Source: Bryobacterales bacterium (GTDB taxonomy: Bacteria; Acidobacteriota; Terriglobia; Bryobacterales; UBA6623). Taken from it: 51,046 nucleotides of DNA. The position numbers and the translations under genes are program-made. How positions within the stretch are numbered: position 1 is the first letter of the stretch; each line of letters begins with the position of its first letter. Shown piece after piece: positions 1-51,046 of the stretch. The stretch spans positions 1 to 51,046 of the forward strand of contig JAPPLB010000195.1 in assembly GCA_028819575.1 (NCBI GenBank), read 5' to 3'. A model generated the notes under the pieces. That model saw only the letters and a program-made list of their open reading frames with translations, made no database searches and was not told the origin of the DNA.

Positions 1-126
1 TTGCTCCTTCCCTTCTACCTCTTGTCCCCCTTTTTCTGTGGGACAGGCTCCTAGCATTGAAAGCCCCCGATGCCGGCCGAGCTATCGGAGCCTACTGCGC
101 CCGGAAGCGCACTCCGCGGCGCAGAA

Positions 127-1443
127 TCATTCGCGCCCCCTATTGCGAAGCAACTCCTGCAGCCGCTCCGCGATGCGCTTCTCGACCCCGCGCCCGGTCG
201 GATGGTAGTAGCGGCGGCCCCGCAACGACTCCGGCAGACATTCCATGTCGGTGACGGCGTCCTCGAAGTGATGCGCATGCTGGTAGCCCTTGCCGTAGCC
301 CCATTGCTCCATGGCGCTCGTGGGAGCATTGCGGAGCTGCATCGGTACCGGATCAGCCATCGAGTTCCTCACGTCTCGCTTGACATTCCCCAGCGCCCGA
401 TACACGGCATCCGACTTCGGCGCAATCGCCAAGTACACGGCCACCTGCGCAAGCACCAGATCTCCCTCCGGTTCGCCGATCAGTCGAAACGCGTCCACGG
501 CCGCCACGGCCTGCTCGAGCGCACGAGGGTCCGCCAAGCCGATATCCTCGGACGCCATCCGAACCATGCGGCGCAGAATGTAGATACGATCTTCACCGCC
601 CTCCAACATGCGGCCCAACCAATAGAGCGCTGCATCGGGATCGCTCGACCGCACCGACTTGTGCAACGCCGAGATCAAGTTGTAATGCTCTTCACCGGAC
701 TTGTCGTACAGGACCACCTTGCGCTCGAGCACATCCGTGAGCAGCCCTTCGGTGATCTCACCGGCAGGTGCTGAAGCGACGGCGGCTTCCAGCGTCGCGA
801 GAGCAGCGCGGGCATCCCCGTTCGAGAAGAGAGCCATCCGTTCCAGCAACTCATCGGAAACAGAAATCTCCCTATCTCCAAGACCGCGATCCTTGTCCTG
901 CAGCGCCGTTTTCAGAATGCGCACCAACTCATCGGCCGTGAGCGCGCGCAGAATGTGCACTCGACAACGCGAGAGCAGCGCCGAAATCACTTCGAAAGAC
1001 GGATTCTCCGTCGTCGCTCCGATGAGAATCACGTCGCCGCGTTCGACATAGGGAAGGAAGGCGTCCTGCTGGGCCTTGTTGAAGCGATGGATTTCGTCGA
1101 CAAACACGACAGTCCTGATCCCGACCCGGCGAGCACGCTCCGCATCGGCCATGACAGCCTTCACTTCCTTGATGCCGCTCAGCACTGCGCTGAACGGAAC
1201 GAACTGACCGCGACCGGCCTTGGCGATCAGGCGGGCCAACGTCGTCTTGCCGACGCCCGGCGGTCCCCACAGGATCATCGAGCCGAGTTGGTCCCGCTCG
1301 ATCTGCACGCGCAACGGCTTGCCCTGACCCATCAGATGCTCTTGTCCCATGAACTCGTCCAAGCGGCGCGGACGCATACGATCGGCAAGAGGCCTTCCAG
1401 CAATGTCTTCCGCAATCGGAGGAGGAGGCTCGAAAAGGCTCAC
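127..1443 (-). CDS. rarA: Replication-associated recombination protein A (RarA/MgsA AAA+ ATPase)
   Basis: RarA is a clamp-loader-like AAA+ ATPase that acts at stalled or gapped replication forks together with SSB. The 438-residue product has the usual family length. Visible motifs are Walker A GPPGVGKTT (about residues 60-68), Walker B VVFVDEIH (about 111-118) followed by RFNKAQQDAFLPYVE, and the sensor-like GATTENPSF (about 142-150). The C-terminal half carries the conserved segment around YWLGRMLEGGEDRIYI. The ATG at 1443 overlaps the stop of the upstream methyltransferase by 4 bases, so the two genes are probably translationally coupled. The coupling is seen; the cellular role is family knowledge. 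Confidence 0.96.
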   Translation of the reverse strand: MSLFEPPPPIAEDIAGRPLADRMRPRRLDEFMGQEHLMGQGKPLRVQIERDQLGSMILWGPPGVGKTTLARLIAKAGRGQFVPFSAVLSGIKEVKAVMADAERARRVGIRTVVFVDEIHRFNKAQQDAFLPYVERGDVILIGATTENPSFEVISALLSRCRVHILRALTADELVRILKTALQDKDRGLGDREISVSDELLERMALFSNGDARAALATLEAAVASAPAGEITEGLLTDVLERKVVLYDKSGEEHYNLISALHKSVRSSDPDAALYWLGRMLEGGEDRIYILRRMVRMASEDIGLADPRALEQAVAAVDAFRLIGEPEGDLVLAQVAVYLAIAPKSDAVYRALGNVKRDVRNSMADPVPMQLRNAPTSAMEQWGYGKGYQHAHHFEDAVTDMECLPESLRGRRYYHPTGRGVEKRIAERLQELLRNRGRE

Positions 1444-2276
1444 CGCATGCCCCTGTCGTTCCGGCTCTCGCCGGAGGCGGACCGCCGGCGAGACGCCTCA
1501 TAAAGGACAACAGCGGCCGCAGCCGAGACGTTGAGCGACTCCACGGCTCTGGTCGGGATCCGAAGGTCTTCGGCGGCGTCCCGCAAAGCCGGCCCGACGC
1601 CGTGCGCTTCCGAGCCCAGCACGATCACACAGCCTCGCTCGAATCGTGCTTTAGAAAGCGGTCTTTCCGCCCGCGGGGACGCTGCGAAGCAACAGAGCCC
1701 ACGCTTATCGATTTCGTCAATCAACTCCTCGGGTTCAAGGCCTTCGATGTGCGGAAGACGAAACAGCGAACCGGCCGAGGCCCGCAACGTCTTGGGATTC
1801 GCGGCGTGCGCGGTCCCCTTCAGCAAGACAACACCCGTTCCCCCAAAAGCCTCCGCGGTGCGCACTATCGTCCCGACGTTGCCGGGGTCTTGGATCGCGT
1901 CAAGAGCAACCACGAGAGGAACGCCCTTGAAAAGTTCATCGAGATCACATTTAGGAGGCTCCACGAGCGCCAGCACGCCTTGACTCGTTTCCGTGCTCGT
2001 GATCTGAGCGAACAAGTTGTCATCGACAATGCTGAGCGTCACATCACCATGACCGCGCAGCCTTGCTTCGACCTCGCGCCGCCTGCGCACTGCGGCAACT
2101 ACCGTGTCAACCTTGAGCCGACTCGCCAGCGCTTCGTCAAACAGACGTAAGGACTCAGCGACCCACAGGCCCTTTTTTGTCGCAGCGGACCGGGTCACTG
2201 CGCGGCGTACATCCTTGATGAGCGGATTGCTCGGACTTCGCAGCTCAGAAACGGGCCGGGCCAAGACGCAACTCAT
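1440..2276 (-). CDS. TrmH/SpoU family RNA 2'-O-methyltransferase
   Basis: This 278-residue protein is a SPOUT-class RNA ribose methyltransferase that would use S-adenosylmethionine on a tRNA or rRNA nucleotide. An N-terminal substrate-binding part (about 15-105) is followed by the knotted catalytic domain with its three motifs: DAIQDPGNVGTIVRTAEAFG (about 126-145), VLGSEAHGVG (about 219-228) and ESLNVSAAAAV (about 246-256). The target cannot be told from sequence; RlmB-like 23S modification is one possibility. It is the first gene of a two-gene unit with rarA (4-base overlap) and is divergent from the threonylcarbamoyl-AMP synthase gene, with 36-39 bases between their starts. Confidence 0.93.
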   Translation of the reverse strand: MSCVLARPVSELRSPSNPLIKDVRRAVTRSAATKKGLWVAESLRLFDEALASRLKVDTVVAAVRRRREVEARLRGHGDVTLSIVDDNLFAQITSTETSQGVLALVEPPKCDLDELFKGVPLVVALDAIQDPGNVGTIVRTAEAFGGTGVVLLKGTAHAANPKTLRASAGSLFRLPHIEGLEPEELIDEIDKRGLCCFAASPRAERPLSKARFERGCVIVLGSEAHGVGPALRDAAEDLRIPTRAVESLNVSAAAAVVLYEASRRRSASGESRNDRGMR

Positions 2277-2299
2277 CCTATCAGGGGTTTCGGACGTAA

Positions 2300-2305
2300 T
2301 AGAAT
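2300..2305 (+). promoter_or_regulatory. -10-like hexamer TAGAAT before the sua5-type gene
   Basis: TAGAAT ends 7 bases before a GTG (2313) and 10 bases before the in-frame ATG (2316). A GAGGAG at 2308-2313 sits too close to the ATG for normal Shine-Dalgarno spacing. No convincing -35 is visible. If active, the transcript would have almost no leader. Confidence 0.4.
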
Positions 2306-2315
2306 TCGAGGAGTG

Positions 2316-3119
2316 ATGTTAACCGGCATTTCTCACCACACGACGGTCGCAGCACACGATACGACCGCCATGACTTCGTTGCGCTTGCTCGCCGTGCTCG
2401 ACGTACTGTCAAGTACGCCTGCGCGCGCCAAGCGGCTCGCGCCTCGTCCTGACGGCCCTCTCACGCACTTCGCCTCGCCATGTGGTGAGAAATGCCGGTT
2501 ATTGCCCGTGGATCCTCGCCGGCCTGATTGGGGGAAGGTTCGCTGCATCGCAAGCGCGATTCGCCGCGGCGCCGTGGTTGCCATGCCTACCGACACCGTG
2601 TACGGGCTGGCAGCGAATCCGTATGACGACAAGGCCGTCCGGAGGCTTTTCCGCCTCAAGCGGCGTCCGGAGACGAAGCCAATCCTCTTGCTCATCGACG
2701 GGTGGCAGCGGCTGGCTCCGCTTGTCAGTACCTTCCCCCCTCGGTTTGAGGAGATTGCCTCCCGCTTCTGGCCGGGCCCGTTGACCGTTATTCTGCCGGC
2801 AAGCAAATCCGTTCCGGAACTCATCACGGCCGGGACCGGCAGCGTTGCGGTGCGCTGTCCCGGGTCACCCTTGATCCGGATGCTCAGCCGATCTCTCAGG
2901 TATCCCCTTACGGGCACAAGCGCCAATCTTTCAGGCCTTGCCGCGGCCACAACGGCGAAAGAAGTGATACGGCAGTTCGGCTCGAAGCTCTGTTATGTTG
3001 TCGATGGCGGCCGGTCGGCCGGCCGGCAGGTATCGACGATCGTCGATCTCAGCAGAGAGCCCTGCGTGATACGGTCCGGAGCCATACCGATCGAGGAACT
3101 GGATGCGTACCTGCGATGA
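2316..3119 (+). CDS. L-threonylcarbamoyladenylate synthase (Sua5/YrdC/YciO family) with an in-frame repeat-element insertion
   Basis: The enzyme makes threonylcarbamoyl-AMP from threonine, bicarbonate and ATP for the t6A modification of ANN-decoding tRNAs. The catalytic YrdC fold is clear from AIRRGAVVAMPTDTVYGLA, the KRRPETKPILLLI strand, FWPGPLTVILPA, VAVRCPGSPL and TGTSANLSG. The ATG at 2316 is followed after one codon by a 180-bp inverted-repeat element (2321-2500) that contributes 60 stop-free codons. Without it the protein would begin MLLPVDPRRPDWGKV, a normal N-terminus for short family members. The real start could instead be TTG 2502 or GTG 2508, downstream of the element. It overlaps the next gene by 4 bases. 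Confidence 0.9.
   Translation: MLTGISHHTTVAAHDTTAMTSLRLLAVLDVLSSTPARAKRLAPRPDGPLTHFASPCGEKCRLLPVDPRRPDWGKVRCIASAIRRGAVVAMPTDTVYGLAANPYDDKAVRRLFRLKRRPETKPILLLIDGWQRLAPLVSTFPPRFEEIASRFWPGPLTVILPASKSVPELITAGTGSVAVRCPGSPLIRMLSRSLRYPLTGTSANLSGLAAATTAKEVIRQFGSKLCYVVDGGRSAGRQVSTIVDLSREPCVIRSGAIPIEELDAYLR
2320..2501. repeat. MITE-like element, copy A (178 bp plus flanking TA)
   Basis: The ends form a perfect 20-base inverted repeat: AACCGGCATTTCTCACCACA at 2321-2340 and its complement at 2481-2500. The element proper, starting ACCGG and ending CCGGT, is bounded by TA at 2320-2321 and 2500-2501, consistent with a TA target duplication. A central hairpin (CGTACT at 2402-2407, AGTACG at 2412-2417) lies between the ends. 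It carries no gene of its own and is inserted inside the 5' end of the sua5-type gene. Confidence 0.88.
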
Positions 3120-3727
3120 GCGAAGAAGCCAAGCCACGCCGCCATCGACGATGGGTCGTTCTGCTTCTGATCGTCGCCGCTCTTGGCGCCGCCTACTTCT
3201 CGAAGGTCTATTACAGCGTTTGGCGCCAAGCCCGCATCGATGAGGCGCGGCAGGTAGATGTGATCGTCGTGCTGGGCGCGGCCCAATATTGGGGCCGTCC
3301 CTCACCAGTTCTTCGGGCGCGCCTTGACCACGCTCTCAAGCTCTACCGGGATGGCATTGCGCCACGCATCATCACGACAGGCGGCGTCGGCGAGGGAGCA
3401 GCCTTCTCTGAAAGCGAGGTCAGCCGCGAGTACCTATCCCAGCAAGGCGTTCCGGCTGAGTTCGTAACCGTCGAAACAGAAGGCAAGTCCACGGTTCAAA
3501 GCGCCCTGGCCGTCGCGGAAATCATGGACCGCATGGAGCTGCGCACCTGCGTCGTCGTCAGCGACGCCTACCACATTTTCCGAATCAAGCGCATGTTCGA
3601 GTCGCTGGGAATCGAAGTTTACGGTTCGCCGCGACGACCCCAGCAGATCAGCGCGTGGCGCAGACATTGGTTCTACGCCCGAGAATCCCTGGGTTACATT
3701 CTGTGGCGCGTCGGCATCCAAGTCTAG
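3116..3727 (+). CDS. YdcF/SanA/ElyC-like DUF218 membrane-anchored protein
   Basis: This 203-residue protein has one N-terminal membrane helix (about residues 13-30, WVVLLLIVAALGAAYF) followed by a DUF218 domain. Signature segments are VDVIVVLGAA (about 47-56), RARLDHALKLY, PRIITTGG and ESEVSREYLSQQGVP. The C-terminal VVVSDAYHIFRIKRMFESLG is also typical. Members such as SanA and ElyC affect envelope integrity and peptidoglycan or lipid-carrier metabolism, but their reaction is not settled. The ATG overlaps the upstream stop by 4 bases (ATGA). Its TAG stop (3725-3727) is partly supplied by the left boundary of repeat copy B. Confidence 0.88.
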   Translation: MSEEAKPRRHRRWVVLLLIVAALGAAYFSKVYYSVWRQARIDEARQVDVIVVLGAAQYWGRPSPVLRARLDHALKLYRDGIAPRIITTGGVGEGAAFSESEVSREYLSQQGVPAEFVTVETEGKSTVQSALAVAEIMDRMELRTCVVVSDAYHIFRIKRMFESLGIEVYGSPRRPQQISAWRRHWFYARESLGYILWRVGIQV

Positions 3728-4019
3728 CCTGCCTTTCTCACCACCCGACGGCCGAAGCACGCGAAAAAAGCCGTGTTTCGTGATTCGTGATTCGTGAAAA
3801 CCATTGGCTAGGCCTGGTTTGCTCCAGCAGAAATGTCTGACGGCCAGTGAACCGTTCAGGCCGTGATTCGTGTCTCGTGTCTCGTGTCTCGTGTCTCGTG
3901 ATTCATGAAAAACCTTAAAGGCCGTCTTGCGCGCGCCTTTTTCCTCCGCCCGGCTCGCGCCTCGTCCTGACGGCCCTCTCACCCACGTCGCCTCGCCAGG
4001 CGGTGAGAAAAGCAGGCTG
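3725..4019. repeat. MITE-like element, copy B, with internal heptamer arrays
   Basis: The left end AGCCTGCCTTTCTCACCAC (from 3726) and right end GGCGGTGAGAAAAGCAGGCTG (to 4019) are imperfect inverted repeats of the same family as copies A and C. The right half from about 3930 matches the other copies closely (CCTTTTTCCTCCGCCCGGC, then CTCGTCCTGACGGCCCTCTC). The central part is replaced by about 130 bases holding two CGTG heptamer arrays (3769-3800 and 3861-3909). It fills the gap between the YdcF-like and phosphatase genes. Confidence 0.85.
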
Positions 4020-4045
4020 GCGAAGGCCGTGACCATCACGGTTGA

Positions 4046-4051
4046 TAGACT
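4046..4051 (+). promoter_or_regulatory. -10-like hexamer TAGACT before the phosphatase gene
   Basis: TAGACT ends 8 bases before the ATG at 4060. Transcription from it would begin at or within a base or two of the start codon, leaving the intervening GAGG outside the mRNA. No clear -35 is visible. The alternative is read-through from upstream, with GAGG acting as a Shine-Dalgarno. Confidence 0.3.
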
Positions 4052-4059
4052 GAGGCGAG

Positions 4060-4737
4060 ATGCGTTTTGACCTCCTGATATTCGATCTCGATGGAACTCT
4101 GATTGACTCCAAACTGGACCTGGCCCTTGCCGTCAACGCTACCCGAGCGAACGCCGGGATGGAACCGATTCCCCATGAAGCGATCTACTCCTACGTAGGT
4201 AACGGCGCACCGAGATTGATTCGTAGTTCACTTGGCCCGAGCGCAACAGAGAGGCAAGCCGAGGAAGGGCTCCTCTATTTCTACCAGTACTACCGTGACC
4301 ACATGCTCGATAACACCTACCTGTATCCCGGTGTACGGGAGGGATTGGATCGGTTCGTGCAAACCGGGTCACGGCTCGCAGTGCTCACCAACAAGCCGGT
4401 TCGCTTCAGCGGTGAGATTATCGATCGTCTCGACCTCAGCCCCCTGTTCGAACGGGTCTACGGAGGAAACAGCTTCGACACGAAGAAACCCGACTCATAT
4501 GGATTGGAGCTATTGCTCACCGAGCTTGACGTACCCAAGGAGCGCGCCTTGATGGTGGGCGACAGTTCGGTGGACGTGCTGACCGCGAAAAACGCGGGGG
4601 TGGCATCCTGCGGCGTGACATACGGGCTGCGGCCGGAGACGTTGGAGGAACATCCTCCGGATATTCTGGCGCATTGCTTCGATGACGTTGTGGCGGCCGT
4701 TCTGGAAGCGCCGGCAGTCGCTCAGACGCCAACGTAG
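4060..4737 (+). CDS. gph: HAD-superfamily hydrolase, phosphoglycolate phosphatase-like
   Basis: This 225-residue protein is a HAD phosphatase with a helical cap. Motif I is FDLDGTLIDS with nucleophile D9 and acid/base D11. Motif II is LTNKP (T110), the motif III lysine lies in TKKPDS (about K143), and motif IV is MVGDSSVD (about 166-172). Length and motif spacing fit Gph, which hydrolyses 2-phosphoglycolate. Substrate assignment within the HAD family from sequence alone is not secure, and a pyrophosphatase PpaX-like role is possible. Its 3' end overlaps the converging ThiF/MoeB gene by 16 bases. Confidence 0.88.
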   Translation: MRFDLLIFDLDGTLIDSKLDLALAVNATRANAGMEPIPHEAIYSYVGNGAPRLIRSSLGPSATERQAEEGLLYFYQYYRDHMLDNTYLYPGVREGLDRFVQTGSRLAVLTNKPVRFSGEIIDRLDLSPLFERVYGGNSFDTKKPDSYGLELLLTELDVPKERALMVGDSSVDVLTAKNAGVASCGVTYGLRPETLEEHPPDILAHCFDDVVAAVLEAPAVAQTPT

Positions 4738-5747
4738 CGCGCGTAAATCCCGCGGGCGACAGCGGCGTCTTCAGTACCCTTGATGATCGCCCGTCCGTCC
4801 GGGAAGATCGTCATCTCGTAGGGATCACACTCGAACCGCAAGGCGTATGGATTCGCCCGGACTTTGCCGAGTGGCTCCAAAGTACGTCCAAGGCTCTCCA
4901 GGTCGATCGCAACATCGCGCTCGTGGACTTGCACCGCATTGCGGCCGCAGAGGGAAACCGGACGCCGGTTTGAAGACTCCAAATGCTTGAACCTATGCCC
5001 TTTGCACACAAGGCAGTCTGGGTTCTGCTCGAGCGAGGAGATTGTCTGAAACGTGTTCTTCCACACGTCGATCGACAACAGCCGCCGCTGGACGCACTCG
5101 GGCCTTCCGGCGAGAACCTTGATTGCATCGGCAACCTGCAGCGCGGCTACCACGGAGACAATGGAGTTGAGAACACCCGCCGTATCACAGGTCGGCTGGG
5201 GGTTGTCAGGAGGTTCGGGGAAAAGACAGGCGAGGCAGGCGCTCACGCCGGGCAGAACAGGCATCGTGACGCCGTAACTGCCCACAGCCGCACCGTAGAT
5301 CCACGGAATGCCGTGCTTGACCGCCACGTCGTTGAGCAGATAACGCAACTCGAAGTTATCCGCACCATCAAGAATGACATCGGCCCCGACCAGGATACGT
5401 TCGGCATTTCGGGCGGTCAGGTCGGCCACGATCGGATCCGTGCAGATTCGGGCATTGACGGCGGACAGACGGCGGGCCGCGGCGACGGCTTTGGGCAGGC
5501 TCTGGCGGGCATCGTCTTCATCGAACAGCCATTGCCGCTGCAGGTTGCTGAGTTCGACGTAGTCGCGGTCAACCAGAATGAGACGGCCGACGCCCGCCCG
5601 CGCCAGGGCGCTCGCCTGGGCAGTCCCGAGGGCTCCGCACCCAGCGACGAGGGCGGTCGAGGCAAGCAGTCGCTCTTGCCCCCTGAGGCCGATCTCGGTG
5701 AAGAGAATCTGCCGTGAATAGCGCTCTCTGTCGTCTGCTTCCAGCAA
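4722..5747 (-). CDS. ThiF/MoeB/HesA family sulfur-carrier adenylyltransferase
   Basis: Proteins of this family adenylate the C-terminal glycine of a ubiquitin-like sulfur carrier (ThiS or MoaD). The ATP-binding loop GCGALGT is at about residues 36-42. DRDYVELSNLQRQ (about 60-72) and DGADNFELR (about 127-135) are the nucleotide-site signatures. Zinc ligands are CLAC (171-174) and CLVC (245-248), and a catalytic-type cysteine lies in TCDTAGVL (C187). Residues beyond about 255 form an extra C-terminal domain starting around LCGRNAVQV, which reminds me of the longer ThiF proteins. The start is TTG at 5747. No thiS, moaD or other pathway gene is adjacent. Confidence 0.88.
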   Translation of the reverse strand: MLEADDRERYSRQILFTEIGLRGQERLLASTALVAGCGALGTAQASALARAGVGRLILVDRDYVELSNLQRQWLFDEDDARQSLPKAVAAARRLSAVNARICTDPIVADLTARNAERILVGADVILDGADNFELRYLLNDVAVKHGIPWIYGAAVGSYGVTMPVLPGVSACLACLFPEPPDNPQPTCDTAGVLNSIVSVVAALQVADAIKVLAGRPECVQRRLLSIDVWKNTFQTISSLEQNPDCLVCKGHRFKHLESSNRRPVSLCGRNAVQVHERDVAIDLESLGRTLEPLGKVRANPYALRFECDPYEMTIFPDGRAIIKGTEDAAVARGIYARYVGV

Positions 5748-5772
5748 GGATGCGTAGTCGGAACCCTGATCT

Positions 5773-5965
5773 TAACCTGCATTTCTCACCACCCGACGGT
5801 CGAAGCACACGATACAACCGCCATGACTTCGTTGCGCTTGCTTGCCGTGCTCAACGTACTGTTCAAGTACGCCTGCGCGCGCCTTTTTCCTCCGCCCGGC
5901 TCGCGCCGCGTCCTGACGGCCCTCTCGCGCACTTCGCCTCGCCATATGGTGAGAGATACAGGTTA
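5773..5965. repeat. MITE-like element, copy C (189 bp plus flanking TA)
   Basis: The ends are ACCTGCATTTCTCACCAC (from 5775) and ATGGTGAGAGATACAGGT (to 5963), imperfect inverted repeats. TA sits immediately outside at 5773-5774 and 5964-5965. The interior matches copy A nearly throughout, including the CGTACT/AGTACG hairpin, and has an additional CCTTTTTCCTCCGCC stretch. It lies between the divergent ThiF/MoeB and TamA-like genes, upstream of the latter's putative promoter. Confidence 0.9.
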
Positions 5966-6029
5966 ACAGCCCTTGCCTGGAGTGCGATTGCATCGAGGTT
6001 AAAGCAACGTGGATCCGGCAGGACCGTCT

Positions 6030-6035
6030 TATAAT
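6030..6035 (+). promoter_or_regulatory. Consensus -10 TATAAT five bases before the TamA-like start codon
   Basis: A perfect TATAAT ends 5 bases before the ATG at 6041, and no Shine-Dalgarno lies at a usable distance. The next in-frame start would remove the signal peptide. The arrangement predicts a leaderless mRNA for the whole outer-membrane assembly operon. No good -35 is visible at 16-18 bases. Confidence 0.5.
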
Positions 6036-6040
6036 CGTCA

Positions 6041-9040
6041 ATGTTCGTGCAAGCCATCCCGCCGATTGTCCTGCTGGCGGCCCTTTTGGCCGGGACGGCT
6101 CATGCTGAAGAACGCACTCCAACGCCGGCGCAGACTGTCATTTCCGTAGACTTCGCGCCGGCTGAACAACCCTTGCCAGACGAGCACCTGAACAATCTCG
6201 TCAGCGTGAAGGTGGGCGAGCCGCTGGAACCCCGTCTCGTTCGCCAAAGCATACAGCGCATGTTCGCGACCGGTCGCTATGAGCCTGACATTCAGGTCCG
6301 CGGCGAAGACGTCCCGGGAGGCATCCGAGTCACATTCATGGCACATCCGAGCTGGTTTGTCGGCCAAGTGGAGGTGGAAGGGGCCGAAGCACCGCCTACG
6401 GCTCTACAACTCATCAACGCGGGACACCTCGACCTGGGCCAGCCCTATCTCGAAGAAGATGTCGGCTTTGCCATGCAAGAGATGAGGCGACTCCTCAATA
6501 ACAACGGATTCTTCTCAGCGAACATCAGCAAGACCGAGATCGAACACCTCGAGAGCCGCCAAAAGGACATCACATTCGTGGTGACGCCCGGAGAGCGCGC
6601 GACGATCGGCGAGATCTATCTCACCGGAAGAGGACCAGATGAAGCCCCGCCGTTGCCCATCGAGGACGTTCGCCGCATCAGTGGTTGGCAAAGAGGCAAA
6701 CCTTCCACCCAGCGGCGGCTTCAGCAAGGAATCAGCCGTTTGGAGGATCATCTCCGCGGCAAACAATACTGGCTGTCGACAGTCCGCTTGGTCGGCCGGG
6801 ACTTCAATGCCGCCCTCAACGAGGTCGGTCTTGTTGTGGACATCCAGCTCGGACCGCGGGTCGTTGTCCGGGTCGAGGGAGCGGAGATCAGCGATCAGAA
6901 GCTCCGTCGCTACCTTCCCATCTACGAGGAAGGAGTCATCGATGACGACCTCCTGGCTGAAGGCGGGGACAATTTGCGCGACTATTTTCAGTCCCAGGGA
7001 TTCTTTCTGGCTTCCGTCTCTCCCGTCCTGGAACGCGACCGGGAGGACGAAGTGTTGATCATCTACCAAGTTGACCGCGGTCCAAGACAGGAGCTTGTCC
7101 ACGTCGGAATATCCGGGTACCGCTCCTTCGACCTGCCGACCATACAAGAGCGGATGCTGGTGCAACCGAGGAACATTGACGTCAGGAAGGGACGGCTGAC
7201 GGACAGCTTGTTGGCCCAGGACAGGCTGGTCATCCTCGACCTCTACCGGTCGAACGGTTTTCACGAAGCGGAAGTCGTCTGTCGCAAGGAGGCGGGCTAC
7301 CAGAGAAACGACAAACTCATGGCGGTCTTCTGCGAGATCCACGAAGGCGAGCGCACTCTTGTCTCAGGATTAACGATCAAAGGAATGGAGCGGCTCCCGG
7401 AAGAGTTGTTTGCGGATCGTTTGTCATCGGTAGCCGGCCAGCCATTCAGCGAAGTCAGCGTCGCGACCGACCGCGATCTCATTCTGGGGGACTACTACGA
7501 TTCCGGCTACCATCGAGCGGAGTTCAGTTGGAAACGTCTTCCAAGCGACGTCCCCCATCGTGTCGAGCTGGAATACGAGATTCGTGAAGGTGAAACGCTC
7601 TATCTTCGCGAGCCGATCATTACCGGCCTGCGCCATACCCGACCCAGCCTCATCGATCAACAGGTGCAGGTCATACCAGGAGACCCCTTTTCGGCGAACG
7701 CCATGTTCGAAACCCAACGCCGACTCTACGATCTCGGCGTGTTCTCGAAGGTGGATGTCGGACTTCAGAACCCCAACGGAGAAGAGCCAGCCAAGAACGT
7801 GCTGATTCAGGTGGAGGAGGGGCGTCGTTGGACAGCCCGGGTTGGCGGAGGCGCCGAGTTCGCGCGGATCGGCGGTAATACGGCTGACGTAACCTCTCCG
7901 CTCGGAGACGCCTCCTTCAGCCCTCGCGTGACACTGGAGGTAACCCGCCTCAACGTCCGCGGCCTCGGGCACACGATGAGCTTGCGCACGCGCTTCTCCA
8001 ATCTGCAGCAAAGAGCGCTGTTCATCTACGAGGCGCCGCGTTGGACAGGATCGGACAAGTGGGACATGACCATCAGCAGTCTGTTCGACACGTCCCGCAA
8101 CGTCCGCACCTTTTCCGGGAGGCGGCTCGAAGGCGCACTTCAACTTCGTCATCGGCTCAGCAAACCGTCAACGGCCCTGTACCGCTTCACGTACCGTCGA
8201 ACGTCGATCGACCAGAACACTCTGCAAATCACTCCTCTGCTGATACCACTCACTTCACAACCTGTCCGTGTGGGCCTGTTGTCGGGCACTTACATTCAAG
8301 ACCGCCGGGACGACCCAACCGACTCGACAAAGGGCATCTTCAACACGGTCGACTTGAGCTTCGCCAGCGGAATCTGGGCTTCCGAGCCGGACTTCGTGCG
8401 TTTCCTGGGTCAAAACAGCACCTATCATCGACTCGGGAACAGCCGTGTCGTCCTGGCGCGCACGCTGCAACTCGGACTGCTGATGCCAACCGGCGTCTTT
8501 CGGATGCAGGACCCGATCAGCTTTATTCCCGGGGCCTCGGAGCCGGACCCCCGCATTCCACTAGCGGAGCGTTTCTTTGCCGGAGGCGCCAACTCCCATC
8601 GTGGCTTTCCGGTGAATCAGGCGGGACCTCGCGATCCGACCACCGGATTCCCGATCGGCGGCGGCGCGCAGTTGCTCAACAGCGTGGAGCTGCGCTTTCC
8701 GCTTCGCTGGAGGAATGTGGGCGGCGTAGTGTTTCACGATGCGGGCAACGTCTACTCACGGCCTCGCGAGATCAGCTTCCAAAGCCGGCAGAAGGCTCTG
8801 ACCAGGAACAACGACACGGTCGGTTACGATTTCGATTACATGGTGCACGCCGTCGGTTTCGGCGTTCGCTACAAGACGCCGATCGGCCCGGTCCGACTTG
8901 ATTTGGCTTACAGCATCAACCCGCCAAGCTTCATCGGTTTCGAAGGCACACGGGAGGACCTGTTGCGTGGTGCAGGAACCATCACTCAGCAGCGCATTAC
9001 GCAATTCCAGTTTCACTTTTCCCTGGGACAAACGTTCTGA
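6041..9040 (+). CDS. TamA/BamA-like Omp85 outer-membrane protein with many POTRA domains
   Basis: This 999-residue Omp85-superfamily protein should insert or translocate proteins or lipids at the outer membrane. A signal peptide (about 1-22, ending GTAHA) is followed by a long periplasmic region to about residue 620. I judge it to hold around seven POTRA-like repeats from recurring segments of the type RRLYDLGVFSKVDV. The C-terminal ~375 residues form the 16-strand barrel, with the conserved RGF in ANSHRGFPVNQ and a terminal aromatic residue in FSLGQTF. The next genes encode a SurA-like protein and TamB, so TamA-like partnership is more likely than BamA, which is encoded at 32 kb. It overlaps the next gene by one base. 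Confidence 0.9.
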   Translation: MFVQAIPPIVLLAALLAGTAHAEERTPTPAQTVISVDFAPAEQPLPDEHLNNLVSVKVGEPLEPRLVRQSIQRMFATGRYEPDIQVRGEDVPGGIRVTFMAHPSWFVGQVEVEGAEAPPTALQLINAGHLDLGQPYLEEDVGFAMQEMRRLLNNNGFFSANISKTEIEHLESRQKDITFVVTPGERATIGEIYLTGRGPDEAPPLPIEDVRRISGWQRGKPSTQRRLQQGISRLEDHLRGKQYWLSTVRLVGRDFNAALNEVGLVVDIQLGPRVVVRVEGAEISDQKLRRYLPIYEEGVIDDDLLAEGGDNLRDYFQSQGFFLASVSPVLERDREDEVLIIYQVDRGPRQELVHVGISGYRSFDLPTIQERMLVQPRNIDVRKGRLTDSLLAQDRLVILDLYRSNGFHEAEVVCRKEAGYQRNDKLMAVFCEIHEGERTLVSGLTIKGMERLPEELFADRLSSVAGQPFSEVSVATDRDLILGDYYDSGYHRAEFSWKRLPSDVPHRVELEYEIREGETLYLREPIITGLRHTRPSLIDQQVQVIPGDPFSANAMFETQRRLYDLGVFSKVDVGLQNPNGEEPAKNVLIQVEEGRRWTARVGGGAEFARIGGNTADVTSPLGDASFSPRVTLEVTRLNVRGLGHTMSLRTRFSNLQQRALFIYEAPRWTGSDKWDMTISSLFDTSRNVRTFSGRRLEGALQLRHRLSKPSTALYRFTYRRTSIDQNTLQITPLLIPLTSQPVRVGLLSGTYIQDRRDDPTDSTKGIFNTVDLSFASGIWASEPDFVRFLGQNSTYHRLGNSRVVLARTLQLGLLMPTGVFRMQDPISFIPGASEPDPRIPLAERFFAGGANSHRGFPVNQAGPRDPTTGFPIGGGAQLLNSVELRFPLRWRNVGGVVFHDAGNVYSRPREISFQSRQKALTRNNDTVGYDFDYMVHAVGFGVRYKTPIGPVRLDLAYSINPPSFIGFEGTREDLLRGAGTITQQRITQFQFHFSLGQTF

Positions 9041-9735
9041 TGATGAAAAAAACGGCAGGCAAGTTCCGATGGCCTTGGGTTTTTCTGATTGCCCTTTCGG
9101 CTGTTTCGGCGATCATGCAGGCCGGCCAACGCATTCTGGATCAGACGGTCGCCGTTGTTGGTGAGCGAGCAATTACCGCCAGCGAAGTGGAAGAGCAAAT
9201 CGCGTTGGAAGACCTCGATCGCGAACAGCCTGCCGAGCGCTCAGCCGAGCGCTATCGGGAAGTCGTCGAGCGTCTGATCCGGTTGCGGCTGGTGCAACGC
9301 GAAATGGACCTGGCGGGCTTTGTCGGCGCGACAGATGCGCAGGTCCGGCAACAAATGGACTTCATGAGGCGCCAGTCAGGCGGCGAGTCGCAACTTCAGC
9401 AGGCGCTGGCCAACTATGGCCTGAGTGAAACGATCCTGGAAAACTTCATACGGCAACAGTTGGATTTTCAGCTCTTCGTCGGCTTCCGCTTCCGCACCGG
9501 ACTCGTCATCCCTCGCGAAGAAGTGGAGGCGTACTATGCAACGGAATTCCGATCGCAGCTTCCGGCATTCAGTTCCCCGCCGCCGCTGGATCGAGTGTAT
9601 GAAGACTTGGAGGCCGAGTTAGTGGAACGCAGAGTAGATCCACTGCTGAACGATTGGATCAATCGCGTTCGATCACAGACACGCATCATGATCGTCGAAC
9701 GCTCATCAGCCTCGGCAGGGACAGAATCACAATGA
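9040..9735 (+). CDS. Minimal SurA-like periplasmic chaperone lacking a parvulin domain
   Basis: This 231-residue exported protein has an N-terminal hydrophobic signal (about 12-30). A SurA N-domain-like helical region follows, from DQTVAVVGERAITASEVEEQ to about residue 165. The end (about 195-222, LEAELVERRVDPLLNDWINRVRSQTRIMIV) resembles the C-terminal helix and strand of SurA/PpiC proteins. The parvulin-type isomerase domain that normally lies between these parts is absent. It starts on the stop of the TamA-like gene (TGATG) and shares ATGA with tamB, so its partners are probably those two proteins. Chaperone function is inferred from domain homology only. Confidence 0.8.
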   Translation: MMKKTAGKFRWPWVFLIALSAVSAIMQAGQRILDQTVAVVGERAITASEVEEQIALEDLDREQPAERSAERYREVVERLIRLRLVQREMDLAGFVGATDAQVRQQMDFMRRQSGGESQLQQALANYGLSETILENFIRQQLDFQLFVGFRFRTGLVIPREEVEAYYATEFRSQLPAFSSPPPLDRVYEDLEAELVERRVDPLLNDWINRVRSQTRIMIVERSSASAGTESQ

Positions 9736-12700
9736 AAAGATTCTTCCAAAAGCCAGGTCGCTTCGGTTGGAAGGCATGGACCGGAGGGCTGGTTGTCCTC
9801 ATCGTGGTGGCCGGAAGCTCTCTTTACGGACTGCTGTACACCGAATGGTTCCAGGCGCACATTCGGAACGAGATGATCTCTCGGATCGAGACGCTTACCG
9901 GAGGCAAAGCCTCCTTGCGCGAGCTGTTTTTTCAGCCGACAACCTTACGGCTACGGGTGGAAGGACTGTCGGTTAGTCCCTCCGACGAATCCGAACCTTT
10001 CCTGGAAGTGCCCGCAGCCGAGTTGGATTTCGAACTCGAATCTCTTTACTCGACAAAGCTATCCCTGGAAGCGATGGTTCTGGATTCACCGCATTTTCAC
10101 GTGATCGCGGCTGCCGACGGCGCCAACAACCTACCGCCTTTTCCATTGCAATCCGATGCCAACGGCATCATTCCACAAGAGTTGTTCGAGATGGCCGTCA
10201 AGCGATTTGACGTGAAACGAGGACAGATCCGATGGAATGACAAAAGCGTGCCCGTTTCCTTCTCGTCGCAACGCTTCCATCTGCAAACACGCTTTGATCC
10301 ACTACAGGGGCGCTATCGGGCGAATGTGCGGTTGGGAGACTCACAGTTTTGGCTATACGACAAACGGCCGGTCCTGTCGGAAGCCGAGGCGGAATTCCAT
10401 GTCTACCCTGGCCGGCTCGTTGCACCTGAAATAAAATGGGCAAGCTCCGGGACGAGCGTCATCGGAGATCTGGAAGTCAACTTTGTTGACCAGCCTCAGG
10501 CAGTCTTCCGATATCGGATTGATGCGCAACTGAGTGAGTGGACATCATGGCTCGGTCTCGCTCCTCTTGACGGTGGCGTGGCGCAAGCTCAAGGACAGGG
10601 ACGATGGAACGGGGCCGAAGGAGCGCTCCGTTACACAGGATCCCTCACAATCAGCGATCTGATGCCGCAAGCGCGTCAATTCGCCCTCGAATCGATATCA
10701 GCAACTGCCGACTTTGCTGGTGATGCACAAACCCTCAGAGTTCAAAATATCGAGGCTGAAGCATTGGGCGGCACGCTCAAGGGCGAGGCGCGACTGGAGG
10801 ACTTGACCTCGCCTTCACCTCGCTACCGGCTGGCCTTAGCTCTCGCGGGATTTCCTGTAAGGCCTTTGACGATGGCGGTCCGGCAGCTTCCGGCCGGGGT
10901 CCGCAACGCTCCCTGGGCCAGCGCTGTCAGCGGGACGATCGAGGTAGAGGGACGCGGCATCGACGACCTGCAAGCCAAGGCTCGGATCGGGTTTGAATCG
11001 CCCAAAGCCCCCCAGACACATCAAGTCCCTTTGCGCGGCACTCTCGCCATGGGATATGTGAGCGTGTCGCAAACCCTGAGAATCGACAAGCTCGATCTGG
11101 TCACAGATAGCGGTCACATTCAACTGCACGGCTCGTTGCAGGCTCGCGGTCGCTCCGATCTTCGTGTACGCGCCAGCCTCACCGGCCTCGAAGACGTTCG
11201 TTACTGGCTGCGGCAAGCGAACGCCGAACAGATTGCGGCGCCCTTCGGTCTGTCCGGATCGGCGCAGATCGATGGTGAAGTGTCCGGCCAGCACGCTTCG
11301 CAAGATCTTCGCTTCAAGGGCAGTTTGGATGTCAAGAATTTCACGCTCCACGGCCAGCCGTGGGATCGCCTGCACGGATCGCTCGATATTTCGCCACGCA
11401 AGATTCGTGTCGAACCGGCACGGATCGAGAGGGCCGAGGGAGGAGCTGATCTATCTCTGACGGCCGACTTGACCGACGACGAGACGAAGGTTGAAGCGTT
11501 CAACGGCCGTGTGAGCTTTAAAAATCTGCCCGTCTCTTCAGTGCTTGGCTCGGCAGCCTTTGACCAGCCGCTGACGGGGGCGCTCAATGGCGAAGTGCGC
11601 TTCAACGGCCCGCCGTCGAACCTACAAGGCTCCGCCCACCTCGAAATTACCGAAGGAGGCGCATGGGGACGGCATCTCGACCGCATCGTCACCGATGCCC
11701 GACTCGACGGCGGGGTCCTCGTCGTCGATTCATTCCGTGCCGAGCTAGGCCAGGCAACACTCGCCTCGAACGGCCGGCTAGATCGCACAACCGGAGAGTT
11801 TGACTTCAAAGTAGCCGCCGATGGCTGGAATTTGCGGGATCTGCAAGCCTTCTCCCAAAACGAGCGCACGCCCTCTGGACTTCTCGTGCTCGAACTCCAG
11901 GGCAAAGGTCGCTTGTCATCCGCGGAAGACCTTCTCGATGACCTCTTCGTTTCCGGGTCATTCGGCTTGCGTGAGGTCAAGCTGGAAGAACGGGACATCG
12001 GCTCCTTCTCCGGCCAACTAACCACTTCAGGACGGCGCGTGGACATCGGCTGGAAAGGCAATCTGCTGTCCGGCTCTCTGAATGGACGCGCCGAGTTCCG
12101 GCCGGACGAGAACGGTCCGTTCAGCGGCCAGTGCACTGTGAACGGCCTTGACCTTGTCTACCTGGCAGGTCTTGCTGACTTGAACCTTCACCAGACTAGC
12201 GGCACGGTTGATGGTCAGTTCCGGTTCTCAGGAGAGGCGACGGACTCGAGCAAATTCGTCGCCGACGGGGAGGTCACCAAACTCCAGCTTTCCCACTCGC
12301 AGATTCCCGGAGCGGAGCGTGGTTACGAGGTCTGGAATCCGTTCCCGATGCGCTGGAAGGTCGAGAACAAGACCTTGGACATCGACCGTGTGCGCCTACT
12401 CGGCGACGGGACCGATATCGTAGTCGACGGAACCATAGGCCTAGAGGATGGTTTTGCCCGCAAGGAAGACTCGATGGATGTCTCGGTCGAGGGGAGTTTC
12501 AACCTGGCAGCCCTGGAAAGTTTTCGCCCCGCAGTCACGGCGAGCGGCGAGTCGGAATTGGATGTGCGTATCCGGGGCAACGCCGATCAACCGTCGATCC
12601 GCGGACTGATGCAGGTCAAAGACGGGACGTTGCGCCACAACTCATTCTCGAACGGATTAAGCGCTCTCAACGGCCAAATCCGTTTCAACGAAAACATGGT

Positions 12701-13790
12701 CCGCGTTGAAGGGGTAAGAGCTGAGTCCGGTGGAGGCAACCTTACTCTGGGCGGCACGCTAGTGTCGCGAGACGGACGCTGGGACTATCGTCTTCAAGCG
12801 GGAATCCAAAGCGTCCGTATCCGTTATCCGGAATCAATCAGCAACGTCATCGACGGCCGCTTAACGTACTCGGGGACAGACCTTCGGAGCCTGCTCAGCG
12901 GGGAGGTCATCGTGAGCCGCGTGACGATCGGGTCGGACCTTACCCTGGCTGACGTCATGGCCTCGCTCGCCCAACCTACTCAGACGCCGGCCAGCCACCA
13001 GGCTCTCGTCAACATGGGTCTAAGCGTTCGCATTGCATCCGTACCCGAGCTTCTGATCGACACGCCCCTGATCCGCAATGTTCAATCCAATATGGACTTG
13101 CAGTTGAGCGGAACGGCCGTTAGCCCCTCGCTGCGCGGCGACTTGACCATCACCCAAGGGGAACTCTTTTTCCAGGGATCGCGTTACAAGATCAACCGTG
13201 GGGACATCAACTTCTACAATCCCTTCCGAATCGAACCCGTCGTCAACATCGAGCTCGAAACGCGCATCCGCGACGTGGACATCGCCTTGATCATTTCAGG
13301 CCCGGCGAGCCTGCCCAACCTGAGCTATCGATCGGACCCGCCGTTACGCACCGATCAACTCCTCGACCTGATCGCCTTGGCCCGCTCGCCGACCACCGAT
13401 CCGGTGCTGGCCACACAGCAGACAGCACAGCAGCAGTCTTTGATCCAGAGCGGTTTGAATGCCGTCCTTTCCCGCGCCATCACGGTTTCGGGAGCCACGA
13501 GCATCGGCTCGCGGAGCGGCTCGCAACGGTTACAGCGCTTCTTTGGCGTCAGCCGTCTCAAAGTCGATCCTCAATCGGGTGGCGCTGAACTCAACCCGGG
13601 GGCGCGAATCTCCACCGAGCAACAGATCACGCAGGATCTGACTCTCATCTACAGCTACGACCTTTCCGAGGCCCAGCAGCAGCTAGTACGCATTGAGTGG
13701 GCGCCGACGCGTCAGTGGTCGTTCATCGTGACGCGAGATGAGAACGGCCTCGTCGGAGCTGACATTCTGTTCAAGAAAAGGTTGCGTTGA
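9732..13790 (+). CDS. tamB: TamB/DUF490-family translocation and assembly protein
   Basis: The 1352-residue protein is anchored in the inner membrane by one N-terminal helix (about residues 16-36, TGGLVVLIVVAGSSLYGLLY). It then forms a long beta-taco periplasmic bridge of the AsmA/TamB type, seen as hundreds of short alternating strands. It ends with the TamB C-terminal domain, including GDINFYNPFRIEPVVNIELE, QQLVRIEWAPTRQWSF and a basic LFKKRLR tail. TamB works with TamA in envelope biogenesis and is now linked to phospholipid transport. I chose ATG 9732 because it overlaps the previous stop by 4 bases (ATGA); the frame is open further upstream but those codons run antiparallel to no other evidence of use. 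Confidence 0.92.
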   Translation: MKRFFQKPGRFGWKAWTGGLVVLIVVAGSSLYGLLYTEWFQAHIRNEMISRIETLTGGKASLRELFFQPTTLRLRVEGLSVSPSDESEPFLEVPAAELDFELESLYSTKLSLEAMVLDSPHFHVIAAADGANNLPPFPLQSDANGIIPQELFEMAVKRFDVKRGQIRWNDKSVPVSFSSQRFHLQTRFDPLQGRYRANVRLGDSQFWLYDKRPVLSEAEAEFHVYPGRLVAPEIKWASSGTSVIGDLEVNFVDQPQAVFRYRIDAQLSEWTSWLGLAPLDGGVAQAQGQGRWNGAEGALRYTGSLTISDLMPQARQFALESISATADFAGDAQTLRVQNIEAEALGGTLKGEARLEDLTSPSPRYRLALALAGFPVRPLTMAVRQLPAGVRNAPWASAVSGTIEVEGRGIDDLQAKARIGFESPKAPQTHQVPLRGTLAMGYVSVSQTLRIDKLDLVTDSGHIQLHGSLQARGRSDLRVRASLTGLEDVRYWLRQANAEQIAAPFGLSGSAQIDGEVSGQHASQDLRFKGSLDVKNFTLHGQPWDRLHGSLDISPRKIRVEPARIERAEGGADLSLTADLTDDETKVEAFNGRVSFKNLPVSSVLGSAAFDQPLTGALNGEVRFNGPPSNLQGSAHLEITEGGAWGRHLDRIVTDARLDGGVLVVDSFRAELGQATLASNGRLDRTTGEFDFKVAADGWNLRDLQAFSQNERTPSGLLVLELQGKGRLSSAEDLLDDLFVSGSFGLREVKLEERDIGSFSGQLTTSGRRVDIGWKGNLLSGSLNGRAEFRPDENGPFSGQCTVNGLDLVYLAGLADLNLHQTSGTVDGQFRFSGEATDSSKFVADGEVTKLQLSHSQIPGAERGYEVWNPFPMRWKVENKTLDIDRVRLLGDGTDIVVDGTIGLEDGFARKEDSMDVSVEGSFNLAALESFRPAVTASGESELDVRIRGNADQPSIRGLMQVKDGTLRHNSFSNGLSALNGQIRFNENMVRVEGVRAESGGGNLTLGGTLVSRDGRWDYRLQAGIQSVRIRYPESISNVIDGRLTYSGTDLRSLLSGEVIVSRVTIGSDLTLADVMASLAQPTQTPASHQALVNMGLSVRIASVPELLIDTPLIRNVQSNMDLQLSGTAVSPSLRGDLTITQGELFFQGSRYKINRGDINFYNPFRIEPVVNIELETRIRDVDIALIISGPASLPNLSYRSDPPLRTDQLLDLIALARSPTTDPVLATQQTAQQQSLIQSGLNAVLSRAITVSGATSIGSRSGSQRLQRFFGVSRLKVDPQSGGAELNPGARISTEQQITQDLTLIYSYDLSEAQQQLVRIEWAPTRQWSFIVTRDENGLVGADILFKKRLR

Positions 13791-14459
13791 TTGGCACGGT
13801 GGGAAGAGTTGCGGCGGCGCATGGTGGATCGCCAATTACGCTCCAGAGGCATCCATGACGAGCACGTGCTGGTCGCCATGGGGCAGGTGCCGCGTCACGA
13901 GTTTGTTCCACACGCACTGCGGAGGTTCGCCTATGACGACGAACCCGTATCGCTTCCTCGCCGTCAAAGCGTTTCGCAGCCCTATATGGTCGCTGTGATG
14001 GCCGAGGCGCTCGCGTTGACACAAACCGACACCGTCCTCGAAGTGGGAGCCGGTTCGGGTTATGCCGCGGCGGTCATCGCCCTGCTCGCCAAGCATGTCT
14101 ACTCCATCGAATGGGAAGCCGATCTCGCTGACATGGCACGGACGAACTTACACCGAACCGGTTACGATGCTCGAGTCACGATCATTCACGGAGACGGCAC
14201 TCTGGGCTGTCCGGCTCATGCTCCCTATGACGCGATCTCCGTAGCAGCGGCGGCGCCGCAAGTGCCGACCCGTCTACTCGAACAGATGGAGCCGAATAGC
14301 GGCCGTCTCGTCATGCCCGTTGGCCCTGAGAGCAGTCAAGAGTTGACGTTGGTGCGCTGTTCGCCGGCTGGTCTCCGTTCGATGTGTATCACCGGCTGCC
14401 GATTCGTCCCTCTTCGTGGAACCGAGGGACGAAGGCGCGAGTGGGGGTTCACTTCATAG
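13791..14459 (+). CDS. pcm: Protein-L-isoaspartate O-methyltransferase
   Basis: Pcm methylates isoaspartyl residues in aged proteins using S-adenosylmethionine, starting their repair. The 222-residue product has family length, with RQLRSRGI, VPRHEFVP, SQPYMVAVMAEAL (about 62-74) and SAM motif I VLEVGAGSGYAAAV (about 82-95). The usual GxGQT before SQPY is replaced here by PRRQSV (about 56-61), a small deviation near the substrate site. The start is TTG 13791, directly after the tamB stop. The 3' end abuts selB with 8 bases between them. Its place in an envelope operon suggests simple co-transcription. Confidence 0.92.
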   Translation: MARWEELRRRMVDRQLRSRGIHDEHVLVAMGQVPRHEFVPHALRRFAYDDEPVSLPRRQSVSQPYMVAVMAEALALTQTDTVLEVGAGSGYAAAVIALLAKHVYSIEWEADLADMARTNLHRTGYDARVTIIHGDGTLGCPAHAPYDAISVAAAAPQVPTRLLEQMEPNSGRLVMPVGPESSQELTLVRCSPAGLRSMCITGCRFVPLRGTEGRRREWGFTS

Positions 14460-14467
14460 CCTCGCCC

Positions 14468-16375
14468 ATGAAGCACATCATCGTCGGAACCGCGGGCCAT
14501 ATCGATCACGGCAAGACAGCCCTCGTCCGAGCGCTCACCGGTATCGATACCGACCGTCTCGCAGAAGAGAAACGGCGCGGCATCACCATCGACATCGGCT
14601 TTGCGAATCTTCGTCTAGCGGATGAGCGGAACGGGGAGGAACTCTATCTGGGATTCGTCGACGTCCCCGGACACGAGCGGTTCGTACGCAACATGCTTGC
14701 GGGGGCCTGCGGGATCGACCTCGTGCTGATGGTGATCGCCGCGGACGAACTGGCGATGCCACAAACGAGCGAACACTTCGAAATTTGCCGCCTGCTCGGT
14801 GTGCGGCACGGTCTCGTCGCCCTCACCAAAGCTGACCTCGTCGATGCTGAAACGCTGGAACTGTCCCGGATGGAGCTGGAAGACTTCTTTGCCGGTTCGT
14901 TCCTGGAGGGAAAACCCGTCATCCCTGTTAGCACCAAAACCGGCATTGGCCTCGACGAGCTTCGCGATGCATTGGCGCAGACTGCCCGCGAAACGCCGGA
15001 ACGAAACGGCAGTGGGCACTTTCGAATGCCGCTCGACCGCGTGTTTGTCCAACAAGGCTTCGGAACCGTAGTCACGGGCACCCCTGTCTCGGGAACGATC
15101 CAAGCTGACAGCGATCTCAAGATTCACCCTCTCGACCGGCGTGTCCGTATCCGTGGCATTCAGGGCCATAACAAGCCCGTGCACAGCATCGGGGCGGGAC
15201 AGCGAACCGCTCTGAACCTGGCAGGCATTGAAGCAAGCGAGCTACGACGCGGTATGGTCGCAACGTCAGTGGGGCCTTTTCGAGCTACCAGCAAACTGGA
15301 CTGTGTGATCGAACTGCTTGCGTCGGCAGACACCCTCAAGCACGGAGCACCAGTCCATTTCCACAGCGGGACCGCGGAAACGGTCGCCAGGGTTGCTCTG
15401 TTGGGCCGTTGCGGCAAGCTCCCTCCGGGGGAAAAAACGTTCGCGCGACTCCGACTTGACAATCCTGTCCTCACACTCCATGGCGATCGCTTCATACTGC
15501 GGCGCTTTTCTCCAGTCATCACGATCGGTGGCGGGATCGTTCTCGATACAGAACCACGGCCGGAGCGAAACACGGAGGCGCACTGTCACCGACTCACTGA
15601 GCTGCAGTCCGGCGAGCCAGTCCGGGTGTTGTCCGTGCTGCTTCAGCATGAACCACATGGATTGGAGATGTCAGACACGATTCGACGATCGGGGTGGAGC
15701 GAGAAGAAGGTGGGAGACGCTGCGGCGCATCTGTGCAAGCTCGGTGTGGCTCAACGGTTGGGGCCTTCCCGCTTGCTGTCCGCCGAAGCGTACAGGGCGG
15801 CAGGGGAAAAGGCTGCTGACTTCCTCAAACACTTCCATCGAAAGGAACCTCTTCAACCGGGAGCATCCAAAGAGGAACTCCGGAGCCGTTGTTTCGCGAG
15901 CGCGCCGTCGAACTTCCTCGAGTCGCTGCTGGCATCGCTCGAAGCGGCGGGTGTGATTCTGATCGAGAACGAGTTCATCAGGCTCCCCCGCCATACTGTC
16001 ATGCTTGACGATGAGGAAAGCAATGCGCGCGCGACTATCATCGCCAAATTCGAAACAGCCGGGCTCTCCGTACCTGCCGTCAAGGACGTCTTGACGAGTC
16101 TGCCGGTCGACGCGGGCCGCGCACGCCGTATCCTGCAGGCGCTCTTGCGAGAGACCATCTTGGTGAAAGTCTCTGAGGACCTGCTTCTCCATCGGGACAG
16201 CATCGATCGTCTTAAGTTACTTCTTCGCCATGAACGCAAACGGTCAGGGCGCATCGACGTTGCGCGCTTCAAAGAACTGGCAGGGGTCAGCCGGAAGTAC
16301 GCTATTCCGCTGCTGGAGTTTCTCGACCGGCGAAAGCTCACCCGCCGCGACGGCAACGAACGCGTGATTCTCTGA
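14468..16375 (+). CDS. selB: Selenocysteine-specific translation elongation factor SelB
   Basis: SelB delivers selenocysteinyl-tRNA to in-frame UGA codons marked by a SECIS hairpin. The 635-residue protein has the G1 motif GHIDHGKT (10-17), [10 protein letters not shown] (37-46), [15 protein letters not shown] (65-79) and ALTKADLVD as the guanine-recognition region. EF-Tu-like domains 2-3 follow, then a C-terminal run of winged helices (from about 375) that binds SECIS RNA, ending in [21 protein letters not shown] 14468 matches the normal SelB N-terminus; a longer in-frame reading from 14384 overlaps pcm and is unlikely. No selA, selD, selC tRNA or recognisable selenoprotein gene is in the window. 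Confidence 0.95.
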
Positions 16376-16932
16376 CATGGATTCCCCCTTGCCACATACA
16401 AGGTGGTGGTGAGATACGCAGGCTCAACGCAGTTGAGGAACCTTGCGGAAAGGATGAGCGATTCTGGGACGACCTTGAACATCTGGACGAGCACTTTCTC
16501 TTGGGTGCACGCGGAGAAGCTAGAAAGCTCGATCAAGTGACGTGTCGTTTTCTATTGTGGTCGTCACCACTTTCTTTACGAATCTGCCCCTTGTCGCAAC
16601 TCCTGCGGTGATCAGTAACCTGTGGCGGTGTTTTCACGGCCGAAGCCGATACGTGAACATTGCAATAATGAAGCTGAAAGCGGGGCTGGCCAGGCTGCTC
16701 TTGGCAAGCTTCAAGAGCTTGTGCGAGGACATGTGAAGCATGGAACACCTGTTGGATTCGCCAGGCACCGCATGGCGCGGTTGGAAGGCGTGTGCGATGG
16801 TATACGCGAGGCATTGTTCGGACTAGCCGCAAGCGGGTGGGATAATAGTGATTTTCAATCAATCGAAATGGGAAATTTGTTGTCTGTTTGAGAAGTGGCT
16901 TAGCAGTACCAAGTTTCTACGGAGGTAGATCT
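16376..16932. other. Gap of about 560 bases with no convincing gene
   Basis: Short open frames exist on both strands but none has a ribosome-binding site or recognisable motif. A segment at 16401-16425 (GGTGGTGAGATACGCAGGCT) resembles the right end of the MITE-like family and may be a decayed copy. I looked for a selC-type tRNA here because selB is adjacent and found none. Confidence 0.5.
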
Positions 16933-17418
16933 GTGAATATTCGAACAGCGACACTACTTGCAACATTCACGTTTCTGAGCTTGGGAGGATGCCTGGAGGC
17001 CCCCGAACCTGTTGCCGAACCAGTAGCCGAGCCACCTGCGCCTGTGGAGCCGGAACCGGAACCCGAGCCGCCACCGGAACCTGATCCGGAACCGGAGGAA
17101 AGTCCGACGACAAGCACACCCGGCCCTATCCGATGGGCCGGTTCCAAGGGTAATGGTTGGATTATGATTCGTGGTTTGGACGACGGAACCTACGAGAATT
17201 ATTACCCTTCCGTCGTAAAGGACGTACAGATGGCCCTACAAGACCAGGGACTTTACAACGGTCCGATTTCAGGCGTGCTGGATGACATGACGGTGAACGC
17301 ACTGGGGGAATTTCAGAAGGCCAACAACCTGCATGTTTCCGGCATGCCCACACCAAGAACGCGTGGAGCGTTGAAGAATCCGCCTCAGGCCGACAGCCAG
17401 CAAAATGGAGATGGATAG
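16933..17418 (+). CDS. Proline/glutamate-rich lipoprotein with a peptidoglycan-binding domain
   Basis: This 161-residue protein starts at GTG 16933, set by a GGAGG Shine-Dalgarno at 16921-16925. A signal peptide ends in the lipobox LGGC, predicting lipid anchoring at Cys20. A Pro/Glu-rich spacer (about 22-55, with EPEPEPEPPPEPDPEPEE) follows. The C-terminal part is a PG_binding_1-type domain, from about VKDVQMALQDQGLYNG to GMPTPRTRGAL. Such proteins tether or sense the cell wall from a membrane anchor. The rigid acidic spacer presumably spans part of the periplasm. No enzymatic domain is present and the neighbours do not point to a specific pathway. Confidence 0.82.
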   Translation: MNIRTATLLATFTFLSLGGCLEAPEPVAEPVAEPPAPVEPEPEPEPPPEPDPEPEESPTTSTPGPIRWAGSKGNGWIMIRGLDDGTYENYYPSVVKDVQMALQDQGLYNGPISGVLDDMTVNALGEFQKANNLHVSGMPTPRTRGALKNPPQADSQQNGDG

Positions 17419-17785
17419 TTCCCCATTCAGCGGAGAACGGCCATTCGGCGCGAGCTGTTCGGTCAGCTTCAGAGACCGAGACTTACAGCGTTCAGCATGC
17501 CGTGAACGGTGTTTTCCAGGGGTATGGCAATTACGCCCCCTATCAAGCATGCGAAGAATGAAACGGCATTGACGATTCGTTGTTTGTTGCTGATGGCGCT
17601 GGAACAAGACTGAGCACTTTAGAATCTCGTCGCAGAAGCGCCACTACATGCAAGTCGATCAACTGGAATCAGTTGGTCTCGGCAAGTGAAGCCAAACGAT
17701 TCCGGACTTCATGGTGCGGCCGTTGGGGGTTCAGGAGGTTTTCATCGAGATTGCTTCCGACATAGACATAGGTGCTCCCAGAACC
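17419..17785. other. Gap of about 370 bases, nothing definite
   Basis: I see no gene, tRNA or repeat copy here. The reading frame of the CocE-type gene runs open for 25 codons into this gap, but the ATG at 17786 gives the signal peptide. No strong promoter hexamers or terminator are visible. Confidence 0.4.
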
Positions 17786-19474
17786 ATGACGCCCCAACGA
17801 AACCCCGCCACCGTTCTTCTAGCGATTTTCCTCGCAACCTGCTCGCCGAGTTCTATCGAGACGGACACCCTTGATCGCGGTTCCGTCACCGAGGAGCACG
17901 TCATGATCCCGATGCGCGACGGCGTGCGCCTCTCCGCGTATCTTTACTTCCCTGAAGGGAAAGGCCCCTGGCCGGTGTTGTATGAACAGCGATACGCCGA
18001 TCTCCGCGCCGACCGCACCCGCCGGATTCTTGCCGAACTAGCCTCGCATGGTTACGTGGTCTGCGCCCAGAACTTTCGGGGCGCACACCTTTCCGAAGGC
18101 GTCTGGGACGGTTACCGCTCGCTCGGGTGGGGCGCTCTGCAGGATGGCTATGACACCGTCGAATGGCTTGCCGTTCAACCTTGGTCCAATGGCAAGATCG
18201 GAACGTTCGGGGCGTCGCAAGGCGGCTTTGCCCAGAACTTCCTCGCAGTCACCCAACCTCCACACCTCGTTGTGCAATACATGGTCGACACCGGACTCAG
18301 CTTGTTTCATGAGGGCTATCGGATCGGCGGGGCCACCAAACCGAATCGGTTCAAGGCCATGGATAGGAACTGCCGTGTCCCTGAGCACAACGATCGATGG
18401 CTCCATGAAACGTTCGAGCACCCTACCTACGACGAGTATTGGAGGCAGGAGGACCCCACGCTCCACTTCGACAAGATGAACGTCCCGGCATTCACCATCG
18501 GAAGCTGGTACGACTACATGAGTGTCGGATCGATCGACAGCTTCGTAGGACGACAGCATCGCGGAGGACCGAATTCGCGCGGTGTGCAGAAACTATTGCT
18601 CGGTCCGTGGCTGCACGGCCGCTACAACAAGAATTCGAAAGTAGGTGAACTGCAGTATCCGGAAAATTCCACATTCGACGTAAATGCCCACATGATCGAG
18701 TGGTTCAACCATCACCTCAAGGGTGCGGATAACAGGGTGGATCGTGAGCCTGCTGTCCGATATTACGTCATGGGCGCGGTTGGTGAACCTGGCGCTCCCG
18801 GGAATGAATGGAGGACGGCCGATGACTGGCCGATTCCTGTCAAAGAAACCCCTTACTATTTCACCCCGGCGAACGAACTGGGGCAGGGGGGCCTTGTTCT
18901 TGAGGCGCCAGTCTCCTCAGACGGCAGGACCGAGTACCGCAGTGACCCCAACAACCCGGCGCCGATCCCGACCCGTGCCTTCCCCGGCGCGCGTGATGCT
19001 CGCCTATACGAGCAACACCCCGAACCGCAGACCTTCACGACCGAGCCGCTTGCCGCTCCCGTTGAATGGACGGGCAAAGTCAAAGTAGAACTCTATATTT
19101 CGGCGAACGTGAAAGATGCGGATTACATCGTGCGGCTCAGCGACGTCTATCCAGACGGTCGCTCGATTCTCATCATGGACAAAGTCCAGCGCGCACGCTT
19201 CCGGGAAGGTTTCGATCGCGAGGTATTGATGGAACCGGACAAGGTGTACAAACTCGCTTTCGACATTCACTCGCTCAGCCAGATCTTCAACAAAGGACAC
19301 CGCATCCGCGTTACTGTCGGCAGCACGGGCGCTGAGTTCTACGAGCCCAACCCCAACACCGGCGGGCCAATGACGATCGAGCCGCCCGAGGAAATGCTCA
19401 TCGCTGAGAACGTTATTCATCACACCAAACAGTACGCTTCTCGCATCATCGCGCCCCTCATGGAAGAGCGCTAG
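17786..19474 (+). CDS. CocE/NonD-family hydrolase (X-Pro dipeptidyl-peptidase-like), exported
   Basis: This 562-residue serine hydrolase has an N-terminal signal, possibly with a lipobox (FLATC, Cys19). It has an alpha/beta-hydrolase domain with nucleophile Ser144 in GTFGASQGGF and a PepX_C jelly-roll C-terminus (about 360-560). The histidine of the triad is probably in LGPWLHGRYN. MIPMRDGVRLSAYLYFP is the family's opening strand. Members hydrolyse esters or amides, including cocaine esterase, glutaryl-7-ACA acylase and X-Pro dipeptidyl peptidase, so the substrate is unknown. ATG 17786 is preferred over 17711 because it places the hydrophobic signal at the N-terminus. Two amidohydrolase-fold genes follow within 39 bases. 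Confidence 0.9.
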   Translation: MTPQRNPATVLLAIFLATCSPSSIETDTLDRGSVTEEHVMIPMRDGVRLSAYLYFPEGKGPWPVLYEQRYADLRADRTRRILAELASHGYVVCAQNFRGAHLSEGVWDGYRSLGWGALQDGYDTVEWLAVQPWSNGKIGTFGASQGGFAQNFLAVTQPPHLVVQYMVDTGLSLFHEGYRIGGATKPNRFKAMDRNCRVPEHNDRWLHETFEHPTYDEYWRQEDPTLHFDKMNVPAFTIGSWYDYMSVGSIDSFVGRQHRGGPNSRGVQKLLLGPWLHGRYNKNSKVGELQYPENSTFDVNAHMIEWFNHHLKGADNRVDREPAVRYYVMGAVGEPGAPGNEWRTADDWPIPVKETPYYFTPANELGQGGLVLEAPVSSDGRTEYRSDPNNPAPIPTRAFPGARDARLYEQHPEPQTFTTEPLAAPVEWTGKVKVELYISANVKDADYIVRLSDVYPDGRSILIMDKVQRARFREGFDREVLMEPDKVYKLAFDIHSLSQIFNKGHRIRVTVGSTGAEFYEPNPNTGGPMTIEPPEEMLIAENVIHHTKQYASRIIAPLMEER

Positions 19475-19513
19475 TCTGCCGGCGGTGCTTCCCTTCCCGT
19501 TGCACTACTGCTG

Positions 19514-20326
19514 GTGAAACGCTTACCCTCAAACCCAGAAATGATCTGGGACCTGCACGTTCACTTCAGCAATTTCGAAGGCCGCACACCGCACGAGAAG
19601 ATGGCCAATGCCGTCAAGTTCGCCGACCGCATGGCCATCGAGCGGTTCATGCTCTACCTTGGCTTCCCTCCTCACCCTGAAGACCCGACGCCTGAGGAAT
19701 TGACGAAGATCAACAATCAGGTCTTGGAAGCCCTGCAGCATTGGCATCACCGCGCTTTCGGCTTCGTCTACCTGAATCCCAACCATCTCGAGTTCAGCCT
19801 CAAGGAGTTCGACCGCTGTGTACGTGACGGCCCCATGGTGGGAGTCAAGCTTTGGATTGCACGCAAGTGCAATACACCCGAGCTCGACCCGATCGTCGAG
19901 CGTGCCGCGTCGGTCAATGCCGTGATCTTCCAGCACACCTGGGTCAAGGTGACGGGCAACCGCCCCGGAGAGTGCACGCCGAGTGAGTTCGCCGAACTGG
20001 CCGCGCGCCATCCCGATATACCGATCATCTGTGGACACACCGGTGGCGACTGGGAACACGGCATCCGAGCGGTCAGGGCTCACAAGAATGTTTCGATCGG
20101 CATTGCGGGCTCGGATCCGACAAACGGATTCGTTGAAACCGCTGTTCGTGAACTGGGACCGCAACGCATCATTTACGGGAGCGACGCCGGCGGACGTAGT
20201 TTTGCCTCCCAACTCGCCAAGGTTCAAGGCGCGAACATCTCCGACGAAGCGAAGAAACTTATCCTCGGAGAGAACCTCAAACGCATGCTCGCGCCGATCC
20301 TCAAGCGCAAGGGGTTCGAAGCATGA
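19514..20326 (+). CDS. Amidohydrolase-2-family metal-dependent hydrolase
   Basis: This 270-residue TIM-barrel protein carries the expected metal-site residues of the Amidohydrolase_2 family. They are HxH in WDLHVHF (H15, H17), His in FQHTWVKV (H141), His in ICGHTGGD (H175) and Asp in YGSDAGG (D224). The family includes decarboxylases and lactonases acting on aromatic acids, lactones and related substrates, so the reaction cannot be named. The start is GTG 19514, 39 bases after the CocE-type gene. It shares ATGA with the next gene, whose product has the same fold, so the two may work as a pair on a product of the upstream hydrolase. Confidence 0.88.
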   Translation: MKRLPSNPEMIWDLHVHFSNFEGRTPHEKMANAVKFADRMAIERFMLYLGFPPHPEDPTPEELTKINNQVLEALQHWHHRAFGFVYLNPNHLEFSLKEFDRCVRDGPMVGVKLWIARKCNTPELDPIVERAASVNAVIFQHTWVKVTGNRPGECTPSEFAELAARHPDIPIICGHTGGDWEHGIRAVRAHKNVSIGIAGSDPTNGFVETAVRELGPQRIIYGSDAGGRSFASQLAKVQGANISDEAKKLILGENLKRMLAPILKRKGFEA

Positions 20327-21093
20327 TCATCGACACCAACGTTTATGTCTCGCGTTGGCCGTTCCGCCGCCTGCCCGGCGACGAAATACCCGAGTTGCTT
20401 GCGAAGCTGCGCTCGCACGGCGTGTCGCAGGCCTGGGCCGGGAGCTTCGACGGCGTCTTGCACGAGGATGTCGCCGCTGTCAACGAACGGCTTGCCGAAT
20501 CCTGCCGAACTCTGGGGCAGGGCTTGCTCATCCCATTCGGCACAGTGAACCCGATGCTTCCCGACTGGCAAGAAGATCTGCGGCGATGTCAAGAAAATCT
20601 CAAGATGCCCGGTATCCGTCTGCACCCGAGCTACCACGGCTATACGCTTGATGACCAGCGATTTTTTGACCTGCTGCGGCAGGCCGTCGAGAAAAAGATG
20701 GTGGTTCAGCTTGCCCTCAACATGGAAGACGAGCGGACACAACACTCGTTGGCGCGTGTCAGCGAAGTCGATACCGCGCCGATCCTCCGGCTTCTACCCA
20801 AGGTTCCGGGTTTGCGGCTCGTGATTCAGAACCGCAGGCGGAAGCCATCCGGCAAACTGCTCGGCCGGCTCAGCTACCACGGTGAAGTCTATTTCGACTT
20901 CGCCATGCTGGAGGGCGTAGGCGGAATCGCCCGGTTCATCGAGGAGGTCCCCGGAGACCGTCTCCTGTTCGGTTCACATTACCCATTGTTCTACTTCGAA
21001 TCTGCGCTGCTGAAGGTGAAAGAGTCCGAACTGAGCAAAGCACAGCGGGACGCCATCTTCAACGGAAACGCCCGTCTACTGCTCGAACCGTAG
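20323..21093 (+). CDS. Amidohydrolase-fold protein lacking the usual metal ligands
   Basis: This 256-residue protein has the Amidohydrolase_2 fold. Recognisable landmarks are MIIDTNVYVSRWPFR, PGIRLHPSYHGY, LRLVIQNRR and DRLLFGSHYPLFY. The first motif reads DTNVY instead of DxHxH (N6, Y8), the histidine strand reads VIQN, and the usual GSDYP reads GSHYP. Most metal ligands seen in the upstream paralogue are therefore replaced. It may be catalytically altered or a regulatory or structural partner; that is inference. The 4-base overlap with the upstream gene suggests coupled synthesis. Confidence 0.82.
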   Translation: MIIDTNVYVSRWPFRRLPGDEIPELLAKLRSHGVSQAWAGSFDGVLHEDVAAVNERLAESCRTLGQGLLIPFGTVNPMLPDWQEDLRRCQENLKMPGIRLHPSYHGYTLDDQRFFDLLRQAVEKKMVVQLALNMEDERTQHSLARVSEVDTAPILRLLPKVPGLRLVIQNRRRKPSGKLLGRLSYHGEVYFDFAMLEGVGGIARFIEEVPGDRLLFGSHYPLFYFESALLKVKESELSKAQRDAIFNGNARLLLEP

Positions 21094-21162
21094 AACCCCG
21101 CGTGCTAACGCGCCGTAATGCCGCTTGGGATCGTCCTCACCCAGGAACGTTTCGCTTCCGCC

Positions 21163-22806
21163 TTATCGCCGTGGGGTTTCAGGAGATGGCTTGTGATTTC
21201 CCACTGCCGTGGTTGTTGAGGTCGGATCGGTTTCGTTGGCCAGCGTCATTGGCGGAGTAGTCACAATGACTTCCGCCACGCGGTCGATGAGACGCCTGAC
21301 GTAGGAGTTGGGGGCGCTGGAGTTGTTGACGTAGATTGCGAAGGCCAAGTCGCGTTCGTCCTGTGTGCGGGCGTAGCCCGAAAGGGCGGTCACTCCACTA
21401 AGAGTGCCCGTCTTGGCCTGGATCTTTCCGCGCACGGGTCCGCGAGAGAAGCGCCAATCGAGAGTTCCATCTTCGCCGGCAAGGGCGAGGGTCGAGCGAT
21501 AGAGTTCGCCGTGCAGCGAGCCCGCCATGTGGGCAAGCAACCGAACCGTGGCCTCGGGGCTGATCAGGTTGTGCCGGGATAGCCCGGAAGCATCGCGCAG
21601 GCGAAACTGCCAATTCTTGATCCCTGCTTCCAGGAGGAAAGATTTCATCTCTTCGAGGCCTGCTTCGAAACTGCCCACGCCACGGCGGACATAGCCGACC
21701 TCTCTCAGCAGCATCTCGGCGTGAAGATTCTGGCTGACCTTGTTGATGATCGGGAGGTTCGCAGCGAGCGGCATAGACTGAATCATCGCTAGTCCACTCG
21801 ACGGCTCATATTCCCGGCGTGTTCCGCCTTTGAGATCGGGGACTTCGTGAGGCCGTCGATGGCGGGCACGGGTCTCACCGGAGATCTCGACGCCAAGTGC
21901 TTCGAGGCGTTCCCGAATGGCCATGGCGGCGAACAGCGCCGGGTTGTCGACCGCCACTTCGATGCTGCGGCCACGGGAGCGGATGGAAATCTGACCCCAG
22001 AGCATCAACTTGTTCGAACCGGGCTGTCTACCGAGATCCAGCCTTTGGGCGACAGTTCGAGTCAGCATCGTGCGGGTGCGGTTCAAGAACCTGAAGTAGG
22101 GCACATCGGGTTTGAACGCAACCCGTGCGGGACGGCCGGCGGCTCGACCCGGCAAGACGAGCATCGTAACGACATTGTCATTGAAGGCGAGCGCGCTGAC
22201 TGGGGCGCCGTAGCCCCATTTGGGATCGTCGACGGACCACCCAGTGGCGTAGGGCTGGCGGACATAGCGGGTATCGTCGCCGATGATGGCTCCTTCAACG
22301 CGCCGCAGGCCCGATTGCACCGCCTGGTCCGCAAGTTCGGAAAGAGGGAGCAGCAGATCCCGTTGGAAGTTTTGCCGCCGATTGTAGGGAAGAATGCGTG
22401 CGGAAAGATTAGGGTCCCCGCCACCAAGCAGGACCAGATCACCATGCAAGACACCGTCGTCGTCCAGTTCCGCTTCACTGACGAGCATTGTGGTATAGCG
22501 ATGATCGGGACCAAGCCGCGATAGGGCAAGAGCCGTCGATAGAAGCTTCTGGTTCGACGCAGGAACGAAGAGCTTCCGGGAGTTCCGTTCGTACAGGACT
22601 TGTTTGCTCGCCAGATCGACGATATGAATCCCCCAGAAGGAACGGAGGGCAGTGCGGCTCTCAAGGATCTCATCGACAGCCTCCGGAAGGGTGAATGGGG
22701 AAGCCTCGGTGGAGTCCAGACGTGGGGCCGTGAACCACAACCAGACCAGGGCGGCGCATGCATAGCGGAACAACCGCTTGTGTCGCAAGTGTGTTCTGGC
22801 TGTCAA
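21163..22806 (-). CDS. dacB: D-alanyl-D-alanine carboxypeptidase/endopeptidase (PBP4, peptidase S13)
   Basis: PBP4-type enzymes trim or cleave peptidoglycan cross-links in the periplasm. The 547-residue product has an N-terminal hydrophobic signal (about 12-28). The active-site SxxK is SNQK (S84-K87), the second motif is SGLSRHN and the third is KTGTLSG. The large inserted domain between the first two motifs, with VVLLGGGDPNLS-like sequence, is typical of class S13. The start given is TTG 22806; an AAGG lies only one base before it, and TTG 22788 is an alternative. It stands alone on this strand, 122 bases downstream of hemB. Confidence 0.92.
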   Translation of the reverse strand: MTARTHLRHKRLFRYACAALVWLWFTAPRLDSTEASPFTLPEAVDEILESRTALRSFWGIHIVDLASKQVLYERNSRKLFVPASNQKLLSTALALSRLGPDHRYTTMLVSEAELDDDGVLHGDLVLLGGGDPNLSARILPYNRRQNFQRDLLLPLSELADQAVQSGLRRVEGAIIGDDTRYVRQPYATGWSVDDPKWGYGAPVSALAFNDNVVTMLVLPGRAAGRPARVAFKPDVPYFRFLNRTRTMLTRTVAQRLDLGRQPGSNKLMLWGQISIRSRGRSIEVAVDNPALFAAMAIRERLEALGVEISGETRARHRRPHEVPDLKGGTRREYEPSSGLAMIQSMPLAANLPIINKVSQNLHAEMLLREVGYVRRGVGSFEAGLEEMKSFLLEAGIKNWQFRLRDASGLSRHNLISPEATVRLLAHMAGSLHGELYRSTLALAGEDGTLDWRFSRGPVRGKIQAKTGTLSGVTALSGYARTQDERDLAFAIYVNNSSAPNSYVRRLIDRVAEVIVTTPPMTLANETDPTSTTTAVGNHKPSPETPRR

Positions 22807-22928
22807 CCTTTTTTATCCTGATCTCCTGGCCGATTTGGTGACTTCACGGTTCCTTGAAAAGCAACGGTCGTTGAAAAGACTTGTCCTCGTTCCAAAACAG
22901 GAGGACAGGGACGTCCAACGGAACGCGT

Positions 22929-23897
22929 TCATAAACGGCTCGCCATGGTCTTGGCAAAATAGGTGAGGATCAAGTCAGCACCAGCGCGCTTGATGGATGT
23001 TAGGGATTCGGTCATGGCTCGGTCCAGGTCGAGCCAGCCGTTGCGGGCGGCAGCGACGATCATCGAGTACTCGCCGCTGACCTGATAGGCCGCGATGGGC
23101 AGATCGAACTCCTGCTTCGCGCGAAATACGACGTCGAGATAGGGCATTGCCGGCTTGACCATGATGATGTCGGCGCCTTCGTCGATGTCCAATTGGATCT
23201 CGCGCATTGCCTCGCGCTGGTTGGCCGGATCCATCTGATAGGATCGCCTGTCACCGAACTGGGGCGCGGATTCGGCGGCTTCGCGAAACGGCCCGTAGAA
23301 AATGGATGCGTACTTGGCAGCGTAGGAAAGGATTGGTAATTTCTCAAAGCCGCTGTCGTCGAGAGCGATACGGATCGCCTCAATGCGGCCGTCCATCATG
23401 TCGGACGGCGCAATTACATCAGCCCCGGCTCGGGCCTGTGACACCGCCGTTTGGGCGAGCAGATCAAGGGTCGCGTCGTTGTCGACATCTCCATCGACAA
23501 CATGACCGCAGTGTCCGTGACTGGTGTATTCGCAAAGGCAAGTGTCGGCGATGACAAGTAGGTCGTCAACTTCCTGCTTAACGGCACGGATCGCCCTCTG
23601 GACGATGCCGTCGGCATCGTAGGCTCCGGACCCTTCAGGGTCTTTGGATTCGGGCAGGCCAAAGAGGATAATGCCGGCGACCCCCAGCGATTCGGCCTCT
23701 TTAGCTTCCACCACAAGCTGATCGACGGACAATTGGTAGTTGCCCGGCATGGAGCTGATCTCTCGGCGCACGCCGTTGCCAGGGCAGACGAACAGTGGAT
23801 AGATAAAGTCACGCGGGGAAAGCCGTGTCTCTTGGACAGCCTTTCGAAGCGCTTGGCTCGCCCGTAACCGTCTCGGACGCACCGTCGGAAAACCCAT
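22929..23897 (-). CDS. hemB: Delta-aminolevulinic acid dehydratase (porphobilinogen synthase)
   Basis: HemB condenses two 5-aminolevulinate molecules into porphobilinogen for tetrapyrrole synthesis. The 322-residue sequence has the two active-site lysines, in [14 protein letters not shown] (K195) and [11 protein letters not shown] (K248, Schiff base). It also has the three-cysteine zinc site [14 protein letters not shown] (C120, C122, C130), so it is the zinc-dependent type. Length is standard. It is monocistronic in this window and divergent from glgC, with a 290-base gap. TAGAAT hexamers lie just before the ATG. Confidence 0.97.
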
Positions 23898-23903
23898 GAT
23901 TCT

Positions 23904-23909
23904 ATTCTA
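23904..23909 (-). promoter_or_regulatory. -10-like TAGAAT six bases before hemB
   Basis: On the minus strand TAGAAT ends 6 bases before the hemB ATG (23897), and a second overlapping TAGAAT ends 1 base before it. There is no Shine-Dalgarno. This is consistent with a leaderless hemB transcript. Confidence 0.42.
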
Positions 23910-24187
23910 CGCCGGGTTGAGAAAGACCCTATGCCGGTACTGTCGATCAACGTTCTTCTGAATCCACGTGAAGATCGGCCTTCTCGTTCGTTGGGCTAGA
24001 GACGCCCCCGACCTGACCGGCAGCATCAGTTTCGTTTCCCGACTGCACTCCAGCCATGCGGCACTCTCTATCCCCACCGTCCCGTCTCCATGCTGACTGA
24101 TCGGGAAGGAAACGTGTACGCAACACGGACGAAACACGGAGATCACACGAGGCGTGACATACTAAAGTTCGGTCTCCCGTCCCCCTT

Positions 24188-25441
24188 ATGGAGCACATTC
24201 CGGTTCTCGGCATCATCCTCGCCGGTGGCAAGGGTGAACGTCTCTCTCCCCTGACCAAGCAGCGATCGAAGCCGGCTGTCCCGTTCGCGGGGAAATACCG
24301 TATCGTCGATTTCGTTCTCAGCAATTTCATCAATTCGGGGATTTATTCGATCTACGTTCTTACGCAGTTCAAGAGCCAGTCGTTGTTGCAGCATCTGAGT
24401 GACGGTTGGCAGTTTTCCAATCTGCTGAAAAACCAGTTCATCATTCCGGTTCCGGCGCAGATGCGGAAGGGCGAACAGTGGTATCAGGGAACTTCGGACG
24501 CAATCTTTCAAAACATCCATCTCCTGGAGTTGGCTATGCCGGAATTGGTCGCAGTATTCGGCGCGGACCATATCTACCGCATGGACGTAAGCAGCATGGT
24601 GGCCTACCACCAGGAAAAAGGCGCCGAAGGCACCGTGGCTGCGCTTCCGATTCCGATTTCGGAAGCTGTGAGATTTGGGACGATGGAGGTTGACCAGGAT
24701 TGGCGGATCTTACGTTTTCTCGAGAAGACCGACAACCCACCCGGGATTCCCGGACGTCCGGGCTGGTGTCTGGCTTCGATGGGCAACTACGTCTTCAGCG
24801 GCACAGTACTGAAAGAAGAACTCCAGCGGGATGCTGCTGACGAAAACAGTTCGCATGACTTCGGCAAAGACATTCTGCCGTGGATGACGAACAACCACGT
24901 ACTCTACGCCTACGATTTCCATTGCAACGTAGTGCCTGGGGAGGAGAAGAAGAACCGCGGCTATTGGCGCGATGTCGGCACGATCGAAGCCTACTACGAA
25001 GCCAACATGGACCTGAAGTCCGCCGAACCGGCCCTCAATCTGCACAACCTCGATTGGCCGCTCCGAACGGCTGAATACCACGTAGGCCCGACTAAATTCA
25101 TCTCTGATGCAGAAGGCCACCAGGGACAGGCGATGAGCTCAATCATTTGCGAAGGATGCATTCTCTCCGGTTGCCAGGTGATCGATTCCGTGCTGGGCCG
25201 CCGAGTGAATGTACAAAACGGGGCGAAACTGAACGAAACCGTCGTCATGGATAACTGCCGCATCGGTCCGGGAGCACAAGTACGTCGGGCGATTTTGGAT
25301 AAGAACGCTGTCATACCGGCCGGTGAGCGCATCGGATATGAACTTGCCGAAGACCGTAAAAAGTACCACGTCAGTGAGACGGGGATTGTTGTGGTCGAAG
25401 GCCGCCGCTCGAGGATCCCGCTATCACCCGTGACAATATAG
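24188..25441 (+). CDS. glgC: Glucose-1-phosphate adenylyltransferase (ADP-glucose pyrophosphorylase)
   Basis: GlgC makes ADP-glucose, the activated donor for glycogen synthesis. The 417-residue protein shows the nucleotidyltransferase loop LAGGKGERLSPLTKQRSKPA (about 12-31). It also has FAGKYRIVDFVLSN, WYQGTSDAIFQN, FGADHIYRMD and the sugar-phosphate site YWRDVGTIEAYYEAN. A left-handed beta-helix C-terminus follows (from about 300). The ATG at 24188 gives the standard N-terminus. A possible CATACT -10 at 24158-24163 would give a short leader. No glgA or glgB is adjacent. The gene converges on the DUF3604-like gene with 35 bases between the stops. Confidence 0.96.
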   Translation: MEHIPVLGIILAGGKGERLSPLTKQRSKPAVPFAGKYRIVDFVLSNFINSGIYSIYVLTQFKSQSLLQHLSDGWQFSNLLKNQFIIPVPAQMRKGEQWYQGTSDAIFQNIHLLELAMPELVAVFGADHIYRMDVSSMVAYHQEKGAEGTVAALPIPISEAVRFGTMEVDQDWRILRFLEKTDNPPGIPGRPGWCLASMGNYVFSGTVLKEELQRDAADENSSHDFGKDILPWMTNNHVLYAYDFHCNVVPGEEKKNRGYWRDVGTIEAYYEANMDLKSAEPALNLHNLDWPLRTAEYHVGPTKFISDAEGHQGQAMSSIICEGCILSGCQVIDSVLGRRVNVQNGAKLNETVVMDNCRIGPGAQVRRAILDKNAVIPAGERIGYELAEDRKKYHVSETGIVVVEGRRSRIPLSPVTI

Positions 25442-25476
25442 GGATCTCGGATTCACCCGTCTCGAAGCGCGCCTGG

Positions 25477-28032
25477 TCACTCATACTGGACAAAAAACGG
25501 TGAGGCCCAAGCGATCTCGGGGTCGCCGGAAGGGTTTTCCGGATCACGTTGGAAGACCCGGACGTAGTAGTACGTATCACCCGGTTCGGGGCTCATGTCG
25601 CGATAGCGTAAGGATGCCGAGCGGCCGCCGGGACGTTGCGTGAATACGTACTCGCCGTTCTTGACGATGTCGACGCGCAGGATTTCGTCAGGCGCTTCCA
25701 AGGAAATCACGATCTCGGGCGGAGCACCCATCGAAGCGGAGAACCGCTCCCCGGGCATGTGATCTCCAGCAGTCGCACGCACGACGATTTCATCGCTGGC
25801 TCCGAAAGTGCGCCGCGCAAGCATCGCGTCGAACATCGCTTCCCGCGTCAGTTCATCAACCCAAATACCGGCCCAACTGTTATGAGTCGAGCCGTGATCG
25901 CTGAATGAAACGAAACCGTAGACATTGCCTTTGTTCAAGGCGTCCTGTGCGAAGTGGCCGGGGTCGTCGGTTTGCGTTCCGCCCCTCTTCTCGGAAACTG
26001 GCATGCGCCAGCGCTCGTAGCTGCCACGCGCTCCCTGATAGATCTCAAGCAGGCAATCGAACGGCGCATTGGGCCAGTTCCAATCAGCAAGCGGACCGGC
26101 CGCAAAGGTGTGGGGCACGATGACGCTCTTCTGTCCGGCCTGTTTGAGGACATTGTCGCGCCACCAGGACCACATCGCGGGCGGTTGGTTGTCGGTGGCG
26201 GGAGCTTTGCGGCGGCGGTCGATGCCGCGCATGGGCGCGCCACGCCGCAGAAAGAGAGCATTGCGGTGCCCTCCGGGGCGAGCCATGCTGTGCTCATATG
26301 TGTAGATGCCCCAGAAGTTCGGCTCGTGGGTCATCACGTCCACGAGTTTCTGCGTGACCCACCATTGATAGTCACGCAGTCCGTCGGGCCAGGTTCCGCC
26401 CACGACTTCGTTGTGGTCGCTCGGCCCGACGAAATCAAGCTGCGCCGCGTCGAGGGCGTAACGATACGTATCCTCCGTCGAGCCATCAACATTGCTGTGA
26501 CCGCGAATATCTGTATGACGGTGGCAGTCGCCGAGAAGCAGAGTGTAGTGCTTGTCACCCAGCGACATCGTGGCCCGACGGCGGCGCTCGAACCCCTCCG
26601 ATACCGGCAACACCGGGACATGGCTTAGGATCACATCGCGCGCGGGTCCACTGAAAGTCAATTCCGCCAAGAAAACGTTGTAGTGGAGGGCGTGCTCTTG
26701 ATCTTTCGGGAGGTTGTCCGGGGCGCGAAGGTCGCTCGAGTAGATTGCGTTGACGACGCCGTCATTCGCAATCGTGACGGCGGCGCGCTGGGTGTTCCGG
26801 CCTGAGCTGTTCTCGAGCAGCCAGGGTTGTGACCAGCCGGACGAGCCGAGTCTGGTCGCATAAAAGTGATACATCTCATGGGGTTTGGCAATGGTCCAGT
26901 GTCGAAAGACGAGGGTGGGCGTGCCGTTGCCGTCGATTGCGATGGTTGGCAGTTCCGCGAACCGTTCCATGCGTCCCGTGAAGGCATCGGATACGGCGGC
27001 GGGTTCGTAGACACGTCCGTGGACATAGATGCGAACACCGACACTGCGCCGAGCATGCAGTCCCTCACTCCCATCGGCGGAACTGGATGTCGAGAAGTCC
27101 TTGCCCCAGTTGGGTCCGGCTTCGTCAAAGGCAATCCATACACGGTCGGTTTGGTCGACGGCGACAGACGTATGAAAGGAGGCGCTCGGGCCCGATGTGA
27201 TGGCGACCGGATCGGTTGCCTCCTTACCGTCGAAAGAAGCCAGGAAGACATCGTAAGAGCCGCCGTGATAGCTGTCCCAGCTAATCCAGGCGCGGCCGCC
27301 GCTATCGAGCGCGACGGCAGGTTCCCAATCATTCGCGTCACTGGGTGAGATGCGCACCGGCGGCCCCCAGTGTGATTCCGTCAGCCGCTGGGCGTAAATG
27401 TCCGCTTGGCCGTTGCGGAACGACTGCCAGACAAGAGTGACGTTGCCGTCGCTGTCGGCTGCCGCACGAACATGGAAGTCGCTGTATCGGGCGCTGGTGA
27501 CTCTCTCTACACGGTCTACTTTGCCCTTTCTGGAGATCCGTGCGACGAAGATTTCAAAGTTGCCGTCCACCTGCGCGGACCAGGCAGCGAGGGCCCCTTC
27601 CGGCAATGCCACGATGTCGGGAATATAGTGATCCCAGTAGCCGTCGTGGATGACAATCGGGCTGCTCCAGTCACCTCCGTCCACGCGCTGCTTGACGACC
27701 ACACGGTCGGATCCCTTCCCGTCCCACTCGATGTAGATCGCCCAAAGCGTTCCGTCGACTGAGGCTGCGATGCTGGGCCAGTCGGCGGTCCGTTCCGCGG
27801 CGCTCACCCGTGCGGCGTCTAGTTCGCCGGCAATGTGAGCCGGCGCCAACTCTGCCGTCTGCTTCTGGAATTCGGCCGTAATCGAAGAATACACACGGTC
27901 CGGTCCGGCGGGCGGCGGTTGCTCATCGGCACTCTTGACCTGTTCCGTTGAAGCCCCACAGGACCCCATGCCTAGGTACCCGGCAAGGGCCGCCGCCAGC
28001 ACGACGAGAGAGGGTAGGTTTTTCAAGGACAC
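25477..28032 (-). CDS. Large exported DUF3604-like lipoprotein with an N-terminal beta-propeller region
   Basis: This 851-residue protein starts at GTG 28032 with a signal peptide ending in a lipobox-like GMGSC (Cys24). Residues about 60-480 are a series of sialidase-type repeats ([29 protein letters not shown] and similar), suggesting a beta-propeller. The C-terminal ~350 residues resemble DUF3604 and PHP-type metal-dependent hydrolases. They show [36 protein letters not shown] and [12 protein letters not shown], each offering possible metal-binding His or Asp. The substrate is unknown. An unusual feature is the fusion of propeller and hydrolase-like parts in one surface-anchored chain. It is divergent from the xylonate dehydratase gene (54-base gap). 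Confidence 0.78.
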
Positions 28033-28037
28033 GCCGA

Positions 28038-28043
28038 ATTATA
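28038..28043 (-). promoter_or_regulatory. Consensus -10 TATAAT five bases before the DUF3604-like gene
   Basis: On the minus strand a perfect TATAAT ends 5 bases before the GTG at 28032, with no Shine-Dalgarno. Spacing is the same as for the TamA-like gene at 6041 and predicts a leaderless mRNA. Confidence 0.48.
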
Positions 28044-28073
28044 TCTCTCAGCTTCTCATGCAACCGCTTCCGG

Positions 28074-28079
28074 CATACT
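28074..28079 (+). promoter_or_regulatory. -10-like CATACT seven bases before the xylonate dehydratase gene
   Basis: CATACT ends 7 bases before the ATG at 28087 and there is no Shine-Dalgarno. Together with the TATAAT on the other strand it makes a compact divergent promoter region of only 54 bases. Confidence 0.33.
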
Positions 28080-28086
28080 CTTAAAC

Positions 28087-30075
28087 ATGCCGAACAAGAT
28101 CTTTCACGAAGGCGACTCGTCACTCTATGAGATTCTGACCAAGGCCGAGGGGCCGAAGGGGACACTGCCGTTGACGGAGGATATGCTCCGCAATCGGCCC
28201 AGCGGCGACATCTTCGGTTGGACCCAGGCGGCGGGCATGGGTTGGGACCCCTCGAAGCTCGGCTCCAAGGAATTCCTCATCCTCAGCACGCAAGGCGGCA
28301 TCCGCGCCTCGGACGGCCGCCCGATCGCTCTGGGGTATCACACCGGCCATTATGAAGTGGGTCTGCTGATGCAGGAAGCCGCTGTTGAGTTGACATCGCA
28401 GGGCGCTATCCCGTTCGCCGGATTCTGCAGTGACCCATGCGACGGCCGCACGCAGGGGACGACGGGCATGATGGATAGTCTTCCCTACCGCAACGACGCG
28501 GCGCAGGTATTGCGCCGGTTGATTCGATCGCTGCCGACACGACGTGGCGTGATCGGTGTCGCGACCTGTGACAAGGGCTTGCCGGCGATGATGATCGCGC
28601 TCGCTTCAATGAGCGACCTGCCGACGGTGCTGGTCCCGGGCGGGGTCACGCTTCCGGCGAGCGACGGTGAAGACGCCGGAAAGGTGCAGTCGATTGGAGC
28701 GCGTTTCTCGCACGGCGAGTTGACGCTGGGGGAGGCCCAGGAACTCGGTTGCCGTGCCTGTGGGTCTCCGGGAGGAGGTTGCCAATTCCTGGGCACGGCT
28801 GCGACCTCACAAGTCGTTAGCGAAGCGTTGGGGCTCTCACTCCCCCATACAGCCCTCGCGCCTTCGGGACAACCGATCTGGAAAGATGCAGCTCGACGTT
28901 CAGCGAGGGCCATCATGGAGATGGAGGCACGCAGGCTGACCACAAAAAACATTGTGACCGACGACGCCGTGCGCAACGCGATGGCGGTGCACGCTGCCTT
29001 TGGAGGTTCCACCAACCTCCTGCTGCATTTGCCTGCTGTCGCCTACGCGGCGGGATTGCGCCGGCCGGGGGTCGACGACTGGACGGAAGTGAATCGCAGC
29101 ACGCCGCGGCTGGTTGATGTGCTGCCCAATGGCCCGCGCATGCACCCTACCGTTCAGGTATTCCTCGCGGGCGGTGTGCCGGAAGTCATGTTGCATCTCC
29201 GAAGGTTGGGCCTGCTCGAGACCAACGTGATCACAGCAACGGGAGAGACCCTCGATGCCGTTCTCGATTCCTGGGAAATCAGCGAGCGGCGAACAGCAAT
29301 GCGGCGACATCTGAGGGAAAGGGACGGTATCGATCCGGAAGACGTGATCATGCCCCCGGACAAGGCTCGCGCCGAGGGACTCACCAGCACGATCACCTTC
29401 TGCCGCGGAAACCTCGCTCCCGAAGGTTCCGTTGTCAAGAGCACTGCCATCGATCCGAGCGTGATTGATACCGACGGCGTTTTCCGCATGACGGGTCCCG
29501 CCCGCATCTTCCACCGCGAATCGGACGCCATGGAGGCGATCAAGTCCGGTCAGATTCATGAGGGCGACGTCATGGTCCTCACATGCGCCGGGCCGATGGG
29601 TTCGGGGATGGAGGAGATTTACCAGATCACGTCCGCCCTGAAATTCCTCTCCTTTGGGAAAGAGGTTGCCGTGATCACCGATGCGCGGTTCTCCGGGGTT
29701 TCCACCGGCGCCTGTATCGGCCATGTCGGTCCGGAGGCTCTTGCCGGCGGTCCGATCGGCAAGGTGCGCGAAAGCGATTCAATTCAGATCATCATCGACC
29801 GCAATACGCTCGAAGGAACGATCGACCTTGTTGGTGAGAAGAACAGTGCGGAGTCAGGGCCAGAAGTCGGTGAGCGCCTTCTCGAAGCCAGGGGCACGCC
29901 CGACTATCTGTCACCCCATCCCGATCTGCCCGAAGACACCCGGCTCTGGGCTGCGTTGCAGGCGGTGAGCGGGGGCGCTTGGGGCGGATGTGTTTTCGAC
30001 GTGGACGCGATTGTCGGAGCGCTTCACCAGTCGGAAGGCCTGTCGCGTCCTACGTCTTTGAGTCCCGGCCGCTGA
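28087..30075 (+). CDS. D-xylonate dehydratase of the YjhG/YagF type (IlvD/Edd family)
   Basis: The enzyme dehydrates D-xylonate to 2-keto-3-deoxy-D-xylonate using an Fe-S cluster and a divalent metal. At 662 residues it matches the longer YjhG/YagF branch rather than IlvD (about 560-620). Shared segments include [90 protein letters not shown] and [14 protein letters not shown]. The cysteines in SDPCDG, ATCDKG and the GGGC segment are the likely cluster ligands. No xylose dehydrogenase, lactonase, aldolase or transporter gene is nearby, so pathway partners lie elsewhere. Confidence 0.93.
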
Positions 30076-30175
30076 ATCGTCATCTGATCAAGGCAGGATA
30101 TCCGCTTGTCTTGTTCTTGCTGATCGAGCTGCTTGCCTGCGCCAGGCATAAGGGCGCGCACATACTTGTTGCCAC

Positions 30176-30574
30176 TCAATCAGTCGCGCGCAAACTGCTA
30201 AGCGCACCGGGCCAATCGAGAATCCTCTCATCGGCGGTGACGAGCTGGTGCCCCCCCAATGCCGTCGCAACAATCAAGCGGTCGGCCGGATCCGCATGGA
30301 AATCGACAAGGCCAGCGGCTCGGATTCCGATCTCTCCGTCAACGGGTATTTCCACGATCCCGTCCTGAAGGAGTGCCTGACGCCATGATCCGATATCTTG
30401 CAGCAGAGTAAGCCGCCCCTTTTCATGAAGCATCGCGACTTCCCAGAACGAGACTGCGGAAACTGCAACATCGCCTGAAAGCCAAGCCCGTTTGAGACTG
30501 TCTCGAGTCCGAGCCCCAAGTTTGTCGTCCCCGAATCGCAGCCAAACCAGAACATGCGTATCCAGAATCATCAA
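30176..30574 (-). CDS. vapC: PIN-domain ribonuclease toxin (VapC-like)
   Basis: This 132-residue PIN-domain protein has the expected acidic residues: D5 in ILDTHVLVWL, E45 in SFWEVAML, D98 in ADPADRLIVATA and D115 in VTADERIL. VapC toxins cleave tRNA or rRNA when freed from antitoxin. Its start overlaps the antitoxin gene's stop by 4 bases, a normal toxin-antitoxin arrangement in which the antitoxin gene comes first. The target RNA is unknown. Confidence 0.92.
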   Translation of the reverse strand: MMILDTHVLVWLRFGDDKLGARTRDSLKRAWLSGDVAVSAVSFWEVAMLHEKGRLTLLQDIGSWRQALLQDGIVEIPVDGEIGIRAAGLVDFHADPADRLIVATALGGHQLVTADERILDWPGALSSLRATD

Positions 30575-30852
30575 AGTTGGTTATCCCAACCCTTGCCCGT
30601 CACGGCGTCCCATTCCACGTCGATAGGTTCCACGATGTCACCATGGATCCGGATGATTCCTCGGTCGATGCCAAAGAGGTTTTCGGGCTTCTTCCGATAA
30701 GGAACGAGCTTCGAAACCGGGCGGCCGTTTTTGGTAATGACAATCTCTTCTCCGTTCTCCGCGACCTCGTCCATCAGCTTGAGGCACTTGGCCTTGAACT
30801 CAGAGGCTTTGATTATCTTGGGGCCGGACCCCTCGAGGTTGCTGGCTGCCAC
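30571..30852 (-). CDS. Phd/YefM-family antitoxin (VapB partner)
   Basis: This 93-residue antitoxin begins at GTG 30852 behind a purine-rich Shine-Dalgarno (GGAGAGGG). Its N-terminal part IIKASEFKAKCLKLMDEVAE followed by IVITKNGRPVSKLVPY is the Phd/YefM DNA-binding fold. The C-terminal tail (about 55-93) should wrap and block the PIN toxin. A double palindrome upstream is the likely autoregulatory operator. The pairing of a Phd-type antitoxin with a PIN toxin is common. Confidence 0.9.
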   Translation of the reverse strand: MAASNLEGSGPKIIKASEFKAKCLKLMDEVAENGEEIVITKNGRPVSKLVPYRKKPENLFGIDRGIIRIHGDIVEPIDVEWDAVTGKGWDNQL

Positions 30853-30884
30853 GACCCTCTCCTGACCGTCGGTGGAATTACTTT

Positions 30885-30911
30885 ATCATACCATGGTCAC
30901 AACCATGGTCA
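30885..30911 (-). promoter_or_regulatory. Toxin-antitoxin promoter and double-palindrome operator
   Basis: Two copies of the 8-base palindrome ACCATGGT lie at 30890-30897 and 30902-30909, 12 bases apart, so both would face the same side of the helix approximately. On the minus strand an extended -10 (TGGTATGAT, hexamer at 30890-30885) overlaps the first palindrome. Antitoxin binding would therefore block its own promoter. The leader to the GTG at 30852 is about 26 bases and contains a Shine-Dalgarno. Confidence 0.7.
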
Positions 30912-31108
30912 TATTCAGGGATGGAGATTCACCTGGCGGCGGCTGAGCATCCTACGTACTGTCATTACTCGAGTGAAGACCACACTCGTGTCGCGAGTCG
31001 GAAGGGACCAGACCCCGTCAGTGTCGGTCTGGCGAGTAGTTGGGGGAGGATTGTCGGGGAAAGGGATGTCGCTCGCATGCAGTGCAGCAAGGAAGCCCAG
31101 TCGGACTG

Positions 31109-31144
31109 ACCTGCATTTCTCGCCGCGTGCTGAGAAAGGCGGGT
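31109..31144. repeat. Solo inverted-repeat remnant of the MITE-like family, copy D
   Basis: ACCTGCATTTCTCGCC is followed almost at once by GCTGAGAAAGGCGGGT, so only the two terminal inverted repeats remain, forming a 36-base hairpin-capable stub. The whole interior found in other copies is missing. Flanks are TG and CA rather than TA. It lies in the gap beyond the toxin-antitoxin operator. Confidence 0.65.
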
Positions 31145-31157
31145 CAGAGAATCAGCG

Positions 31158-31565
31158 TCATCGTCGTGTGCTTCGCGTGCGCCCTCTCGCTCCAGTGACC
31201 GAAGATCCCTTGCCTGTCCAGCCCGAAGAGGCTCTAAAGCTGTTACGTCTCGCTCTCGAACGCTTGAAGCCGGCTCGGCGCTGCAGTTTGCGTCGCGCCG
31301 TTTGCGCCGCCAGCGCTTCATCGTGGAAATCCACGTAGGGGATCGTCACTCGCAACGGATCGAGTTGCATGATCAGACTAAGCAGCTCCGCCGCCAGAGG
31401 AGTTTCCGGATGTCCGGCCCGAGGCTCTTCGGACTGCAGGATCGGCGCTACTGCTGAAGACACGCCGGCTTCCGTGCCCATCGACAGCGCCGGAAAGACC
31501 CAAGCTGCCAACCAGCAACCGAGAAGAGGGATCGAAACCCGCTTAGCCGCCGTGATCCTTCGCAC
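31158..31565 (-). CDS. Possible small exported protein, unrecognised
   Basis: This open frame of 135 codons from GTG 31565 begins with a plausible signal peptide (RRITAAKRVSIPLLGCWLAAW, ending around ALSMG). A short acidic/hydrophobic part and a very basic C-terminus (ARRKLQRRAGFKRSRARR) follow. There is no Shine-Dalgarno, no recognised motif and no conserved neighbour. The basic tail may mean a frameshift or a non-coding frame. I report it only as a possibility. Confidence 0.22.
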   Translation of the reverse strand: MRRITAAKRVSIPLLGCWLAAWVFPALSMGTEAGVSSAVAPILQSEEPRAGHPETPLAAELLSLIMQLDPLRVTIPYVDFHDEALAAQTARRKLQRRAGFKRSRARRNSFRASSGWTGKGSSVTGARGRTRSTRR

Positions 31566-32050
31566 TGCATTAGATACTACACCATGCCTGCAGAGTACGA
31601 TAGTTGATGTCACGCGATCCAGCACGATGGGTGACGGCCGCAGCTCGCTTTTTTGACACAAAGTGACACTCGTGAACGGCTGCACTGTCGCGTTGTTCCA
31701 TATATTGAAGAGAAGAATCCGCCCGTTCGTCAGTCTGTAACGTTCAGCGCGGCTCGGTTCAAGATCATTCATCTCTCACTCACCAAGCACTTCAAAGAGC
31801 CGGAGCAGGTTGTCGAGACGCAGGCGACCCGGTGTTTCGAACAGGTCACAAGTCCGGCTGAAGCCTTGTGGGAACGCGGTTCACGAGTGTCGCCGTCGTA
31901 GGAGAGGTCAGGCAGACGCCGGATGTAGACGAAGGGGAGGTTCGGCTACAATGAGGGCTTGCCGCGAGGTGACACGCACGGCGTGAAACTACCCGGATTG
32001 ACGGTGCGTATCTTCTTCATGAACGCAGCCAGACGAGGAATCGAGCAAGT
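31566..32050. other. Gap of about 480 bases upstream of bamA
   Basis: No convincing gene is present. TACAAT at 31947-31952 and TTGACG at 31998-32003 are isolated promoter-like hexamers on the plus strand and do not pair at normal spacing. A GAGGA at 32034-32038 lies somewhat far (12 bases) from the bamA ATG. Confidence 0.35.
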
Positions 32051-35000
32051 ATGATAGGCCGCCGAGTCCGGCGCCCGGTCTTCGTTGGGTCTCTTCTGTT
32101 GGCGCTATTCGGGTTCGCCGCAAGCCCCCTCGAGGGGCAAACGGGCCTCGACGGCATCGATTCCCATTCGAACTTCCCGCCGCCCTATCTCCGCACCACA
32201 CCGGTGACCGAGGACGTTCCTGTCGGGGAAAGCGCGACTTGGCTGCTCGCGCAGCAGGGCGAACCCCAGAAGAAGCCATCCCCTTTTGAAGAGGTCCCTG
32301 AAGCTCAGGAACAGCGGCCGGCTTCTCCGTTCGAGGACGTACCTGATGCTCCGCCCGAAGGACAGCGGCCGGCCTCGCCTTTTGAAGACATTCCCACTGA
32401 AGAGGGACAACCCGCACCGATCGCTCCTCGAGGCGATATTATCGAGTCCATCCAGTTTCGCGGCACGCGGCGGATCCCCAGAGACGGGTTGCTGGCCCGC
32501 ATCTTCAGCAAACCCGGAGACCTGGTCGACCAGGAAATCCTCCTTCGCGACTACATGGTGCTGTGGAACACAGGCTATTTCGACGACTTGCGATTGGAGT
32601 TGGAAGACGGCGAGCAGGGCAAGATTGTCCGCTTCGTCGCGGTCGAGCGCCGGGTCATTCGCAGCATCAAGTACGAGGGCGTCAAATCGGCTTCCGTCTC
32701 GGATATCCTGGAGCGCTTCAAGGAGCGCCGCGTCGGGCTCAGCGTCGAATCGCGTTATGACCCCACCCGCGTGCAGCGTGCAGTGATCGTGCTTCAAGAA
32801 CTGCTCGGAGAGAGGGGTCGCCAATACGCTGACATTCAACCTCAGGTTTCTCAGATTCCGCCCTCCTCGGTCGAGGTCATCTTCAACGTGACGGAAGGCC
32901 CGAAAGTGAAGGTCGGCAAGATTTTTGTCGAGGACAACGAAGTGATGTCCAACAAGCGGGTGCGAAAGGCCATGAAGAACCTGTACCCGATGGGCTTACC
33001 GCGCAGCATCATCTTCGAACGACTCTTCAGAAAGACCTTTGACATCCGCAAGCTCGAGGAAGACAAGGAACGTGTTCGGAACATGTATCAGGAGCGGGGC
33101 CATTTCAAAGCCACCGTGACCCGTCATGAACTGGAAATGCGGGATCAGAAGGGCCGCAAGCTGTTCCCGTTCCCCCTGATCTTCAAGAAAAAGGGCAAGC
33201 GGGCGGACGTCACCGTCCATATGGACGAGGGCGCAGAGTACCGCCTCGGCAAGCTGAGCTTCACCGATGTCGAGTTGTTCCGGGATCCGACAGTCCTTGA
33301 AAACGTCTTCAAGATGGATGCGAATGACATCTTCGACATCAAGAAGCTGCGGGAAGGTCTCGACAACCTCAAAAAGCTCTACGGCGAGTTCGGTTACATC
33401 GACTTCGTCGCCGAGCCGAACTTCGAATTCCGTGATGACGAGAGCCCGCCGAAAGTGGATCTCAACCTGGCCGTCGACGAAGGCAAGCAATTCTTTGTGC
33501 GCCGGATCAATTTCTCGGGTAACACCTCGACCAGAGACAAGGTCATCCGCCGCGAGCTTCTACTCGACGAAGGGGACATGTTCAATACCCGCGTCTGGGA
33601 CCTGAGCATCCTGCGTCTTAATCAACTCGGCTATTTCGAGCCGCTCAAAGAAGAAGAGGCAACGGATATTCGCCGGGATACACGCCAGGGTCTGGTCGAC
33701 TTGACACTCAATGTCAAAGAACGCGGCAAGAACACCGTCAGCCTGAACGGCGGCGTATCCGGGTTTGCCGGAAGCTTTATCGGTTTCGGGTATGCGACCA
33801 ACAACTTCCTCGGGCTGGGTGAAACCCTGAGTTTCGACGCACAGCTCGGAAGCCGGCAACGCGCCCTTACTTTCGGCTTCACCGAACCCTATCTGTTCAA
33901 CCGACCTATCCAAGCCGGCTTCACCGTCTTTACGAGCCGTTTCAACTTCAACCAGGGACGTGAGGCCTCCATTTTTTCAGGCGCGAACCTGATCCCGCTC
34001 TTCAACCAGCTCGGACGCGACAACTACCTCGACTTCCGTCAAAACACGACCGGCTTCACGACGTTCGTAAGCTATCCGCTGAAGAACTTCAACCGCTTGA
34101 GCGTCACCTATCGCTTGCAGAGAGACGATCTGACCACGTTCAGCAAAGCGGCCGACAATCTGTTCCGCTTCCAAAACTTCCTCGGGGTGTCGGGTCCGAA
34201 CTCTCTCGAGGGCATTACTACCAGTGAAATCGTTCCCGGGTTTTTCCACAACACGGTGAACCACCCGATCACGCCGTCAGGAGGCAAGAGCCTGTTCGCC
34301 AGTGTCGGTATCGCCGGCTTCGGCGGCAATACCAACTTCCTGGCGCCGACGGTCGAGGGGAAGTACTTCAAGTCGGTTGGCACCAGAGGCCACGTGATTG
34401 GCATGCGGATGCTGCTCTCCTTTCTCACCGGGTATGGCGGCAAGGTGCCTCCGCCGTTCCGGCGTGCCTACATGGGGGGTGAGACCGATATCCGCGGTTT
34501 CGAGATCTTCGGCATCATCCCGATGGTATGGATCCCTGACACGGCCACCGTGCCGATTCTCAATGACAACGGCACGCCCCGAACACAGGTATTGCTCGTC
34601 GAAGGCGTGGAGCGGGAGGTTCCTCAGTTCACCACGGTTCCCGTATTCCGGCTTTCGTTTCCCGGCGGCGATACCCGCATGATCTATAACTTCGAATACC
34701 GTATCCCGCTGTTCGGACCCGTTACCCTGGCACCCTTCTTCGACTTGGGTTTCAACCGTATTCTTCTGAAGGACCAGGTACGGCTCAACGAAGATCGAGC
34801 CGCCGAACTGAATGCGATGTTTCCCCATGCCGGCATCGACCGGTCGATCCGCGTGATCCCCCAGTCACAGGCGCTCCGCGCCTCGACGGGTGTCGAACTG
34901 CAAGTGATGATGCCGGTCGTGCAGGCCCCGTTCCGTTTCTATTGGGCTTACAATCCGTTACGCGTGGAGACCTTCCTGCAGCCTCCCATCGTGGCGGATC

Positions 35001-35116
35001 GGTCATTCTTCCCGAATCGGACTTCTTTCGTTGACGGCGTCACGCGGTTCGGGCGCGCCTTGCCGTTCTTCGAGAAGCCCAGGATATTCCGCTTTACTGT
35101 AAGCCGCACATTCTGA
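32051..35116 (+). CDS. bamA: Outer-membrane protein assembly factor BamA
   Basis: BamA folds beta-barrel proteins into the outer membrane. The 1021-residue protein has a signal peptide (about 1-30) and an unusual ~100-residue Pro/Glu-rich extension. Five POTRA domains follow (from about IIESIQFRGTRRIPRD, residue 130, to about 560) and then a C-terminal barrel. The extension carries three near-repeats, PFEEVP (78-83), PFEDVP (93-98) and PFEDIP (110-115). The barrel contains the conserved RGFE motif in GGETDIRGFEIFG and ends in FTVSRTF, with the terminal aromatic signal. The extension makes it longer than E. coli BamA (810). skp/ompH follows after 67 bases, as in many diderms. Confidence 0.96.
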   Translation: MIGRRVRRPVFVGSLLLALFGFAASPLEGQTGLDGIDSHSNFPPPYLRTTPVTEDVPVGESATWLLAQQGEPQKKPSPFEEVPEAQEQRPASPFEDVPDAPPEGQRPASPFEDIPTEEGQPAPIAPRGDIIESIQFRGTRRIPRDGLLARIFSKPGDLVDQEILLRDYMVLWNTGYFDDLRLELEDGEQGKIVRFVAVERRVIRSIKYEGVKSASVSDILERFKERRVGLSVESRYDPTRVQRAVIVLQELLGERGRQYADIQPQVSQIPPSSVEVIFNVTEGPKVKVGKIFVEDNEVMSNKRVRKAMKNLYPMGLPRSIIFERLFRKTFDIRKLEEDKERVRNMYQERGHFKATVTRHELEMRDQKGRKLFPFPLIFKKKGKRADVTVHMDEGAEYRLGKLSFTDVELFRDPTVLENVFKMDANDIFDIKKLREGLDNLKKLYGEFGYIDFVAEPNFEFRDDESPPKVDLNLAVDEGKQFFVRRINFSGNTSTRDKVIRRELLLDEGDMFNTRVWDLSILRLNQLGYFEPLKEEEATDIRRDTRQGLVDLTLNVKERGKNTVSLNGGVSGFAGSFIGFGYATNNFLGLGETLSFDAQLGSRQRALTFGFTEPYLFNRPIQAGFTVFTSRFNFNQGREASIFSGANLIPLFNQLGRDNYLDFRQNTTGFTTFVSYPLKNFNRLSVTYRLQRDDLTTFSKAADNLFRFQNFLGVSGPNSLEGITTSEIVPGFFHNTVNHPITPSGGKSLFASVGIAGFGGNTNFLAPTVEGKYFKSVGTRGHVIGMRMLLSFLTGYGGKVPPPFRRAYMGGETDIRGFEIFGIIPMVWIPDTATVPILNDNGTPRTQVLLVEGVEREVPQFTTVPVFRLSFPGGDTRMIYNFEYRIPLFGPVTLAPFFDLGFNRILLKDQVRLNEDRAAELNAMFPHAGIDRSIRVIPQSQALRASTGVELQVMMPVVQAPFRFYWAYNPLRVETFLQPPIVADRSFFPNRTSFVDGVTRFGRALPFFEKPRIFRFTVSRTF

Positions 35117-35141
35117 AGGCGGAGTATGTGCGCTCCTGTGC

Positions 35142-35164
35142 TAGACTGAAGGCGCTGTTGCGCC
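35142..35164 (+). promoter_or_regulatory. Possible -10 (TAGACT) and stem-loop in the skp leader
   Basis: TAGACT at 35142-35147 is a candidate -10 within the bamA-skp gap. A perfect 5-bp hairpin GGCGC-TGTT-GCGCC follows at 35151-35164. There is no U-run, so it is not an intrinsic terminator. It could give skp its own transcript with a structured leader. Confidence 0.28.
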
Positions 35165-35183
35165 AACTGAAACGAGGTTGAAT

Positions 35184-35765
35184 ATGATCCGTCGATCGGT
35201 TTTTGTGGCTTTCCTGGCCGTCGCAGCCACTCTGACGGCCCAAGGCCAGAATACGGGTAGCACGCGCATTGCATTGGTCAGTCTTCAAGAAACCATTACG
35301 CGCACTCAGGAAGGTCAGAAGCGCACCCAGGAGCTTCGCGCAAAGTACAAGCCCGCGGAAGACAATATCAAAACCAAGCAAGCTGAGATCGGAAGGCTGC
35401 AGAACCAGTTGGCGGAAGGCAGCAACATCATGAGCGACGCGGCGAAGCGGAAGCTGCAACGCAGCATCGAGACAAAACGCCGCGAGGCGCAACGGGCCGT
35501 AGAAGATGCCGAAGCCGCTTTTCAAAAGGAAGTCCAGGCGCTTCAACAAGATCTCTATAGCAAGGTGCGGGTGATCATCCGCGACTACATGATTGAGAAG
35601 GACTATTCCCTGATTCTGGATATCTCCAACCCACAGACACCCGTTGTCGACGCCAAGACCGAACTCCTGATCACCAACGACATCATCGAACGGTATGACC
35701 AAAAGCATCCGGTCACCGCTGCAACGAGTTCTTCGGCCGCACCGGCGGCGGCCGCACAAGACTGA
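35184..35765 (+). CDS. skp: Skp/OmpH-family periplasmic chaperone
   Basis: Skp holds unfolded outer-membrane proteins during their transit to BamA. The 193-residue protein has a signal peptide (about 1-22, ending TAQGQ) and the first strand TRIALVSLQETI. A long helical, coiled-coil segment rich in Lys, Glu and Gln follows (about 40-130), then the return strand YSLILDISNPQTPVV. The ATG at 35184 has a GAGG Shine-Dalgarno at good distance, whereas the upstream TTG at 35178 does not. The Ala-rich tail (SSSAAPAAAAQD) is an unstructured extension. The order bamA-skp is conserved in many bacteria. Confidence 0.92.
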   Translation: MIRRSVFVAFLAVAATLTAQGQNTGSTRIALVSLQETITRTQEGQKRTQELRAKYKPAEDNIKTKQAEIGRLQNQLAEGSNIMSDAAKRKLQRSIETKRREAQRAVEDAEAAFQKEVQALQQDLYSKVRVIIRDYMIEKDYSLILDISNPQTPVVDAKTELLITNDIIERYDQKHPVTAATSSSAAPAAAAQD

Positions 35766-36129
35766 CCTGGAGCAAGCCGGTTTCCCCCCTTGCTCAAAAA
35801 ACTGATCTTTCCGGGCTCGTCTCTGACCGAAGCCTTGCACCCCAAAAAACGCCGGGCAACGGCCGTGTTGATCAAGCCCTCAGCACCGGCGAGGGTCATG
35901 CCGGAACGAAGAACCAAGGCGTGAAACCTGGTGGGCAGTAGACCACCAGCCTGCATTCATATCAGCATGGAAACGGCCCAAAACACCACACACTTTGCAA
36001 CTCGGGGACAACGCACCATGCATTGCTCCACATCGATGGCGCCCGCACGCACTCTGTGACTTTCGTTCGCAGGTACTCCTTCCGCTGCAGGAAGGGCCGC
36101 AACTACGCAAGAATAGTTCAAGTCATCGC
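35766..36129. other. Gap of about 360 bases with a 7-bp stem-loop after skp
   Basis: GAGCAAG (35770-35776) and CTTGCTC (35789-35795) form a 7-bp hairpin just after the skp stop, without a U-run on the plus strand, so its termination activity is uncertain. The rest of the gap holds no gene. The frame of the downstream gene is open across part of it but lacks a start with a signal peptide before 36130. Confidence 0.4.
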
Positions 36130-37110
36130 ATGTCACAAAACCGCTTTCTCACCGCTCTGTGCGCACTGACAGCACTCCTGCTGTCGATCTCATGGGCTGG
36201 CTGTCAGCAACGCGCGTCCAAACGCAGAATCGGTGTCGTTCCGAAAGCTGTAGCACACGTCTTCTGGCAAAGCGTTCACGCAGGAGCCGTCGCCGCTGGA
36301 CGCGAAGCCGATGTTGACATCGAATGGATCGGCCCGGCCCGGGAAACCGATTTCTCCCGCCAGATCGAGATCGTCGATTCGATGGTGAACGGCCGCATGG
36401 ACGGCATCGTTCTCGCTCCCACCGAAACCACCGCCCTCGTGCGTTCGGTGGAGAGAGCCGCCGAACTGGGCATTCCTCTCTCGATCTTCGATTCGGGCAT
36501 CAATACCGAGAGCTACGTTTCATTCGTCTCGACAAACAATTACGAAGCCGGCGTTCTCGCCGCTCGCAAACTAGCCGAGCTTTTGGAAAACAAGGGAAAG
36601 ATCGCCATCGTGAAGATGGTCCCCGGCAGCTCGTCAACCATGCAGCGCGAGCAGGGCTTCGAGGACACGCTTGCCGAAGAGTTCCCCGAGATCGAGATCG
36701 CCGATGCCCGCTACTGCATGTCGAGCCGCGCCAAGGCGCTCGAAGTCACTGAGAACATGCTCACCGCGCACCCTGACCTTGACGCCGTCTTTGCCTCGGC
36801 CGAACCCGGCACGGTAGGTGGCGCAAAGGCGATTCGCAGCCGCGAATTGGCTGACAAGTTGCTGTTTGTCGGGTTCGACTTCAGCGATACGATCGAGCAG
36901 GACCTCAAGGACGGCGTCACCGACGCTCTGGTCGTACAAGATCCTTTCCAGATCGGCTTCGTGGCCGTCAAGACCGTCGTCGACGCGCTCAACGGCCTAA
37001 CACCGGAAAAGCGGATCGAAACCCCCATCCACGTCCTCACCGCCGACGACCTGGCGCGGCCCGAGATCGACAAGCTCCTCCATCCCGACCTCGAGAAATA
37101 CCTGAACTAG
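36130..37110 (+). CDS. Periplasmic sugar-binding lipoprotein (RbsB-like, Peripla_BP_4)
   Basis: This 326-residue protein has a signal peptide ending in a lipobox (SWAGC, Cys25). A periplasmic-binding fold follows: RRIGVVPKAVAHVFWQSVHAG, ARETDFSRQIEIVDSMV, DGIVLAPTE, PLSIFDSG, VSFVSTNNYEAG, DAVFASAEPGTVGG and LLFVGFDFSD. These are hallmarks of ribose/galactose-type binding proteins that bind a sugar or related small molecule between two lobes. No permease or ATPase gene is adjacent, so it serves a transporter encoded elsewhere or acts in sensing. ATG 36130 is chosen because it begins the signal peptide. Confidence 0.88.
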   Translation: MSQNRFLTALCALTALLLSISWAGCQQRASKRRIGVVPKAVAHVFWQSVHAGAVAAGREADVDIEWIGPARETDFSRQIEIVDSMVNGRMDGIVLAPTETTALVRSVERAAELGIPLSIFDSGINTESYVSFVSTNNYEAGVLAARKLAELLENKGKIAIVKMVPGSSSTMQREQGFEDTLAEEFPEIEIADARYCMSSRAKALEVTENMLTAHPDLDAVFASAEPGTVGGAKAIRSRELADKLLFVGFDFSDTIEQDLKDGVTDALVVQDPFQIGFVAVKTVVDALNGLTPEKRIETPIHVLTADDLARPEIDKLLHPDLEKYLN

Positions 37111-37159
37111 CCTATCGCGCGTCGGCTTGCTCATGTTCCAAAAGTAAGGGTGATCTGTG

Positions 37160-37543
37160 ATGGCAATCTGGATTTCGAAACTTCTCGGCCCTGTCGTTCT
37201 GGCAGCCAGCATTCCCATGGTGGTTACGCCCTCCAGCCTTCAAGAGACAGCCAGACGCTTTTTGGCGGATACCCCGTTGGTCCTCATTTCCGGCGTTCTT
37301 GCAATGACGGCAGGGCTTTCGATTGTGAACACGCACAACGTCTGGGTTCTGGACTGGACCCTGATCGTCACTCTGTTCGGCTGGGCGCTTGTCCTCGGTG
37401 GGGCGTTCAGGATCATCGCGCCACGCATCGTCAAGCAAATAGGCGAAGCGACGATGGGGCATCCGAAGACGATGCGAATTGTCGGCGTCTTCTGGGCTCT
37501 TCTCGGGGCGTTTCTGACGTTCAAGGGCTACGCCTGGTTTTGA
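37160..37543 (+). CDS. Small four-helix integral membrane protein of unknown function
   Basis: This 127-residue protein has four predicted membrane helices, around residues 5-23, 38-58, 64-84 and 105-122. The segments SIVNTHNVWVLDWTLIVTL and ALVLGGAFRIIAPR resemble a widespread uncharacterised bacterial membrane-protein family. AAGGGTGA upstream serves as Shine-Dalgarno for ATG 37160; GTG 37157 is an alternative. It lies 49 bases after the sugar-binding lipoprotein gene and may be co-transcribed with it, but no functional link is evident. Confidence 0.75.
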   Translation: MAIWISKLLGPVVLAASIPMVVTPSSLQETARRFLADTPLVLISGVLAMTAGLSIVNTHNVWVLDWTLIVTLFGWALVLGGAFRIIAPRIVKQIGEATMGHPKTMRIVGVFWALLGAFLTFKGYAWF

Positions 37544-37547
37544 TGTC

Positions 37548-38972
37548 TCACTGCGCTTCCGGCGGTAAAGACGTCCCCAAATAGCGCGGCGCCGGCGGAG
37601 CGAAGAAGACATGAAGTCGAGCCGGGGGCATCGCTCTCTTGCCCGGCGGGTCTGCAGGACGAAATGACATGTCGGCAAGAAAATGTGTAGCGCCGCGGGG
37701 GACCGGATAGTGAACGAGGGACGGCGCCGGGATCTCCATTGCCGTGTCGGGCTCGGTCCAGTGAGCAGGCAGTTTTCGGGGTCCGTCCGGGCCGATGAAA
37801 TGAGCGGGGGTTTCCTGATGAAGCGGCGCCTCGTTGCCGTTCTCGCCTCGAAATCGAGCATTGTGAAAACGAATGACACCACTTGCGTTGCCGTTGGAGC
37901 CCGCAACCGGGCCGGCCCTGAAGACGAAGTAGATGTGCCGGTAACGGTTGGGCGGGATCGCGACTTCTACCGGAAAGAGCTGTTTCGCATTTGCGGCAAC
38001 TGGCGGTGTACTGTAGACGGGGTCTGCTTCCCCGGACATTTCCAGGCCGGCTTCCTGCTCCCAACCGGGGGGCTTTTCGTAATCTTGATGGGCGGCGATC
38101 TCTTCCCAACTCGGCGTCGCCGATTTCACACCGCCCGGCGGCACTTCTAGACCCGCAACCCAGGCGACGCCGTTCAACACGGCTCTACGGAAGTGATCGT
38201 CACGATAGTTGTGATGGTGATGTGCTCCCGTAAAGCCGAATCCACGGCCGCCGCCCGGGCGGTCGTAGGCCCAGGAGAGCACCTGGCGGTCTCCTCGGAG
38301 GACGCTTTTTCGCACATCGGGGTTGTTCGAGCTCGGGCCGTCATTGCGCAGCAAGGTGCTCAGAGGCGGCCGCGCTTCGAGGATGGGCGTAACGCCTTCA
38401 CGGCCGGGAACGAAGCGCATGTTGAAATACCACTCGTCGTAGACCGTGAAAGGCTGCAGGCCGTTGGCCACCGGATGATCGGGAAAGCCGGTGAATGCGG
38501 CGGCCCAGTCGGGATTGATCGACCAGCCCCTTTCGTAAACGCCTCCAATCCATCTCTTGACGGCATCGGACGAGGGGCCCACGGACGGGTCGACGGCATA
38601 GTGGATGAGGGCGATGCCCAGTCCACGCTCGGCCAAGGCGTCGACTTGCTCCAGGTGCGGGAGAACGACATGCCTGCTGCCCTCGCAAGCCATCACCAGG
38701 GCGTTGGCATCGGCGAGGACTTCGGGGGCCGGCCAGGAATCGGCTTCGGTTACCACGGTTTCGAGTCGGGGCCATTGCAGTTGCAATGAGCGGGCCAAGA
38801 GCAGAAGTCCGGCTCGATGCTCGTGCATCCCGTAACCATGGCTCTCACCCCCGGGGACAAAGACGATCTTTACTGAATGGTCAGCACAGTGTGTGAAGGC
38901 CGCCAACCAGAGGATGATACAGGCTAAGACCTGCCGTGGCCGGAGTCCGTTGGTGATGACTCGAGCGAGCAT
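37548..38972 (-). CDS. ThuA-like (trehalose-utilisation type) exported protein
   Basis: This protein of about 474 residues, counted from ATG 38972, has a signal peptide (LACIILWLAAFTHC; Cys may be a lipidation site). The ThuA glutamine-amidotransferase-like fold follows: VKIVFVPGGESHGYGMHEH, LVMACEGSRHVVLPH, GIALIHYAVDP, GSSDAVKRWIGG-like sequence and GFGFTGAHHHHNYRDD. The C-terminal ~170 residues hold a separate beta-rich region with FRAGPVAGSNGNASG. ThuA-like proteins are common in planctomycetes and acidobacteria, but their reaction is not established. The frame is open to 39044, but residue 25 starts the signal peptide. It lies downstream of the soxC-cytochrome pair. Confidence 0.8.
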   Translation of the reverse strand: MLARVITNGLRPRQVLACIILWLAAFTHCADHSVKIVFVPGGESHGYGMHEHRAGLLLLARSLQLQWPRLETVVTEADSWPAPEVLADANALVMACEGSRHVVLPHLEQVDALAERGLGIALIHYAVDPSVGPSSDAVKRWIGGVYERGWSINPDWAAAFTGFPDHPVANGLQPFTVYDEWYFNMRFVPGREGVTPILEARPPLSTLLRNDGPSSNNPDVRKSVLRGDRQVLSWAYDRPGGGRGFGFTGAHHHHNYRDDHFRRAVLNGVAWVAGLEVPPGGVKSATPSWEEIAAHQDYEKPPGWEQEAGLEMSGEADPVYSTPPVAANAKQLFPVEVAIPPNRYRHIYFVFRAGPVAGSNGNASGVIRFHNARFRGENGNEAPLHQETPAHFIGPDGPRKLPAHWTEPDTAMEIPAPSLVHYPVPRGATHFLADMSFRPADPPGKRAMPPARLHVFFAPPAPRYLGTSLPPEAQ

Positions 38973-39076
38973 GGGCTGTGACTTATCCGAAGGAATCGGA
39001 CCGTCGCACCGGCCCCGTTTCGACCTATCCGAGGCGAGGATCATGGGTTTTCACATCAGGATTACGGGTTTTCTCA

Positions 39077-39640
39077 CTAGTTGCGGGCGTCTCCGCCAAC
39101 GTCGGGCCGGCCGTCTTTGACGAATCCTCCGGCGTTGGGCATCTTGACTTCGGGGAGGGTTTCGCGGTTCATCTCCTCGGTTTCCTTGATGATGCCGTTC
39201 TTGAAAAGGATGAAGGCGACAACAGCGTACAGTTGATCGTTGGTGAGCACGCCTGGGGTGTCAAAGGGCATGGCGCGGTTGGTGTAGTCCCAGATCGTGG
39301 TCGCGTGGGGCCAATAACTGCCGACGGTCTTGAGCGGCTTCGGGGTGGCGAGCGTGCCTTGTCCACCCATGAGCGCGGATGAATCGCCGCCCTGCAGCTC
39401 GTTGCCGTGGCACTCGGCGCAGCGCCGGTCATAGACATCTTTGCCTTCCACGGCACTTCCCTTGCCTGCGGGAAGGCCGGAGCCGTCGGGGAGCACCGTG
39501 ATGCTCCAGGCTTTCTCCTCTTCGGCCGTCGGGGCGCGGCCGACCTTGTATTTCGGTGACTGCGCCAGGGTCGCGGCGCAGAGGCAGGCGGCGGCGAGCA
39601 CGAGGTGCCCGATGAACTGGAGACTGCGCGGACTAGACAT
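39077..39640 (-). CDS. Periplasmic c-type cytochrome, partner of the SoxC-like enzyme
   Basis: This 187-residue exported mono-haem cytochrome c has a signal peptide (about 1-26), a haem site CAECH (C74, C77, H78) and a likely distal ligand Met124 in NRAMPFDTPG. It overlaps the molybdoenzyme gene by 8 bases, so it is the probable electron acceptor, equivalent to SorB or SoxD. It is shorter than dihaem SoxD. The tail EVKMPNAGGFVKDGRPDVGG is typical of this sulfite-oxidising cytochrome group. Confidence 0.9.
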   Translation of the reverse strand: MSSPRSLQFIGHLVLAAACLCAATLAQSPKYKVGRAPTAEEEKAWSITVLPDGSGLPAGKGSAVEGKDVYDRRCAECHGNELQGGDSSALMGGQGTLATPKPLKTVGSYWPHATTIWDYTNRAMPFDTPGVLTNDQLYAVVAFILFKNGIIKETEEMNRETLPEVKMPNAGGFVKDGRPDVGGDARN

Positions 39641-40862
39641 GAGTCACGTTCCCGTCCGCGCCGATCTTCCAGGCCTTGATGCAGTTGTTGTGATAGTCGG
39701 AATTGTGGCCGCGCGCCGCAATCAGTGCTTGCTCGGTGGGTTGGACATAGCCGGTGTCGTCGGTAGCTCGTGAGAGGATGACGGTTTCAGCACCGTCCCA
39801 GGTCCAGGGCAGGCGGAAGCGGGTGAAGGCGATCCGATGACGCGGTTCCTGGAGCTCGGCATCCTGCCAGGTGTTTCCGTCGTCGGTGGAAACTTCGACA
39901 CGCTCGATGACGCCGCGTCCGGACCAGGCGAGGCCGGCGATTTCGTGGAAGCCTTCGCGGGCCAGCTTTTGCCCGCCGGAGGGCCGTGTGATGACCGACT
40001 TGGCCTCCATCGTGAAGCTGAACTGGCGGGCCTTTCCATCGGCAAGCAGGTCGGTGTACTTCGAGGTTTCTTCGCGGCCCATGGCGGGTTGGCCGCTGAG
40101 CATCAGACGGCGCAGCCACTTGACGTTGATGTTGCCCTCGAAACCGGGAACGACGAGGCGCAACGGGTAACCCTGCTCGGGGCGGATGGCTTCTCCGTTC
40201 TGTCCATAGGCGACGATGACATCGTCTCGGCACTTGTCGAGCGGCAGGCTGCGATGCATCTTGCAGGCGTCGGCGCCCTCGGCGATCAGCCAATGGGCTT
40301 CGGGGTTGACACCGGCCTCGTCCAGCAGGATGGAGAGCAGGACGCCGGTCCATTCACTGCAGCTCGCGAGACCGTGGCTGTGCTGGGCGGTAGGGCCTTT
40401 CCTGTCAGTCCATTCGCCGCGGCTGTTGCCGGAGCATTCGATGAAGTGGACGCGTGAGACGGACGGGAGTGTCTTGATCTCGTCCACAGTCAGGACCAGC
40501 GGCCGCTTCACCATGCCGTGAATCATCAGCCGGTGTTTAGCGGGGTCGATCTCGGGCACGCCGGCATGGTGGCGTTCGAAGTGCAACGATGACGGCGTGA
40601 TGATCCCGTGAAAATCCTGAAGCGGCGAACGAGTCGACCCCGTCTCGGGATTTTTCGAGGCTCTCCCGAGGCGGCTCGACCGTTCGAACGGCGAACGCTC
40701 CCCGTATTTGTCGGGCGCGCGGCCAAGGCGTTTCGGGGCCTCCTCGACCACCTCCTGGGGCTCTGCGCAGGCCGTGAGCGCGCCGCCGACCGCGGCGCCG
40801 AGGCTGAGGAACTTCCGGCGGCTGGCCGTCTCTGACGGGCTTTCGGTTCGTTTCTGTCTCAC
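39633..40862 (-). CDS. soxC: Sulfite dehydrogenase-like molybdopterin enzyme (SoxC/SorA)
   Basis: This 409-residue Tat-exported enzyme belongs to the sulfite-oxidase family. The twin-arginine signal is SRRKFLSLGAA (R15-R16). The molybdenum-ligating cysteine is C143 in HFIECSGNSRGEW, followed by WTGVLLSILLDEAGV, GYPLRLVVPGFEGNINVKWLRRL and the C-terminal dimerisation part (VEVSTDDGNTWQDAEL). It oxidises sulfite or protein-bound sulfane sulfur and passes electrons to the overlapping cytochrome gene's product. The start is GTG 40862, six bases after a GGGAGG Shine-Dalgarno. No other sox genes are present, so an independent sulfite dehydrogenase is more likely than a full Sox system. Confidence 0.92.
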   Translation of the reverse strand: MRQKRTESPSETASRRKFLSLGAAVGGALTACAEPQEVVEEAPKRLGRAPDKYGERSPFERSSRLGRASKNPETGSTRSPLQDFHGIITPSSLHFERHHAGVPEIDPAKHRLMIHGMVKRPLVLTVDEIKTLPSVSRVHFIECSGNSRGEWTDRKGPTAQHSHGLASCSEWTGVLLSILLDEAGVNPEAHWLIAEGADACKMHRSLPLDKCRDDVIVAYGQNGEAIRPEQGYPLRLVVPGFEGNINVKWLRRLMLSGQPAMGREETSKYTDLLADGKARQFSFTMEAKSVITRPSGGQKLAREGFHEIAGLAWSGRGVIERVEVSTDDGNTWQDAELQEPRHRIAFTRFRLPWTWDGAETVILSRATDDTGYVQPTEQALIAARGHNSDYHNNCIKAWKIGADGNVTHV

Positions 40863-40883
40863 GCGACCTCCCGCAAAGGTCTG

Positions 40884-40889
40884 ATTATA
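40884..40889 (-). promoter_or_regulatory. -10 TATAAT for the soxC-cytochrome-thuA unit
   Basis: On the minus strand TATAAT lies 21 bases before the GTG start, with a GGGAGG Shine-Dalgarno between them. This is a conventional short-leader promoter, in contrast to the leaderless candidates elsewhere. The -35 is weak. Confidence 0.5.
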
Positions 40890-40917
40890 GATTGTGCGGA
40901 CGAAGCGACAGGAAACC

Positions 40918-41382
40918 TCAGCGATAGGCCCGGGTAACCCATTCGGCGGCGACGCACGGTTTTTCGCTGCCTTCCCGTTCGATTCGGACCAGCCAGATCA
41001 TCTGAACCCCGTCTTCGACCTCTCGCACCGACTGGAGTGTGAAACGCCCGCGGATTCGGGCGCCCGCGGGAACGGGCGACGGGAATCGCACCTTGTTGAG
41101 CCCATAGTTGATGAGTCGTTGAAAGTCGCCCCGTAGTCTCACTAGATGCCTTAAAAGAGAGGAGATGAGCGAGAGGCTGAAGAAGCCATGCGCCACCGTG
41201 GTTCCGTATGGAGATTCCTTGGCGGCGCGTTCGGGATCGATGTGGATCCACTGGTGATCGCTCGTCAGATCGGCGAATTGGTCGATTTGCTGCTGGGTAA
41301 TCTCAATCCAGCCGCTGACGCCAAGCTCGCGGCCTTCGAGGGCCATGAGTTCTTCCATGGTTTCGATCGTTCGCGGCTGCAT
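40918..41382 (-). CDS. MaoC-like hot-dog dehydratase (enoyl-CoA hydratase family)
   Basis: This 154-residue single hot-dog domain protein carries the MaoC catalytic motif in ADLTSDHQWIHIDPERA (Asp42 and His47). YGTTVAHGFFSLSLI and YGLNKVRFPSPVPAGARIRG follow. These features match (R)-specific enoyl-CoA hydratases and the NodN-like group. It would hydrate an enoyl-CoA in fatty-acid or polyhydroxyalkanoate metabolism, but the substrate is not evident. It precedes soxC on the same strand by 55 bases with a separate promoter between, and is divergent from the YhdT-like gene. Confidence 0.9.
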   Translation of the reverse strand: MQPRTIETMEELMALEGRELGVSGWIEITQQQIDQFADLTSDHQWIHIDPERAAKESPYGTTVAHGFFSLSLISSLLRHLVRLRGDFQRLINYGLNKVRFPSPVPAGARIRGRFTLQSVREVEDGVQMIWLVRIEREGSEKPCVAAEWVTRAYR

Positions 41383-41552
41383 GCGGGCTGAGGCGGGTTT
41401 CGCTGGTACATTCGCTGAGGCCTAGTTTAGCCGGGTGGGAGGGGGCGGCGTTGCCGCAACGCATCCATGGCCGCCGGCAACACCCGAGAAGCGCCCGGAC
41501 GCTGAAAGCGGTGGCACGTGATATCATTTCTGCTTCTCTGTTCGGGCCTCGA

Positions 41553-41819
41553 ATGGAATCCGATTACCGCAGCAGCCGTCGCGAAGCCATCGTGGCCGGC
41601 ATCATCTTTGCGGTCGCCTGTGTCTGGGTGATCGGAACCTGCGCCGTGCTGGGCTATGGTCAGCCAGTCCATTCGATTGGCGGCATCCCGAATTGGGCGC
41701 TGTGGGGTATTTTTCTCCCCTGGCTGGCCTGCTTTGCTGCGAATATCTGGTACTCGCTCATCTTCATACGCGACGAAGACGAGCCGAACGAGCCTCCGCC
41801 GGCGGGAAAAGCCGAATAG
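41553..41819 (+). CDS. Small two-helix membrane protein, YhdT/DUF997-like
   Basis: This 88-residue protein has two membrane helices (about 11-32 and 46-68). It lies 6 bases before a sodium:solute symporter gene, the same arrangement as yhdT-panF in E. coli. Proteins of this kind are thought to accompany the transporter, but the role is not established. ATG 41553 is preferred; an upstream in-frame start at 41451 would add a non-conserved basic stretch. TATCAT at 41522-41527 is a possible -10. Confidence 0.75.
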   Translation: MESDYRSSRREAIVAGIIFAVACVWVIGTCAVLGYGQPVHSIGGIPNWALWGIFLPWLACFAANIWYSLIFIRDEDEPNEPPPAGKAE

Positions 41820-41825
41820 CCGCCC

Positions 41826-43367
41826 ATGTACGCCGCCGGCACGCAGGTCTGGCTCGCGTTTGGGCTCTACCTCGCGGCAACCTTCTATTTCGCCTATCTC
41901 GCTCACCGCAAGACGTCGAAGACCGGCTTCATGGAGGACTTCTTCGTCGCGGGCCGATCCATCGGCCCCTGGGTCCTGGGACTGACATGGATTGCGACCG
42001 CTGCCAGCGGCGGCACGTTCATCGGTTCACCGGCTCTGGGCCATACCTACGGCTGGTCCGTGATGCTGTGGATCTGCTCTTACATGGTTGTCGCCACGAC
42101 GGGCTTCGGCCTGTTCGGCAAGCGCGTGGCGGAACTGGGCGCACGCACGGGTGCGCTTACGTTTCCTGACCTTCTGCGTGATCGCTTCGACAGCCGGGCC
42201 ATCGGCACGGTATCGGGCGTTGCCATCATCATCCTCTACATCGCTTATCTCGTGGCGCAGTACGTGGCGGGAGCGCGGGTCATCGAAGCGGTTCTGGGCG
42301 TGCCTTATCACTGGGGCGTGCTGGGGTTCGCTCTCACGGTGAGTCTCTACACGGCCTATGGCGGATTTCGAGCCGTGGCGTGGACCGACGCGTTCCAGGC
42401 CATCGTGATGCTGACAGGCGTATTGATCACGGTATTCTTCGCGATTCGAAAGCTCGGGGGCCTGCAGGCGGTCTACGATGGGCTCGAGTCGCAGACTCCG
42501 GATCTATTGACGACTCCCGGCCCGACGGACTTTCTCCCGATTCCGACGGCGATTTCGTTCTTCTGCATTTGGGCGCTGGCGGGCCCGGCGCAACCTTCGA
42601 CGATTACGCGTTTTCTTGCTTGCCGCGACACGAAGGCTCTCAAGCGCGCCTGCTTCCTGATCGGGATCTACATCTCCTTGCTGTACCCCTGCATCATCGG
42701 GATCGGAATCATGGGCCGTGTGCTCGTGCCCGAGTTGGCGGCCGCCGACCACGCAACACCGGCGACGATACTGGCGGTGGTGCCACCGGTATTGGCCGGT
42801 TTTGTCCTGGCGGCGCCGCTGGCCGCGATCATGTCGACCATCAGCTCGTTTCTCCTCGTTACGAGTAGTGCGATTGTCCGCGACCTCTATGAGCGCAATC
42901 TTCCCGAACGTCTCACGGAGAAGCAAGCCCGCAACCTCAGCTACCTGGCGACATTTGCTGTGGCGGGCGTGGCGCTGGCGTTCGCGCTGCAACCGCCGGA
43001 CTTCCTGCAATTCATCGTTGTGTTTGCCGGGACCGGATTGGCGGCGACATTCTTCTTCCCGACACTCCTGGGAGTCTATTGGCCCCGCATGAACAAGGCG
43101 GGCTGCCTGGCCGGCATCGCCGGAGGTTTCCTTTCATTCCTCCTGCAGTATGTGTGGTTCGGCACGAGGAGCTTCGCAGGGTTCGATCCGTTCGTGTGGT
43201 CGATGATCGTCTCGCTTTTCTGCGTTGTCGCGGCCAGCCTGGCAACGCCGCCAGGCGCTGAGAGTCTGCGCGAGCGCTACTTCCCGAAGTCCCACGGCCA
43301 AGCCGCACGGCCTGTGTTGCGGCTTCGTGCGATTCGGCGCACAATGGGAAGCGCCCCCTCGATGTAG
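41826..43367 (+). CDS. Sodium:solute symporter (SSS family)
   Basis: This 513-residue protein has about 13 membrane helices and the SSS signature region. TYGGFRAVAWTDAFQAIVML and the preceding VAQYVAGARVIEAVLG are typical, as are SGGTFIGSPALGHTYGW and IMSTISSFLLVTSSAIVRDLY. Members couple Na+ entry to uptake of pantothenate, proline, acetate or other solutes. The preceding YhdT-like gene hints at a pantothenate-type (PanF) transporter, but sequence alone does not settle the substrate. It is tightly linked to the small membrane-protein gene and followed 44 bases later by the pentapeptide-repeat gene. Confidence 0.92.
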   Translation: MYAAGTQVWLAFGLYLAATFYFAYLAHRKTSKTGFMEDFFVAGRSIGPWVLGLTWIATAASGGTFIGSPALGHTYGWSVMLWICSYMVVATTGFGLFGKRVAELGARTGALTFPDLLRDRFDSRAIGTVSGVAIIILYIAYLVAQYVAGARVIEAVLGVPYHWGVLGFALTVSLYTAYGGFRAVAWTDAFQAIVMLTGVLITVFFAIRKLGGLQAVYDGLESQTPDLLTTPGPTDFLPIPTAISFFCIWALAGPAQPSTITRFLACRDTKALKRACFLIGIYISLLYPCIIGIGIMGRVLVPELAAADHATPATILAVVPPVLAGFVLAAPLAAIMSTISSFLLVTSSAIVRDLYERNLPERLTEKQARNLSYLATFAVAGVALAFALQPPDFLQFIVVFAGTGLAATFFFPTLLGVYWPRMNKAGCLAGIAGGFLSFLLQYVWFGTRSFAGFDPFVWSMIVSLFCVVAASLATPPGAESLRERYFPKSHGQAARPVLRLRAIRRTMGSAPSM

Positions 43368-43411
43368 GCGGCGCCCCGGACCCCGGCGGCATCCCGCGAA
43401 AGGGTTTGAGC

Positions 43412-43804
43412 ATGGCGAACCAGGAGCAGCTCGGTTATCTCAAGAAGGATGTGGATGAGTGGAACACATGGAGGGAGAAGAATCGAGACGTTGCGACCGA
43501 TCTGTCAAACGCGGACCTCGCCTTTCTTGATCTGCGGATGGCAAACCTCAACAGTTCGATTCTTTCCAAGGCCAACCTTGTCATGGCGAATCTGTCCGGC
43601 GCCGATCTTCGGGACGCCGACCTGTCCGGTGCGAACCTCGTAGGCGCGCGGCTGATCGGCGTGGACTTCGAGGGCGCCAATCTCAAGGGCGCCGATCTGC
43701 GTACGGCCGAGGACCTCACCGTGGAACAACTGAGCGAGACTCTGGGCGACGACGACACCACCCTTCCCGAAGGCGTACCCAGACCCGAGAACTGGTCCGA
43801 CTGA
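43412..43804 (+). CDS. Pentapeptide-repeat protein
   Basis: This 130-residue protein is built mainly from A(D/N)LxX pentapeptide repeats (about residues 30-100: NADLAFLDLRMANL, SGADLRDADLSGANL, EGANLKGADL). They should form a right-handed quadrilateral beta-helix. The C-terminal tail (LTVEQLSETLGDDDTTLPEGVPRPENW) is the characteristic ending of many small pentapeptide proteins. The start is ATG 43412 behind a GAAAGGG Shine-Dalgarno; TTG 43406 is also possible. It has no signal peptide, so is probably cytoplasmic. Function is unknown; only some members act on DNA gyrase. Confidence 0.9.
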   Translation: MANQEQLGYLKKDVDEWNTWREKNRDVATDLSNADLAFLDLRMANLNSSILSKANLVMANLSGADLRDADLSGANLVGARLIGVDFEGANLKGADLRTAEDLTVEQLSETLGDDDTTLPEGVPRPENWSD

Positions 43805-43927
43805 CCGATACGGGGAAAAGGCCGTTTTCGATCCCTTCGGCCACCAACTGCTCCGTTGCGCCGATTCCATGGTTTGTCGGAGCCAGAGAGACCGGGGGGT
43901 TGCACAGAGCACAGCAGCCGGCGCGCG

Positions 43928-45430
43928 CTAATCCGCCGCTTGCTTCTCTTCTACCGGAGCCTTCCAGTGCAGGACCGGGCGCCTGGCCGCGCGCGTCTCG
44001 TCTACGCGCTTCGTGCGGGTGGTATGAGGAGCGCTCCTCACCAGTTCCGGATCACTTTCCACCTCGTCCGCGATGGATCGCAGTGCGTCGATAAACAGGT
44101 CCAATTCCTGCTTGCTCTCGGTCTCGGTCGGTTCGATCATCAGCGCCCCGCGAACGATGAGGGGAAAGCTGACGGTATAGGGGTGAAAACCGTAGTCGAT
44201 CAGCCGCTTCGCGATGTCGCCCGTCCTGACTCCCGACCTGGCCTGCCTGTCATCGCTGAACACACATTCGTGCATCGACGGCGCCGTGTACGGCAGCTCA
44301 TAGCGATCACCGATGCCCTTGCGAATGTAGTTCGCGTTGAGCACGGCATCGATCGTCGCGTTCCGCAGCCCGTCGCCACCGTGGGCGAGGATATAAGCCA
44401 ACGCCCGGACGAGGACTCCGAAGTTTCCGAAATACGCCCGCACCCGGCCGATGCTCAACTCCCGGTCGTAACAGTACCGCAACGTCCCATTGCTTTCCTC
44501 GATGCGGGGCACGGGCAGGTGCGGCGCCAAGTGCTTCTTGACAGCCACCGGACCCGCCCCCGGACCGCCGCCTCCGTGCGGCGTCGAGAACGTCTTGTGC
44601 AGGTTCAGGTGCATCACATCGACGCCGAAATCGCCGGGCCGTGCAATGCCCACCAGCGCGTTCATGTTCGCGCCGTCCATGTAGAGCTGCGCGCCCCGCT
44701 CGTGCAGAATCTCCGCCACCTTCGCAATATCCTTCTCGAAGATGCCGACGGTGTTGGGGTTCGTCACCATCAGCGCCGCAACCGAATCATCCACGGCCCG
44801 CTCCAGCGCCTCCAAGTCGATCATGCCCTGGTCGTTCGACTTGATTTCCTCGACCTCATAGCCCGCTATCGCGGCCGTCGCCGGATTCGTCCCATGCGCC
44901 GAATCGGGAATCAACACTTTCCTTCGCGCGTCTCCCTGCGCTTCCAGATAGGCCCGGATCAGCAGTATCCCCGTCTGCTCGCCGTGCGCCCCCGCCGCAG
45001 GCTGCAGCGTCACCTCGTCCATGCCGGTGGTCTCGCGAAGGTACTGCTCGAGTTGCACCTGCACGCGCATCGCACCCTGCGCCAACTCCTCCGGCTGATA
45101 GGGATGAGCCTGCGCCAGCCCCTCGATGCGCGCCACGAACTCGTTCAGCCGCGGGTTGTACTTCATCGTGCACGAGCCAAGCGGATACAGCCCCAGGTCG
45201 ATGGCGTAGTTCCAAGTCGAAAGCCGCGTGAAGTGCCGGATGATTTCGACCTCGCTCACCTCGGGAAACCCCTCGATCTCGCGCCGAACGTTCGCAACTC
45301 CCAGCGCTTCAGCCGGAGCAACACTCGGCACGTCCAAAGGAGGAAGCTGGTAGCCCTTCTTGCCCGGCGAGGAACGCTCGAACAGCAGCGGCTCGTTCTG
45401 CGTCTGATGGCTGCGTACCTTGCGAATCAT
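43928..45430 (-). CDS. gcvPB: Glycine dehydrogenase (decarboxylating) subunit 2
   Basis: This is the C-terminal half of split P-protein, which decarboxylates glycine and passes the aminomethyl group to GcvH. At 500 residues it has the normal length. The pyridoxal-phosphate lysine is in LNLHKTFSTPHGGGGPG, with YPLGSCTMKYNP and EQTGILLIRAYLEAQGD as other conserved segments. It is the last gene of the gcvT-gcvH-gcvPA-gcvPB unit and starts 9 bases after gcvPA. The two-subunit form is the one usual outside proteobacteria and eukaryotes. Confidence 0.97.
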   Translation of the reverse strand: MIRKVRSHQTQNEPLLFERSSPGKKGYQLPPLDVPSVAPAEALGVANVRREIEGFPEVSEVEIIRHFTRLSTWNYAIDLGLYPLGSCTMKYNPRLNEFVARIEGLAQAHPYQPEELAQGAMRVQVQLEQYLRETTGMDEVTLQPAAGAHGEQTGILLIRAYLEAQGDARRKVLIPDSAHGTNPATAAIAGYEVEEIKSNDQGMIDLEALERAVDDSVAALMVTNPNTVGIFEKDIAKVAEILHERGAQLYMDGANMNALVGIARPGDFGVDVMHLNLHKTFSTPHGGGGPGAGPVAVKKHLAPHLPVPRIEESNGTLRYCYDRELSIGRVRAYFGNFGVLVRALAYILAHGGDGLRNATIDAVLNANYIRKGIGDRYELPYTAPSMHECVFSDDRQARSGVRTGDIAKRLIDYGFHPYTVSFPLIVRGALMIEPTETESKQELDLFIDALRSIADEVESDPELVRSAPHTTRTKRVDETRAARRPVLHWKAPVEEKQAAD

Positions 45431-45439
45431 TGACCCCGG

Positions 45440-46771
45440 TCACCCACTGAACTGCGCGGCATAGCGATCCATCTCGTCGCGATTGTTGACTTCGGTCGCG
45501 CACACGAGCAGCGCATCCTGCAACTCCGGATAGAACTTCTTCAACGCCAGGCCGCCGATGATTTTTTCGTCCAGCGCCCGCCGGTTCACTTCCGCCACCT
45601 CAACACCGTTCGCGCTAACCACAAACTCGTTGAAGAACGGTCCGCTGAACACCCGCCGCCCGCCGTTGCGTCCGATCTGATCTGCCAGATAATGCGACTT
45701 TGACAGATTCTGCTCCGCCAACTCCCGCAGTCCCTGCTTGCCGAAGACCGACATGCAGATCGTCGCCATCAGCGCGATCAAGGCCTGGTTCGTACAGATA
45801 TTCGAGGTCGCCTTGGCGCGTCGAATATGCTGCTCGCGGGTCGCCAGCGTCAAGCAAAACGCGCGGTTCCCCTCGGAGTCCACCGTCTCACCGACCAATC
45901 TGCCCGGCATCTGCCGAACATACTTCTGCCTGGTCGCCAGCACACCGACGAACGGACCGCCGTAGCTTGGCGGATGAGCAAAGGACTGCATTTCGCCGGC
46001 CACGATATCCGCCTCGCAGCCCGGTTCGAGCAGGCCCAGCGACACCGCTTCCGTGAAGATCACCACCAGCAACGCGCCATAGCGATGGGCCATCTCGGCG
46101 GCCTCCCGAGTCTGGTCGACAACCCCGAAAAAATTCGGAGACTGCACGATCACGGCCGCCGTCTCGCGGTCCAGCTTCGCGTCGAGGTCGTCGAGGTCGA
46201 GTTGCCCGCTTTCCGCGTCATACGCCACGGTCTCCACCGGCAGCGTCTGATGCCGTCCATAGGTGTTCAGCACCTCGCGATACTCGGGGTGCACGGTCCG
46301 CGCCACGAGCAGCTTGTCGCGCCGCGTGATCCGCGCGGCCATCATGCCCGCCTCCGGCACCGCGGTCGAGCCGTCATACATCGAGGCATTCGCGACATCC
46401 ATACCGGTGAGCTGCGTGACCATCGTTTGGAACTCGAAGATCGTCGTCAGCACGCCTTGGGAAATCTCAGCCTGATAGGGCGTATACGCCGTCAGGAACT
46501 CACTCCGCGTAGCCAGCGGGTCGACCACGACGGGCCGGAAATGCCGATAGACCCCAGCCCCCAGAAACGACGGATAGCCGTTTGCGTTCTGCGCCGCCAA
46601 GTCGTTGAAGTACTGGATAATCTCGTATTCCGACTTGCCCGAAGGAATATCCAACGGCCTGTCCAGCCTCACGTCCGCCGGCAGGTGTGAGAACAACTCC
46701 TCAGCCGACCCCATTCCCAGGGAGGCCAGCATTTGTCGTCGTTCTTCGGGTGACTTGGGGAGATAGCGCAC
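45440..46771 (-). CDS. gcvPA: Glycine dehydrogenase (decarboxylating) subunit 1
   Basis: This is the N-terminal half of split P-protein, 443 residues, folding like a PLP enzyme but without its own cofactor lysine. It pairs with GcvPB. Conserved segments include MRYLPKSPEERRQML, YTPYQAEISQGVLTTIFEFQTMV, ANASMYDGSTAVPEA, GEMQSFAHPPSYGGPFVG and ATSNICTNQALIAL. The start is GTG 46771, 8 bases after the gcvH stop. The unit order T-H-PA-PB is tight, indicating one operon. Confidence 0.97.
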   Translation of the reverse strand: MRYLPKSPEERRQMLASLGMGSAEELFSHLPADVRLDRPLDIPSGKSEYEIIQYFNDLAAQNANGYPSFLGAGVYRHFRPVVVDPLATRSEFLTAYTPYQAEISQGVLTTIFEFQTMVTQLTGMDVANASMYDGSTAVPEAGMMAARITRRDKLLVARTVHPEYREVLNTYGRHQTLPVETVAYDAESGQLDLDDLDAKLDRETAAVIVQSPNFFGVVDQTREAAEMAHRYGALLVVIFTEAVSLGLLEPGCEADIVAGEMQSFAHPPSYGGPFVGVLATRQKYVRQMPGRLVGETVDSEGNRAFCLTLATREQHIRRAKATSNICTNQALIALMATICMSVFGKQGLRELAEQNLSKSHYLADQIGRNGGRRVFSGPFFNEFVVSANGVEVAEVNRRALDEKIIGGLALKKFYPELQDALLVCATEVNNRDEMDRYAAQFSG

Positions 46772-46779
46772 GCGGGACT

Positions 46780-47169
46780 TCAGGACTCCTTCTCAGCGTC
46801 GATGTAGGCCTGGTAAGCTTCGGCCGTCATCAAGGTTTCGATCTCGGTCCTGTCTTCGATCTGAAGCTTGATGAGCCAACCGTCCCCGTGCGGTGATTCG
46901 TTGAGCTTTTCCGGAGCATCAACGAGCGTCTCGTTGACCTCAGTCACCTGCCCCGTCAATGGAGAGTAGACATCCGAAACGGCCTTCACCGATTCAACCG
47001 TCCCGAACGACTGCATCGACTGTGTCCGCACCCCCAGTTGCGGCAACTCGACGAACACGACGTCGCCAAGTTGATCCTGCGCGTGGTCAGTAATGCCCAC
47101 CGTCGCCGTGTCACCGTCGATGCTCACCCACTCATGCTCTCTCGTATATCGGAATTCATTCGGATACAT
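46780..47169 (-). CDS. gcvH: Glycine cleavage system H protein (lipoyl carrier)
   Basis: GcvH carries the aminomethyl group on a lipoyl arm between the P and T proteins. The 129-residue protein has the standard start MYPNEFRYTREHEWV. The lipoylated Lys62 is in FGTVESVKAVSDVYSPLTG, with the conserved WLIKLQIED near the end. Length and motifs are normal. It lies 16 bases downstream of gcvT. Confidence 0.97.
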   Translation of the reverse strand: MYPNEFRYTREHEWVSIDGDTATVGITDHAQDQLGDVVFVELPQLGVRTQSMQSFGTVESVKAVSDVYSPLTGQVTEVNETLVDAPEKLNESPHGDGWLIKLQIEDRTEIETLMTAEAYQAYIDAEKES

Positions 47170-47185
47170 GCTTACGGCTTTCTTA

Positions 47186-48295
47186 CTACTTCCTTGAATA
47201 AAACGGCGTTGGGGCCACCCGCGCTTCGACCATCCGGCTTCTGACCTGGACCGCTACTTCCGTACCCGCATCGCCCTTGTCCACCGGCAGCATCGCCAGC
47301 GCGATGTTCCGTCCGACAAACGGAGCGGGCGATCCACTGGTAATCCAGCCGATGTCCCGGCCGCCATCGAACACGCGGTAGCCGTCCCGACCGATCCCCC
47401 GGCCCGTCATTTCCAGCCCGGCCAAGCGGCGGCGGACACCTTCTTCTTTCTGCCTCAACAGCGCGTCCCGGCCGATAAAGTCGCCTTTCCCGAGCTTGAC
47501 AATCCAACCGAGCCGCGCTTCGTAGGGAGTAATCGTATCATCGATCTCGTGCCCGTAGAGCGACATGGCGGCTTCGAGACGCAGCGTATTGCGAGCGCCC
47601 AAGCCGCATGGGCGGATGCCGTACCCGGCTCCGGCTTCCAAGACGGCATTCCAGATCCGGCCGCCCTCCTCCGGCATCACGTAGATCTCGAAACCGTCTT
47701 CGCCGGTATATCCGGTGCGCGCGATGATCGCCGGCGCTCCGAGCACTTCCCCGCGCGTGAACCAGTAGTAGCGAATCGCCGACAGATCGGTCTTCGTCAG
47801 CCTGCCCAACGTCTCGACCGCACGCGGCCCTTGAATCGCCAGTTGCACATATCTGTCGCTGGCGAACTCCACTTCCGCGTCCAAGTCGTTCTGCGAACGA
47901 ATCCACTCGTAGTCCTTGACCTGGTTCGAAGCATTCACGCAAAGAAAGTAATGCTCGGGACCGATCCGGTGCACGAGGATGTCATCCACAAACGTGCCTT
48001 GCTGATACAGCAACGCCGAGTACTGCGCCTGGCCGTCGGCGAGGCGTCCCGCCGCGTTGGGCGTGAGCCGATCGACCAGCGCCAAAGCCTGAGGGCCGCG
48101 AATCTCGATCTCTCCCATATGGCTCACGTCGAAGAGGCCGACGGCCTTGCGGACCGTGAGATGCTCTTCGATGATGCCGCTGTACTCGACCGGCATATCC
48201 CAGCCGCCGAAGTCCACCATCCGCGCACCGAGGGCCCGGTGTACGGCGTTCAGCGGTGTCTTGTTGAGGGGTGCAGCGGGTGTTACGGAAGCCAT
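47186..48295 (-). CDS. gcvT: Glycine cleavage system T protein (aminomethyltransferase)
   Basis: GcvT transfers the one-carbon unit from GcvH to tetrahydrofolate and releases ammonia. The 369-residue protein begins at ATG 48295. The family landmarks are HRALGARMVDFGGWDMPVEYSG, FDVSHMGEIEIRGP, RTGYTGEDGFEIYV, GLGARNTLRLEAAMSLYGHE and GWITSGSPAPFVGRNIALAM. The reading frame stays open far upstream to 48802, but that stretch is low-complexity and unlike any T protein, so I exclude it. gcvT heads the operon. No clear glycine riboswitch was found upstream. Confidence 0.97.
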   Translation of the reverse strand: MASVTPAAPLNKTPLNAVHRALGARMVDFGGWDMPVEYSGIIEEHLTVRKAVGLFDVSHMGEIEIRGPQALALVDRLTPNAAGRLADGQAQYSALLYQQGTFVDDILVHRIGPEHYFLCVNASNQVKDYEWIRSQNDLDAEVEFASDRYVQLAIQGPRAVETLGRLTKTDLSAIRYYWFTRGEVLGAPAIIARTGYTGEDGFEIYVMPEEGGRIWNAVLEAGAGYGIRPCGLGARNTLRLEAAMSLYGHEIDDTITPYEARLGWIVKLGKGDFIGRDALLRQKEEGVRRRLAGLEMTGRGIGRDGYRVFDGGRDIGWITSGSPAPFVGRNIALAMLPVDKGDAGTEVAVQVRSRMVEARVAPTPFYSRK

Positions 48296-48862
48296 CAGGA
48301 TCGCGGGACCCCTCACGCTATCACCGCCCCCTGAGGCTGTCAACGAAGCGCTCTCTACTGTCAACGCAACATGGGGCGTTCCCTTGCTTGTGCAATCCGG
48401 AACGTTCTCCTTTCTCAACATGGGTTCATTCGGCGTTCGCGGCAGCGGTAGCAACCCGCGCAGGACGGCAGGAGTTGGGGCGAACGGCGCTCGTCCTGAG
48501 GCCCACCGAGAACGGCGGACAGTGCGCTGACACTGGTTCAGGGGCAATATGCCGCTCGATAGCCGCCCCACAGTGCGCAGGAATGCAGTGAGTGGGCGGC
48601 GCGGCGCGGCAGTCCGGGCGGCGGATTTCAGTTTCGGGTTCTGCCATAGAAGCCGTGTTTCGTGGCTCGTGGCTCTTGTTAGCCTTGAAAACCTTGATTC
48701 TTGATGCGCACGGAGTAACTGGCTCAGGACTCCAAATCTCTGAAGCGCGGCCTTGCAGGTACTCGGCTGCCGCATGCGGTCGATGCGTTCGTTCACACAC
48801 AAATTTCAGCCGGAACGGGCGCGGGCAACCGCCACCGGTCTGTTTTGCTAGAGAATGAAGTG
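48296..48862. other. Gap of about 570 bases upstream of gcvT
   Basis: I see no gene or riboswitch. A degenerate heptamer array (AGCCGTGTTTCGTGGCTCG) is present at 48651-48675, related to the arrays near the MITE-like copies. Open frames across this gap are extensions or antisense of gcvT's frame. Confidence 0.4.
48651..48675. repeat. Short degenerate heptamer array
   Basis: About three units of the CGTG heptamer (GCCGTGTTTCGTGGCTCGTGGCTC), the same class as the arrays at 3769-3909, 49831-49900 and 50911-50940, but without a MITE end next to it. Confidence 0.6.
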
Positions 48863-49780
48863 ATGCACTCAGCCGGTTCCAAGCGCTGGATCTTTGCCGT
48901 TCTGCTGGCCCTTCTCTTCCCCGCCCTGGCCATTCACGCTTCTTGCGTTGCCGTTCTCGGCCCCGGCAACTGGGGCTCCGGGATGGAAGAGCATATTCCC
49001 GAGATTCTCGCCGATCAATCGCATCCGGCCCTCGACGGCTACCGCAGCGAATTTTCCAACGGCACCCCGCCCGCTGAGCAAACCGCGCCCGCCGCGCCGC
49101 CGGGCGTTGCGGTCCGCGGCCGGGTCGCGGCAGTCGACCACGACGAATCGAGCGGCCTATGGGTCATTCAATCCCAGGAAGGCTCTGGCCGGGGTGACGA
49201 GCGGCACTTTTATCTCTGGTCGGAAACCGATGACTTTCTCGGAGAACTCAGGCTGCCCGCCTCGTTCATCTTCGACCAGCCACGATTCATCCGCCGCCAG
49301 GGCGAAACGTTCGTCGTGCTGGAACGCCGTAACACCTGGTTGATGCCCGTCCGGGACAAGCTCCGCCGCTATGCGAAGAGTTGGTTCGACGATACCCTGC
49401 GGCCGGAGCGCTCGCTCTACCTCTACGACCTGGAAACGCGGAACCTCAGCTACATCGGTCCCGGCCACAGCCTGGCCGTTTCACCCGACCGCACTCATGG
49501 CGCCTTGCTGCGATCGGGCGCCACCGCCTCCAGCTTTTACAGCCTGCACCTGTGGGCGTTCGAAAGCGGTGAGATCGAAACGGTCGTGTCGCTGCACGAA
49601 TCCGAACCGGGCGGCGGACGTTCCTTCGAATACCGCTGGTCCGAGGATTCCCGCGCGCTGCACCTCAGCGGAAACTCGGCCGGCTTCGAGCGCCGCAACC
49701 CTCAACGCCGCACTCTCAACCACCTCCACATCCGAGGCGTACCCGGCCTGTATGACCTGAACCGAACTTCGCAGAACTGA
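48863..49780 (+). CDS. Hypothetical exported protein with propeller-like repeats
   Basis: This 305-residue protein has a signal peptide (about 10-27, WIFAVLLALLFPALAIHAS). The mature part (from about 65) is mostly short beta strands such as GLWVIQSQEG, HFYLWSE, SLYLYDLETRNLSYIG, HSLAVSPDRTHGALL and FEYRWSEDSRALHLSG. These recall WD40/TolB-like propeller blades, though only a partial propeller could fit. I do not recognise the family. ATG 48863 is preferred over TTG 48845. The ribosome-binding site is weak (GAATGAAG). It stands alone between gcvT and a repeat-rich gap. Confidence 0.6.
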   Translation: MHSAGSKRWIFAVLLALLFPALAIHASCVAVLGPGNWGSGMEEHIPEILADQSHPALDGYRSEFSNGTPPAEQTAPAAPPGVAVRGRVAAVDHDESSGLWVIQSQEGSGRGDERHFYLWSETDDFLGELRLPASFIFDQPRFIRRQGETFVVLERRNTWLMPVRDKLRRYAKSWFDDTLRPERSLYLYDLETRNLSYIGPGHSLAVSPDRTHGALLRSGATASSFYSLHLWAFESGEIETVVSLHESEPGGGRSFEYRWSEDSRALHLSGNSAGFERRNPQRRTLNHLHIRGVPGLYDLNRTSQN

Positions 49781-49817
49781 CTCTGCAAGAGACGAGAGCC
49801 CTCAAAGGCAGTGGCTA

Positions 49818-50007
49818 GTGAAAAGCATAAAAGCCGTGATTCGTGTCTCGTGAAAAGCATAAATGCCGTGATTCGTGTCTCGTGATTCGTGTTTCGTGGA
49901 AAAGCTTAACGGCCTTGTTGTGCGCGGCAAACGGTTAGCACCTCAGGCCTCGTCCTGACGACCCTCTCACTCACTTCGCCTCGCCACGTGGTGTGAGATG
50001 CAGGATA
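49818..50007. repeat. Heptamer/32-bp tandem repeats joined to a right-half MITE-like element, copy E
   Basis: A 32-base unit (GTGAAAAGCATAAA, then GCCGTGATTCGTGTCTC with one varying base) occurs twice in tandem at 49818-49881. More CGTG heptamers follow to about 49900. From about 49905 the sequence matches the right half of copy B (GCCTCGTCCTGAC, CACTTCGCCTCGCCA) and ends GTGTGAGATGCAGGA before TA at 50006-50007. No left terminal repeat is present, so the element is truncated or rearranged. Confidence 0.75.
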
Positions 50008-50344
50008 GAGCACTCTTCCGGCAATCTCCCGACTCTTCGAGGAACGAAAAAGCAGGCCGGAATCATGGCGTGCGAGAATGGGGCCTGCCGCCGAGGGGTC
50101 CGGCGACCTGATTCAGGACCAGAACCGGGCCTTGAAGACAAGCAAGAACGGCATTTTCCATGTCAGCCCGTGGCAAAAGCCCCGCTACATTCAAACGGCG
50201 ATGCATCCTGGCTGAACTGCGTTGCTCCTCGGTCGAATATGTCGAATATGCTCCCTCGTCGCGCCTTGTCAGCCAGGCGCAGCGCCGTTTTCGGTGCTAC
50301 GCGGGCCGCTCTCGGCGCTACGCGGGGTTTCACCACGGACTGAT
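50008..50344. other. Gap upstream of ubiX with short direct repeats
   Basis: A perfect 9-base tandem GTCGAATAT occurs at 50232-50240 and 50241-50249. A 15-base direct repeat TCGG(T/C)GCTACGCGGG occurs at 50291-50305 and 50312-50326. No gene with support is present, though the ubiX frame stays open through part of it. No Shine-Dalgarno precedes the ubiX ATG. Confidence 0.45.
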
Positions 50345-50908
50345 ATGACTCGGATCATCGTCGGGATCAGCGGCGCCAGCGGCTCGATCTATGGCGTGCG
50401 ACTGCTCGAGAAGCTGGCGAGGCTCCCCGACGTCGAGACGCACGCGGTGCTGTCGCGGCCGGGCGAGAAGACCCTCTTCCACGAGACCGGGCTCAGCGCC
50501 AAGGACATCAAGTCCCTGGCGACCCACTGGCATTTCATCGAAGCCATCGGGGCGCCCATCGCGAGCGGCTCGTATCCCATCGACGCCATGGTGGTCGCGC
50601 CCTGCTCGGTCCACACGATGTCGGCCATTGCCGCCGGAATCGCGTCCAATCTGCTGGTGCGCGCCGCCGACGTGACGCTCAAGGAACGGCGGCCTCTGAT
50701 CCTGGCCGTCCGCGAGTCGCCCTTGCATCTCGGCCACCTGCGGACGATGGTTTCGCTGGCGGAAATGGGGGCCGTGATCGCGCCTCCCCTGCCCGCTTTC
50801 TACACGAAGCCGGAGAACGTCGATGACCTGGTCGATCACAGCGTCAACCGCATTCTCGATCTGCTGGGACTTCCTCCCGGCGACGCACACCGCTGGGATG
50901 GGGTTTGA
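50345..50908 (+). CDS. ubiX: Flavin prenyltransferase UbiX
   Basis: UbiX prenylates FMN to make the prenyl-FMN cofactor of UbiD-type decarboxylases. The 187-residue protein has the normal length and motifs: RIIVGISGASGSIYGVRLLE (about 3-22), YPIDAMVVAPCSVHTMSAIAAG, NLLVRAADVTLKERRPLILAVRESPLHLGHLRTM and PLPAFYTKPENVDDLVDHSV. The ATG at 50345 gives the conserved N-terminus. Upstream in-frame codons encode a repetitive low-quality stretch and are excluded. No ubiD is visible before the window ends. Confidence 0.95.
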   Translation: MTRIIVGISGASGSIYGVRLLEKLARLPDVETHAVLSRPGEKTLFHETGLSAKDIKSLATHWHFIEAIGAPIASGSYPIDAMVVAPCSVHTMSAIAAGIASNLLVRAADVTLKERRPLILAVRESPLHLGHLRTMVSLAEMGAVIAPPLPAFYTKPENVDDLVDHSVNRILDLLGLPPGDAHRWDGV

Positions 50909-50910
50909 AA

Positions 50911-50940
50911 AAAGCCGTGATTCGTGTCTCGTGATTCGTG
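50911..50940. repeat. CGTG heptamer array next to repeat copy F
   Basis: About four heptamer units (AAAGCCGTGATTCGTG, then TCTCGTGATTCGTG) follow the ubiX stop and lie 14 bases before the left end of the next MITE-like copy. Confidence 0.7.
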
Positions 50941-50952
50941 ACCCCAAAACCC

Positions 50953-51046
50953 TAGCCTGCATTTCTCACCACCCGACGGTCGAAGCACGCCATATGACCG
51001 CCAGGACTTCGTTGCGCTTGCTTGCCGTGCTCAACGTACTGTTCAA
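50953..51046. repeat. MITE-like element, copy F, cut by the window end
   Basis: TA (50953-50954) is followed by GCCTGCATTTCTCACCAC and then CCGACGGTCGAAGCACGC, ACTTCGTTGCGCTTGCTTG and CGTGCTCAACGTACTGTTC, matching the left half of copies A and C. The right half lies beyond the window. Confidence 0.88.

Follow-up and report, generated by a model that had tools for sequence, protein, structure and literature searches.

Can a mobile repeat enter the first codons of a probably essential gene and leave the gene in working order, and where would translation then begin? The question is raised by sua5 of a Bryobacterales species, found on a contig of 51,046 nucleotides (C34, here called the window) belonging to a 5.4 Mb genome in 200 contigs (G000). 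Three congeners have been compared: the window genome, the sister species G002 (Bryobacterales bacterium MAG APA_bin_29, contig JAPOOG010000162.1), about 95% identical and the nearest of the relatives compared, and a third congener, G001. Each species is represented by one MAG, and the insertion is known from one locus in one MAG.

A MITE in the first codons of sua5

The features of the locus are listed in Table 1. The sua5 frame reads MLTGISHHTTVAAHDTTAMTSLRLL...GEKCRL, then LPVDPRRPDWGKV..., and is open throughout the element over 267 codons. The product is a threonylcarbamoyl-AMP synthase (Sua5/TsaC), scoring 169.8 bits on the equivalog TIGR00057 (cut-off 123.2) and 188 bits on PF01300. PF01300 is matched once in G000, by sua5, once in G002 and twice in G001. 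Many relatives also give two matches, and a second TsaC-like copy seems to have been lost in the common ancestor of G000 and G002. As sua5 is the sole PF01300 gene in the genome, its loss should be costly. No relative of sua5 was found among viral contigs. The divergent gene upstream is presumably a methyltransferase of the SpoU/TrmH type, as judged by sequence.

Table 1. Features of the sua5 region (positions in the window)
Feature	Position	Strand	Basis or remark
Divergent rRNA/tRNA methyltransferase-like gene	1440..2276	-	ORF list; 39 bp from ATG 2316
GAGGAG, Shine-Dalgarno-like motif	2308..2313	+	Sequence; 2 nt from ATG 2316
Fused reading frame	2316..3119	+	Begins MLTG...; 60 element codons precede LPVDPRRPDW... 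of threonylcarbamoyl-AMP synthase
Left target repeat TTAA	2319..2322		Empty site of the sister is TTAT
Left terminal inverted repeat	2320..2340		Self-match; 21 bp, perfect to the right one
MITE, 182-bp class, IS1380-type ends	2323..2498		176 bp plus flanking repeats
Right terminal inverted repeat	2481..2501		Self-match; perfect, 21 bp
Outward terminal ATG of the MITE	2492..2527	+	Out of the sua5 frame: MPVIARGSSPA, then stop
Right target repeat TTAT	2499..2502		Comparison with the empty site of the sister
TTG, alternative, possibly ancestral start	2502..2504	+	Empty allele; in-frame start list
GTG, second alternative start	2508..2510	+	In-frame start list
Second family member	3725..4019		Variant of 295 bp with an extended internal part; G002 lacks it
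Third family member	5773..5965		193 bp; absent from G002, single TTAA there

The net insert is 180 bp, or 60 stop-free codons, placed in the TTAT target of ATG-TTA-TTG-CCC. An earlier note on this DNA had described a repeat inserted in frame and without stops in the threonylcarbamoyl-AMP synthase gene, and had predicted that deletion of 180 bases would restore a normal N-terminus. Both statements are borne out: the frame is open, the repeat is a multicopy MITE, and removal of the 180 bases gives ATG TTA TTG CCC GTG GAT, identical to the base to the empty allele of G002. The latter reads GAATTCGAGGAGTGATGTTATTGCCCGTGGATCC, encodes an uninterrupted ATGTTATTGCCC and has MLLPVDPRRPDW intact, so that an orthologue lacking the repeat does resume at MLLPVDP, as anticipated.

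Another, independent MITE of this family is present in G002, at the TA of GTAATAGAATTC; this site lies 20 bp upstream of the sua5 insertion and is empty in the window genome. G001, which reads MPVPRIDPRKPDW, has neither insertion. Since the two insertions occupy different sites, each empty in the other species, the two species received their insertions independently, within one short stretch. The repeats flanking the sua5 copy, TTAA and TTAT, match the empty TTAT imperfectly, one base beside the left end being different (3/4 match). The G002 copy is the mirror case, with repeats ATAG and CTAG and an empty site ATAG. End-proximal mismatch repair and mutation are the sole explanations we can offer for the odd base next to the element end. 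The middle of the MITE variant at 3725-4019 contains short tandem units of the GTGATTC/GTGTCTC kind.

The MITE family and its probable mobiliser

The sua5 element is short (176 bp), lacks a transposase gene and is bounded by perfect 21-bp terminal inverted repeats. No match to it was retrieved from Rfam. In its own genome blastn yields 47 matches, 42 of which nearly full-length, and the terminal motif, with up to 3 mismatches, occurs in 1,260 copies against 5 for the reversed control. With up to 2 mismatches, terminal repeats number 1,070 in G000 (525 + 545), 545 in G002 (279 + 266) and 16 in G001 (7 + 9), while none of 38 further relatives has more than 3. The family is thus a recent burst limited to the genus. 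Copies share CCTGCATTTCTCACCAC ends and have modal lengths, TA to TA, of 182 and 183 bp. Many contigs of G000 (C3, C6, C8, C16 and C24, for example) terminate inside MITE repeats, which means that the assembly is broken up by the burst itself.

Two intact IS1380-family insertion sequences, 97% identical and with bodies of 1.72 kb, were identified at L122:1257-2979 and L125:1256-2979. Both end in the 16-bp terminal repeat of the MITE, identical in L125 and with one mismatch in L122, and are flanked by 4-bp YTAR duplications (CTAA/CTAA and CTAG/CTAG). The encoded transposase scores 385 bits on the equivalog NF033539 (cut-off 180). The MITEs show the same kind of duplication: bases at outer and inner flanks correlate as a 4-bp YTAR duplication predicts (p=0.001, p=0.0002), whereas two control pairings of flanks gave no significant correlation. 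The duplication is fully preserved (4/4) in 24 of 86 copies, and is backed by empty sites in G002, where a single TTAT or TTAA is found at 2320 and 5773. These similarities suggest that the MITE is probably mobilised by the IS1380-family transposase of the same genome. MITE and insertion sequence agree only in their 16-bp ends and not in the body; an origin of the MITE by mere internal deletion from this insertion sequence was therefore rejected. IS630 (PF13358) was rejected as mobiliser, no matching ends being found around its copies, and a target duplication of TA only was dropped in favour of the 4-bp YTAR after the flank correlation. The copy statistics concern about 0.7 Mb of stretches, corresponding to about 13% of the genome and partly picked for good copies.

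An open frame common to one length class

The class of 182 bp, which adds 180 bp, makes up about one fourth of the copies, and in 17 of 19 of these the same single frame is open end to end. At the phase of sua5, the copies that are both in frame and open number 20 of 80 for one orientation and 2 of 80 for the opposite one (22/160, about 1/7). For the frame, a claim to exceed chance holds only in part, as about one in seven random copies and orientations would also be in frame and open; the compatible combinations give a modest, about 7-fold preference to models in which the frame matters. A frame tailored to sua5 was rejected, the open frame and the one-base shorter class being common to about one fourth of the copies. 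Similarly, the sua5 copy had been presented as a mobile repeat converted into coding sequence. It is mobile and in frame; the open frame already existed in the 182-bp subfamily before insertion and gives no evidence of conversion, so that a coding role is plausible and unproven. The frame of the sua5 copy is set by one base missing near 2408, as read in the MAG consensus.

The element frame encodes a leader which includes LLAVLDVLSSTPAR and MTSLR...PDGPLTHFASPCGEK. It differs from the subfamily consensus by 4 synonymous and 5 non-synonymous changes, and shows no sign of codon-level constraint in a test that, with 9 changes, has no power. In the predicted structure pLDDT stays below 50 in the leader and, past the junction, mostly exceeds 90 in the enzyme domain; the leader is thus predicted to be disordered and the YrdC domain to be unaffected. 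Elsewhere this enzyme tolerates additions at its N-terminus, as in the human protein, which carries a targeting segment.

No recurrent in-frame insertion with the same peptide was found: among about 85 sampled copies, sua5 is the only case in this frame. A MITE in reverse orientation (L110:6831-7012), read in another of its frames, is also in frame inside a 260-codon frame resembling a phage tape-measure protein, and a frame for a CocE/NonD-like hydrolase has a diverged copy (L067:16451-16647) in frame at its signal-peptide region. In a histidine kinase (L058 4478), what looked like a further in-frame copy was a false end-pair.

Where sua5 translation may start

In-frame starts are available at GTG 2313, ATG 2316, ATG 2370, TTG 2379, TTG 2385, GTG 2394, TTG 2502 and GTG 2508. 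The earlier note placed the element after codon 2, which is correct if ATG 2316 is the native start; however, GAGGAG is 2 nt from this ATG, and in the empty allele is better spaced, at 8 nt, from the TTG corresponding to 2502. In G001, similarly, the sua5 ATG directly follows GAGAG, and better spacing is offered by a GTG located two codons further down. RNA folding predicts a perfect 21-bp stem whose arms lie immediately behind ATG-T and immediately ahead of TTG 2502 (-99.9 kcal/mol, z -3.9), and such a stem could block initiation at ATG 2316. By a heuristic count, starts at TTG and GTG seem common in the genome (18 and 24 of 85), and Shine-Dalgarno motifs are weakly used (24/85, with a background of 12/85).

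We favour read-through from ATG 2316, which looks the probable course, over initiation at TTG 2502 or GTG 2508, which appears doubtful. According to the former, a non-autonomous IS1380-type MITE, moved in trans by the IS1380-family transposase, would have reached the 5' end of sua5 and entered the TTAT of ATG-TTA-TTG after the split from the sister species. The insertion would have been tolerated because the copy belongs to the 182-bp class, which lengthens the gene by exactly 180 bp and is stop-free as oriented and phased here. Ribosomes would start at the native ATG 2316, which is intact, and read 60 element codons into the enzyme, and the outcome would be a functional fusion of 267 residues, with a disordered leader preceding an intact YrdC domain. 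A further point in favour is that the terminal ATG of this copy, of the kind that seems to serve three other genes, is out of the sua5 frame. Insertion, empty site, family, likely mobiliser and open frame are observed; read-through as the overall explanation is, in our judgement, reasonably probable.

Translation might alternatively begin downstream at TTG 2502 or GTG 2508, the element being 5'-leader RNA and its open frame coincidental. The ancestral start may even have been TTG 2502, and the MITE would then lie between the Shine-Dalgarno motif and the start codon. The spacing of TTG in the empty allele speaks for this, and the frequency of TTG and GTG starts, together with weak Shine-Dalgarno use, makes a plain restart at TTG 2502 credible as well. 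Yet once the element is in place, TTG 2502 has no canonical Shine-Dalgarno motif close by and lies within predicted local structure, and the open, in-frame state would be a coincidence of about 14%; we consider this explanation rather unlikely. The earlier note had weighed a tolerated leader against a restart at TTG 2502 or GTG 2508, and both remain real alternatives, but a third route had been overlooked. Folding of the 21-bp stem in the mRNA might bring GAGGAG beside TTG 2502, as the predicted stem spans 2320-2501, with GAGGAG about 6 nt from it and TTG directly behind. The precedent is offered by T4 genes 25 and 38, in which a hairpin between the Shine-Dalgarno motif and the start codon splits the ribosome-binding site (PMC3014915). 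The predicted placing of the hairpin is the same; here, however, it is formed by a 180-nt mobile insert and not by a short evolved stem, T4 inserts being of tens of nucleotides. Moreover, any palindromic insert would fold likewise, and a split site seems improbable.

The insertion could instead have crippled sua5, the gene being in decay, or could be carried by only a minority of the population behind the MAG. The window branch has accumulated 8 non-synonymous and 4 synonymous changes in sua5, against 2 and 3 on the sister branch; these are too few to separate relaxed from normal constraint, but are not reassuring. The sequence is moreover a MAG consensus, and many contigs end in these repeats. 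Against this stand the frame intact over 267 codons, the retention of all invariant columns, the lack of a second PF01300 gene and the synteny of both flanks with the sister species, and we give little credit to this possibility.

Terminal ATGs as putative start codons

Typical MITE ends carry an outward GGTGAGAA-ATG (GGTGA-GAA-ATG), the ATG being kept in 132 of 170 sampled ends. In three genes of the sampled stretches, encoding Pfk, a PDH-type E1 and RapZ, a MITE lies within the first codons, and its terminal ATG is the first in-frame start. Since this ATG is found one codon behind a stop (TGA-GAA-ATG), no native upstream start is usable in any of them. The pfk gene (L076:5322-6855; G000:C51:25322-26855) lies between two MITEs, both G002 and G001 being empty there. 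The native ATG GCT has been displaced, and the N-terminus is MQARKRIG, compared with MARKRIG in G002 and MAKKRIG in G001; the stop TAG, too, derives from flanking sequence, that of the second MITE. In the PDH-type E1 fusion gene (L103:4276-6440; also L145, L146) the MITE is in codon 4, and the N-terminus is MQVKKTQPG; G002 has an empty site and MANVTKTQPG. The insertion in rapZ (L115:1545-2611; also L149, L150) is common to both sister species. The MITE bodies have diverged, and terminal ATG and frame are retained in both (MPAETSS and MTAETSS); in the two species rapZ appears to start at the terminal ATG of an old MITE copy that they share. In all three genes the terminal ATG appears to be the new start, replacing a displaced native one.

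Genes in frame with the terminal ATG were not enriched in a crude test on the genome sample, the three phases including 15, 21 and 4 coding-like frames; the case for start donation is therefore made by the three orthologue comparisons. As a tentative proposal, about which we are less than evenly confident, the MITE may be tolerated at the very beginning of core genes by virtue of two traits: both of its ends would act as portable translation starts, and one length class has a single frame that is open and in phase.

Relation to known elements

Correia and ERIC elements are MITEs of 100-250 bp, found in many copies near genes at TA-containing targets. By description only, the Bryobacterales family resembles them in size, copy number and targets, but its partner is of IS1380 type.

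In-frame fusions of MITEs are already known, and are reported as nothing unusual among MITEs located within genes (PMC10969869). The most striking case is that of the Rickettsia palindromic elements (RPE), short repeats with palindromic ends found in frame in housekeeping genes, to which they add tens of residues (reviewed in PMC10969869). The sua5 MITE is similarly an in-frame, stop-free insertion in a conserved gene. In contrast, three RPE families insert repeatedly with a conserved peptide, while this MITE is seemingly mostly intergenic, has one length class in phase, and its frame is open whatever the site. Coxiella QMITEs are high-copy MITEs which overlap annotated genes and contribute codons or stops; they are found at the 3' ends of functional genes and at no 5' ends (PMC5896051), whereas here gene starts are hit. 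What is new is a very-high-copy, IS1380-partnered MITE with 5'-end insertions in core genes, the terminal ATGs of which appear to replace native starts. No description of MITE terminal ATGs replacing native starts was found in the open-access literature.

The sua5 locus provides a case, controlled by an empty site, in which a transposon has moved into the coding frame of a gene that is probably essential. With hundreds of copies in one genome and a close sister at hand, the survival of N-termini under a transposon burst can be counted. If terminal ATGs are used as suggested, genome annotation in the group may misplace starts, and the tolerance of start sites becomes testable on a natural series of insertions. 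If the proposal is true, the MITE would donate, according to phase, either a start, as in pfk, PDH-type E1 and rapZ, or a 60-residue leader, as in sua5, and the N-termini of many proteins could be rewritten in a MITE burst that the host survives.
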